This document shows, piece after piece, positions 1 to 42,127 of a stretch of DNA of 42,127 nucleotides. The stretch comes from Clostridia bacterium (GTDB taxonomy: Bacteria > Bacillota_A > Clostridia > Oscillospirales > CAG-272). A program made the translations under genes and the position numbers. The notes below the pieces were generated by a model. The model worked only from the letters and a program-made list of their open reading frames with translations, did no database searches and was not told the DNA's origin. The stretch covers positions 1-42,127 of the forward strand of contig JAFVXK010000028.1 of NCBI GenBank assembly GCA_017501175.1. Direction: 5' to 3'. The first letter of the stretch is position 1; each line of letters starts with the position of its first letter.

Positions 1-2704
1 GGAAGCATATCATTGGGTGTTTTATTACCGAGAGGGTACGCTCGTTATAATTGCAACCGACGCCTACGCTTACGAGCGTGCGGTTCGGGACTTCTTTGAT
101 AAATATCTCACCGACAGGGGAATAGTCTTCAAGGACACGCTAAAGGAGCACGGTATGTTGACGTTTGACGAATATTTAGACGAGCAGGAGATGCTTGCTG
201 CCGCCCAGAAAAAGAAGGAGCACGAGCAATACATACCCGATCTGCTTGCTTTGCTTGACACACAGCGCACCAATCTTGACGGAATCACGGGAAAATGGAA
301 TCAATACGTTGATGCAAGCGAAACCAATCCCGTTATAAACATGTTTAAGGCATACACCGAGGACCTCGGCGCAGCTGCTGATATAAAGTGGGACTCGCCT
401 GCGGCATATCCTATTGACGAGCACCCAAGACTTCTTCTTACAAAGGATAATCTTCCGCTGATAAGGAAGATGCTCAGAGAGGAAAACGCCACCAACGAAT
501 ATTTTAAATCCCTCGTTGACGCTACTATTCCCAACGACTGTATTCTTCCCGAGCCGACAGACCAGGGAGTAAATGCTACCCTTGGAGAAACTCTATATCA
601 CAATCACAATGAGAGTTATCTCATTATTATACAGGCTAAAGCGCTCGCATATCTTCTTTACGGCGATGAGTATTACGGCTATCAGGCAATACTCTATATG
701 AAGAATTACCTTGCAACGCTTGAAATCAAGGAAATCCCCTCAGACCAGACGCGCCGATACGGCTACGTTATGCGCGCGGCGGGAATTGTTTACGACTGGT
801 GCTACGACCTTCTGACAAAAGAGGACAGAATTCAGTTTATCGCCGGCGTTGAAAACTGCATCTGTCGAGGCAGAAACCTGCAAGGCGATAAAATGGAGGT
901 AGAATTCCCTCCATCAAAGCAGGGTATAGTGGAAGGACACGCGTGCGAGTTCCAGATTTTGCGTGATTACCTTTCCTTTGCGGTTGCCGTTTACGGCGAC
1001 AAGGAGGAGGGAAATAACAGCTCTTGGTATGAGTACATAGCCGGAAGAGTATATAACGATTACATTCCCTTCCGAGATTACTACTATTCTAATGCGGGCG
1101 TTGCACACCAAGGAACAGGATATGCTGTCGGAAGATATTCCTGCGACCTTTATTCTGCTTGGATTCTTAATGTTGCTACGGGTGAAAACCCTTACGGTGA
1201 CTCGCTTCAAAAGGCAGGCTGGGGACTTTTCAACTATGAATTTGCACCGGGGAAAATATTCAACGACGGTGACAAGACCGGAGATTATAAGCAGCAGGTT
1301 GACGCTTATTACACGGCGTATTTAATTGCGTATCTTTACAAGGATTCGGATATGCTGGCTATGGCCGATTACCTGATGGACATCAGAAATAGCAAGTGCG
1401 GAAATTCCTACAATGAGCTTAACGCAGTTGCATACGTGGCTTTGCGCGGACTTTGTGAGGTTAAGTCGTCGGGCGACAGATACGGCTCGATGAATCTCAT
1501 TCAGTATAACGGCTCGCCTCTCGGTCAGTACGTTGTCCGTAACAGCTGGGGTGACGACGATGCGGCGGCGATATTTATGAGAATTAAAGAGCGCTCAACC
1601 GGCGGTCACGAGCATCGAGATACCGGTACGTTTGAAATATACTACAAGGGAATGCTCACGAGCGACGGCGGCATATACAGAAACGGACGTGCGGAGCATA
1701 CGAAGTACTATTTTGGCGCGACCATATCTCATAACGGACTTATAATCTATAATCAGAGTCTTGCACTCAGCGATGAAGGATATTACTCTGGCGGACAAAA
1801 GAGCAATCCCTCTCCCGGTTATACGTTCGAAGCATGGCAGAAAAACACGGATATGGACAAGGGAACGATTATCGGCAGACAGCACGCATATCTTGACGAC
1901 GCGGAAACTCAACCGCTTTACGCCTACATAGCAGGCGACATCACTAAGGCTTACGACTCTTCCAGCGTTGAATACGTAGGCAGAAGAATGCTTACGGTAT
2001 ATACCGGCGACGCGGAAATTCCGATGGTATTCTTCGTTTATGACGATATAGCGTCAAAGAGCCGAAACTTCGAGAAGCGCTTCCTTCTTCAGATAACCTC
2101 TTCCGATGAGCCTACCATCGACGGAAAAACCGTTATTACCGAGAACGGCGGAGGACGCCTTGTTCTTACCTGCCTTTCAAGTAACGTTAGCGTTAACGGC
2201 GTTGGAGGCAGAGCTTATAATGCCGACGGAAGCTATGATTGTGTGAACTCTAAGAATTACCTCGTAAACGGAAGTCAGCTTCTTCCTTATTACGGATATG
2301 AATACGGCTATGAGGACGACGGACACTGGGGCAGAATTGAAATAGTTTCTACTGCAAAGTCGGCAGCGGCTACTTTCATGAACGTGCTCTACGTTACCGA
2401 CAAAGGAAACGATAAGTCGGTTGAGATAAAAAAGGTAACTCAAGCAAACGGTGTCGAGGGCGCGGTGTTTGACGAAAAAATAGCGGTTATCTTTGCAACC
2501 GACAGAAACGGCGCAACAGAGGAAATATCCTGCAGAGTTGTAGGAGAAGACGAGGTCAGCTACTATGTTTCGGGAGTTGCGGCAGGTCAGTGGAAGGTCA
2601 CCGTTGGAGGAAAGGACTACGGAACTTATACGGCAACCGAGGAGGGCAGACTCCTTACCTTTACAGCGCCGTCGGGCAGCATAGTAATTACTCCGTTACA
2701 GTAA
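1..2704 (+). CDS. Heparinase II/III-like polysaccharide lyase, paralogue 1 (5'-truncated by window edge)
   Basis: The reading frame is open from base 2, and the residues before the first possible start (GTG at 17) match the inside of paralogue 2 (EAYHW against DAYHW). The gene therefore begins outside the window and about 110 N-terminal residues, including the expected lipoprotein signal, are missing. Seen: a charged helical linker, then HPRLLLTKDNLPLIRK, typical of the alpha-helical toroid of heparinase II/III-like lyases; GHACEFQ; HQGTGYAVGRY; and GGHEHRDTGTFEIYYKG, the C-terminal beta-sandwich signature of the superfamily. By analogy the His of GHACEF, the Tyr of GTGYA and the His of GGHEH would be active-site residues. 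The tail (YYVSGVAAGQWKV) is a small beta module shared with the paralogues. Likely role: beta-elimination of a uronic-acid polysaccharide at the cell surface; the substrate cannot be read. Only 34 bp separates it from the next copy, with no terminator seen, so the two may be co-transcribed. Confidence 0.8.
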   Translation, partial: EAYHWVFYYREGTLVIIATDAYAYERAVRDFFDKYLTDRGIVFKDTLKEHGMLTFDEYLDEQEMLAAAQKKKEHEQYIPDLLALLDTQRTNLDGITGKWNQYVDASETNPVINMFKAYTEDLGAAADIKWDSPAAYPIDEHPRLLLTKDNLPLIRKMLREENATNEYFKSLVDATIPNDCILPEPTDQGVNATLGETLYHNHNESYLIIIQAKALAYLLYGDEYYGYQAILYMKNYLATLEIKEIPSDQTRRYGYVMRAAGIVYDWCYDLLTKEDRIQFIAGVENCICRGRNLQGDKMEVEFPPSKQGIVEGHACEFQILRDYLSFAVAVYGDKEEGNNSSWYEYIAGRVYNDYIPFRDYYYSNAGVAHQGTGYAVGRYSCDLYSAWILNVATGENPYGDSLQKAGWGLFNYEFAPGKIFNDGDKTGDYKQQVDAYYTAYLIAYLYKDSDMLAMADYLMDIRNSKCGNSYNELNAVAYVALRGLCEVKSSGDRYGSMNLIQYNGSPLGQYVVRNSWGDDDAAAIFMRIKERSTGGHEHRDTGTFEIYYKGMLTSDGGIYRNGRAEHTKYYFGATISHNGLIIYNQSLALSDEGYYSGGQKSNPSPGYTFEAWQKNTDMDKGTIIGRQHAYLDDAETQPLYAYIAGDITKAYDSSSVEYVGRRMLTVYTGDAEIPMVFFVYDDIASKSRNFEKRFLLQITSSDEPTIDGKTVITENGGGRLVLTCLSSNVSVNGVGGRAYNADGSYDCVNSKNYLVNGSQLLPYYGYEYGYEDDGHWGRIEIVSTAKSAAATFMNVLYVTDKGNDKSVEIKKVTQANGVEGAVFDEKIAVIFATDRNGATEEISCRVVGEDEVSYYVSGVAAGQWKVTVGGKDYGTYTATEEGRLLTFTAPSGSIVITPLQ

Positions 2705-2738
2705 AAACGAAAACATTTTTGAAAGAGAGAATTTTCAT

Positions 2739-5700
2739 ATGAAAACAAGCCTCAAAATAATTATCTTGGTTGTTTTGACGACGCTGTGCCTTTCGCTTCT
2801 CGCCGCGTGCGGAGGTCAGGACGTCACCCTGATTGCAAAGGGCGATGCCGCAAAGTATCTGTGTATTTACGAGGCGGGCGACGACTCGGCAAAGAGCGGA
2901 GCGCTTTTGTTTAAGGAGGAGCTGAATAAAAACGGGCTCAAGTGCGTGCCTACCGTTTTCTCTCACACGGCAGAGAACGGTGAATTTGAGATTCTTTTCG
3001 GAGAAACCGACAGAGAGGCATCGAAAATAGCCTCCGAGCTTCTTGCGAGCAAGGTCGCCGAAAATGAGGACGCATATCACTGGGCGTTTGCACATAAGAA
3101 CGGAAAGCTTGCCATAGTAGCGACCGACGTATTTGCCTACGAGCGTGCGGTGGCTGATTTCTTCGATAAATATCTCACCGATGCGGGAATAGTCGTAAAG
3201 GATACGCTTAAAGAGCACGGCTTGTTGACTTATGACGAATATGAGGATTATCTGGCTGAACAGGAAAGGCTCGCCGCTGAAGAGAAGAAGAAGGAGCACG
3301 AGCAGTATCTTGGAGAGCTGACGGCGCTTCTTGACGCTCAGCGCGAGGAGCTTAAAACGGTTACGGGCAAGTGGAATCAGTATGTAGCAGAGAGCGCCGC
3401 CAACCCCGTCGTTAAAATGTTCCAGGACTACACTGAGGATATTAAGGCGGTTGCTGATAAAAAGTGGGATTCCCCCGACAAATATCCCCAAGACGAGCAC
3501 CCGCGCCTTATGCTTACAAAGGACAGTCTTCCCTTAATAAGGAAGATGCTCCGCGAGGAAAACGAATCCAACGAGTATTTCAAGTCGCTCGTTGATGCGA
3601 CAATCCCCGATAACTGTCTTCTCCCCGACCCCGAATATCAGGGCGAAAACGACACGCTGGGTGAGCCGTTATATCACAATCATAACGAAAATTATTTGAT
3701 TATCATACAGGCAAAGGCTCTCGCTTATCTTCTTTACGGCGACGAGTATTACGGCTATCAGGCAATTCTCTATATGAAAAATTACCTGAAAACTCTTGAG
3801 ATAAAGGAAATCCCCTCCGACCAAACGAGAAGATACGGTTACGTTATGCGCGTGGCGGCGATAGTTTACGACTGGTGCTACGACCTGCTTAATGAAGAGG
3901 ATAAAATTCAGTTCATTGCCGGCGTTGAGAATTGCATCTGCCGAGGCAGAAACCTTCAAGGCGACAAAATGGAGGTCGAATTCCCGCCGTCAAAGCAGGG
4001 CATAGTCGAGGGACACGCCTGCGAGTTCCAGATTTTGCGCGACTATCTTTCCTTTGCCATAGCGGTTTACGGCGACAATTCCTCCTGGTATGAATATATA
4101 GCGGGAAGAGTTTATAACGACTACGTTCCATTCCGTGATTATTACTATTCCAACGCAGGCGTTGCACATCAGGGCACGGGATATGCCTTTGGAAGATACT
4201 CCTGCGACCTCTATTCCGCTTGGATTTTGCAGGTTGCTACCGGTGAAAATCCTTACGGTGATTCTTTGGGTAAGGCAGGCTGGGGACTTCTCAATTACGA
4301 GGTTGCTCCCGGTATCGGCTTCAACGACGGCGACAAGACCGGCGACTATAAGAATTTTGCCGAGATATATTATATGCCATACCTCAATGCGTATCTTTAT
4401 GAGGATTCGGCTATGCTTGCAATGGGCGAATACCTGATGAGTCAGAACAATCACTCCTTCGGATATTCCTACAACGAGCTCAACGTTGTTGCTTACGTGG
4501 CCTTGCGCGGTCTTTGCGAGCTTGAGGCTGGCGAAAACAGATACGAGAAAATGAACCTCATTCAGTATAACGGCTCGCCTCTCGGTCAGTACGTCGTACG
4601 CAACTCTTGGGGCGACGACAATGCGGCGGCAGTGTTTATGCGTATTAAGGAACGCTCAACCGGCGGTCACGAGCACATGGACACGGGTACGTTTGAGATA
4701 TACTACAAGGGAATGCTCACAACCGACGGCGGAGTGTACAGTAATGATAACTCCGACCATACGCAATATTTCCACGACGCAACCATCTCTCACAACGGAC
4801 TTATAATTTATAACCCCAACCTCGCCAATACCGAAAAAGGATATTATTCAGGCGGACAGAATGACCTCGGCTCTCCCGGATACACTCTGCAAACCTGGCT
4901 TAACGCTACGCATTTGGATACGGGCAAGGTGACCGGCAGACAGCATGGCTATCTTGACGATGCCGAAACGAAGCCTCTTTATGCCTACATTGCAGGAGAT
5001 ATAACCAAGGCGTACTCCACCGAAACGATAGAGTACGTCGGCAGAAGAATGCTTACCGTGTACACCGGTGACGAGGAATTCCCGATGGCGTTCTTCGTTT
5101 ACGATGACATAGCATCGAAGAGCTCTAGCTTTGAGAAGCGCTTCCTGCTTCAAATAACCTCGCCTAACGCTCCGACGGTCAGAGGAAAGACGGTAACCAC
5201 CGAGAACGGCGGCGGACGCCTCGTCCTTACCTGCCTTTCGAGCAACGTCAGCATCAATCCTGTCGGCGGAAGAGTTTATAAGAGCAACGGAAGCTACGAT
5301 TGCATCAATTCGAGCAACTATCTTCTCAACGGACAACAGCTTCTCCCATACAACAAATACGAGGATGACGGACACTGGGGCAGAGTTGAGATAGTTTCCA
5401 CTGCAAGAAGTGCCGACGTTACCTTTATGAACGTGATCTACGTTACCGATAAGGGCAACGAAAACACCGCCGAGGTCAAAAAGGTATTGAACGCAAGCGG
5501 CGTTGAGGGCGCGATATTCAACGAAAAAATCGCGGCTATCTTTGCAACCGACAGAAACGGCGCGAAATCTGCGCTTTCCTTCAAAACTACAAGTGGATAT
5601 GATCTCGATTACTACGTTTCGGGAGTTGCGGCAGGTCAGTGGAAGGTCACCGTTGGCGGAGAGGACCAGGGCACTTACACGGCAACCGAGGAGGGTGGAC

Positions 5701-5753
5701 TTCTCACCTTCACAGCATCGGGGGGAGAGGTTGTAATTTCCCCGCTTGACTAA
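2739..5753 (+). CDS. Heparinase II/III-like polysaccharide lyase lipoprotein, paralogue 2
   Basis: A 1004-residue complete copy. It starts with a lipoprotein signal (MKTSLKIIIL, hydrophobic core, lipobox LAAC, Cys about 24), so it should be anchored outside the membrane. Residues about 30-155 form an alpha/beta domain with an EILFGETDREAS segment, reminiscent of N-terminal accessory domains of alpha-glucuronidase-like enzymes (inference). A Glu/Lys-rich helix follows at about 160-200. The lyase core begins at H254-P-R. Candidate catalytic residues are H426 (GHACEF), Y482 (HQGTGYA) and H644/H646 (GGHEHMD), placed by superfamily logic. The beta-sandwich continues to a C-terminal module at about 960-1004. 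The ATG at 2739 follows a weak AAAGAGAGA ribosome binding site and is the only start that preserves the signal peptide. A hairpin follows the stop codon. Confidence 0.82.
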   Translation: MKTSLKIIILVVLTTLCLSLLAACGGQDVTLIAKGDAAKYLCIYEAGDDSAKSGALLFKEELNKNGLKCVPTVFSHTAENGEFEILFGETDREASKIASELLASKVAENEDAYHWAFAHKNGKLAIVATDVFAYERAVADFFDKYLTDAGIVVKDTLKEHGLLTYDEYEDYLAEQERLAAEEKKKEHEQYLGELTALLDAQREELKTVTGKWNQYVAESAANPVVKMFQDYTEDIKAVADKKWDSPDKYPQDEHPRLMLTKDSLPLIRKMLREENESNEYFKSLVDATIPDNCLLPDPEYQGENDTLGEPLYHNHNENYLIIIQAKALAYLLYGDEYYGYQAILYMKNYLKTLEIKEIPSDQTRRYGYVMRVAAIVYDWCYDLLNEEDKIQFIAGVENCICRGRNLQGDKMEVEFPPSKQGIVEGHACEFQILRDYLSFAIAVYGDNSSWYEYIAGRVYNDYVPFRDYYYSNAGVAHQGTGYAFGRYSCDLYSAWILQVATGENPYGDSLGKAGWGLLNYEVAPGIGFNDGDKTGDYKNFAEIYYMPYLNAYLYEDSAMLAMGEYLMSQNNHSFGYSYNELNVVAYVALRGLCELEAGENRYEKMNLIQYNGSPLGQYVVRNSWGDDNAAAVFMRIKERSTGGHEHMDTGTFEIYYKGMLTTDGGVYSNDNSDHTQYFHDATISHNGLIIYNPNLANTEKGYYSGGQNDLGSPGYTLQTWLNATHLDTGKVTGRQHGYLDDAETKPLYAYIAGDITKAYSTETIEYVGRRMLTVYTGDEEFPMAFFVYDDIASKSSSFEKRFLLQITSPNAPTVRGKTVTTENGGGRLVLTCLSSNVSINPVGGRVYKSNGSYDCINSSNYLLNGQQLLPYNKYEDDGHWGRVEIVSTARSADVTFMNVIYVTDKGNENTAEVKKVLNASGVEGAIFNEKIAAIFATDRNGAKSALSFKTTSGYDLDYYVSGVAAGQWKVTVGGEDQGTYTATEEGGLLTFTASGGEVVISPLD

Positions 5754-5769
5754 AAACGTTATTTATAAA

Positions 5770-5800
5770 AGGTGTCCTGTGGTTTACCTTCAGGACACCT
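5770..5800 (+). terminator. Hairpin after lyase paralogue 2
   Basis: Perfect 10-bp stem (AGGTGTCCTG / CAGGACACCT) with an 11-nt loop, 16 bp after the stop codon. The downstream run is not T-rich (AATCTGTTCG), so termination may be inefficient or the hairpin may protect the 3' end of the mRNA. Confidence 0.55.
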
Positions 5801-5906
5801 AATCTGTTCGTTGTAAGTAGTTATAAGCATTTTGCACAATTTAAAAGATTCTATTTGTTAATATGGACGAAAATATTTAAAACTATGTTAAATTTCGCTT
5901 TGAATA

Positions 5907-5936
5907 TTGCAAAATCCTGTTATTTTGTGCTACAAT
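5907..5936 (+). promoter_or_regulatory. Sigma-A promoter of lyase paralogue 3
   Basis: -35 TTGCAA (5907-5912) and -10 TACAAT (5931-5936) with an 18-bp spacer and an extended -10 TGC just before the -10. The 5' UTR would be about 30 nt. The -10 region resembles that of the promoter at 19258-19286. Confidence 0.7.
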
Positions 5937-5970
5937 GAAGTGAAAATATTTTGAAAGTGAGTTATTCACA

Positions 5971-8900
5971 ATGAAAAAAGGCTTCAAATCAATTATTTCG
6001 GCTTTTGCTCTTCTTTTGTGCCTTTCCTTTCTCGCTTCGTGTGGCGGGGGCAAGGATATTACGTTAATTGCTAAAGAGGACTCCGCAAAATACCTGTGCA
6101 TTTATGAAGCGGGTAATGATACGGCAAAAAACGGAGCTATGTCGTTTAAGAATGAGTTGACCGCAAACGGTTTGAAGTGTGTGTCCACTGTGTTTGGTCA
6201 TACGGCAGAAACCGGTAATTATGAAATTCTCTTCGGCAAAACCGACAGAGAAGCGTCAATTATAGCTTGGGAGCTCCTTCAAAGCAATGTATCCAATGAT
6301 GATAACGCGTTTCACTGGGTGTTCTGCTACAAAGACGGTAAGCTTGCTATAATCGCAAACGACGAGCTCGCATACGAGCCTGCAATTGACGACTTCTTTG
6401 ATAAGTATATGACCGACAAGGGCATAGTTATAAAGGACAATCTCAAAGAGCACGTCAAAATGACCTACGAGGAATACGACGAGTTCTTCAAGGAAAGCGC
6501 CGCTGATAAAAAGGCAGAGCATGCGGAGGACGCGGAAGAGCTTCTTGCTCTTTTGGAAACTCAGCGCGACTATCTTGCCGGCTTCAAGGGAACCTGGAGC
6601 AAATACGACCCTGTCAGCGCGTCCAATCCCGAGATCAACCTGTTCGGTGTTTATACAGAGGATATGGTAGCTGCCGCAGATAAAGCTTGGGGCTCGCCCG
6701 ATGCATATCCCACCAAGGATCAGCACCCCCGTCTTCTTGTTACCGAGGATAGTCTTCCTTTGATAAGAAGACAGATTAAAGAAAACAGCGCTCTTAACGA
6801 CAAGTTCAATTATTGGGTTGAAAAAGTCATTCCCAACGACTGTATTCTTCCTGAGCCCGAATATCAGGGAGAGCACGGCACGGTAGGCGGCGCTATGGAA
6901 TATAACCTTAACGAGAATTACCTCACCATTATACAGGCAAAGGCTCTGGCGTACCTTATTTACGGCGACGAGTATTACGGCTATCAGGCAATTCTCTATA
7001 TGAAGAATTATCTAATGTCGCTTGACATAAAGCAAATTCCCTCCGACCAGACGCGCAGATACGGTTATACTATGCGTGCTGCGGCTCTGGTTTACGACTG
7101 GTGCTACGACCTTCTTACCGAAACCGACAAGATTCAGCTTATTGCCGGCGTTGAGAATTGCCTTTGCCGAGGCAGGAATGCCGGAAATAAATCCAAAATG
7201 GAGGTAGGATTCCCGCCCTCGCAGCAGGGAGCTATTGAAGGACACGCTTGCGAGTTCCAGATATTGCGTGACTATCTTTCCTTCGCGGTTGCTATTTATG
7301 ATGAAAACAGTTCTTGGTATGAGTATATCGCAGGAAGAGTGTATAATCAATTCGTTCCGTTCCGCGATTACTATTATGCTGCTACGGGAGTCGTACATCA
7401 GGGAACGGGATATGCTATCGGAAGGCACTCAAGCGACCTCTATTCTGCTTGGATTTTGCAGGTTGCTACAGGGGAGAATCCGTATAGCGATGCGCTTTCT
7501 GATGCTGCTTGGGGCATATTTAACTATGAGATTTATCCGGGATATATATTTAGCGAAGGTGATGGAACCGGAGATTTTGCAGAGGCGGCAGAGGGTTACT
7601 ACGTCGCTTATCTAAATGCTTATTTGTATCAGGATTCCGATATGCTTGCTATGGCGGATTATCTTTACAGCATCAGCCCGAAGGATAATACTTTCGGAGT
7701 ATCTTACAATCAACTCAACATAGTCGCTTACATAGCTTTGCGAGGACTTGGTGATCTCGAGGCGTCGGATAACAGGTATGGCTCTATGAACCTTATTCAG
7801 TACAATGCCTCGCCTCTCGGTCAGTACGTCGTGCGTAACTCCTGGGGCGACGAGTCCGCGGCGGCTGTCTTTATGAAGATTAAGGAGCGTTCAACGGGCG
7901 GTCACGAGCATCTTGACGTAGGTACCTTTGAAATATATTACAAGGGAATGCTTACGAGTGACGGCGGTTGCTATGATAATGATAATGCTGCTCACACAAT
8001 GTATTACCACGATGCTACGATATCTCATAACGGTCTTATAATCTATAACCCCGGTCTTTCTCATACCGAGGAAGGATATTACACGGGTGGTCAGACGAGA
8101 GATTACGGACCCGGCGGATCTCTTAACGATTGGCTTGGCAACACCGATATGGACAAGGCAGAGCTGCTTGGACATCAGCACGCGTATCTTGACGATGCGG
8201 AAACGCAGCCTCTTTACGCATACATAGCAGGAGATATAACGAAGGCTTACGATTCAGAGACCGTTGATTACGTCGGAAGAAGAATGCTTACGGTATATAC
8301 GGGTGACGAGGAATTCCCGATGGTATTCTTCGTGTTTGACGATATAGCGTCTAAGAGCATTTCCTTCGAAAAGCGTTTCCTTCTTCAGATATCTTCCAAG
8401 GATGAGCCCACGGTAAGCGGAAAAACCGTAACTACCGAAAACGGTGGCGGACGTCTGGTTCTCACCTGCCTTTCGAGTAATATCAGCATCAATCCTGCCG
8501 GCGGAAGAACCTACGGTTCAACCGGAAAATACGTTTGCGCAAGCTCGAAAAACTATCTTGTGAACGGAGTACAGCTTGTTCCTTTCCATGGCGGTGGTGA
8601 CGACGGACATTGGGGAAGAATTGAGATTGTTTCTACTGCAAGGGCAACGGACGTTACCTTTATGAACGTACTCTACGTTACCGATAAAGGAAACGACGAT
8701 TCGGTTGAAATAAGAAAGGTCAGCAGCGCAAGCGGCGTTGAGGGCGCGGTGTTTAACGATAAGATTGCGGCTATCTTCGCAGCCGACAGAAACGGTGCAA
8801 CAGAGGAGCTTTCCTGCAGGGCTCTTGGAGATGACGAGCTCAGCTACTACATTTCGGGCGTTGCGGCAGGCGAGTGGAAGGTTACTGTTGACGGCAAGGA

Positions 8901-8988
8901 ATGCGGTACTTATACTGCAACCGAGGAGGGCGGACTTCTCACCTTCAGAGCTCCTTCGGGAAGCGTTGTAATTACTCCCGTGAACTAA
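5971..8988 (+). CDS. Heparinase II/III-like polysaccharide lyase lipoprotein, paralogue 3
   Basis: A 1005-residue copy with the same architecture as paralogue 2: signal peptide with lipobox LASC, accessory alpha/beta domain (EILFGKTDREAS), charged helix, lyase core beginning at HPRLLVTEDSLPLIRR, GHACEFQ, HQGTGYAIGRH, GGHEHLDVGTF (H645/H647) and the YYISGVAAGEWKV tail. It is the most diverged complete copy: the N-terminal helix is rewritten, the spacing before the core carries an extra residue (YPTKDQHPR), and IRKML is replaced by IRRQI. This suggests an older duplication or a different substrate preference. It has its own promoter (5907-5936) and a strong terminator (9004-9036), so it is probably a separate transcription unit. 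The function as an extracellular polysaccharide lyase is inferred from the superfamily. Confidence 0.82.
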   Translation: MKKGFKSIISAFALLLCLSFLASCGGGKDITLIAKEDSAKYLCIYEAGNDTAKNGAMSFKNELTANGLKCVSTVFGHTAETGNYEILFGKTDREASIIAWELLQSNVSNDDNAFHWVFCYKDGKLAIIANDELAYEPAIDDFFDKYMTDKGIVIKDNLKEHVKMTYEEYDEFFKESAADKKAEHAEDAEELLALLETQRDYLAGFKGTWSKYDPVSASNPEINLFGVYTEDMVAAADKAWGSPDAYPTKDQHPRLLVTEDSLPLIRRQIKENSALNDKFNYWVEKVIPNDCILPEPEYQGEHGTVGGAMEYNLNENYLTIIQAKALAYLIYGDEYYGYQAILYMKNYLMSLDIKQIPSDQTRRYGYTMRAAALVYDWCYDLLTETDKIQLIAGVENCLCRGRNAGNKSKMEVGFPPSQQGAIEGHACEFQILRDYLSFAVAIYDENSSWYEYIAGRVYNQFVPFRDYYYAATGVVHQGTGYAIGRHSSDLYSAWILQVATGENPYSDALSDAAWGIFNYEIYPGYIFSEGDGTGDFAEAAEGYYVAYLNAYLYQDSDMLAMADYLYSISPKDNTFGVSYNQLNIVAYIALRGLGDLEASDNRYGSMNLIQYNASPLGQYVVRNSWGDESAAAVFMKIKERSTGGHEHLDVGTFEIYYKGMLTSDGGCYDNDNAAHTMYYHDATISHNGLIIYNPGLSHTEEGYYTGGQTRDYGPGGSLNDWLGNTDMDKAELLGHQHAYLDDAETQPLYAYIAGDITKAYDSETVDYVGRRMLTVYTGDEEFPMVFFVFDDIASKSISFEKRFLLQISSKDEPTVSGKTVTTENGGGRLVLTCLSSNISINPAGGRTYGSTGKYVCASSKNYLVNGVQLVPFHGGGDDGHWGRIEIVSTARATDVTFMNVLYVTDKGNDDSVEIRKVSSASGVEGAVFNDKIAAIFAADRNGATEELSCRALGDDELSYYISGVAAGEWKVTVDGKECGTYTATEEGGLLTFRAPSGSVVITPVN

Positions 8989-9003
8989 TTTAATAACGCA
9001 CAA

Positions 9004-9036
9004 GAGGCGGTCTTTTAAGGGCCGCCTCGCTTTTTA
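9004..9036 (+). terminator. Rho-independent terminator after lyase paralogue 3
   Basis: Stem GAGGCGG / CCGCCTC, extendable through a mismatch, followed by CGCTTTTTAT. It lies 15 bp after the stop codon, between convergent genes. Confidence 0.85.
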
Positions 9037-9063
9037 TCTAATAAACGGTTGCTAAAGGAATGG

Positions 9064-9945
9064 TTATGCCGTGAAGATTAGATATGCGGATAACGAAAGC
9101 AACGAACAAAAAGCGGAAAACGCAAGCAGCAGAGCGACGGCTTGGGGGTGCGTAAGCCCGAGGTCGAGCAGCTTATGGTGCAGATGCGCTTTGTCGGGCT
9201 TGAAGGGTGATTTTCCTGCTGAAATTCTTCTTATTACGGTTAAAATAACGTCTGCAATAGGAATAAGCATAAATGCCGACGTAATATAAAGCCCTTCGGA
9301 CCAAAAGGCGAGAGAAAAAATCGCAATTGAAATTCCAAGCGTTTGCGAGCCTGCATCACCCATATAAAGCCGCGCAGGATAGGCGTTGAGAGGAAGAAAG
9401 CCAACAAGGGAAAATACGAGTAAAAGAGTGCTTATACCCATACCCGTGTTAAGAATAAGCAGCTCGGAGAGCGAGAAAAACAATAGCGCTGAGATTGAAA
9501 TGCCACAGCAAAGACCGTCAAGTCCGTCGATAAAATTGAAGGCGTTGATAAGAAGTGATATATAGAAAGCCTTTATGATGACGTAAAGCGGCGGCTCGCC
9601 GTAGCAGAGAATTGCCGATGCTATCAGAGATATGATGATTTGAAAGATTAGCTTTACTGTTGGTGAAAGGTCAAAAAAATCGTCCGCCGATCCGAGAAGC
9701 AAGCATAGTCCGCCAGCCGTCAGAAGTGCCGTGTCGGTAAGAGAGGCGCTCTTAAAAACAAAACATTTTATAGAAAGCGAAAGGGAAAAAGCGAGGAAAA
9801 AACCCACTCCGCCAAGGCGCGGGACGGGTACCGTGTTGAGTTTTCGATTAAAATCAGGCATATCAAGCGTTTTGGTCGAATAAGAAAACGACAGGATGGC
9901 TCTACACAGGACATAAGATATAATTGCGGTAATAACAGCCCTCAC
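9064..9945 (-). CDS. TagO/WecA-type undecaprenyl-phosphate HexNAc-1-phosphate transferase
   Basis: A polytopic membrane enzyme of the MraY/WecA family that transfers a sugar-1-phosphate from UDP-sugar (probably GlcNAc) to undecaprenyl phosphate, starting teichoic acid or other wall polymers. Seen in order: a first membrane helix; PVPRLGGVGFF; ADDFFDLSPTVKL (Asp-rich motif); FNFIDGLDGLCCG; NAYPARLYMGDAGSQTLG; and a His-rich loop KPDKAHLHHKLLDLGL typical of WecA/TagO rather than MraY. The frame can be extended to an ATG at 10011, but that codon lies inside the trpS terminator stem. The GTG at 9945 gives a normal family N-terminus (about 293 aa, helix directly before the PRLGG loop) and is preferred, although its AAGGGG is almost too close to be a good ribosome binding site. 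It is the only gene for cell-wall polymer synthesis here; no partner genes adjoin. Confidence 0.85.
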   Translation of the reverse strand: MRAVITAIISYVLCRAILSFSYSTKTLDMPDFNRKLNTVPVPRLGGVGFFLAFSLSLSIKCFVFKSASLTDTALLTAGGLCLLLGSADDFFDLSPTVKLIFQIIISLIASAILCYGEPPLYVIIKAFYISLLINAFNFIDGLDGLCCGISISALLFFSLSELLILNTGMGISTLLLVFSLVGFLPLNAYPARLYMGDAGSQTLGISIAIFSLAFWSEGLYITSAFMLIPIADVILTVIRRISAGKSPFKPDKAHLHHKLLDLGLTHPQAVALLLAFSAFCSLLSLSAYLIFTA

Positions 9946-9976
9946 CCCCTTAATACCATTATGCCCAAAAAAAGAA

Positions 9977-10020
9977 AAAGCACCTATGACGGCATAAAAA
10001 ACCGTTAACATAGGTGCTTT
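9977..10020 (-). terminator. Rho-independent terminator of trpS
   Basis: On the minus strand a 12-bp stem (AAAGCACCTATG / CATAGGTGCTTT) encloses a 20-nt loop and is followed by TTCTTTTTTT. It directly follows trpS and overlaps the farthest-upstream possible start of the transferase gene. Confidence 0.85.
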
Positions 10021-10028
10021 GCGTAATA

Positions 10029-10046
10029 TGTAAATATTAGTTTACA
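10029..10046. repeat. 18-bp gene-end palindrome, copy A
   Basis: TGTAAATATTAGTTTACA: 6-bp arms TGTAAA/TTTACA around a 6-bp core. It covers the trpS stop codon (TTA at 10037-10039 on this strand). Same design as the copies at 29550, 31699, 33243, 39022 and 41856. Confidence 0.7.
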
Positions 10047-11032
10047 AAGCCTATCTTTCTTCTTACCTTGGACATAATTTTTCTTGCGTAGTAGGAAGCT
10101 TCGTCTGCGCCTGCCTTCATAACGCTTTCAAGGAAAGCCTTGTCCTTTATAAGTCTGTCAAACTCGGCTCTCACGTCGGCAAGTCCGTCGGCACACGCCT
10201 CGCCAACTGCCAGCTTGAAATCTCCGTAGCCGCGTCCTTCGAACTCGTGTTCGATATCCTCATAGCTTTTTCCCGTAAAGGCGCGGTAAATCGTCATAAG
10301 ATTTGACACGCCCGGCTTGCTTTCGGAATATCTGACCTCTGCGTCGGAATCGGTTACCGCCTTTTTGAACTTACGCATTATGTCGTCCTTTGAGTCGAGA
10401 ATATAGACGACTGCGTTCTGGTTGGGGTCGGATTTCGACATTTTGGAGGTCGGCTCGGCAAGCGACATAATCTTCATCGTATCCTGCGATATGTACCCTT
10501 CGGGAACGGTGAACGTGTCGCCGTATATCTGGTTAAAGCGTATAGCAATATCACGGGCAAGCTCAAGATGCTGCTTTTGGTCTATTCCGACGGGAACGAC
10601 GTCGGTGCCGTAAAGGAGTATATCTGCCGCCATCAAGGCAGGGTAGGTGAAAAGACCTGCGTTGATATTCTGCGCGTTCTTTGCGCTCTTATCCTTGAAT
10701 TGCGTCATTCTTGAAAGCTCGCCGAACATAGTGTAGCAGTCGAGAATCCAACCAAGCTCTGCGTGCGCCGGCACGTGCGACTGCACAAAGAGGGTGTTCT
10801 TCTCGTGGTCAAGACCGCACGCCATATAAAGCGCCAGCGTTTCGTAGGTTCTGCGTCGGAGCTCTGCCGGAACCTGCCTTACCGTTATTGCGTGAAGGTC
10901 AACAACGCAGTAGAAGGTCTTATATTCTTCTGAAAAACGCGTGAAATTCTTTATTGCGCCGAGGTAGTTTCCTATCGTTAGGTTTCCTGAGGGCTGTACT
11001 CCCGAGAATACTGTTTTTCTGTCGCCTGTCAT
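10037..11032 (-). CDS. trpS: Tryptophanyl-tRNA synthetase
   Basis: Class Ic aminoacyl-tRNA synthetase that charges tRNA-Trp in the cytoplasm. The protein of about 331 residues opens with KTVFSGVQPSGNLTIGNYLGA, in which TIGN is the HIGH-equivalent motif, and has SKMSKSDPN as the KMSKS loop. The length is normal for the bacterial enzyme. A longer frame exists upstream, but the ATG at 11032 follows AAAGGAG at good spacing and matches the family N-terminus, so the extension is rejected. The promoter at 11067-11095 leaves a leader of only about 30 nt, so there is no room for a T-box. The gene is monocistronic: a strong terminator follows the stop codon, which itself lies in an 18-bp palindrome. 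Confidence 0.96.
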   Translation of the reverse strand: MTGDRKTVFSGVQPSGNLTIGNYLGAIKNFTRFSEEYKTFYCVVDLHAITVRQVPAELRRRTYETLALYMACGLDHEKNTLFVQSHVPAHAELGWILDCYTMFGELSRMTQFKDKSAKNAQNINAGLFTYPALMAADILLYGTDVVPVGIDQKQHLELARDIAIRFNQIYGDTFTVPEGYISQDTMKIMSLAEPTSKMSKSDPNQNAVVYILDSKDDIMRKFKKAVTDSDAEVRYSESKPGVSNLMTIYRAFTGKSYEDIEHEFEGRGYGDFKLAVGEACADGLADVRAEFDRLIKDKAFLESVMKAGADEASYYARKIMSKVRRKIGFVN

Positions 11033-11066
11033 TTTTTTGGCTCCTTTGCCGTTGAATATCCTAATA

Positions 11067-11095
11067 ATTATACAATCATCTCTTCTTTTTGTCAA
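11067..11095 (-). promoter_or_regulatory. Consensus sigma-A promoter of trpS
   Basis: On the minus strand: -35 TTGACA (11095-11090), 17-bp spacer, -10 TATAAT (11072-11067). Both hexamers are perfect. Confidence 0.88.
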
Positions 11096-11286
11096 GTGCG
11101 AAGGAGTTTTTAATTGATTTTTTGTTTGGTTCACTGTAAATTCAACGTTTGTTTAAACTATTTTTCAACATAATCTTTTATAATATATACTTTTGTTAAC
11201 AATTTATTTAAAATTATATGTTAAAATATTGGGTACGAACATAACAATACAACCTTAGCCGAGAGGCGAGAACGGAGAAAACAACT

Positions 11287-12255
11287 GTGATAAAAGTAGA
11301 AAATCTTGTAAAAAGATACGGCTCGAATTACGCATTGAACGATGTGAGCTTCGAGATAGGAGAGGGCGAAATAGTCGGACTTCTCGGTCCTAACGGCGCG
11401 GGTAAGAGTACGACTATGAATATCCTTACAGGATACCTTTCTTCAACGTCCGGCGCGGCCTATATCAATGGAATAAATATACTTGAAGACCCTATTGGAG
11501 CAAAGAAGTTTATAGGCTTTCTGCCCGAGCAGCCTCCGCTTTATCCCGAGATGACTGTGTCGGAGTTTCTCGGCTTCGTATATGAATTGAAGGCGTGTGA
11601 GCTTCCGCGAGAGGAGCATCTTGCAGAGATTGTTGACGTTGTAAAGCTTTTTGACGTTAAGGACAGGCTTATACGAAATCTCTCAAAGGGATATAAGCAA
11701 AGAGTTGGAATTGCCGCAGCGCTTGTCGGCGACCCGAAGATAATAATATTCGACGAGCCTACCGTTGGACTTGACCCGAAGCAGATTATAGAGGTAAGAA
11801 ACCTTATAAGAACGCTCGGAAAGAAGCACACGGTTATTCTCTCGACTCACATACTTGCCGAGGTTCAGGCTGTGTGTGAGAGAGTTATCATAATCAGCAA
11901 GGGCAAGATAATAGCAGACGAGAAAACCGATAATATCGTCAAAACCATAGAGGGCGGTTATAGCCTTTCTGTGAAAATCGCAGGCCCTGAACGCGAGGTC
12001 GAGCAGGCGCTCGGGAAAATAAGCGGAGTCAAGAAGGTAAGAGCCACAGGCGAGCGCGACTCCGATGCATATACCTTTATCGTTGAGAGCGAAAAGGGAA
12101 TAGACGTGCGAAAGAGCATTTTCGCACTTTGCGCGTCAAAGAATTGGGCAATATTCGGGCTTAATCCCATAGGAACCGATCTTGAATCGGTGTTTATAAA
12201 GCTGATAGACAGAGGCGAGGCGGGAAGTGCGCCCGCAAAGAGCAAGAAAAGATAA
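11287..12255 (+). CDS. ABC-2-type exporter ATP-binding protein (GldA/CcmA-like)
   Basis: A 322-residue cytoplasmic ATPase that energises the adjacent permease. Seen: Walker A GPNGAGKST (34-42), Q-loop at FLPEQPPLY (about 79-86), signature LSKGYKQR (132-139), Walker B IIIFDEP (about 152-158) and switch His188 in LSTHIL. A C-terminal beta domain of about 100 residues (SLSVKIAGPEREVEQAL) is like that of drug- and GldA-type ABC-2 ATPases. The start is a GTG at 11287 with a distant CGGAG. It is the first gene of a five-gene unit with short gaps (18, 18, overlap, 10 bp). The upstream AT-rich region, shared divergently with trpS, has a TATAAT at 11179-11184 without a convincing -35. Cargo unknown. 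Confidence 0.92.
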   Translation: MIKVENLVKRYGSNYALNDVSFEIGEGEIVGLLGPNGAGKSTTMNILTGYLSSTSGAAYINGINILEDPIGAKKFIGFLPEQPPLYPEMTVSEFLGFVYELKACELPREEHLAEIVDVVKLFDVKDRLIRNLSKGYKQRVGIAAALVGDPKIIIFDEPTVGLDPKQIIEVRNLIRTLGKKHTVILSTHILAEVQAVCERVIIISKGKIIADEKTDNIVKTIEGGYSLSVKIAGPEREVEQALGKISGVKKVRATGERDSDAYTFIVESEKGIDVRKSIFALCASKNWAIFGLNPIGTDLESVFIKLIDRGEAGSAPAKSKKR

Positions 12256-12273
12256 GGACGGAGGATACGAAAA

Positions 12274-12981
12274 ATGCTTGCAATTTACAAAAGAGAAATG
12301 CGCTCCTACTTTACGGGAGTCATAGGATACGTTTTCCTTGTTTTATATCTTGCGGTGGCGGGACTTGCATTCTGCTATTCCACGCTTTATTCGATGTCGG
12401 CGAACCCCGCGTCGTTCTATATGATAATGATGCTATTCTCGGCGATAGCACTTCCTCTTCTTACGATGAAATCATTCAGCGAAGAGAGAAAGACTAAGAC
12501 TGAACAGCTCCTTTTGACAGCGCCGCTTTCCATTCCTTCGATGGTAATGGGCAAATTCCTGGCGGCTTATACCATGTTTGCGGGAGCGGCAGTTTTCACC
12601 TCGCTTTACTTCCTCATACTTTACAGATACGCATTCATTCAGGTGGGAGTGCTCATTGGAAATCTGCTTGCGCTTTTGCTTGTCGGCTTCGTTTTCATCG
12701 CTGTCGGTCTTTTTATCTCCTCACTTACGGAGAATCAGCTTTCTGCTGCCGTAGGAACGATAGCAATAATTATGGCGTTCTTACTTATCGGACTTGTCAA
12801 TGCCCTTCTTCCTTCGAGCTATTGGCTGAGATACGTTCTTGACAGCATATCCATTTTCACGAGATTCCAGACCTTCTCTAACGGATATTTCGATCTGTCA
12901 AGCGTGATTTATTATATTTCTGTCGGTGCTATCTTCCTTTACCTCACCTACAGAGTATATGACAGACGCAGATTCGGCTAA
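12274..12981 (+). CDS. ABC-2-type permease (GldF-like)
   Basis: A 235-residue integral membrane protein with about six hydrophobic helices. The opening YKREMRSYFTGVIGYVFLV, the PLLTMKSFSEERKTKTEQLL loop and the following SMVMGKFLAAY are the usual signature of GldF-type ABC-2 permeases found beside GldG-like proteins. It should form the membrane channel with the ATPase of the previous gene. Ribosome binding site GGACGGAGG lies upstream of the ATG at 12274. There is a single permease gene, so a homodimer, or pairing with the membrane-anchored proteins downstream, is likely. Confidence 0.9.
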   Translation: MLAIYKREMRSYFTGVIGYVFLVLYLAVAGLAFCYSTLYSMSANPASFYMIMMLFSAIALPLLTMKSFSEERKTKTEQLLLTAPLSIPSMVMGKFLAAYTMFAGAAVFTSLYFLILYRYAFIQVGVLIGNLLALLLVGFVFIAVGLFISSLTENQLSAAVGTIAIIMAFLLIGLVNALLPSSYWLRYVLDSISIFTRFQTFSNGYFDLSSVIYYISVGAIFLYLTYRVYDRRRFG

Positions 12982-12999
12982 CGCTTCGGAGATTAAATA

Positions 13000-14532
13000 A
13001 TGAAAAATATAAAAGGAAAAATAGGTGAGACGCTATCGGAAGAAAAGTTTTCCTCGTCAGTCTTAACGGCGGCGCTTATCGCCGTTATTCTCGTGGCTAA
13101 CACCGTTATTTACACGCTCTTTTCTTATTTTGGCTGGCACTTTTCCTCGACTGCTGTTCAGGATTTCTCAATAAGCGGCAATATGGACGGGATAATGGAA
13201 AAATGTGCAAGCGTGGGTGAAAAGGTAACGGTCCTCTTCTGCTATCCCGAGAAGAACGTCAAGGAGCACGGCACAGGCGGATACGTTTACAGAACCGCCA
13301 AGGAATTTGAGGAAAGATATCCCGATACGATTGAGCTTAAATACGTTAACATAATAACCAACGTCACAGACGACGGTGACTATCTTGACGTCAGCAAGTA
13401 TTCGGTTGATTCTGACGGAAGCACGATGCCGATAACCAAAACGTCGGTCATATTCATTTACGGCGATAATCACAAGGTTGTAACCGATACGACTACCAGC
13501 GCGGGATACGCGAGCTTCTTCGTTCTTGACTACTCGGGCACCGACCCCACACCGATAGCGTATAACGGTGAGGAGGTTATGGCGGCGAATATATGCTGGG
13601 TGCTTGAGGACGAGCATAAGATGGCGTATTTCACTACGGGACACGGCGAAGTTATAGACCCCGCCTTTGCAGATGTTATTTCAAGAGCGGGCTATAGAAT
13701 AGGTGTTATCGACCTCAAAACGAACGAAATCCCCAAGGACGCAGACCTTCTCTTAATTTCAAATCCGAGAACCGATATAGAGGCTTCCCTGGAGGGCTCA
13801 GGGGCGAGGAGCGAGAGCGACAGAATTAAGCACTATCTTGACGAGGGCGGAAATCTTTTCGTTTCGCTTAACTCTCTTGCAAAGGAGCAAAGTGTGCTTG
13901 AGGGAATACTTGCAGACTGTGGAATTTCGCTCTCTTACGCTGAAAATGAGGACGGCGAGCGAGCCTTGAATATCGTTAGGGATACAGCCGAGACTGTTGC
14001 GCTCAGCGGATATACGATAGTGGCAGGCTACGCGAATACCGATGACGGAAGCTGGCTTTCCGAAAACGTGTCAAAGTACTCGGACGGAAAGGTTATCATA
14101 AGCGACGTTGCGGCGCTTGTTCTTTCGGGAGAGGCAAAGCCCGTTTTGGTTTCGTCCTCTGCGTCGCAGCTCTTCGCACACGGTGTGGCAACCGATAACA
14201 AGGGCGGATATACGGTAGCGGCAAGCGCTGAGATGGTCGGCGAAAACGGCGAGGTCGGAACAGTGTTCGTAGTTCCCAGCACCTATCTTGCAACAACGGC
14301 GTCGCTTGTAACCAACGGATACGCGAACAAGGACTTCGTTTATTCGCTGCTTGAGCGTTTTTACGGCTGCTCACAGCTTCCTTACGGCGCGAGTATAATA
14401 TCCTTCAGAACTCCAATGCTGGAAGGACTTACTATGAAAACCGCTAATATATACACTGCGATTATTATGGCAATACCCGCAGCTGTTGCCGTTGCCTGTG
14501 CGGTTGTTCTTACAAGAAGAAAGAATAGGTGA
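13000..14532 (+). CDS. GldG-like ABC transporter auxiliary protein, paralogue 1
   Basis: 510 residues: one N-terminal membrane helix (about 22-48, LTAALIAVILVANTVIYTLF), a large extracytoplasmic region and a C-terminal helix (about 484-505) followed by RRKNR. The region AYNGEEVMAANICWVLEDE with MAYFTTGHGE and LLLISNPRTDI matches the ABC-type auxiliary (GldG/IFT52-like) fold: a beta-rich part after the first helix, then a Rossmann-like domain. Such proteins work with ABC-2 exporters of unknown cargo; Bacteroidota GldG, in the gliding complex, is the best-known relative. Here the host is a Gram-positive type, so gliding is not implied. Its stop overlaps the start of the next, related gene. Confidence 0.82.
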   Translation: MKNIKGKIGETLSEEKFSSSVLTAALIAVILVANTVIYTLFSYFGWHFSSTAVQDFSISGNMDGIMEKCASVGEKVTVLFCYPEKNVKEHGTGGYVYRTAKEFEERYPDTIELKYVNIITNVTDDGDYLDVSKYSVDSDGSTMPITKTSVIFIYGDNHKVVTDTTTSAGYASFFVLDYSGTDPTPIAYNGEEVMAANICWVLEDEHKMAYFTTGHGEVIDPAFADVISRAGYRIGVIDLKTNEIPKDADLLLISNPRTDIEASLEGSGARSESDRIKHYLDEGGNLFVSLNSLAKEQSVLEGILADCGISLSYAENEDGERALNIVRDTAETVALSGYTIVAGYANTDDGSWLSENVSKYSDGKVIISDVAALVLSGEAKPVLVSSSASQLFAHGVATDNKGGYTVAASAEMVGENGEVGTVFVVPSTYLATTASLVTNGYANKDFVYSLLERFYGCSQLPYGASIISFRTPMLEGLTMKTANIYTAIIMAIPAAVAVACAVVLTRRKNR

Positions 14533-16208
14533 TGAACGAGATGAACATTTTTAAAGGAAAAAGTACAAGAACCAGAATATTTACCGTCATCACTGTCGCT
14601 ATAATACTTCTTGCGTTAGCGCTCAACCTGGTGCTTGGCTATTTTGGCATACACAAGACGCTCTTTCTAGACCTTACCTACGAGGGATTTTACACTCTTA
14701 CCGATGCTATGAAGAAGGAGTGCTCGTTCATTGACGAGCTTGACGGTAAGGTGGAGATAATATTCTGCGACGACCCTGACAGGCTCATTTCGCAGACGGT
14801 AACGAGAGTGCTTTACTTTATGTCGGTGATGTTGGATAACAGCTTTGAAAACCTCGAAACCAAAACCGTAAACGTCACGCTTAATCCTACCGCTGTGTCA
14901 AAATATAAGACTACCTCTCTTGCGGAAATTGAGCCTGACGACGTTATCATTTCCTACGGCGACAGATACAGAGTTGTTAAGGCAGAGGTGTTCTGGTACA
15001 GAGATGGCTCGGACCAGCTCTTCTCGTATAACGGCGAATATAAAATGGCATCTCTAATAAAGTCGATTACTGCGTTCAGCAACGCAGGAGGAGCGTCGGC
15101 GTATTTTCTGACCGGAAACGGCGAAACCTACTATGATGAGGCAGAGCCAAACGAGAACCGCGAGCTTCTCAACTTCATTCACGCGCTTGAGGACGCGGGA
15201 CTTACAGTAAAGACGCTTGACATAAACAGCGAGGAAATCCCCGAGGATTGCGCGCTCATCGTCATAAATAATCCGAAGACGGATTTTCTTCCCGAGGCGG
15301 ATAAAGAGAACGAATTCTATTATATCTCCCCGCTTGAGAAGCTGGACAGATATCTCATATCCGATTACGGAACGATTATGGTAGCTAAGGACCACGAAAC
15401 CGAGCTTCCTCTTTTTGAGGAGTTTCTCAGAGAATGGGGCTTTGAGTTTGAGAATGCGCTTGTAAAGGATACCGATAACAGCATTGACGACGCTGACGAC
15501 ACAAAAACACAGATTATAGGCGTTTACAACACCGATGAAAACGGCTACGGAATGGGTATTTATTCCGAGTTTGCGAGCCTTGAGAGCGCTCCGAAATTCA
15601 TCGTCACGGATACGGGATATATGAGATGCTCATACGGGGTTTCCGACTCTGTTTACGAGAACGGAGCTACCGGAATATCGAGAATTTATTCTCCCGTTAT
15701 CTTCACCTCTGGCAAGGCAACCGCATACGCTAAGGACAAGGACGGCAACTATAACCTTCTTTATGCCAACGAGGGACGCAAGGATTTAGTTGGAATTACT
15801 GTAAGAAAACAGCTTAATTCGGTGACTAATGAGAATAAGTATTCCTACGTAATGTGCTCTAACAGCGCCGACTTCTTTACAAATCCCTTTATGGGTAGCA
15901 GCGCTTATTCCAACTATGACGTTTTGGTCGCGGCGGCAGTTAACACGACGCGCGCGGACGAGCACGCTTCAATAGACCTCGGCGGCACGTCACAGAATTC
16001 ATCCTCTTACGGCGGAAAGATGCTTATTTCCGATAAAATGACCGCGCTTGGAGAGGTTATTTACTACAAGGACGCATCAACTCCTATAAAGAAGAATTAC
16101 GGCCTTGCAACCTCTGAGATTGTGGTCTATTCGGTGTTCATCTTCCTTCTGCCCGTGGCTGTTGCAACGGTAGGAATAGTCGTCAAAATCAAGAGGAAAT
16201 ATCTATAA
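14532..16208 (+). CDS. GldG-like ABC transporter auxiliary protein, paralogue 2
   Basis: About 558 residues with the same plan as the preceding gene: N-terminal helix (IFTVITVAIILLALALNLVLG), extracytoplasmic domain with FSYNGEYKMASLIKSI, SAYFLTGNGETYYDEA and CALIVINNPKTDF, and a C-terminal helix (VVYSVFIFLLPVAVATVGIVV) with a basic tail. The two paralogues align through these motifs but are strongly diverged, so they may form a heterodimer. Possible starts are GTG 14529, ATG 14532 (overlapping the previous stop as TGATG) and ATG 14541, which has the best spacing to AGGTGA; the choice changes only the first few residues. Cargo and partner are unknown. Confidence 0.8.
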   Translation: MNEMNIFKGKSTRTRIFTVITVAIILLALALNLVLGYFGIHKTLFLDLTYEGFYTLTDAMKKECSFIDELDGKVEIIFCDDPDRLISQTVTRVLYFMSVMLDNSFENLETKTVNVTLNPTAVSKYKTTSLAEIEPDDVIISYGDRYRVVKAEVFWYRDGSDQLFSYNGEYKMASLIKSITAFSNAGGASAYFLTGNGETYYDEAEPNENRELLNFIHALEDAGLTVKTLDINSEEIPEDCALIVINNPKTDFLPEADKENEFYYISPLEKLDRYLISDYGTIMVAKDHETELPLFEEFLREWGFEFENALVKDTDNSIDDADDTKTQIIGVYNTDENGYGMGIYSEFASLESAPKFIVTDTGYMRCSYGVSDSVYENGATGISRIYSPVIFTSGKATAYAKDKDGNYNLLYANEGRKDLVGITVRKQLNSVTNENKYSYVMCSNSADFFTNPFMGSSAYSNYDVLVAAAVNTTRADEHASIDLGGTSQNSSSYGGKMLISDKMTALGEVIYYKDASTPIKKNYGLATSEIVVYSVFIFLLPVAVATVGIVVKIKRKYL

Positions 16209-16218
16209 GGAGAAGCGA

Positions 16219-19155
16219 ATGATACGGGTAAAAAAGAAATTTAATAAAAAGCTTCTGACAGCTATCGTTCTTCTTATCTCCTTTGTTGTTTTGCTTACCG
16301 CCTCAATTCTTATGAATATATTTCTAGGCGGTGACGAAAGCTCGGGCAACAAGTACGAGCTTCTCGAGGTTCTCGACGGAGAGAGCGTATACGGAAGCTA
16401 TAACGTAGCGTATCCTTATATTGATGACGCGAAGCTGAATTATATCAGCGTTTCGGACAAGTCTAACTCATTCAGACTTGCGCGTCCTGACGAGAATGGC
16501 GATATGATACTCTATTACACCAATGCCGAGGGCAGACTTGACGTCTATTACCCTAACATTCTCGGCACGGACGAAAATATCGCGTACAGCTCGCTCTATG
16601 CAATAGACCAAAAGGACGGAATGGGAATGATTCCCGCGATATCCTATCTTTGCAGTGCGGTAGGCTTTACCGCCTTTCAGGATAGAATTAAGCTTTCCGA
16701 CGACCCTGACGTAAGAAAAAATCAGCTTGAGAGCTTCGGACTTACCGAGGATAAAGCGGTTTCTGTAAAAATCGCCTATTCCGACGAGGAGAGCAAGTCC
16801 GAGAAAACTCACACTATTACTATCGGAAAGCAGAATATTTCCGGCGCAGGCAGATACTTTATTGTAGATAACAGAGATTACGTTTACTGCTCTGCAACAA
16901 ACTATATGGAGTACGGCGTTCAGGGCTTTGTTTACTTCATAAAGCCGTACCTTGTGACCGAGGGAATGAGCGGTGACGACAGTATTCTCGCCGCGTATCT
17001 TACTACTGATTTCAGAGAGTGGAAAAACACCGTCCATAAAACCGAGGGAGAGGCTGTTGCTGTTGGCTCGCAGGTTATAGCGAATGCAGAGAGCATAACG
17101 CCCCTGAAACCCGGTGGAGCTTTCTCGTCATCTCTTGGCGACAGCGAGGACGGTTACAGGTATTCGGGATTTGCAAAAACCGAGTTTAATCTCGGCGCTT
17201 ACAAGGATAATCCCGATTACGTAAGAATGATAAACGCCCTTACGGGTAAAAAAATCGGCAAGTATTACGATTATACAGATAAGAACGCAAACCTTAGCGA
17301 AGCTATAATATTCACGCTTATTTCGCAGTCAAAGACGATAGATTTCGGCGAAAATGACGCGGTGAGCTACGAGTATAAGATAACCGCCATCGAGTCCATT
17401 CTGACCGACGAGGCGGAGATAACAGAGACGGGCGTTGCAGTTCTTGGAAACAAGCTTATTAAGGTTACCTACGAGGTAAGCTGCGACGGTAAAAAGCTCG
17501 GTAGCTACCCATCTCACGCGGTTATAGACCTTGACGACGAGAGAATCCCTGCCGATGCGAAGGCTGCGCTTTCCTCGGCAAAGGTAGGTACGCTTTCGAC
17601 GGCGGTTACCTTCTCAATCGACTACACCGTTGATAATGCGGTGAAGTTCGAGGGTGAATACGTGGTATGCGACATTCTTGAAATATACGATAAGGACGGA
17701 AAGGAAGCAACTCAGATAAAAGAGGACTCCATTGTCGTATATCGTTATTATATAGTTGCTGACGGCGTAAAGCAGGACGATATTCACGTAGGAACGGCTT
17801 CTCTTGCAAAAACCGAGGGTGAGAGCGAGGAAACGGCAAAGCTTCGTGAGGCTCTCGTGGGCAAGGGCATTTCGGCAGACGTTAACATCAGCGTTATGAA
17901 ATACACCGAGTATAGCGAGATATTCTACGATTTTATAACCTACCGAATTTCCGAGATAGAATATTTCGTTACCTCGGAGCTCGTTGCGGCCTTTGGCTTT
18001 GTAAATGCATCGGACAGAGACCCCTTCTACGGAGAATCGGTTTACGAAAATAAAACCGAGGGCAAATATTCGCTCTACGGTATAAACGCAGACGCATGTA
18101 TTGAAATTGTCAAGTCCTTTATGGGCATTACGAGCTCATCGTCATCTACCTCGTCGGGACTTCTCGGCGATGAAACTGTGGCTGTCGGTCTTACGCCCAC
18201 CTTGATGGACAAATACGGTCTTTACGCTTATACCATATACATCGAAATTCCAAGAGGTATATATCCGAGAGAGGACGAAAATTACGACGACGAGAACGCG
18301 CTTGATAACTACGATTGGCGCGACACGCTTTCGTTCTATCTCTATGTCAGCGAGGAGCAGTACGACGGCACAAGATACGTTGCGTCGGATATGTACGACA
18401 TAGTTGTGAAGATGGACGGAGAGATGTTCAACTTCCTCAAGCTCGATTTTGCTGAATTTTGGGCAAGACGTAATCTTCTGCTCACCGACTTTATGCTCAT
18501 AGAGAATATGAAGCTTGAGTTCAATATGAACGACGTCTATGGCAAATACAATTTTGATATTCGCCATGAAACCGTTTATGTTGACGAGAATGGTAAATCC
18601 TACGTTATTCCCCCTGACGACATTTATACCGACGTTTACAAAGTGTCGCACATCGACACGAGCCAGTCGGGCAAGTGCTTTGAAACCGAGTTCTCTAAAT
18701 TCTTAGAGGCAAACGGGCTTACAAAGACCAGTATGACAACTCTTTACAATAACGTGAGAGGTGACGGAAGCTTGATAATGAGCAGTAAGGATACGCTTGG
18801 CTCGAGCAATTTCAAGAACCTTATGCATCTCGTTTACGGTATCTACTACACCGACACCCTGACGGATATGAGCGAGGCGGAGAAGGCTGAAATTAAGAGC
18901 AAAGCTCCTCTTATGAAAATGTCGGTGCTTCTTGAAACAACGGGATATTACTACACCTATGAATTCCACAGAATAGATGAAAGACGCATTATGGTTAACC
19001 TGTATCGCTCGGATTCCGACGGCAATCAGATTACAGAGGGCGTTTGTGATATGTATATTTCGACCTTTGCTTTCAAAAAAATAGCGCAGGGCTTCATTGA
19101 CATTTTGAATGCAAAGGACATCGACGCTGAGGTCGGATATCCTACCGAGGACTGA
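16219..19155 (+). CDS. Large DUF4340-like membrane-anchored protein of the ABC/Gld-like operon
   Basis: 978 residues: basic N-terminus, one membrane helix (about 12-36, LLTAIVLLISFVVLLTASIL), then a long acidic extracytoplasmic region. The fifth-gene position after ATPase, permease and two GldG-like genes is where DUF4340 proteins usually occur. Segments such as HTITIGKQNISGAGRYFIVD, followed by VYCSATNYMEY, resemble the DUF4340 repeat, in which a comparison of an ionic bond or binding ratio is made on beta sheets. A Ser/Thr linker (SSSSSTSSG, about 638-646) divides it. It is about two to three times the usual DUF4340 length, so it may contain duplicated domains. AAGGAG precedes the ATG at 16219. 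No terminator is evident after it. The function is not known. Confidence 0.68.
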   Translation: MIRVKKKFNKKLLTAIVLLISFVVLLTASILMNIFLGGDESSGNKYELLEVLDGESVYGSYNVAYPYIDDAKLNYISVSDKSNSFRLARPDENGDMILYYTNAEGRLDVYYPNILGTDENIAYSSLYAIDQKDGMGMIPAISYLCSAVGFTAFQDRIKLSDDPDVRKNQLESFGLTEDKAVSVKIAYSDEESKSEKTHTITIGKQNISGAGRYFIVDNRDYVYCSATNYMEYGVQGFVYFIKPYLVTEGMSGDDSILAAYLTTDFREWKNTVHKTEGEAVAVGSQVIANAESITPLKPGGAFSSSLGDSEDGYRYSGFAKTEFNLGAYKDNPDYVRMINALTGKKIGKYYDYTDKNANLSEAIIFTLISQSKTIDFGENDAVSYEYKITAIESILTDEAEITETGVAVLGNKLIKVTYEVSCDGKKLGSYPSHAVIDLDDERIPADAKAALSSAKVGTLSTAVTFSIDYTVDNAVKFEGEYVVCDILEIYDKDGKEATQIKEDSIVVYRYYIVADGVKQDDIHVGTASLAKTEGESEETAKLREALVGKGISADVNISVMKYTEYSEIFYDFITYRISEIEYFVTSELVAAFGFVNASDRDPFYGESVYENKTEGKYSLYGINADACIEIVKSFMGITSSSSSTSSGLLGDETVAVGLTPTLMDKYGLYAYTIYIEIPRGIYPREDENYDDENALDNYDWRDTLSFYLYVSEEQYDGTRYVASDMYDIVVKMDGEMFNFLKLDFAEFWARRNLLLTDFMLIENMKLEFNMNDVYGKYNFDIRHETVYVDENGKSYVIPPDDIYTDVYKVSHIDTSQSGKCFETEFSKFLEANGLTKTSMTTLYNNVRGDGSLIMSSKDTLGSSNFKNLMHLVYGIYYTDTLTDMSEAEKAEIKSKAPLMKMSVLLETTGYYYTYEFHRIDERRIMVNLYRSDSDGNQITEGVCDMYISTFAFKKIAQGFIDILNAKDIDAEVGYPTED

Positions 19156-19257
19156 TTTACCTATCGAGGAAAAGCGGACGTTTTGCAATAAAAACCTAAT
19201 GTTGATTAAGAATTTGTTCTATAATTGAAAAAATATTTAAAAAATATAAAAAAATGT

Positions 19258-19286
19258 TTGCTTTTTCTCTACCTTTGTGCTATAAT
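19258..19286 (+). promoter_or_regulatory. Sigma-A promoter of the foldase-like lipoprotein gene
   Basis: -35 TTGCTT (19258-19263), 17-bp spacer, -10 TATAAT (19281-19286) with extended TGC. It leaves a leader of about 80 nt, and an A/T-rich tract lies upstream (19226-19256), possibly an UP element. Confidence 0.72.
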
Positions 19287-19371
19287 GAAATGTACGCAAG
19301 GAATTTGCGGCTTTTTGCCTCAGCGCACAGAAGACCGCACTCGCTAAAAAATATATAAAAGGAAAGAAATT

Positions 19372-21300
19372 ATGAAGAAAATTCTCAGTTTGGCTCTCGT
19401 ATGCGTTATGCTCGTTGTTACGCTTGCGAGCTGCTCGTACAATTTCGCCAACGACAGTATGAGCAATTACGTTACCTTTGGCGACAGTGAATTCAAGGCG
19501 TTTAAGGACGCGCTTCTTAAGCTCACTATCGAGGATGGCAGCTTCACTCCCACAAAGGACGGAGAAATCAGAGCACAGAAGGTGCTTGAAACGGTTTACA
19601 ACACCGTGGGTAAGGAGGCAGACCTCACCGCAAAGCTCACCGAGGGCACTCCCGGCACTTACGATATTCTCTACTATGCATACTACTGCACCGCAAACTT
19701 CGAGGGCGCAGAGAACGTGGTTCTCTACGCATCTAATATGAAGGAGTCCTCTGCTACAAAGCTTCAGCTTGGCATGGTATCTACCGCAGGCGACCTTGAT
19801 ACCGCCATTATGGAGGCTATTAAGGATAAGGACATCAAGGACTATCTCTACAAGACCGACGTTAGCACCGAAACCGTGCTTAAGTACGGTGATAAGGTTT
19901 ACGTTTCCTACACCTACGACTACACCAAGGACGGCGCCATAAAGACCGTTAAGGCAACCTACGAGCTTATGACGCTCACCGAGGGCGATGAACTCAGCAA
20001 GGCTATCATTGACAACTGCCAGAAGGTTGCAACCAAGAAGGATACCTTCAAGGTTACTATCGACGGAGTTGAGCGCACTTACAAGAACACCATAGTTGAT
20101 TGGGTAGTTACCGAGGATAACAAGCTTGGCGAGTTCGCTGTCAAGGACTTCGACGACACCAAGTCTGTAACCGACGTTGCGGGCGCTTCCCGCAAGCTTG
20201 CCGACATCAAGGACAAGACCATCACCTATCACGTTTACCCCGTTTATTTTGTAAAATCTCCCGAGTTTACCGCAACGCTTATTCTTGACTCGCTCGTTGG
20301 TGCAAGTCTTACGAAGGACCTCTTCGACGTTTTTAAGAACGAGGACTACAAGACCACCGTTGACGGCAAGGAGGTTAAGCTCTCCGCTCTCGTAGAGGAG
20401 CTTGCAGCGCTTTGCAAGTCCCGTGACGACGCAGAAACCGCGCTTTCCACCGCAGAAAAAACTCTTGAGAGCAAGAAAGAAGCGGTAGAGAAGGCGGGCG
20501 AGAATGCTACCGAGGCTCAGAAGACGGCTGTTGAAACAGCCGAGGCCGCTGTTAAAACAGCCAAGGACAACTTGGATGCAGCGCAGGGCAAGGTTGACAC
20601 TAAGATTGAACAGATTTTTGCTACCGGCTCTGACGTTGAAGACAAGATAATAGAGGAATACAAGAAGCTCGCAGAGGAAACTCTCGAGAACGAGTATAAC
20701 AACGCTATCATAGAGAAAATCGCAAAAGAGGTATGGGCTCTTATAGAAACCGTTAAGGTTAACTCTCTTCCCGAGAAGGCTGTAAACGAGGCTTACGAGC
20801 GTATTCTTGAAAACCACGAGTACACCTTCTACACCGGTACTGCGGGTTCTTCCTCGAGTCAGTCCAATTACAGCAAGTATAACGGTTCGTTCGATGCTTA
20901 TCTCATCGAAACCTTTGCAAAGGGCAAGACCAAGGCTGATGCACTTGCAGAGGTTCGTAAGCAGGCAGAGGAGGCTGTGAAGCCTATCGTTCAGCTTTAC
21001 GCGGTAGCAGAAAAGTACGACTGCGTAGTTACCGACAAGGAGTATAAAGAGGAATTCGTCAAGGGTAACTCCTCTTACGACTACTACGTAGAAACCTACG
21101 GTGAAACGAACCTTCGTACCGTATATCAGTTTGATAAGCTCCTTTCTACCATTCTTGAGGTAGAAACCTATGAGGACGGTGACAATAAGGGCGAGATGAA
21201 GGAATACGTTTACACCGAGGGTGTAACCGAAGGAAAGCTTCCCTTCAAGAACATTAAGTACGAAATCAAGGCTGAAGAGGACGAGTCCGAAGAGGATTGA
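19372..21300 (+). CDS. Lipoprotein with trigger-factor-like C-terminal region and coiled coil
   Basis: 642 residues with a lipoprotein signal (MKKILSLALVCVMLVVTLASC, lipobox LASC). Residues about 165-215 (VLKYGDKVYVSYTYDYTKDG, then LTEGDEL) have the opening pattern of FKBP-type isomerase domains. An Ala/Lys/Glu coiled coil spans about 345-430 (ETALSTAEKTLESKK, AAVKTAKDNLDAAQGK). The last 130 residues, with ALAEVRKQAEEAVKPIVQLY, AVAEKYDCVVTDKEYKEEF and a final acidic tail, look like the helical chaperone arm of trigger factor or SurA. Best guess: a membrane-anchored extracytoplasmic foldase. An alternative is a structural lipoprotein with a chance helical match. It has its own promoter and terminator; a related lipoprotein lies one gene downstream. 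Confidence 0.6.
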   Translation: MKKILSLALVCVMLVVTLASCSYNFANDSMSNYVTFGDSEFKAFKDALLKLTIEDGSFTPTKDGEIRAQKVLETVYNTVGKEADLTAKLTEGTPGTYDILYYAYYCTANFEGAENVVLYASNMKESSATKLQLGMVSTAGDLDTAIMEAIKDKDIKDYLYKTDVSTETVLKYGDKVYVSYTYDYTKDGAIKTVKATYELMTLTEGDELSKAIIDNCQKVATKKDTFKVTIDGVERTYKNTIVDWVVTEDNKLGEFAVKDFDDTKSVTDVAGASRKLADIKDKTITYHVYPVYFVKSPEFTATLILDSLVGASLTKDLFDVFKNEDYKTTVDGKEVKLSALVEELAALCKSRDDAETALSTAEKTLESKKEAVEKAGENATEAQKTAVETAEAAVKTAKDNLDAAQGKVDTKIEQIFATGSDVEDKIIEEYKKLAEETLENEYNNAIIEKIAKEVWALIETVKVNSLPEKAVNEAYERILENHEYTFYTGTAGSSSSQSNYSKYNGSFDAYLIETFAKGKTKADALAEVRKQAEEAVKPIVQLYAVAEKYDCVVTDKEYKEEFVKGNSSYDYYVETYGETNLRTVYQFDKLLSTILEVETYEDGDNKGEMKEYVYTEGVTEGKLPFKNIKYEIKAEEDESEED

Positions 21301-21322
21301 TTTTCGTCATAACAAGACAACC

Positions 21323-21357
21323 AAGGGGCTGCAGTCAATTGACAGCCCCTTAATTTT
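21323..21357 (+). terminator. Rho-independent terminator after the foldase-like lipoprotein
   Basis: Stem AAGGGGCTG / CAGCCCCTT (21323-21331 with 21343-21351), followed by AATTTTT. Confidence 0.85.
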
Positions 21358-21387
21358 TAAAATCGTCATATTATTCGGGAGAAGAGT

Positions 21388-21822
21388 ATGAAAAAGGTTA
21401 AGCTATACACCGACGGCGCTTGCAGGGGAAATCCCGGACGCGGCGGCTGGGGAGCAATTCTCGTCTATGGCAGCTTTGAAAAGGAGCTGTCGGGCGGAGA
21501 ACGTGAAACCACTAACAACAGAATGGAGCTTCTTGCGGCAATAGAGGGGCTTTCAGCCTTGAAAGAGCCCTGCGAGGTGGAGCTTTACTCGGATTCTAAA
21601 TACCTCGTTGATGCTCATAACGAAGGTTGGGTTGACGCGTGGCGCTCTCACGGCTGGCGTCGCGGTAAGGACGAGCTTAAAAACCCTGACCTTTGGCAGA
21701 GGCTTTCGGAGCTTACGGCTATACATAAGGTGACGTTTATTTGGGTTAAGGGGCATAACGGCCACGATTATAATGAGCGCTGTGACGCTCTGGCGACCGC
21801 CTATGCCGACTCTTTTCTTTGA
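21388..21822 (+). CDS. rnhA: Ribonuclease HI
   Basis: A 144-residue nuclease that removes the RNA strand of RNA-DNA hybrids. The active-site set is complete and in register with the E. coli enzyme: D9 (YTDGAC), E47 (NNRMEL), D69 (YSDSKY), H123 (KGHNGH) and D133 (NERCDALA). The basic handle region ([10 protein letters not shown], about 85-94) is also present, as in the type HI form. Ribosome binding site GGGAG precedes the ATG at 21388. It sits between two lipoprotein genes, 25 bp before the start of the second, so it is probably co-transcribed with the downstream gene; no promoter was clear in the short upstream gap. Confidence 0.95.
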
Positions 21823-21846
21823 TTTTAAAATGAAATGGGAGATTGT

Positions 21847-23394
21847 ATGAGAAAGATAATTACTCTGGTTTTGCTTCTTTGTCTTTTTCTGCCTCTTGTT
21901 GCTGTGAGCTTTAGCTCCTGCGGCGGTGATGAAAAGACGTACAGCTTTGATTATATCGGAGAGGACCTTACGAAATACGTTGCCATATCGCCCGCTGATT
22001 ATAAGGGATATACTCTTACGGTCAAGCTCGGCGCTATAACCGATAAATCGGTTGAGGAGCAGATAATGCAGACTCTTTACGAGTTCCGCTCCGACGAGGC
22101 GAAAAATCCCGGCAAAACATCTCCCCTTACTGTTGGCGATACTCTTGAGATGTGGTATCGCGGCTATACTAAGGACGAGAATGGAAGAGAAATTGATGTG
22201 TCGGGCTTTTCAAATATGACGAGCAGCTCTGCGTATAAGCTTGGAATAGGCTCGGCAAAGCTTCCGCTCGGTGTCGAAAGCTCTCTTGTTGGCGTGGTTA
22301 TTGCAGATTATTCATCGCTTGAGAGCGTGAAAAAGTCTGCGGGCGAGGCTATAACCGAAAATGATATAATTTATATCAGCTATTCGCTCCTTTCCGCAAC
22401 CGACGGGCAAAAGAGTAAAAGCGGCGTCAGAATAGACCTCTCAAGCGTGGACCTTGACTCCAAATTCGGTAAAGGCTTCCGTGATTACTTCATCGGCAAG
22501 GCAATTCCCGAGTCAAATGGGAAGCTTGCTTCCTTTACAACCTCGGGAGAAAACGGAAGTCTTGTCTATAAGGACGTAAAAATTGACACGGCGTATCCAA
22601 AGGACTCGAATTATCTCACAGTTGAGGCTCGCCTTCCTTACGACTATGAGGATTACGATATGGCGGGCAGTATAATATACTTCGATATATTCCCGCACTA
22701 TTTCACAGCTTACGACGTGCCTGAGCTTAACGATGAGTTTATTCTTGAAAATCTCGAGGGACTTGAGGTGACCGAAGAGATGCTTTCGGGCTTTGAGGGC
22801 GACGGCTTGGCGGAAAAATACAAGGCGCTTGTAAAAGCGGCGCTTTCGGAAAGTAGGGAAGAGCAGCTTGCCTCTATAAAAGAAGAGGCTATGTGGTATC
22901 ACTACAATGACAAGGCGGTTATTATAGAATATCCCGAGGACGCTCTGATGGCGGTTTATACCGCCGACGTCTCTGAAATCGAGCTCGTATGGTCGCAGTA
23001 CAAGGATAGCTACCCAAAGCTTGATGACTTTGCGCGCGCCTACCTTTCTCTTGACTCGGGCGAGGATTGGAAGGAAAGCCTTATGGAAAAGGCAAAATCC
23101 GAGGTTAAGGAGAAGCTTATCTTCTATTATATAATAAAGGAAGAGGGACTTCTCGCTCCTGAAAGCGAATTCAAGAAGCATTACGATGAGCTTTTTGAGG
23201 AATACGTCGATTACTATCTTGACGGAAAGACCGTCGAGAATTACGAGAGCGAGGCGAAATACGCCGAGGCTCGCCTTGATGCCGAGGAGGCGGTGCTTGA
23301 CTATTACGGAGAGAGCTTCTTTGCCGACCAGGCGTACTATCAGTATGCAATCGACAAGGTTTTGAATTTTGCCGTCGTTGAAATAATAGAATGA
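21847..23394 (+). CDS. Trigger-factor-like lipoprotein (FKBP-like domain plus helical chaperone arm)
   Basis: About 515 residues. The ATG at 21847, after GGGAG, is preferred over one at 21835 because it begins directly with the signal (MRKIITLVLLLCLFLPLV, lipobox FSSC). An N-terminal segment (about 45-80, GYTLTVKLGAITDKSVEEQI) resembles the strand-helix that precedes the isomerase domain in trigger factor. Residues about 95-165 (LTVGDTLEMWYRGYTKD, SSAYKLGIGSAKLPLG, ESSLVGV) follow the FKBP pattern of G-D-x-h-x-h-x-Y-x-G and a closing lG-x-G element. From about 300 on it is helical and acidic (EVKEKLIFYYIIKEEGLLA, SEFKKHYDELFEEY), as in trigger factor arms. Likely an anchored peptidyl-prolyl isomerase or foldase outside the membrane; whether it is active cannot be judged by eye. 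Confidence 0.68.
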   Translation: MRKIITLVLLLCLFLPLVAVSFSSCGGDEKTYSFDYIGEDLTKYVAISPADYKGYTLTVKLGAITDKSVEEQIMQTLYEFRSDEAKNPGKTSPLTVGDTLEMWYRGYTKDENGREIDVSGFSNMTSSSAYKLGIGSAKLPLGVESSLVGVVIADYSSLESVKKSAGEAITENDIIYISYSLLSATDGQKSKSGVRIDLSSVDLDSKFGKGFRDYFIGKAIPESNGKLASFTTSGENGSLVYKDVKIDTAYPKDSNYLTVEARLPYDYEDYDMAGSIIYFDIFPHYFTAYDVPELNDEFILENLEGLEVTEEMLSGFEGDGLAEKYKALVKAALSESREEQLASIKEEAMWYHYNDKAVIIEYPEDALMAVYTADVSEIELVWSQYKDSYPKLDDFARAYLSLDSGEDWKESLMEKAKSEVKEKLIFYYIIKEEGLLAPESEFKKHYDELFEEYVDYYLDGKTVENYESEAKYAEARLDAEEAVLDYYGESFFADQAYYQYAIDKVLNFAVVEIIE

Positions 23395-23410
23395 GTTTTG
23401 TTTAAAAACT

Positions 23411-23438
23411 AAGGACTGCCGCTTGAGCGGCAGTCCTT
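23411..23438. terminator. Bidirectional Rho-independent terminator
   Basis: Perfect 12-bp stem (AAGGACTGCCGC / GCGGCAGTCCTT) with a TTGA loop between two convergent genes. The minus strand continues AGTTTTTAAAC, the plus strand TTCGCG. Confidence 0.88.
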
Positions 23439-23455
23439 TTCGCGTATTAAATGTT

Positions 23456-26155
23456 TTATACTCTGTCTTTCTTTTTGTCAACAGCTCTGTGAATTATCTT
23501 AACTATCTCAACGATAGGAATAATGAGAATTGCGAGAGCGAAAGCGATGCCGTACTCGGGAAGGTCAAGCTGTGCAAGCTCAAACGCATTAGCGAGAACG
23601 GGAATTTCGATAACCACCGTGGTAAGAAGCAGAGAGAGAGCAGCCGCGCCCCAGAGCCAAAGGTTCTGACCCTTCATCTTGAAAATAGAGCCGTGAAGGG
23701 ACCTCATATTGAATGCGTGGCAGATTTCACAGAGCGAGAGGGTGAGGAACGCCATGCTCGTGCCAACCTTTCCTGCGTATGCGGTAAGTGCATCTCCGAC
23801 AAGACCTGCGGCGTGAGGGTCGGTGTTAACCAGCACGAAGCGGCCTATAAGATACGACGCCATAGTGATAACGGTAACGAGAATGCCCTGATATGCAACC
23901 GCAAATCCAAGACCGCCCGCGAAGATGCCTTCCTTCGAATCACGGGGACGGCGGTTCATAATGTTCTTTTCAGGCTTTTCCATACCAAGAGCGAGAGCGG
24001 GGAAGCAGTCGGTGATAAGGTTTATCCACAGAAGATGCACGGGTGCGAAGATCGTGAATCCAAAGAGCGTTGCGAAGAATATCGTAAGAACCTCGGAGAG
24101 ATTAGACGCAAGCAAGAACTGAATAGCCTTGCGGATATTATCGTAAATTCTGCGTCCTTCGCCAACCGCGGAAACTATCGTAGCGAAGTTATCGTCTGCG
24201 AGTATCATATCGGCAACGTTCTTTGTAACGTCTGTACCGGTGATACCCATTCCGACGCCGATGTCGGCGTTTTTGATAGAGGGCGCGTCGTTGACACCGT
24301 CACCGGTCATGGCGGTAACCTTGCCCTTTTTGCGCCAAGCGTTGACAATTCTTGTTTTGTGCTCGGGCTGAACTCTTGCGTAAACCGAGTACTTTTCAAC
24401 GAGAGCTTCAAACTCCTCGTCGGAAATATCGTCGAGTTCTGCGCCCATAATAGCCTCGGACGCATCGGTGATAATACCGAGCTCAATAGCAATTGCAACA
24501 GCGGTGTCCTTGTGGTCGCCGGTTATCATAATGGGACGGATACCTGCCGAGCGGCACTCGTCAATAGCCGCCTTAACCTCGGGACGAACAGGGTCTATCA
24601 TACCTACAAGACCGATGAAGATAAGGTCGCACTCAACGGCTTCGGGCTCGTATGCCGCAGGCTCTGCGGTAAGGTCCTTCTTTGCCGCCGCGAGAACACG
24701 GAGCGCCTTGTCTGCCATCGCCTTATTAGCTGCGAGAGCCTTAGCCTTGATGTCGTCGGTCATATCGACTATTTCACCGCCAACGAGAGCCTTCGAGCAC
24801 TTTTTGAGAAGCTCGTCGGGCGCACCCTTCGTGAACTGTACGAGCTTGCCGTCCTCGGTCTTGTGAATGGTGGACATCATTTTTCTGCCGGAGTCGAAGG
24901 GAACTTCGCCTATTCTGACGTATACGTTCTTCTGGGTGCTCTTTGAGAACCCTAGCTTTTCGGCATAGTTTACGAGAGCCGCCTCGGTGGGTTCGCCAAT
25001 GGCAGTTTTAGCCTCTTCGTCAAATTCGGCGTCGGAGCAGAGTGACATCGCGTTTGCGAGAAGATTTTCGTCATCGCCGTAGTGGTCAACTACGGTCATC
25101 TTATTTTGAGTAAGAGTACCGGTCTTATCAGAGCAGATTATCTGCGTACAACCAAGGGTTTCAACTGCGGTCAGCTTTCTGATTATCGCGTTTCTCTTTG
25201 ACATATTTGTAACGCCGATGGAGAGAACTATCGTAACAACGGTAGCAAGTCCCTCGGGGATTGCCGCAACCGCAAGCGAGATAGCTATCATAAAGGAGTT
25301 GAGAATAGGCTCGAAGCCAACGCCGTCACGAATAAGCTGTACGCCAAAGATAACTACGCAGATACCGATAACGAGGTAGGTGAGAATTTTGGATAAATCA
25401 GCGAGCTTTATTTGAAGAGGAGTTTTACCCTCCTCGGCTTGTGAAAGAGCGTCTGCAATCTTACCCATCTCGGTTTCCATACCGGTTGCAACTACGACTG
25501 CTTTGCCGCGTCCGTAAACCACGGTAGAGCCCATAAAGACCATATTTTTTCTGTCGCCAAGCGCAACGTCACCGTTTTCACCTGCGGTGAGAGTGCCGTC
25601 CTTCTTATCAACGGGAACCGACTCACCCGTGAGAGCCGCCTCCTCTATCTTCATAGAGGCACATTCGATGATACGAGCGTCTGCAGGAACTGCGTCACCC
25701 GCCTCAAGAACTATAATGTCGCCAACTACCAAGTCTTCGCTCGGAATACTTATCTGTTTGCCGTCGCGAATTACCTTGCTCTGCGCTTTGGACATTTCTT
25801 GCAGGGCTTCAAGCGCCTTTTCGGCTTTGCTCTCCTGGAACACGCCGAGAACGGCGTTAATGAGAACAACGGCAAGAATAATAACAACGTCAGCAGGGAA
25901 CGCCCAAGCGCCGTGAGCTAAGCCTTCATAGATTTCAAGACCTGCCGAAATTGCCGCCGCCACCAGAAGTATGATGGTCATAGGTTCTGCGAGTTGCTTA
26001 AAGAAGCGCTTTATAAGCGACTCCTTCTTGCCCTCTGCGAGCTTGTTTTTGCCGTTTTCTTCAAGTCTTCTTTCGGCTTCTGCCGAGGAAAGACCCGCCT
26101 CGGTAGAGTTCACCTCGTCAAGAACGGCTGATTTTTCCTTGAGGTATTCTTTCAT
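23456..26155 (-). CDS. P2A-type cation-transporting ATPase (Ca2+ type) under a Mn2+-type riboswitch
   Basis: About 899 residues of a SERCA/PMCA-like pump. Seen: N-terminal cation-ATPase domain (GLSSAEAERRLEENGKNKL), LTGESVPV in the actuator domain, phosphorylated D343 in CSDKTGTLTQNKM, TGDGVNDAPSIKNADIG, and six further membrane helices. Ion-site features fit a Ca2+ type: VAAIPEGLA in helix 4, SNLSEV in helix 5 and NLITDCFPALALG in helix 6. The ATG at 26155 after AAAGGG is preferred; the frame extends upstream to 26227 but that part lies in the leader terminator. The leader carries a yybP-ykoY-like element, and this riboswitch class often controls such ATPases, so Mn2+ export is as likely as Ca2+. 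Monocistronic, ending at the bidirectional terminator. Confidence 0.93.
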   Translation of the reverse strand: MKEYLKEKSAVLDEVNSTEAGLSSAEAERRLEENGKNKLAEGKKESLIKRFFKQLAEPMTIILLVAAAISAGLEIYEGLAHGAWAFPADVVIILAVVLINAVLGVFQESKAEKALEALQEMSKAQSKVIRDGKQISIPSEDLVVGDIIVLEAGDAVPADARIIECASMKIEEAALTGESVPVDKKDGTLTAGENGDVALGDRKNMVFMGSTVVYGRGKAVVVATGMETEMGKIADALSQAEEGKTPLQIKLADLSKILTYLVIGICVVIFGVQLIRDGVGFEPILNSFMIAISLAVAAIPEGLATVVTIVLSIGVTNMSKRNAIIRKLTAVETLGCTQIICSDKTGTLTQNKMTVVDHYGDDENLLANAMSLCSDAEFDEEAKTAIGEPTEAALVNYAEKLGFSKSTQKNVYVRIGEVPFDSGRKMMSTIHKTEDGKLVQFTKGAPDELLKKCSKALVGGEIVDMTDDIKAKALAANKAMADKALRVLAAAKKDLTAEPAAYEPEAVECDLIFIGLVGMIDPVRPEVKAAIDECRSAGIRPIMITGDHKDTAVAIAIELGIITDASEAIMGAELDDISDEEFEALVEKYSVYARVQPEHKTRIVNAWRKKGKVTAMTGDGVNDAPSIKNADIGVGMGITGTDVTKNVADMILADDNFATIVSAVGEGRRIYDNIRKAIQFLLASNLSEVLTIFFATLFGFTIFAPVHLLWINLITDCFPALALGMEKPEKNIMNRRPRDSKEGIFAGGLGFAVAYQGILVTVITMASYLIGRFVLVNTDPHAAGLVGDALTAYAGKVGTSMAFLTLSLCEICHAFNMRSLHGSIFKMKGQNLWLWGAAALSLLLTTVVIEIPVLANAFELAQLDLPEYGIAFALAILIIPIVEIVKIIHRAVDKKKDRV

Positions 26156-26192
26156 TATATTTTCCCTTTCATAATTTAGGAAGCATCTCGAC

Positions 26193-26225
26193 AAAAAAAG
26201 AGACCTATCCCGGAGGATAAGTCTC
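26193..26225 (-). terminator. Riboswitch-controlled terminator in the P2A-ATPase leader
   Basis: On the minus strand an 11-bp stem (GAGACTTATCC / GGATAGGTCTC, one wobble pair) with a TCCG loop is followed by seven T. Its 5' arm uses the same bases (GAGACTTAT) that close the riboswitch aptamer, so the two structures exclude each other. Confidence 0.85.
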
Positions 26226-26328
26226 ATCGTTGACAGTGGGGAACAGGGCTCCTTACTGTAAAAATAAAGCCAGAACGTAGTTCATGATGTTGACTTTATT
26301 CCGTTAATCCGTCGATTACTCCCTTATT
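26217..26328 (-). promoter_or_regulatory. yybP-ykoY-like (Mn2+) riboswitch aptamer
   Basis: Read on the minus strand, the leader gives AATAAG-GGAGTA-ATCG at the 5' side and CGAT-GAGAC-TTAT at the 3' side, so ATAAG pairs with CTTAT (P1) and ATCG with CGAT (P2) around the conserved GGGAGTA and GAGAC-like joints. Between them AATAAAGTC and GGCTTTATT form another stem, matching the AAAGUC...GGCUUU arrangement of the B. subtilis yybP element as I remember it. Ligand binding would hold GAGACTTAT in P1 and prevent the terminator, giving an ON switch. The predicted transcript starts at about 26329, at the aptamer edge. The class call is by eye, without a covariance search. Confidence 0.75.
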
Positions 26329-26335
26329 TATATAA

Positions 26336-26364
26336 ATTCTACCACTTTTTATAAGAAAAGTCAA
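26336..26364 (-). promoter_or_regulatory. Sigma-A promoter of the riboswitch-P2A-ATPase transcript
   Basis: On the minus strand: -35 TTGACT (26364-26359), 17-bp spacer, -10 TAGAAT (26341-26336). Transcription would begin next to the riboswitch. The 326 bp between this ATPase start and the arsR start hold only this unit and the divergent arsR promoter and operator. Confidence 0.8.
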
Positions 26365-26413
26365 TAACCTCATCATAATTTTATTGAAACTTCGATTTTT
26401 TTATTCAGACTTC

Positions 26414-26442
26414 TTGACATATTTCACAATTTTTGATATAAT
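26414..26442 (+). promoter_or_regulatory. Consensus sigma-A promoter of the arsR-HMA-P1B operon
   Basis: -35 TTGACA (26414-26419), 17-bp spacer, -10 TATAAT (26437-26442). Confidence 0.88.
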
Positions 26443-26447
26443 ACAAA

Positions 26448-26469
26448 CAGTTGAACAATCATTCAACTG
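26448..26469 (+). promoter_or_regulatory. ArsR/SmtB-type operator
   Basis: Perfect 8-bp inverted repeat CAGTTGAA-N6-TTCAACTG containing the TGAACA/ATTCA pattern typical of ArsR/SmtB operators. It lies just after the -10, over the transcription start, and 12 bp before the arsR start codon, so binding would block initiation. Confidence 0.82.
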
Positions 26470-26481
26470 TAAGGAGATAAA

Positions 26482-26850
26482 ATGAGGGATTTTGAAAGAT
26501 TAGACACCCCAAGCTGCGAGTGCTGCGAGCTGCATTCGGCAGAAATAGAGCATACCCGAAAAAATATGCCGCCCGAAACCGAGCTTTACGAGCTATCCGA
26601 CTTTTTCAAGGTGCTCGGTGACTCGACGAGAATGAAGATACTCTTTGCCATAGACGACGGACCGCTTTGCGTTTGCGATATCGCGGCGCTTCTCGGAATG
26701 ACTAAGTCTGCGGTGTCGCATCAGCTGAAAATTTTGCGTCAGTGCGACCTCGTTACCTATAAAAAGGTGGGCAAGAACGTCTTTTACGAGCCGGCGGACG
26801 AGCATGTGCGCGATATAATCGAGAAGGCTCTTCAGCATATCAGAGAATAA
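26482..26850 (+). CDS. ArsR/SmtB-family metal-sensing repressor
   Basis: A 122-residue winged-helix repressor that should release its operator on binding Zn(II) or Cd(II)/Pb(II). Two metal sites are visible. The alpha5 set D106-x-H108...H119...E122 has the same spacing as SmtB (D, H, H, E). A Cys set, C12/C14/C15 in the N-terminal arm plus C63-x-C65 in LCVCD, matches the alpha3N site of CadC. The DNA helix is MTKSAVSHQLKILRQ. AAGGAG precedes the ATG at 26482. It is the first gene of a metal-export operon, autoregulated through the 26448-26469 operator. Confidence 0.93.
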   Translation: MRDFERLDTPSCECCELHSAEIEHTRKNMPPETELYELSDFFKVLGDSTRMKILFAIDDGPLCVCDIAALLGMTKSAVSHQLKILRQCDLVTYKKVGKNVFYEPADEHVRDIIEKALQHIRE

Positions 26851-26874
26851 TTTTCGTAAAGGAGATAGAATGAA

Positions 26875-27090
26875 ATGAAGATGAAATTTGAAATTACAGG
26901 AATTGACTGTCCGAATTGCGCTGCAAAGCTTGCGGGAATGATGGAGAAGTGCTCCGGAATAACCTCGGCGAAGATAAACTTTCTTGCCGAGAAGCTGACG
27001 GTTGAGAGCGAGCTTTCGGAGCTCGATACTATTTCGCTTCTACAAAAGACGGCAGATAGCTTTGAGCCCGGCATTGAAATTAAAAAATGA
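26875..27090 (+). CDS. Stand-alone HMA heavy-metal-binding domain protein
   Basis: A 71-residue single-domain protein with the fold pattern of the heavy-metal-associated domain and the GIDCPNCAAKL loop (Cys-x-x-Cys). It lies directly before a P1B-ATPase that lacks an N-terminal HMA domain and overlaps it by 4 bp (ATGA), so it probably acts as the delivery domain in trans. GGAG lies upstream of the ATG at 26875; an ATG at 26870 stops after two codons. Confidence 0.9.
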   Translation: MKMKFEITGIDCPNCAAKLAGMMEKCSGITSAKINFLAEKLTVESELSELDTISLLQKTADSFEPGIEIKK

Positions 27091-28913
27091 GGAAGCTTAA
27101 AAAACTAATAAAAAACGAGCTTTTCGGAATTGTATCGGGAACTTGCTTTTTCGTCCCCGCGCTGATACTTGAATGGCTTGAATTTAGCACGGGTGCGCTG
27201 GTTTTATATATTTTAGCCTTGATTTTTGCGGGTGGCAGAGTTTTCGTGGGGGCAATGCGCGGAATTTTGCGGCGCGACCTTCTGGACGAGAAATTTTTAA
27301 TGTCAATAGCCGCTTTGGGAGCTATGATAATAGGCGAGTGCAGCGAGGGTGTCGCTGTTATGATATTCTTCCTCGTCGGAGAGTATTTTGAGCACAGGGC
27401 GGTTGCGAAATCCCGCAAATCCATAAAATCTCTGATGGAAATAAAGCCTGACGAGGCAACCGTTATTCGTGAGGGTGTTGAGCTTTCGGTTGACGCCGAT
27501 GAGGTGTCAATCGGCGAGGTGTTGGTTATACGCGCAGGAGAGCGCGTGCCTCTCGATTGCGAGATAATTTCAGGCTCGGTTAATGTTGACACCTCGGCTA
27601 TGACGGGTGAATCTCTACCTCGGTCTGTCGGTGTCGGTGATAGACTTGACAGCGGAGTTATAGTCCTTGACGGCGTGATTAAGTGCGTTGCGCTCCGCGT
27701 AGCAGACGAGTCTGCGGCGGCAAGAGTTCTTGAGCTCGTTGAATATGCGAGTGAAAGGCGCGCGCCCGAGGAAAGCTTTATTACTAAATTTTCTCATTAT
27801 TACACACCTGCTGTTGTTGGTGCGGCAGTGCTTCTTGCCGTTATACCGCCAATATTCAATATTACGGGTCTTATGGACTCGGTTTATCGAGCGCTTTCGT
27901 TTCTTGTCGTGTCCTGCCCTTGCGCCCTAGTAATATCCGTGCCGATGGCATTCTTTGGCGGAATTGGCGGTGCGGCATCGCAGGGAATTCTCTTCAAGGG
28001 CGGCGGAGTTTTTTCAACGGTTGCGAAGGCAAAAACGGTTGCCTTTGATAAAACCGGAACGCTTACGACGGGCGAATTCAAGGTTTCGGAGATAGAGAGC
28101 TTCGGTGTTCCGCAGGAGGAGCTTATATCTCTCGCGGCTTCGATTGAAGCGGGGTCAAATCACCCGCTTTCAAAGGCTATTACAGCAAAAGCGCAAACGG
28201 TAAAAATCGCAGAGAAAATCACCGAAATTTCGGGAAAGGGCGTTTTCGGTTATATAAACGGCAATAGAGTTGCCGTCGGAAATACAGCTCTAATGCTGGA
28301 ACTTGGCATTGATTATGATGAAAAGTTTAACACGGGTAGCGTGCTTGTCGCAAAAAACGAGAGTATAATAGGTAAAATAACGCTTTCGGACAGCATAAAG
28401 GCCGAAGCCGAGGACGCGCTCGCAGAGCTTCGTAGAATTGGAATAAAGCACACGGTTATGCTTACGGGAGATAAGAAAAAAACGGCAGAGAAGGTAGCGA
28501 ATAAGCTGGGAATAGACGAAATTTGCGCTGAACTTATGCCCGAAGAAAAATTTGCCTATATCGAAAGGCAAAAGGGTGTAATATACGTCGGTGACGGTAT
28601 AAACGATGCTCCTGCACTGCGTATGGCTGACGTTGGCGTAGCTATGGGACGTCGCGGCGCGGACTCTGCAATAGAGGCAGCTGACCTTGTGATAATGTCG
28701 GATAATTTGACACGCCTGCCCACTTCCGTGAAAATTGCGCGGGGGACGGTGGGAATAGCAAAGCAAAACATCGTCTTCGCCATAGGAGTGAAGCTTGCTA
28801 TCCTCGGCTTGATAGCTCTGGGATTTGCTAATATGTGGCTTGCGGTGTTTGCCGACGTTGGAGTTGCGGTAATTGCGATTTTGAACGCTATGCGAGCGCT
28901 TAGGGTGAAGTGA
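27087..28913 (+). CDS. cadA: Zn2+/Cd2+-exporting P1B-type ATPase (CadA/ZntA-type)
   Basis: 608 residues. Seen: TSAMTGESLPRSV (actuator), C277-P-C279 in the sixth-type membrane helix (SCPCALVISVP), phosphorylated D321 in DKTGTLTTGEF, the HP motif in SNHPLSKAI, TGDKKKTAEKVA, GDGINDAPALRMADVG, and a last helix with NMWLAVFADVGVAVIAILNAMR, whose Asp after the CPC motif is typical of Zn/Cd/Pb (P1B-2) pumps. It exports divalent metal across the membrane. There is no metal-binding domain at its own N-terminus; the preceding HMA gene supplies it. The gene ends in a TGATG overlap with a pseudouridine synthase gene, probably by convenience of the operon. Export of Cu is unlikely because its last helix lacks the MxxSS type. 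Confidence 0.93.
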   Translation: MRKLKKLIKNELFGIVSGTCFFVPALILEWLEFSTGALVLYILALIFAGGRVFVGAMRGILRRDLLDEKFLMSIAALGAMIIGECSEGVAVMIFFLVGEYFEHRAVAKSRKSIKSLMEIKPDEATVIREGVELSVDADEVSIGEVLVIRAGERVPLDCEIISGSVNVDTSAMTGESLPRSVGVGDRLDSGVIVLDGVIKCVALRVADESAAARVLELVEYASERRAPEESFITKFSHYYTPAVVGAAVLLAVIPPIFNITGLMDSVYRALSFLVVSCPCALVISVPMAFFGGIGGAASQGILFKGGGVFSTVAKAKTVAFDKTGTLTTGEFKVSEIESFGVPQEELISLAASIEAGSNHPLSKAITAKAQTVKIAEKITEISGKGVFGYINGNRVAVGNTALMLELGIDYDEKFNTGSVLVAKNESIIGKITLSDSIKAEAEDALAELRRIGIKHTVMLTGDKKKTAEKVANKLGIDEICAELMPEEKFAYIERQKGVIYVGDGINDAPALRMADVGVAMGRRGADSAIEAADLVIMSDNLTRLPTSVKIARGTVGIAKQNIVFAIGVKLAILGLIALGFANMWLAVFADVGVAVIAILNAMRALRVK

Positions 28914-29536
28914 TGCCGAGATATTATATGTTTAATAAGCCGCGTGGCTGTGTCACTGCAAGGCGCGACGAGCGTCATAAAACGGTGATGGATTATTTCC
29001 CCGAATGTGAAAGAGATACTCTTTTTCCCGTTGGCAGACTTGATTTTGACACGGTAGGCTTTCTTCTCGTCACCGACGACGGTATGCTCTGTATGCGCCT
29101 TATGAATCCCGATAGTCATATTGAGAAGACCTATTTTTTCGTTGCAAAGGGCGAAATCAGCGACGGTAACGTGACACGCCTTGAGGGTGGTATAGATATT
29201 GCAATAAGAAAAATGGCGAAAACCAAGCCGTCAAAGCTAGAGATAATAGAACGCACAACTCTCGGAGAGGTCGTTTCCTATCTCAATGAGGCAAACAGAA
29301 AAATTGCTCTTTCGCGTCCTACACTCCCTGCGTTTATAGGAAAGCTGACGATAACCGAGGGGAAAAAGCATCAGGTTAAGCGCATGATACGCCACTTCGG
29401 TGCAAAGGTCGTCTATCTCAGGCGCATATCCCTCGGCGGCGTGCCTCTTGACGAGTCGCTCGCAGAGGGCGAATACCGTGAGCTTACCGCAGAGGAGCTG
29501 GATATACTTAAAAAAGAAAATCGGACTGTCGATTAG
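28913..29536 (+). CDS. RsuA-family rRNA pseudouridine synthase lacking an S4 domain
   Basis: About 207 residues. FNKPRGCVTARRDERHKTV, GRLDFDTVGFLLVTDDG (catalytic Asp in GRLD), IEKTYFFVAKGEI, EGKKHQVKRMIRHFG and a closing GGVPLDESLAEGEYRELT follow RsuA from start to end. It modifies a uridine of rRNA, probably 16S, but the target is not fixed by the sequence. The usual N-terminal S4 RNA-binding domain is absent. ATG at 28913 (TGATG with the ATPase stop) is preferred over a GTG at 28910. Its last codons form the 5' arm of its terminator. Confidence 0.9.
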   Translation: MPRYYMFNKPRGCVTARRDERHKTVMDYFPECERDTLFPVGRLDFDTVGFLLVTDDGMLCMRLMNPDSHIEKTYFFVAKGEISDGNVTRLEGGIDIAIRKMAKTKPSKLEIIERTTLGEVVSYLNEANRKIALSRPTLPAFIGKLTITEGKKHQVKRMIRHFGAKVVYLRRISLGGVPLDESLAEGEYRELTAEELDILKKENRTVD

Positions 29537-29550
29537 ACAGCCCGATTTTT
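29517..29550. terminator. Terminator embedded in the pseudouridine synthase 3' end
   Basis: Stem AAAATCGG-a-CTGTC / GACAG-c-CCGATTTT with a GATTA loop, followed by T. It spans the stop codon (29534-29536) and is nearly symmetrical, so it may also serve cysK from the other side. Confidence 0.85.
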
Positions 29551-29567
29551 GTAAATAAACATTTACA
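29550..29567. repeat. 18-bp gene-end palindrome, copy B
   Basis: TGTAAATAAACATTTACA, 1 bp beyond the cysK stop codon (minus strand) and touching the terminator. Confidence 0.65.
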
Positions 29568-29568
29568 T

Positions 29569-30501
29569 TTAATCATTAAACATTGCTGTTGACAGATACC
29601 TGTCGCCAGAGTCAGCAAGAAGCACGACTATGGTTTTTCCTGCGTTTTCGGGACGCTTTGCAAGCTCTATTGCAGCGAATACCGCAGCGCCTGCGGAAAT
29701 TCCTATAAGAACGCCCTCGCTTCTACCAACCAGTCTGCCAACAGACAAGGCGTCCTCGTTTGACACGGGGATTATCTCGTCATATATATCGGTGTTCAAA
29801 ACATCGGGAATGAAGCCTGCGCCAATTCCTTGAATTGCGTGCGCTCCTGCGGGTTTTCCCGATAGCACGGCTGAGCTCTTCGGCTCAACCGCTACCACCT
29901 TGACGGCGGGATTTTTTGATTTCAGGTACTCTCCGACGCCACTTATCGTTCCTCCCGTGCCGACGCCTGCAGCGAAAATATCAACCTTGCCGTCGGTGTC
30001 CTCGTATATTTCGGGGCCGGTGGTCTTTCTGTGCGCTTCGGGGTTGGCGGGGTTTGTAAACTGACCGGGAATGAAGCTGTCGGGGATTTCTCTTGCGAGC
30101 TCCTCTGCCTTTGCGATAGCACCCGACATACCAAGCTTACCGTCGGTTAGCACAAGCTCTGCTCCGTATGCCTTCATGAGCTGACGGCGTTCCACCGACA
30201 TCGTGTCGGGCATAACTATGATTATTCTGTATCCTCTTGCCGCTGCAACCGAGCATAAGCCTATACCCGTATTGCCTGAGGTGGGCTCAATTATAACCGA
30301 GCCGGGTATGAGCTTGCCCTCTCTTTCTGCCTCGTCTATCATCTCCCGCGCCACTCTGTCCTTTACCGAGCCTGCGGGATTGAAATATTCGAGCTTTGCG
30401 AGAATTTTTGCTTTAAGCCCAAATGATTTTTCTATATTGGTTAATTCTAAAAGCGGAGTTTTTCCTATGAGCTGGTCCGCTGACGTGTATATACGAGCCA
30501 T
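29569..30501 (-). CDS. cysK: Cysteine synthase (O-acetylserine sulfhydrylase)
   Basis: 310 residues of fold type II PLP enzyme. K47 in NPAGSVKDR binds [13 protein letters not shown] (substrate loop), VGTGGTISG and GISAGAA (phosphate and PLP loops) are intact. It makes L-cysteine from O-acetylserine and sulfide in the cytoplasm. AAAGGTG precedes the ATG at 30501. It is monocistronic, with its own consensus promoter 30 bp away; no T-box or S-box is seen in the leader. Confidence 0.95.
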
Positions 30502-30529
30502 AACCTACACCTTTCCTTTACTATCCTAT

Positions 30530-30558
30530 ATTATAGTTACAAATATCAGGCTTGTCAA
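30530..30558 (-). promoter_or_regulatory. Consensus sigma-A promoter of cysK
   Basis: On the minus strand: -35 TTGACA (30558-30553), 17-bp spacer, -10 TATAAT (30535-30530). Confidence 0.87.
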
Positions 30559-30579
30559 TACGAAAATATTCTAAACTTT

Positions 30580-30609
30580 AAAAGCGTCCCTCAAGTGAAG
30601 GACGCTTTT
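30580..30609 (-). terminator. Terminator of the pyrFEB operon
   Basis: Stem AAAAGCGTCC / GGACGCTTTT with a 10-nt loop, 2 bp after the pyrB stop codon on the minus strand. Confidence 0.82.
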
Positions 30610-30611
30610 TC

Positions 30612-31676
30612 TCAAATTTCGTCTGCCTTTTGGTCGCAATAAATGCAATTACCGCCCTTGTAAAGACGTTTTATTCCGCGCTCGCTCTTGCTGATGCAGT
30701 GAGGATTGTTGCAAATAAGCCTTTCGTCCTCGCACCCGTCAGTGCCGCGTCTGTCATCAACGCCCTTAGTGCCGAGAAGCATAAGAATGAGAGCCATTCG
30801 AATATATCTGCCGCACTCAGCCTGCTCAAAGTAGGCGGCTCTTGGGTCGTCGTCAACGTTGACGGCAATCTCGGTGACGCGGGGCAGGGGGTGGAGAATA
30901 CAAAGACTTTCCTTCGCCACCGAGAGCTTGTCCGCTGTCAGCTCGTAGCAGTTTTTGAGACGCTCGTACTCGTCCTTGTCGGCAAATCTTTCGGCTTGTA
31001 TTCTCGTCATATAAAGAATATCAAGCGAGGGAAGTGCTTTTTCGAGCGTATGAACCTCTCGGTATTCAGAGCCGCACGGTTCAAGCACGTCTTCCTTGAC
31101 GTAGCTTGGAAGCTTTAACTCGTCAGGAGATATAAGAACGAATTTAACGCCATTGTATCTAGCCATTGCGCTGATGAGCGAGTGCACGGTTCTGCCGTAC
31201 TTGAGGTCGCCGCAGATGCCTACTGTGAGATTGTCAAATCTTCCACATCTGCGCTTAATTGTTAAGAGGTCGGTGAGCGTCTGCGTCGGGTGATAGTGAC
31301 CGCCGTCGCCAGCGTTGATAATTGGAACGCCCGAAACGCGCGATGCAACTATGGGAGCGCCTTCCTTGGGGTGACGCATAGCTATAATGTCAGAATATCC
31401 GCTGACCATACGAATGGTGTCAGAAAGTGTTTCGCCCTTGGTTACCGATGAGCTGAGCGCCGAGGAAAATCCGAGGACGTTACCGCCAAGGCTCATCATA
31501 GCCGAGGTAAAGCTGAGGCGCGTTCTCGTTGATGGCTCAAAGAAGAGCGTGCCGAGAATTTTCCCCTTTGCCGCGTCTGCGTATTTTTCGGGGTTTTCCA
31601 TAATATCCGAGGCAACCTCGACGAGCTTGTCTATCTCCTCGGTAGAAAAATCAAGAATATCAATAAGATTTCTCAT
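30612..31676 (-). CDS. pyrB: Aspartate carbamoyltransferase with PyrI-like zinc tail
   Basis: 354 residues. The catalytic chain joins carbamoyl phosphate and aspartate, the first committed pyrimidine step: carbamoyl-phosphate loop S49-[17 protein letters not shown], and HPLPRVTEI. After about residue 305 the usual chain would end, but about 40 residues follow with C322-x4-C327 and C344-x2-C347, the exact spacing of the zinc site in the regulatory chain PyrI (C109, C114, C138, C141). The nucleotide-binding half of PyrI is not present. It is the last gene of a pyrF-pyrE-pyrB unit, 48 bp behind pyrE, with the 18-bp palindrome in that gap. AGGAG precedes the ATG. Confidence 0.94.
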
Positions 31677-31698
31677 CTCGTATCTCCTAAAAGAGTTT

Positions 31699-31716
31699 TG
31701 TAAATTAAAGTTTACA
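31699..31716. repeat. 18-bp gene-end palindrome, copy C
   Basis: TGTAAATTAAAGTTTACA, 8 bp after the pyrE stop codon and just before the pyrB ribosome binding site. It is identical in all 18 bases to copy E at 39022. Confidence 0.75.
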
Positions 31717-31724
31717 AAAATGCG

Positions 31725-32381
31725 TTACGCCTTTGCGCCGTAAACCTCAAGATACTTTCTGATACGGTCCACGTTTTCCTTGTTTTCGGGCTTTTCTTCA
31801 AGGTACTCGATAATGTCGTAAACGTCAACGATAGAGTAAACAGGGAAGCCAAACTGCTCCTCAATTTCCGCCATAGCGCCCTTTTCGCCCTGACCCTTTT
31901 CCTTACGGTCAACCATAATAAAGGTTGCCGCAACCTTCGTGCCCTCAAGGTGAGAGAGGATTTCCATACTCTCGCGGATAGCCGTGCCTGCGGTTATAAC
32001 GTCCTCAATAATAACTATCTCCTCGCCGGCGGTGGGAACGTATCCGACGAAAACTCCGCCTTCTCCGTGGTCCTTGACTTCCTTTCTGTTGAAGAAGAAG
32101 GGTACGTTAAGGTCGTTTTTCGAAAGAGCGACAGCTGCCGATACAGAGAGCGAAATGCCCTTATAGGCAGGGCCGTAGAGGACAGCCTTCTTTGCTCCGA
32201 GCTTTTCGAAGTAGGCTCTTGCGTAGAACTCGCCAAGAGTTGCGATGTCCTTGCCGGTCTTAATCATTCCCGCGTTGATAAAGTAGGGGATTTTTCTTCC
32301 GCTCTTAGCAGTGAAGTCACCGAATTTGAGAACGCCCGCGCTCTCAAGAAACTGTATAAATTCTCTCTTGTAGCATTCCAT
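31725..32381 (-). CDS. pyrE: Orotate phosphoribosyltransferase
   Basis: 218 residues. The PRPP-binding motif IIEDVITAGTAI and the substrate flap after PFFFNRKEVKDHG are present. It adds ribose-phosphate to orotate, giving OMP for the pyrF product. AAGGAG is upstream of the ATG at 32381, 12 bp after pyrF. Confidence 0.94.
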   Translation of the reverse strand: MECYKREFIQFLESAGVLKFGDFTAKSGRKIPYFINAGMIKTGKDIATLGEFYARAYFEKLGAKKAVLYGPAYKGISLSVSAAVALSKNDLNVPFFFNRKEVKDHGEGGVFVGYVPTAGEEIVIIEDVITAGTAIRESMEILSHLEGTKVAATFIMVDRKEKGQGEKGAMAEIEEQFGFPVYSIVDVYDIIEYLEEKPENKENVDRIRKYLEVYGAKA

Positions 32382-32393
32382 TTTTATATCTCC

Positions 32394-33092
32394 TTATCCT
32401 ACGAACTCAGAAAGGCATCTCTCGTATGCGGCTACGGGGTCGTCTGCCGCAGTAATGGGTCTGCCGACAACGATGTAATCAGAGCCAATCTCCTTTGCAG
32501 CCGCAGGAGTCATAACTCTCTTTTGGTCGCCAACGTCGCCGTCAGCAAATCTTACACCGGGAGTGACAGTAACGAAGCTCTTGCCGCAGGTGTCGTGCAC
32601 CTTGCCAGCCTCAAGGGGAGAGCAAACCACGCCGTCAAGTCCTGCCTCCATGGCGCACTTTGCATAGTGCATAACAACCTTGTCGATAGGCTCTTTTATA
32701 AGAAGGTCAGCCTCCATTGCCTCTTGGTCGGTAGAGGTGAGCTGAGTAACCGCGATAAGCATAGGGCGTGTGCCGTCAGGACGGGTAAGTCCCTCGATAG
32801 CCGCCTCCATCATACGCTTTGTGCCTGCGGCGTGCAGGTTTGTCATATCAACGTCAAGACGGGAAAGCACCGCCATCGACTTTTTTACAGTGTTGGGAAT
32901 GTCGTGAAGCTTGAGGTCAAGGAATATCTTGTGTCCCCTTGCCTTTATCTCGCGAACGATGGAGGGTCCCTCTGCGTAGTAGAGCTCCATTCCTATTTTA
33001 ACGAACGGCTTTTTGCCGGTGAATTTGTCAAGAAATGCGAAGGTTTTTTCCGCGCTGTCGAAGTCACAGGCGATAATAACGTCTTTTCCCAT
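32394..33092 (-). CDS. pyrF: Orotidine 5'-phosphate decarboxylase
   Basis: A 232-residue TIM barrel. The Asp-Lys-x-x-x-Asp network is visible ([13 protein letters not shown]), with [10 protein letters not shown] and [12 protein letters not shown] binding phosphate; the ACDF and KIGMELYY starts are typical. It makes UMP from OMP. First gene of the operon, downstream of its own promoter. Confidence 0.94.
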
Positions 33093-33125
33093 TTTAGACT
33101 TCCTTTCGAAATTTTTATCGCTATT

Positions 33126-33154
33126 ATTTTATCATATTTTGTAGGTAAAATCAA
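33126..33154 (-). promoter_or_regulatory. Sigma-A promoter of pyrFEB
   Basis: On the minus strand: -35 TTGATT (33154-33149), 17-bp spacer, -10 TAAAAT (33131-33126), then a leader of about 25 nt with GAAAGGAAG. It has no room for a PyrR attenuator. Confidence 0.72.
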
Positions 33155-33201
33155 GAGATAATGAAAATATTTTGAGAGCGAGAAAAAATGCTATAGGAAA
33201 A

Positions 33202-33233
33202 GCCGATGAGGAATTGTTCGAAACCTCATCGGC
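33202..33233 (-). terminator. Terminator of the Fe-S operon
   Basis: Perfect 10-bp stem GCCGATGAGG / CCTCATCGGC with a 12-nt loop, followed by TTTTCC on the minus strand. Confidence 0.83.
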
Positions 33234-33242
33234 AAATCTTTT

Positions 33243-33260
33243 TGTAAATTTTAGTTTACT
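33243..33260. repeat. 18-bp gene-end palindrome, copy D
   Basis: TGTAAATTTTAGTTTACT (one arm mismatch), overlapping the stop codon of the last Fe-S operon gene, 9 bp before the terminator hairpin. Confidence 0.65.
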
Positions 33261-34206
33261 TTTTAATTACGTCGAAGTCAGACAGCTCGAAGTGCCACTT
33301 CTCGCGCTTTCTGAAGGGCTCTTTGAAGCTCTTCTTTAAGACGCCCTTCTTTTCAAGGTGAACGTAGCAATCACGGTCACAGGCTCTTCCGCAGATGGAG
33401 CAGTTATAGGAGTGCTTTGCCGGCGGATAGAAGAAGATATTGTCGAGTATCGTTCTTGCTGTTTCGGGGGTGACCTTTGCCTCGCCTGCGATTATTTCGA
33501 GTCTGTTTTCGAGGCGGGGGAATGCATCGGGATTCATAAAGGGGTTATAAAGACCGTTTGCGCCGTTATAGTAAACCGCGCACTGCCAGTTGTCAAGCTT
33601 TCCGGTAACCTCGTCTATCGCATGACCGGGGCAGCCCTTTACACATTCCTTGCAGCCGTCGCAGAGGTGGGGAGTCATAACCTCGTCAGGCTCAATTTCA
33701 GCATCGGTGAGAATGAAGCAGTATCTTACCATAGGACCGTAGTCGTCGGTGAGAAGCGCGCCGTGGAAGCCCTTTTCGCCAACGCCGCACTTAACCGCGG
33801 AATCAACGAAGTTCATCTGATTTTCAGCGGTTCTGCCTCTGTAAATCGAGTCGTAAGCAACCTCGGGGTTGGTGTCGTTCTCCTCTGCCATGATGTTCTG
33901 GTGACGGCGCTGGGGAAGGGCAAGGAAGCCGTTTTCCTCAATGAAGTTTGCAACCTTTATCTGCGCCATAGGCATAATGGTTTCTTCCATATTTTCAACC
34001 GACATCGTGGTGTACTGATAGTAGGTCGTACCCTCCTCAATACCTCTGAACGAGCCGCGGAGAAGTCTGAACACAAGACAGATTACGGTCTTGGTTTCGG
34101 GCATAATCTTGAAGATGGGGTCGTCCTTGTCAAATCTTGACGCGGGAGCGAAGCCAACGGCGTCAGCCCAGTTTTCTTTAGCTATTTCAATAATTCTGTT
34201 TTTCAT
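33256..34206 (-). CDS. QueG/reductive-dehalogenase-like double [4Fe-4S] protein, paralogue 3
   Basis: 316 residues. The N-terminal half (IPET/KTVICLVFRLLRG, RGIEEGTTYYQYTTMS, DSAVKCGVGEKGFHGALLTD and MVRYCFILTDAEIEPDE) resembles the flavin- or cobalamin-type domain of QueG and reductive dehalogenases. It is followed by a ferredoxin motif (C-D-G-C-K-E-C-V-K-G-C-P), a W-x-C-x3-Y-x-x-G-x4-NPF signature shared with the neighbours, and a second Cys set (C-x2-C-x3-C-x3-C, NCSICGRACDRDCY). The HEAT-like C-terminal region of true QueG is absent and the second cluster lacks the usual CP. Cytosolic; it probably carries electrons or performs a reduction. Last gene of a four-gene operon; AAGGAGG before the ATG. 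Confidence 0.72.
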   Translation of the reverse strand: MKNRIIEIAKENWADAVGFAPASRFDKDDPIFKIMPETKTVICLVFRLLRGSFRGIEEGTTYYQYTTMSVENMEETIMPMAQIKVANFIEENGFLALPQRRHQNIMAEENDTNPEVAYDSIYRGRTAENQMNFVDSAVKCGVGEKGFHGALLTDDYGPMVRYCFILTDAEIEPDEVMTPHLCDGCKECVKGCPGHAIDEVTGKLDNWQCAVYYNGANGLYNPFMNPDAFPRLENRLEIIAGEAKVTPETARTILDNIFFYPPAKHSYNCSICGRACDRDCYVHLEKKGVLKKSFKEPFRKREKWHFELSDFDVIKK

Positions 34207-34218
34207 CGCTCGTCCTCC

Positions 34219-35115
34219 TTAAATCTTGCCTATTGACTTTAAGTGCTTATAGCAAGCTATGTCGCACTTCTTGCCGCAGAGGCAGGGAGCGTAGCCCCAG
34301 TGGGTTTTGGGAAGGAATTTAAGCTCGGGGTAGAGGGCTCTCGCGGATACGGCGTCAAAACGGAACTCACCGTTAAGAATAGCCTCGCGGTTGGGGTTAT
34401 CCTTGAGGAAATCGTCGGTCATGAAGGGGTTGGACTTGTGAGCGCCCTTGTAATATACCGCGCACTGCCAGGTGTCAAGACCGTCCTCGGATACCGCATT
34501 GCCGGGGCAAGCCTTAATGCACTCGCCGCACTTGTCGCAGAGGGTTTCGGTAAGCGGCTCGTCGCACTCAAGGGGTGCGTCGGTGATGATAAACGCGTAT
34601 CTCATATAAGGGCCGTGTCCCTTTGCAATAATCTTGCCGTTAAGACCGGGCTCTCCGATGCCGCAGGCAACTGCCGCCTTGCCGAAGTCTATCATAACGT
34701 CGGGCGCAGGCTTGCCGGGCTCAACGGGGTCGGACATAAGCTCGAAGGTATCGAAAACCTCGGGATTAGTGCTCTTATCGCCCTTTGCCTTCATACCGGG
34801 AACGGTTCTCTGAAGACAAGCGTCGTAGCCCTCGTTTTCGATAACAGCGCCAATCTTGAGAAGGAATATCTCGGCGAGCTCCTCGTCTATGTACTTAACG
34901 CCCTCGTTGACGTAGGTGTAGAACTGACTTCCTATCTCCATCGTGTGATAAAGAGCCTTCGGAACAGCAAAGCCAAAGCCGATTATGCACTTTGCCTCGG
35001 GGAGAATCATTCTCGGGTCCTTCTGAATATCGGGCTCGTCGTAAATCTTACCTATGCCGCAAACGGCAGCGCCGAGCTCCTTTGCTTTTTGTTTAATAAT
35101 TTCAGCGGTTAACAT
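34219..35115 (-). CDS. QueG/reductive-dehalogenase-like double [4Fe-4S] protein, paralogue 2
   Basis: 298 residues, the shortest of the three relatives. MLTAEIIKQKAKELGAAVCG opens like QueG. Further motifs: ACGIGEPGLNGKIIAKGHGP, MRYAFIITDAPLECDEP, ferredoxin motif C-D-K-C-G-E-C-I-K-A-C-P, TWQCAVYY then SNPF (shared signature), and a second set CLCGKKCDIACY (C-x-C-x3-C-x3-C). The order and spacing are the same as in the flanking paralogues. Substrate and cofactor unknown. AAGGAGG precedes the ATG at 35115, 11 bp after paralogue 1. Confidence 0.72.
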   Translation of the reverse strand: MLTAEIIKQKAKELGAAVCGIGKIYDEPDIQKDPRMILPEAKCIIGFGFAVPKALYHTMEIGSQFYTYVNEGVKYIDEELAEIFLLKIGAVIENEGYDACLQRTVPGMKAKGDKSTNPEVFDTFELMSDPVEPGKPAPDVMIDFGKAAVACGIGEPGLNGKIIAKGHGPYMRYAFIITDAPLECDEPLTETLCDKCGECIKACPGNAVSEDGLDTWQCAVYYKGAHKSNPFMTDDFLKDNPNREAILNGEFRFDAVSARALYPELKFLPKTHWGYAPCLCGKKCDIACYKHLKSIGKI

Positions 35116-35126
35116 ACTCTTCCTCC

Positions 35127-36206
35127 TTATCTGTCAAGCTTCCAAGCCTTCTTGGTACGAAGGGGAGCTTTGAATCTGTCTTCCATACAGCCGCCCTTCT
35201 TTTCAAGCATAGAAACGCAGGCACGGATACAACCGCCGCATTTAGCCATATTGTAACCAACCCAGCTGGGGAAGTATTTGGCAAGAGCGTTATAGACCTT
35301 CATAATTTCCTTCTCGTTTGCGATAGGCTGCTTGCCTTCAAGAAGGTCGAGGTCGCCGTTCTTGTTTTCGTCGAATACGCTCTTCGGAACGAAGGGATTA
35401 TAGTATCTTCCGCCGTGAGTATAGAAGGCGTAGCAGCGCCACATATCTATGTCGCCCCACTCGCAAACCTTGCCGTCAATCTCAATATGTACGGTTTTGC
35501 CCGAATTGATAGCCGGGATACAGCCGCCGGGACACTCGCGAACGCACGCACCGCACTTACGGCAAAGAGGCTCGCCGTTATACATCTCGTCGTACTCAAG
35601 CTCCGCGTCGGTGAATATGAAGGCAACTCTCTGAAGAGGTCCGAACTCGGGGGTAAGGAGCATCTTAGACCAGCCTATCTCGCCAAGACCGCAGGCAACT
35701 GCTGCAATACGGAACTGAAACTGAATATCGGGGGGAGTGCCGCCCTCGCGCGTTTCTCTTGTGAACTGAACGCTTCTGTGGTGGTTTGTAGCAACCTTTG
35801 CGTTGTTGACGACCTCAATCTGCTCCTCGGGGGAGAGCGTGTTTCCGGGAGAGCCGTCCATATCCGAAACACAGCCTCTTGCACCAGTGTTACGGTAAAC
35901 GAACGCCTCGTAGCCTTCGTCCTCGATAAGCTTTCCTACGGTGTACAGAACAGACGGAGCGAATATTTCGTTAATTCCTCCATATGCGATAGAGGGGTAC
36001 TGATAGAACTGCGTTCCTTCCTCAATACCTCTTTGAACACCTCTCGGTATTCTGAAAACGAAGCCGATGCAGCTCTTTGCCTCAGGGAAAAGGAACTGCG
36101 GGTTCATCTCCTTGGGAGCGCCGTTGAATCTGCTCATGGGCGCGATACCGCAGGCATCTGCTCCGGCAGCCAGGGCTAACTCTTTGATTTTCTGACTTGT
36201 CAGCAT
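35127..36206 (-). CDS. QueG/reductive-dehalogenase-like double [4Fe-4S] protein, paralogue 1
   Basis: 359 residues, the longest of the three. It opens MLTSQKIKELALAAGADACGIAPMSRF and has RIPRGVQRGIEEGTQFYQYP, ACGLGEIGWSKMLLTPEFGP and RVAFIFTDAELEYDE, then ferredoxin motif C-R-K-C-G-A-C-V-R-E-C-P, an insertion of about 20 residues after the cluster (INSGKTVHIEIDGKVCEWGD), MWRCYAFYTHGGRYYNPF, and CGGCIRACVSMLEKKGGC as the distal Cys set. Its ATG abuts the stop codon of the U32-like gene, so translation is probably coupled. The function is unknown; relatives reduce queuosine precursors or organohalides. Confidence 0.72.
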   Translation of the reverse strand: MLTSQKIKELALAAGADACGIAPMSRFNGAPKEMNPQFLFPEAKSCIGFVFRIPRGVQRGIEEGTQFYQYPSIAYGGINEIFAPSVLYTVGKLIEDEGYEAFVYRNTGARGCVSDMDGSPGNTLSPEEQIEVVNNAKVATNHHRSVQFTRETREGGTPPDIQFQFRIAAVACGLGEIGWSKMLLTPEFGPLQRVAFIFTDAELEYDEMYNGEPLCRKCGACVRECPGGCIPAINSGKTVHIEIDGKVCEWGDIDMWRCYAFYTHGGRYYNPFVPKSVFDENKNGDLDLLEGKQPIANEKEIMKVYNALAKYFPSWVGYNMAKCGGCIRACVSMLEKKGGCMEDRFKAPLRTKKAWKLDR

Positions 36207-37226
36207 TTATAGCTCCTCCAATTTAATAATAGCTTTTTTACAGGTTTCTATGCAATAACCGCATTCGGCGCAGCGCTTGTTACAGCTCAGAACCGTTTCG
36301 GTGTAATGCTCGTCAATACTCTGGTTTTCTATTATGGCGGGGTAGAATACTCCCGAGTGGTCGGGCTCAAGAAGAGAGGTTACCTGACCTCTGTAGCTAC
36401 CCTTCATATAAGCGTCAAGCAGGCGCGAGGGATTGGGATTGACCCGCGTTGCGAGCTTTATGCCGTCGAAGTAATCTGCAACGAGGTGAAGGTCCTCCGG
36501 CCTTATGAAGTTTGTAATGCGAAGATATTCTTCAATTCTGCCCTTTAAATACGAGTGGCAGACGCCGCCGAATTTATATGCATTGTCGTATTTTGCGATT
36601 TCGGCCTCGTGCGCGACGAGGTTGTCGTGGAAAACGTGAGCCGAGCAATAATTGAGGCAGCCGCTGTTTGCGAGCATATACAGCTCCTTGCCGTTTTTAT
36701 CACAGTAGGCGCGAAGCTCCTTAATTTTCTCAAGATTTCGGTTGTACTCGCGATTCATATAATATCCGTCGAATTTATCGGCTAGATAATCCATACCCTC
36801 GACAGTGCCGATTTCCATATTGACCGACGCGCGAGTTTTGACCCCGTCAAAGTTATCCTTTATAAATCCCGCTATAATAGGTGAGGTCGTTGTTACAGAT
36901 GCGAGTGTGAAATTGGAAGCAATATAATCCACCGTGTCGCCTATTTTCATAAACAGCGAGCGTGACAGGCTTTCCGCGCCGTAGCAGTTGGCGTTGAAGA
37001 GCAGATTGAAGCGAAGACCCTCGTCCGAGAGATATTTGAGCGCTTCAATAAGCTTTGCCTCAGCCTCCCAGGGAAAAGCGTTTTCTGTGCTTGTTTGCGC
37101 GCTTCTTCCGCCGGGGAATGAGCCCCAAGAAAAATAAACCTCGGAAATTCTATCCTTGTATTCAACGATTTTATCAATAAATCCGGGCTTTGGTTCTATT
37201 GGAAGACCAACCGTAAATTTGTTCAT
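36207..37226 (-). CDS. U32-like TIM-barrel protein with C-terminal [4Fe-4S] motif
   Basis: 339 residues. The pattern of strands (RISEVYFSWGSFPG, RFNLLFNANCYG, VKTRASVNMEIG, GKELYMLANSGCLNYC) and the LATRVNPNPSRLLDAYMKG stretch resemble the peptidase-U32 family, whose characterised members are mostly Fe-S RNA or quinone hydroxylation factors. At the C-terminus C319-x2-C322-x2-C325-x3-C329 follows C315, a ferredoxin-type motif with Lys instead of Pro. Extra Cys at SGCLNYC and GGVCHSY could hold another cluster. First gene of the Fe-S operon, divergent from the AraC gene. No signal peptide; cytosolic. The family assignment is tentative. Confidence 0.55.
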   Translation of the reverse strand: MNKFTVGLPIEPKPGFIDKIVEYKDRISEVYFSWGSFPGGRSAQTSTENAFPWEAEAKLIEALKYLSDEGLRFNLLFNANCYGAESLSRSLFMKIGDTVDYIASNFTLASVTTTSPIIAGFIKDNFDGVKTRASVNMEIGTVEGMDYLADKFDGYYMNREYNRNLEKIKELRAYCDKNGKELYMLANSGCLNYCSAHVFHDNLVAHEAEIAKYDNAYKFGGVCHSYLKGRIEEYLRITNFIRPEDLHLVADYFDGIKLATRVNPNPSRLLDAYMKGSYRGQVTSLLEPDHSGVFYPAIIENQSIDEHYTETVLSCNKRCAECGYCIETCKKAIIKLEEL

Positions 37227-37274
37227 AAAGCACTCCCGCCTTTATATGAAAAATGACGAAATTTATACATTCTA

Positions 37275-37304
37275 TTGACATTATATCACACAATCTGTTA
37301 TAAT
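37275..37304 (+). promoter_or_regulatory. Promoter of araC-type/birA unit, overlapping a divergent promoter
   Basis: Plus strand: -35 TTGACA (37275-37280), 18-bp spacer, -10 TATAAT (37299-37304). On the minus strand TGA-TATAAT gives an extended -10 (37288-37280) for the Fe-S operon, so the plus-strand -35 and the minus-strand -10 overlap and the two promoters probably compete. Confidence 0.72.
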
Positions 37305-37365
37305 AATAGCAAAAAAGCAACCTATAATATAACAAATCAAACTTTTGAGCAAAAAAGGAGAAGCA

Positions 37366-38211
37366 ATGCTTAAGGAGCTTAATCCGCTGGTGCGCTATGC
37401 AAGGGCGTTCAAGGTAGGCCTTGCCAATACGAAAACCTGCGTTGGACGGGAGAACAGAATATTTTATATTACGTCGGGAGAGGCTACTCTTGTTATATCG
37501 GGCAAGTCTTATTCCATATCGAAAAACACGCTTGCGTATATTCCGTCATATACCGAGTATCGCTTTGAATTTAAGAGCGGCGGTGGCGACGTTTCGCTTG
37601 TTTGCCTTAATTTTGACGTTTGTGCGCGAGAGGGCTCGGACGAAACGCACAGGAAGCCGATACCCGTATCCATGTGGAACGGCGACACCTCGGATAAAGA
37701 GAGCACTTTGCCCGAATTTTCAAATCCAATAGTGCTTCAAAATGCCGATGGAGCATACAAGGATATAAACAAGCTAAACGGGATATTTTCAAGGCGTGAG
37801 GCTTATTACGCCGATTTTGCTTCGGTATATATGAAAAAAATTTTGCTGTTTACTCTGACAAGAGCCGAGGTGGACGACTCTCCCACCACAGCGTCACGAA
37901 TACTTGAGTACGTCAGGGAAAATTACCGCGAGAATATAAGAAACAGCGAGCTTGCGAAGCGCTTTGGATACCACCCGAATCACCTTAACAGAGTTGTAAA
38001 AGCATACACGGGTATGTCCTTGAAGAGCTACGTAATAGCCTGTAAGCTTTCGGCGGCGAAGGAACAGCTTGCTATGACCGACAATCATATAACAGAAATA
38101 TCCGAGAATTGTGGCTTTTCAACGCCCTCTTACTTCACCGAGCTTTTTTCTAGAAGCGAGGGAATAACGCCGCGCGAGTACAGAAATAAAATGAGGAATA
38201 TGATAGTATGA
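37366..38211 (+). CDS. AraC-family transcription regulator
   Basis: About 281 residues: an N-terminal cupin-like sensor (YITSGEATLVISGKSYSISKNTLAYIPS), then two helix-turn-helix motifs near the C-terminus (NSELAKRFGYHPNHLNRVVKAY and HITEISENCGFSTPSYFTELFSR). It binds DNA, probably at the intergenic region with the divergent Fe-S operon; the ligand is unknown. The ATG at 37366 after AAAAAAGGAG is preferred to a TTG at 37345. Its stop overlaps the birA start (ATGA). Confidence 0.92.
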   Translation: MLKELNPLVRYARAFKVGLANTKTCVGRENRIFYITSGEATLVISGKSYSISKNTLAYIPSYTEYRFEFKSGGGDVSLVCLNFDVCAREGSDETHRKPIPVSMWNGDTSDKESTLPEFSNPIVLQNADGAYKDINKLNGIFSRREAYYADFASVYMKKILLFTLTRAEVDDSPTTASRILEYVRENYRENIRNSELAKRFGYHPNHLNRVVKAYTGMSLKSYVIACKLSAAKEQLAMTDNHITEISENCGFSTPSYFTELFSRSEGITPREYRNKMRNMIV

Positions 38212-39026
38212 CTTCTAAAAACAACACGGAGCTTCTTGATGTAGGACTTAGCTCGAAGGTGATAAGGCGTGGGCTTGAGAAAAAAGGTGTGGTTTTAGAC
38301 GATATTTGTGTTTTTTATGAAACCGATTCGACAAACAGAGAGGCTCGAGCTTATCACGAATTGCATAAAGAAGGAGCGGCTGTATTCATCGCTGACGGAC
38401 AGACGTCGGGAAGGGGCAGGCGAGGCAGGAGCTTTTGCTCCCCGCACGGCACGGGAATATATATGAGCATTCTTTTGCACCCAAAGGAAGAGATTCGTGA
38501 CTTTACCTCGGTTACAACCTACACGGCTGTTTCGGTTTGCCGCGCCATAGAGCGCGTATGCGGACTTCACGCCGATATAAAATGGGTGAACGATATATAT
38601 TACAAGGGCAAAAAGCTCGGCGGAATATTGACCGAGGGGGCGCTGTCCGACGATATGAAAACGGCAAGCTACGTCATAGTGGGCATAGGCGTTAATGTTT
38701 CAAGCTGTGATTTTCCCACCGAAATTGCCGATATTGCTACCTCGCTTGAGGACGTCACGGGACTTCGCCTTGACCGTTGCCTTCTCATCACAGAGATAAT
38801 TGCGGAGCTTCTTTCGGGGCTTGATAAGCTTTCGTCGGCAGAAACGCTCGAGAAATACAGACAGCGCTCGTATCTTATCGGCAGAGAAATAACCGTGCAT
38901 AAGCTTACGGCTTCTTATAACGCAAGAGTTATAGGCATCGGAGATGACGCCTCGCTTATAATAAGAATTGCGAACGGAAGCGTGGAAAAACTTATCACGG
39001 GCGAGGTCAGTGTAAGAGAAATGTAA
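38208..39026 (+). CDS. birA: Biotin-[acetyl-CoA-carboxylase] ligase, monofunctional
   Basis: About 272 residues. ETDSTNREA, the biotinoyl-AMP loop GRGRRG (68-73), KWVND (125-129) and KKLGGILTE are the catalytic signature. It attaches biotin to biotin carboxyl carrier protein. There are only about 30 residues before the catalytic domain, so the winged helix that lets some BirA proteins repress transcription is absent. The final beta domain (VHKLTASYNARVIGIG) is present. Translationally coupled to the AraC gene. Confidence 0.93.
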   Translation: MTSKNNTELLDVGLSSKVIRRGLEKKGVVLDDICVFYETDSTNREARAYHELHKEGAAVFIADGQTSGRGRRGRSFCSPHGTGIYMSILLHPKEEIRDFTSVTTYTAVSVCRAIERVCGLHADIKWVNDIYYKGKKLGGILTEGALSDDMKTASYVIVGIGVNVSSCDFPTEIADIATSLEDVTGLRLDRCLLITEIIAELLSGLDKLSSAETLEKYRQRSYLIGREITVHKLTASYNARVIGIGDDASLIIRIANGSVEKLITGEVSVREM

Positions 39027-39039
39027 ATTAAAGTTTACA
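39022..39039. repeat. 18-bp gene-end palindrome, copy E
   Basis: TGTAAATTAAAGTTTACA, overlapping the birA stop codon (TAA 39024-39026) and lying beyond the terminator of the convergent leucine-rich-repeat gene. Identical to copy C. Confidence 0.75.
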
Positions 39040-39056
39040 TTCACTATGTAGATATA

Positions 39057-39093
39057 AAAAGAGAGAACTCGGGGAATCCCTGTTCTCTCTTTT
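39057..39093. terminator. Bidirectional terminator between birA and the LRR gene
   Basis: 12-bp stem AAAAGAGAGAAC / GTTCTCTCTTTT with a 13-nt loop containing a GGGG/CCC pair. Confidence 0.86.
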
Positions 39094-39105
39094 GCTTTGC
39101 AATTA

Positions 39106-41724
39106 TTATTTGCTGCCGAATACTGCAAGACTGATGTCGTATATCCAGTCTATATTCCAGCCTACAGGCTCGTGATTCGTTTCGCAAAGAACGGTTCTGA
39201 CGCCTGATGCCTCGTCAAAGACGTCGCTTCCCATACTCGTTACCGAGGCGGGAATTTTAATCTCGGTGAGCGACGACGTTCCTGCGAATGCGCCGTTGCC
39301 GATAGATGCTAATCCGCTCGGCAGAGTGACGCTCACAAGCGCCGAGCAGCCCGAAAATGCATTTTCATCGAGAGCTTTTACACTCTCGGGAATAACTACC
39401 GATTTCAGCTTTGAGGCATTCTGGAACACCGCACCGCTCATATGCAAGAGCCCGTCGGGAAGCGCTACTGTTTCAACGTCGGTTTTTGAAAATACACTCG
39501 TAGATATCGTAGTTCCCGAAACGTCTGACGCTGCTATTATCTTCGTGTTCTGATGAACAGTGAAGCTTTTCAAGCTTGCGTCGTCAATAGCTATCAAAAG
39601 ATGATAGGGATTTTCCTCGTTTCCGAGGTAGATACCGCCGTCATAGCTTGTTGATGTGAGGCTCTTACAGGCAGAGAAAGCAAGTGTGCCAACAGAGGTT
39701 ACGGTTGAGGGGATAGTAAATGCCTCGAGATTTCTGCAAAGAGCAAACGCCGAAACGCCAATAGACGTGAGCGAGTCGGAATACTGAATTTCCTTTAGCG
39801 ACGTGCAGCCGAGAAAGGCGTAGTGCGGGATTTCCTTTACCGAATCAGAGAGCCTTACGCTTGTGAGCGAGGAGCACTCGGCAAACGCGCTGTGACCTAA
39901 ATGCTTTACGCTGTCGGGCAGGGAAATTTCGGTAATAGCCGATGCCGAAAACGCGCCGACGGATATACCGCAAAGCGAGCTCGGAAGCTCTACCAGGGCT
40001 ATGTCCGAGCCCGAGAAAACGTAGGATGCGATAACGTGAGTGTTTGGGTGAAGCGTTACAGCGTCCTCCACCTCGTCGCTAAGATCTATAAGGACGAGAT
40101 ATGGGTTCGACTCATTTCCGAGGTATTTGCAGTTTTCGTATTCATTATACGAGCTGATACCGGTATTCGCTATCGCGTCCATACCGAAGTCGAGAAGTGT
40201 GTCGGGAATTTCGAGCGTCATAAGTGCCGTACAGCTAGAAAAGGCGCTCTCACCAATATACAAAAGCCCGTCGTTAAGCTTTACATTCGAAAGCGCTGTA
40301 CAAGAGCCAAAGGCATTATACTCAATGCTTATCACCGTTTCGGGAACGGTAATTTCGCCAAGCGACGTGCAACCCGAAAAGGCAGAAGAGCCTATCACGG
40401 TAACGTTATTCAGGTCGATTTTGGCAAGAGAGGTGCAGGACGAGAACAGACCCTGCGGTATTTCGGTGAGTGATGTGGGAAGAGCTATCTCGGAGAGCGA
40501 GGAGCAACCCGAAAAGGCAAGCTTGCCTATTCTAAGAACACCGTCGGGAATATCACACGCCATAAGGGATTCGCAACCGGAGAATGCCGACGGACCAATC
40601 TCTACAACGGTGTCGCTCATATATACAGCGCCGAGCTTTTTGCACTTTGAAAAGGCGCTGTCCGGTATAGAGGTTACCCCCTTGCCTATTCTTACCACCT
40701 CAAGCGTTGAGCAGCCGGTGAAGGCTTGCTTGCCGAGGTAGGTAACCGAATCGGGAATTACAACCGAGTCAATGGCGTGGCACCAAGCAAATGCGGCACC
40801 GCCAATCTCCGTCAAGGTGTCGGGGAGCACGAGCTCGCCGTCAAATATCTGCGAGCAGCCGCCGAATGCACTCTCGCCTATTGATGTAAGTCCCTCGGGA
40901 AGAGTAATTTGTGAGAGATAGAAGCAACCGACGAAGGTGTTAGCCTTGATTTCGGTTATATTTTTAGGGAAATTAAAGGCTCTCAAGGAATCGCAGTTTG
41001 CAAAGGCGAATTCGCCTATTTCCTCGACGGTATCCGGAAGAAAAACAGATTCAAGGAAGGTACAGCCCGAAAATGCGGCGTATCCTACCTTTGTAATATT
41101 TCCGTAAATGGTCAGAGAAACGAGCGATGCGGCGTTCGCAAATGCCTCGTCGCTGATAATCTCGGTGCTTTCGGGAATTATCAGAGTAACAAGGAATTCA
41201 CTTCCGTAGAATGCGCGAGGAGCGATTATCTTTACTCCGTCCTCCAGCTTGAGAGCGATGCGCTCTTGGGTATCGGAATAGGAGGTTAAAACGAGATAGG
41301 GATTATTGTTGTTACCGAGGTACTTTGCACCGCTTGATACGTTATATTTAAGCTTGTCACAGCCAACGAGAGCGTTGTGCCCTATCTTTACGATACTGTC
41401 GGGGAGCTTTAGAGAGAGAAGCTCGCTGCAATCCTTGAATGCCTCATCTGCGAGGGCTACGACGGGAACTCCGTCAATCTTTGCCTGCACCTCTGCGTAT
41501 TTTATATCGGTACTTACGGCAGAGGCTACGTATCCGCCGAGTTTATCGTCGAGGGTGTATTTTACTCCGTTAAGAGAAACCTCCCGCCGTCCGACGATAA
41601 ATCCCACCGTCAGTCCAGTTGCAATAATAGCAACCGTTACCGCTATCAGAATTATCGCTTTTAAATTATTTTTTATGAAGAGAAGCAAGGGGTTTGCCTT
41701 GCTCACAGCCTTTCTTTTGCCCAT
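39106..41724 (-). CDS. BspA-type leucine-rich-repeat surface protein
   Basis: 872 residues. A basic start and one membrane helix (about 24-48, LKAIILIAVTVAIIATGLTVGFIVG) are followed by about 30 repeats of the LRR_5 (BspA/TpLRR) kind, with the pattern h-x-S-h-x-h-P-x-S-h-T-x-I-G-x-x-A-F-x-x-C. They are interrupted at about residues 133, 531 and 695 by a YLGN-x-x-NPY module (YLGNNNNPYLVL, YLGNESNPYLVL, YLGNEENPYHLL) that restarts the array. The C-terminus (VGWNIDWIYDISLAVFG) has no LPxTG anchor; it is probably held by the N-terminal helix with the repeats outside. Such proteins bind host or bacterial partners. GGAG precedes the ATG at 41724, and the gene has its own promoter. Confidence 0.88.
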   Translation of the reverse strand: MGKRKAVSKANPLLLFIKNNLKAIILIAVTVAIIATGLTVGFIVGRREVSLNGVKYTLDDKLGGYVASAVSTDIKYAEVQAKIDGVPVVALADEAFKDCSELLSLKLPDSIVKIGHNALVGCDKLKYNVSSGAKYLGNNNNPYLVLTSYSDTQERIALKLEDGVKIIAPRAFYGSEFLVTLIIPESTEIISDEAFANAASLVSLTIYGNITKVGYAAFSGCTFLESVFLPDTVEEIGEFAFANCDSLRAFNFPKNITEIKANTFVGCFYLSQITLPEGLTSIGESAFGGCSQIFDGELVLPDTLTEIGGAAFAWCHAIDSVVIPDSVTYLGKQAFTGCSTLEVVRIGKGVTSIPDSAFSKCKKLGAVYMSDTVVEIGPSAFSGCESLMACDIPDGVLRIGKLAFSGCSSLSEIALPTSLTEIPQGLFSSCTSLAKIDLNNVTVIGSSAFSGCTSLGEITVPETVISIEYNAFGSCTALSNVKLNDGLLYIGESAFSSCTALMTLEIPDTLLDFGMDAIANTGISSYNEYENCKYLGNESNPYLVLIDLSDEVEDAVTLHPNTHVIASYVFSGSDIALVELPSSLCGISVGAFSASAITEISLPDSVKHLGHSAFAECSSLTSVRLSDSVKEIPHYAFLGCTSLKEIQYSDSLTSIGVSAFALCRNLEAFTIPSTVTSVGTLAFSACKSLTSTSYDGGIYLGNEENPYHLLIAIDDASLKSFTVHQNTKIIAASDVSGTTISTSVFSKTDVETVALPDGLLHMSGAVFQNASKLKSVVIPESVKALDENAFSGCSALVSVTLPSGLASIGNGAFAGTSSLTEIKIPASVTSMGSDVFDEASGVRTVLCETNHEPVGWNIDWIYDISLAVFGSK

Positions 41725-41759
41725 TTTTATCTCCGTAGGTTTAATTAAAATACAGAATA

Positions 41760-41788
41760 ATTATATCAGTTTACAAGGGACTTGTCAA
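41760..41788 (-). promoter_or_regulatory. Consensus sigma-A promoter of the LRR gene
   Basis: On the minus strand: -35 TTGACA (41788-41783), 17-bp spacer, -10 TATAAT (41765-41760). A half-site AGTTTACA of the 18-bp palindrome lies in the spacer (41768-41775). Confidence 0.87.
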
Positions 41789-41855
41789 TCGTTTTTATGG
41801 TAGCGCCCGTCGATAGAGAAAAATTTACATTTACAATTTAATCGATAGCGGAAAA

Positions 41856-41873
41856 AGCAAACTAAAGTTTACA
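41856..41873. repeat. 18-bp gene-end palindrome, degenerate copy F
   Basis: AGCAAACTAAAGTTTACA. The right arm is intact and the left arm is changed. It lies directly past the terminator of the partial right-edge gene. A TTTACATTTACA pair of half-sites is at 41824-41835. Confidence 0.5.
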
Positions 41874-41874
41874 A

Positions 41875-41901
41875 AAGGCTATCTCGATTTGAGATAGCCT
41901 T
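41875..41901 (-). terminator. Terminator of the right-edge lyase-like gene
   Basis: 11-bp perfect stem AAGGCTATCTC / GAGATAGCCTT with a 5-nt loop; the minus strand then reads TTTTGT, the plus strand CTGCTTTTT. Confidence 0.86.
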
Positions 41902-41928
41902 CTGCTTTTTAAATTTTAAACCTTAAAG

Positions 41929-42127
41929 TTAAGACTTTTTGAGAGTAAGCTTTCCGAAGGGAAGTTTGAATCTCGCAAATCTCTCCTCCTCGGAAACGTT
42001 AAGCTCGACGGTTTTGCCCGAAGCCTCTGCCGTCCACTTTCCTGCGGAAAGACCGGAAATGTAGTATGTCATCTCACCGTCACCGCATACCGAAATCTCA
42101 TAAATATCTTCGGGGCAGGAAATGTCC
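41929..42127 (-). CDS. C-terminal end of a protein related to the lyase lipoproteins (start beyond window)
   Basis: Reading the minus strand from the edge gives 65 residues and a TAA at 41931-41929. The stretch EMTYYISGLSAGKWTAEASG, followed by a short beta tail ending LTLKKS, matches the closing module of the three lyases (YYISGVAAGEWKVTVDG), with the same Y-Y-I-S-G, A-G-x-W core. It was too short to be listed as a long frame. It is probably a fourth heparinase-like or at least a tail-sharing protein; the catalytic part lies outside the window. Confidence 0.68.
   Translation of the reverse strand, partial: DISCPEDIYEISVCGDGEMTYYISGLSAGKWTAEASGKTVELNVSEEERFARFKLPFGKLTLKKS

Follow-up and report, generated by a model that had tools for sequence, protein, structure and literature searches.

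What reaction is catalysed by the products of a compact Clostridia operon in which three proteins resemble both reductive dehalogenases (RDHs) and the epoxyqueuosine reductase QueG, and a fourth resembles a U32-type barrel? We analysed the locus within a window of 42,127 nucleotides, the whole stretch of DNA studied, and in its relatives. The four predicted ORFs, g1 to g4, were confirmed intact and in place on the minus strand, together covering 37226-33256 (Table 1). The tightly spaced operon of the original prediction was borne out by the sequence, with gaps of 0, 11 and 12 bases (g1/g2, g2/g3 and g3/g4) and GGAGG-type sites upstream of g2, g3 and g4. The hairpin after g4 had a stability of -19.3 kcal/mol (z -5.5; equally stable shuffles 0/200) and is probably the operon terminator; a terminator scan with a loop limit of 8 did not list it, the loop here being 12 bases. 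Pyrimidine genes followed downstream in the window, which itself had no carbohydrate neighbours.

Table 1 Features of the operon locus, numbered from the first base of the window
Feature	Position	Strand	Description
g1	36207..37226	-	339 aa; U32-like (beta/alpha)8 barrel protein
g2	35127..36206	-	359 aa; RDH/QueG-like protein A
g3	34219..35115	-	298 aa; RDH/QueG-like protein B
g4	33256..34206	-	316 aa; RDH/QueG-like protein C
Hairpin + TTTT	33202..33233	-	10-bp perfect stem, 12-base loop, directly after g4
AraC-family regulator gene	37345..38211	+	divergent from g1-g4; HTH_18 E 3.7e-21
Sigma-70-type promoter-like site	37275..37304	+	TTGACA-18-TATAAT with TG; consensus bases 12/12
g2 codon 80 (Glu)	35967..35969	-	aligned with catalytic Tyr column PceA Tyr246 / NpRdhA Tyr426
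g2 codon 193 (Arg)	35628..35630	-	aligned with PceA Arg305 / NpRdhA Lys488

The operon was conserved as a unit in gut bacteria of grazing animals. The case for it had been made to depend on the four genes co-occurring elsewhere in Clostridia, and they did: among the closest 80 of 180 loci found, the order g1-g2-g3-g4 was kept in all 74 of the 74 loci with all four genes, so the arrangement is above chance. g1 did not adjoin g2 in 3/80 of these loci. In the L067 genome it lay beside a second g2-type gene (62% identical), in the L025 genome it was present with no g2 seen within 4 kb, and in the L037 genome a search for g1 found none. A co-occurrence check found g1 or a g1 sister with g2 in 17/17 genomes, one of the 17 having the sister type; of three extra genomes, one had a cut g2.

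The divergent AraC gene also proved a regular companion. Its HTH_18 match lies on the plus strand as predicted, and a divergent araC relative adjoined the operon in 65/75 testable loci among the closest 80 of 180. The gene likely starts at the ATG at 37366, and the promoter-like site is directed toward it. The N-terminal half of the protein had a weak cupin match (Cupin_2, 21.7 bits vs a cut-off of 27.2). We infer that AraC acts as an activator of the operon.

The paralogy of g2, g3 and g4 held up, and their matches to both NCBIfam models were significant though below the curated cut-offs. The RDH model TIGR02486 gave E-values of 1e-9, 6.3e-12 and 1.9e-10 for g2, g3 and g4 (38.7, 46.0 and 41.1 bits; cut-off 160.35), and the QueG model TIGR00276 gave 1e-6, 5.5e-12 and 6e-9 (28.0, 45.3 and 35.3 bits; cut-off 200). 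DUF1730 (PF08331) was not listed for the three proteins at E<=1, a search in which HMMER filters can drop weak matches. The best solved structure was a tetrachloroethene RDH (E 8.8e-20 with a 44-row profile), and RDHs were among the best sequence and fold matches of solved structures, with Foldseek TM-scores of only ~0.4. The proteins combine a nitroreductase-type B12 module, its fold modelled for g2, with a fused ferredoxin part. In a tree built by a quick method, with some open forks and two long branches, g2-g4 stood apart from RDHs. g2 was 81-92% identical in the 15 relatives picked for alignment A1. The original prediction held the proteins to be uncharacterised, and searches of Pfam, NCBIfam and PDB for the four indeed found no close characterised homologue. 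Three conserved paralogues from an ancient duplication would fit its suggestion of subunits, and natural two-domain fusions in relatives (L107, L178 and L179) give no more than a hint of a putative complex.

All eight Cys of a two-[4Fe-4S] ferredoxin pattern were present in 234/234 g2/g3/g4 sequences, a count of the pattern and not of metal content. The predicted W-x-C...NPF signature was nearly universal (W256 in 233/234, N270 in 234/234, P271 in 231/234 and F272 in 228/234). The distal cysteines, in contrast, had been called unusual, and C258, C323, C326 and C330 of g2 turned out to be ordinary second-cluster cysteines of RDH and QueG, spread by an insert of ~50 residues in alignment with those proteins. 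With that part removed, the original reading of an uncharacterised Fe-S operon of RDH/QueG-like paralogues, a U32-like barrel and an AraC regulator stands. The HEAT-type C-terminal domain of QueG (5D6S, 5D08) was missing from g2-g4, as had been stated, but its absence is not diagnostic alone because in 8/23 operon genomes the QueG model matched ORFs of only 264-272 aa. The DYH motif of QueG was also absent, the site reading I-N-E in g2, I-D-E in g3 and M-E-E in g4 of the window. No twin-arginine (Tat) leader of the kind borne by respiratory RDHs could be read at the N-termini of g2-g4; catabolic RDHs are not known to have one either.

The putative active site combined RDH-like and divergent features. 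In RDHs a catalytic Tyr acts at this site (PMC5500849, PMC4646009), and according to PMC4646009 it is shared by every Class III enzyme characterised. g2-g4 lacked the single Tyr above the corrin and had Glu (232/234) or Asp (2/234) in a column set by alignment only, where QueG (Tyr101) is out of register by one; Glu was found in 81/81 g2, 76/78 g3 (2 Asp) and 75/75 g4 sequences. Arg filled the column of the basic residue of PceA (4UQU; Arg305) and NpRdhA (4RAS; Lys488) in 234/234 sequences, a likeness to RDHs that QueG does not share. g2 and g4 also contained an R-G-x-E-E-G-[TS] motif that, like the insert between the cluster motifs, sets them apart from RDHs. g4 kept the eight Cys, Glu, Arg and EEG[TS], and g3 kept all but the last, which was degenerate. 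The pairing of an RDH-type Arg with Glu for the conserved Tyr had not been foreseen.

Among the closest 80 of 180 loci, a DUF5696/GH129-like neighbour occurred in 21/80, a DgpA-like Gfo/Idh protein gene within three genes after g4 in 20/80, and a cupin in 31/80. DgpA was the nearest solved relative of one representative Gfo/Idh neighbour. The Gfo/Idh gene recalls the gut C-glycoside/3-keto-glycoside pathways (DgpA, Gfo/Idh/MocA), though the window itself has none, and those pathways are not known to include RDH-like or U32-like proteins. Neither DUF5696 nor Gfo/Idh was found in 39/80 loci and the window continues into pyrimidine genes; the connection to sugars therefore comes from the relatives. 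When 20 neighbours were searched against Pfam, nine gave no match at E<=1e-5, and another three were assigned to LRR, AAA/DUF4143 or glycosyltransferase families. The carbohydrate setting of the relatives was not part of the original prediction. DUF5696 and Gfo were found together in 0/80 loci, and we considered them as alternative partners (p 0.0008 if independent). This was rejected: the split follows the g2-g4 tree, which gives the same two lineages, so the p-value is invalid and there were not many independent events.

We tentatively read the operon, at slightly under an even chance, as encoding a cytoplasmic reductase system for glycoside or sugar catabolism that is controlled by AraC and probably depends on a cobamide. 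A glycoside or sugar would lead AraC to turn the operon on. g2, g3 and g4 would be versions of a single Class III-type enzyme that have each become specialised, every one with a nitroreductase-type B12 module and two [4Fe-4S] clusters. Low-potential electrons would pass through the two clusters of each protein to the corrinoid cobalt. A C-O or similar bond of a carbohydrate-derived substrate would be reductively cleaved there, close to a Glu-Arg pair that replaces the Tyr-Arg/Lys dyad of RDHs. g1, the usual partner and presumptively in physical association with g2-g4, would probably act on the substrate itself or carry out a neighbouring step of oxidation or hydration type. In one lineage of relatives the sugar part may be handled by the GH129/GH101-like DUF5696 glycosidase, and in the other by the DgpA-like sugar dehydrogenase, which a cupin accompanies in most cases. 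Points against this reading are the missing Class III Tyr, CobS in only 2/23 operon genomes, the TM-scores of only ~0.4, the loci and neighbours with no sugar link, and the 3/80 loci in which g1 does not adjoin g2.

The role of g1 could be reversed: it would be the catalyst, a U32-type hydroxylase or dehydroxylase that works without oxygen, served by g2-g4 only as an electron-transfer chain. We consider this unlikely. g1 has the U32 TIM-barrel fold, as predicted, with no PF01136 match at E<=1 and an HMM-HMM (hhalign) probability of 74.6%; a g1 sister in the L170 genome scored 19.4 bits against a U32 cut-off of 22.4. The Fe-S motif originally assigned to g1 was upheld in part: C81, C190, C194 and C223 were invariant in 45/45 relatives, and the C-terminal CX3CX2CX2C motif was optional (41/45). 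PMC11574389 describes characterised U32 oxidases as requiring Fe-S clusters, probably more than one, with the motif CX6CX15CX3C. This requirement and the invariant cysteines, with the constant company of g2 and the U32-like proteins of simpler sister units, favour a catalytic g1. However, the canonical motif was missing in g1, whose C190-X3-C194-X28-C223 plus C81 spacing and link to RDH-like proteins differ from the U32 family (Mk0906 5D88; RlhA/TrhP/UbiU-V type oxidases), and the sequence available around RDH-like a/b pairs (L106, L175-L177) contained no U32-like gene. The B12-type fold, as modelled for g2, and the RDH-type Arg of all three paralogues are also kept, and a plain electron carrier would need neither.

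It is rather improbable that the RDH-like proteins work without a cobamide, holding a flavin or an empty old corrin site while the clusters do the chemistry. B12-binding proteins were encoded in 22/23 operon genomes vs 262/291 of the class and, at these frequencies, say nothing on cobamide use. CobS was found in only 2/23 operon genomes. The window and 6 loci gave 0 cobalamin riboswitch or other Rfam matches, which is neutral with respect to cobamide use.

True reductive dehalogenation of organohalides from plants or diet is very unlikely. The structural matches lean that way, and a survey gives the rumen as the source of 53/59 RDH genes in non-human metagenomes (PMC6048469), but g2-g4 have no Tat leader, reach only 38.7-46 bits against the RDH cut-off of 160, replace Tyr with Glu and branch apart from RDHs, and their operon combines three paralogues with a U32-like partner in a setting that is carbohydrate-related in relatives. 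That g2-g4 are extra QueG-type epoxyqueuosine reductases for tRNA is hardly credible: they share the superfamily (E down to 5.5e-12), but score 28-45 bits against 200, lack DYH, have Arg where QueG has none and sit under AraC control with sugar neighbours in relatives and no tRNA gene found next to it either in the window or in 6 loci, and 8/23 operon genomes have a separate QueG-model match (E<=1.5e-46, itself below the cut-off).

The sugar-reductase reading has a more specific form, possible but doubtful, in which the operon is a third Class III cobamide branch of herbivore-gut Clostridia whose three Glu-Arg subunits and U32-type barrel reductively deoxygenate or O-demethylate a sugar, cyclitol or glycoside of plant origin after its import. 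According to the QueG structure paper PMC4646009, only dehalogenation and tRNA maturation are known for Class III, and there may be further families that depend on B12 and [4Fe-4S] clusters, with no cobalamin-binding motif known for finding them. These conserved operons offer a concrete candidate for such a family, with a testable active site and gene partners; searches of open-licence papers yielded no description of the four-gene operon and nothing on DUF5696. If it acts on sugars, reductive B12-type chemistry would enter plant-carbohydrate breakdown in the herbivore gut. RDH-like genes in gut and rumen surveys may not be dehalogenases, which calls for caution with counts. Under a third branch, some "reductive dehalogenases" of rumen metagenomes would actually be sugar reductases, and the sister units, RDH-like pairs and fusions would apply the same chemistry to other substrates.

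The sister units, each with one RDH-like protein and one U32-like barrel, were not anticipated in the original prediction. One member of their tree group, L104, comes from a contig on which a U32-like gene was not seen. Among five U32-paired sisters, L170, L172 and L173 kept the Tyr.

The four genes g1-g4 (g1, a U32-like barrel; g2, g3 and g4, three RDH/QueG-like paralogues) are intact on the minus strand with intergenic spacings of 0, 11 and 12 bases, and fold computation placed a strong hairpin at the end of the operon. A Pfam search identified the divergent gene as AraC-family, and a promoter scan found a perfect (12/12) sigma-70-type promoter-like site directed at it. No Pfam family was above cut-off in g1, and matches in g2-g4 were fragments of 4Fe-4S families, with PF00037 in g3 the single one above cut-off. 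Pfam, NCBIfam and PDB searches returned no characterised member of the g1-g4 family, and searches of the open-licence PMC literature listed no description of the operon. The superfamily is already known; new as far as found here are the clade, the Glu-Arg site, the U32 partner and the setting. Parts of PMC4646009 state that further Class III (cobamide/[4Fe-4S]) families may exist, and an excerpt of PMC6048469 reports 59 RDH genes from non-human metagenomes, 53 of them from rumen.

A single scan of species-representative genomes gave 180 g2 relatives. The 80 best of these loci, the ones examined, were by title all from metagenome-assembled genomes (80/80), many from sheep, goat, deer, cattle or buffalo gut. 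Within this set, the order g1-g2-g3-g4 held in 74/74 loci with all four genes, and a divergent araC adjoined the operon in 65 of 75 testable loci. Three loci were without g3 and/or g4 (L022, L056, L075), all where contigs end, and in three others g1 was not beside g2 (L025, L037, L067). The L025 genome contained g1 with no g2 within the 4 kb seen around it, a search of the L037 genome did not find g1, and in the L067 genome the neighbours of g1 were araC and another, more diverged g2-type gene (62% identity over the part seen). This gene is divergently oriented, and g1 is not adjacent to the main g2-g3-g4 set there. Across the 291-genome class set, 17 genomes had a g2 match (E≤1e-60), and every one of them was also among the 20 with a g1 match (E≤1e-40; Fisher p 8e-25, a statistic that ignores relatedness). 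Because the G020 match was of the sister type, a close g1 was present in 16/17 g2 genomes. The three extra g1 genomes held araC-g1-g2 cut by a contig end (G016) and sister units (G061, G115).

Residues were counted in the window plus the best 80 of 180 loci, leaving out truncated or short sequences (g2 n=81, g3 n=78, g4 n=75). All eight cluster cysteines were invariant across the 234 sequences, as was the Arg aligned with Arg305 of PceA and Lys488 of NpRdhA, both solved RDHs. The proton donor of RDH/QueG enzymes is a Tyr (parts of PMC5500849 and PMC4646009), and its alignment column in g2-g4 contained Glu in 232/234 sequences and Asp in 2/234. Whereas RDHs have a conserved Y-K/R dyad (excerpt of PMC10463259), g2-g4 have an E-R pair. 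Since the Tyr and Arg columns were set by alignment, with QueG out of register by one at the Tyr column, we infer the Glu assignment from sequence. Three of five sister proteins beside a U32-like gene had the exact Y-R pair and the remaining two Gln and Glu; the second g2-type copy of L105 had Gln in the Tyr column. An R-G-x-E-E-G-[TS] motif was common to g2, g4, RDH-like a and b proteins and the U32-paired sisters, degenerate in g3, lost in two-domain RDH-like fusions, and not found in any of the RDHs (five) or QueGs (two) in the alignment.

A 51-row tree resolved g2, g3 and g4 as one clade each (SH-aLRT 99-100), with a starred branch (96) separating them and the other architectures from RDH+QueG. 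The group nearest g2-g4 (support 84-90, not starred) comprised L104 and L170-L174, the latter with one RDH-like gene adjoining a g1-like U32 gene. The U32 gene came first in L173, and L172 contained two copies of the unit, one with a cupin. The suggested family history is a single RDH-like enzyme with a U32 partner, triplicated later. The L171 unit was surrounded by GH28, DUF4432, amidohydrolase, arabinose-isomerase-like, FGGY kinase and SIS genes. By reading, metF- and metH-like genes followed the L172 unit within a few genes, at this one locus only, which would be of interest if a methyl group were moved. RDH-like a/b pairs in L106, L175, L176 and L177 had no U32 gene within the stretch seen; that of L106 was directly upstream of genes read as EtfB-, EtfA- and FAD-linked dehydrogenase-like, a possible electron source or separate operon. 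An AraC-type gene was near the fusions of L107 and L179 (by similarity or by reading), and the RDH Arg was lost from the second domain in both fusions tested (L107, L178). QueG-model matches in 264-272 aa ORFs of eight operon genomes (L108-L115), some running over a stop codon, may represent a minimal or a broken QueG, or a different family.

Features of the window and of related loci
Feature	Position	Strand	Basis
Three tandem proteins, ~900-1000 aa, heparinase II/III-type domains	17-8985	+	Pfam: two above, one below cut-off
Aspartate carbamoyltransferase-like ORF	30612-31676	-	by reading
Hairpin closing g1-g4	33233-33202		fold computation
BspA-type leucine-rich repeat protein, 872 aa	39109-41724	-	LRR_5 E 1.8e-156
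g1, araC, second g2-type gene (L067 genome)	L196:3-2511		
Radical SAM/SPASM protein in or beside operon	L105:4887-8788; L054:7057-7983; L008:4966-5952		
RDH-like + U32-like + cupin unit, metF- and metH-like genes	L172:4894-12891		metF- and metH-like genes by reading
RDH-like a/b pair and Etf-type genes	L106:6840-12494		Etf-type genes by reading
Two-domain RDH-like fusions, 767-783 aa	L107:5273-7582; L178:6133-8436; L179:6337-8688		

Clustering of neighbour ORFs in the best 80 of 180 loci identified three neighbours recurring at fixed places: a small cupin (31/80 loci, in 28 of which it separates g2 from g3), a DUF5696 protein (21/80, 16 directly after g4) and a Gfo/Idh/MocA protein (20/80, all within three genes after g4). 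The fourth-commonest cluster occurred in eight loci, and DUF5696 and Gfo/Idh/MocA occurred together in 0/80. All five DUF5696 members tested matched the family (E≤8.7e-43), and three matched GH101 as well; one had as its nearest solved relative an alpha-N-acetylgalactosaminidase, which we take to be of family GH129. The nearest solved relative of the L054 Gfo/Idh protein was DgpA. A few loci had GH116, GH43, GH20 and C5-epimerase/GH127-like proteins, or an aldose epimerase with a solute-binding protein. Against a sugar link, 9/20 neighbours tested had no Pfam family at E≤1e-5, 3/20 belonged to non-sugar-catabolic families (LRR, AAA/DUF4143, glycosyltransferase), and 39/80 loci had neither DUF5696 nor Gfo/Idh, some on contigs ending near g4. 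A 76-locus tree split into two lineages, 25 loci including all 20 with Gfo/Idh vs 51 including all 21 with DUF5696, and the neighbour association is therefore conserved within two lineages; DUF5696 required 14 gains or losses on this tree and Gfo/Idh five. The radical SAM/SPASM proteins of L054 and L105, the latter together with a paralogous g2-g3-g4 set, resembled the tungsten-oxidoreductase maturase TIGR04317 (238 and 250.5 bits, cut-off 380).

From the gene set, the fold of g1 and g2, the conserved residues and the neighbours, all shown here, we propose that g2-g4 would each bind one cobamide and two clusters and accept low-potential electrons for the reductive cleavage of a C-O-type bond of a carbohydrate-derived substrate. 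The g1 protein may be their substrate-handling or oxidising partner, and AraC would control the operon. Retention of three copies with full cluster motifs speaks against decayed duplicates and in favour of three subunits that are active or carry cofactors. CobS was present in only 2/23 operon genomes, so cobamide supply would be mostly via uptake; a B12-binding protein was found in 22/23, no different from 262/291 in the class.

Elsewhere in the window, the tandem heparinase II/III-type proteins are probably polysaccharide lyase-like. Downstream of the operon are pyrimidine genes, assigned as pyrF, pyrE and pyrB by reading. The aspartate carbamoyltransferase-like ORF ends in a zinc-ribbon-like CX4C...CX2C tail (by reading) that resembles the end of the PyrI regulatory subunit, and has no room for the allosteric domain of PyrI.
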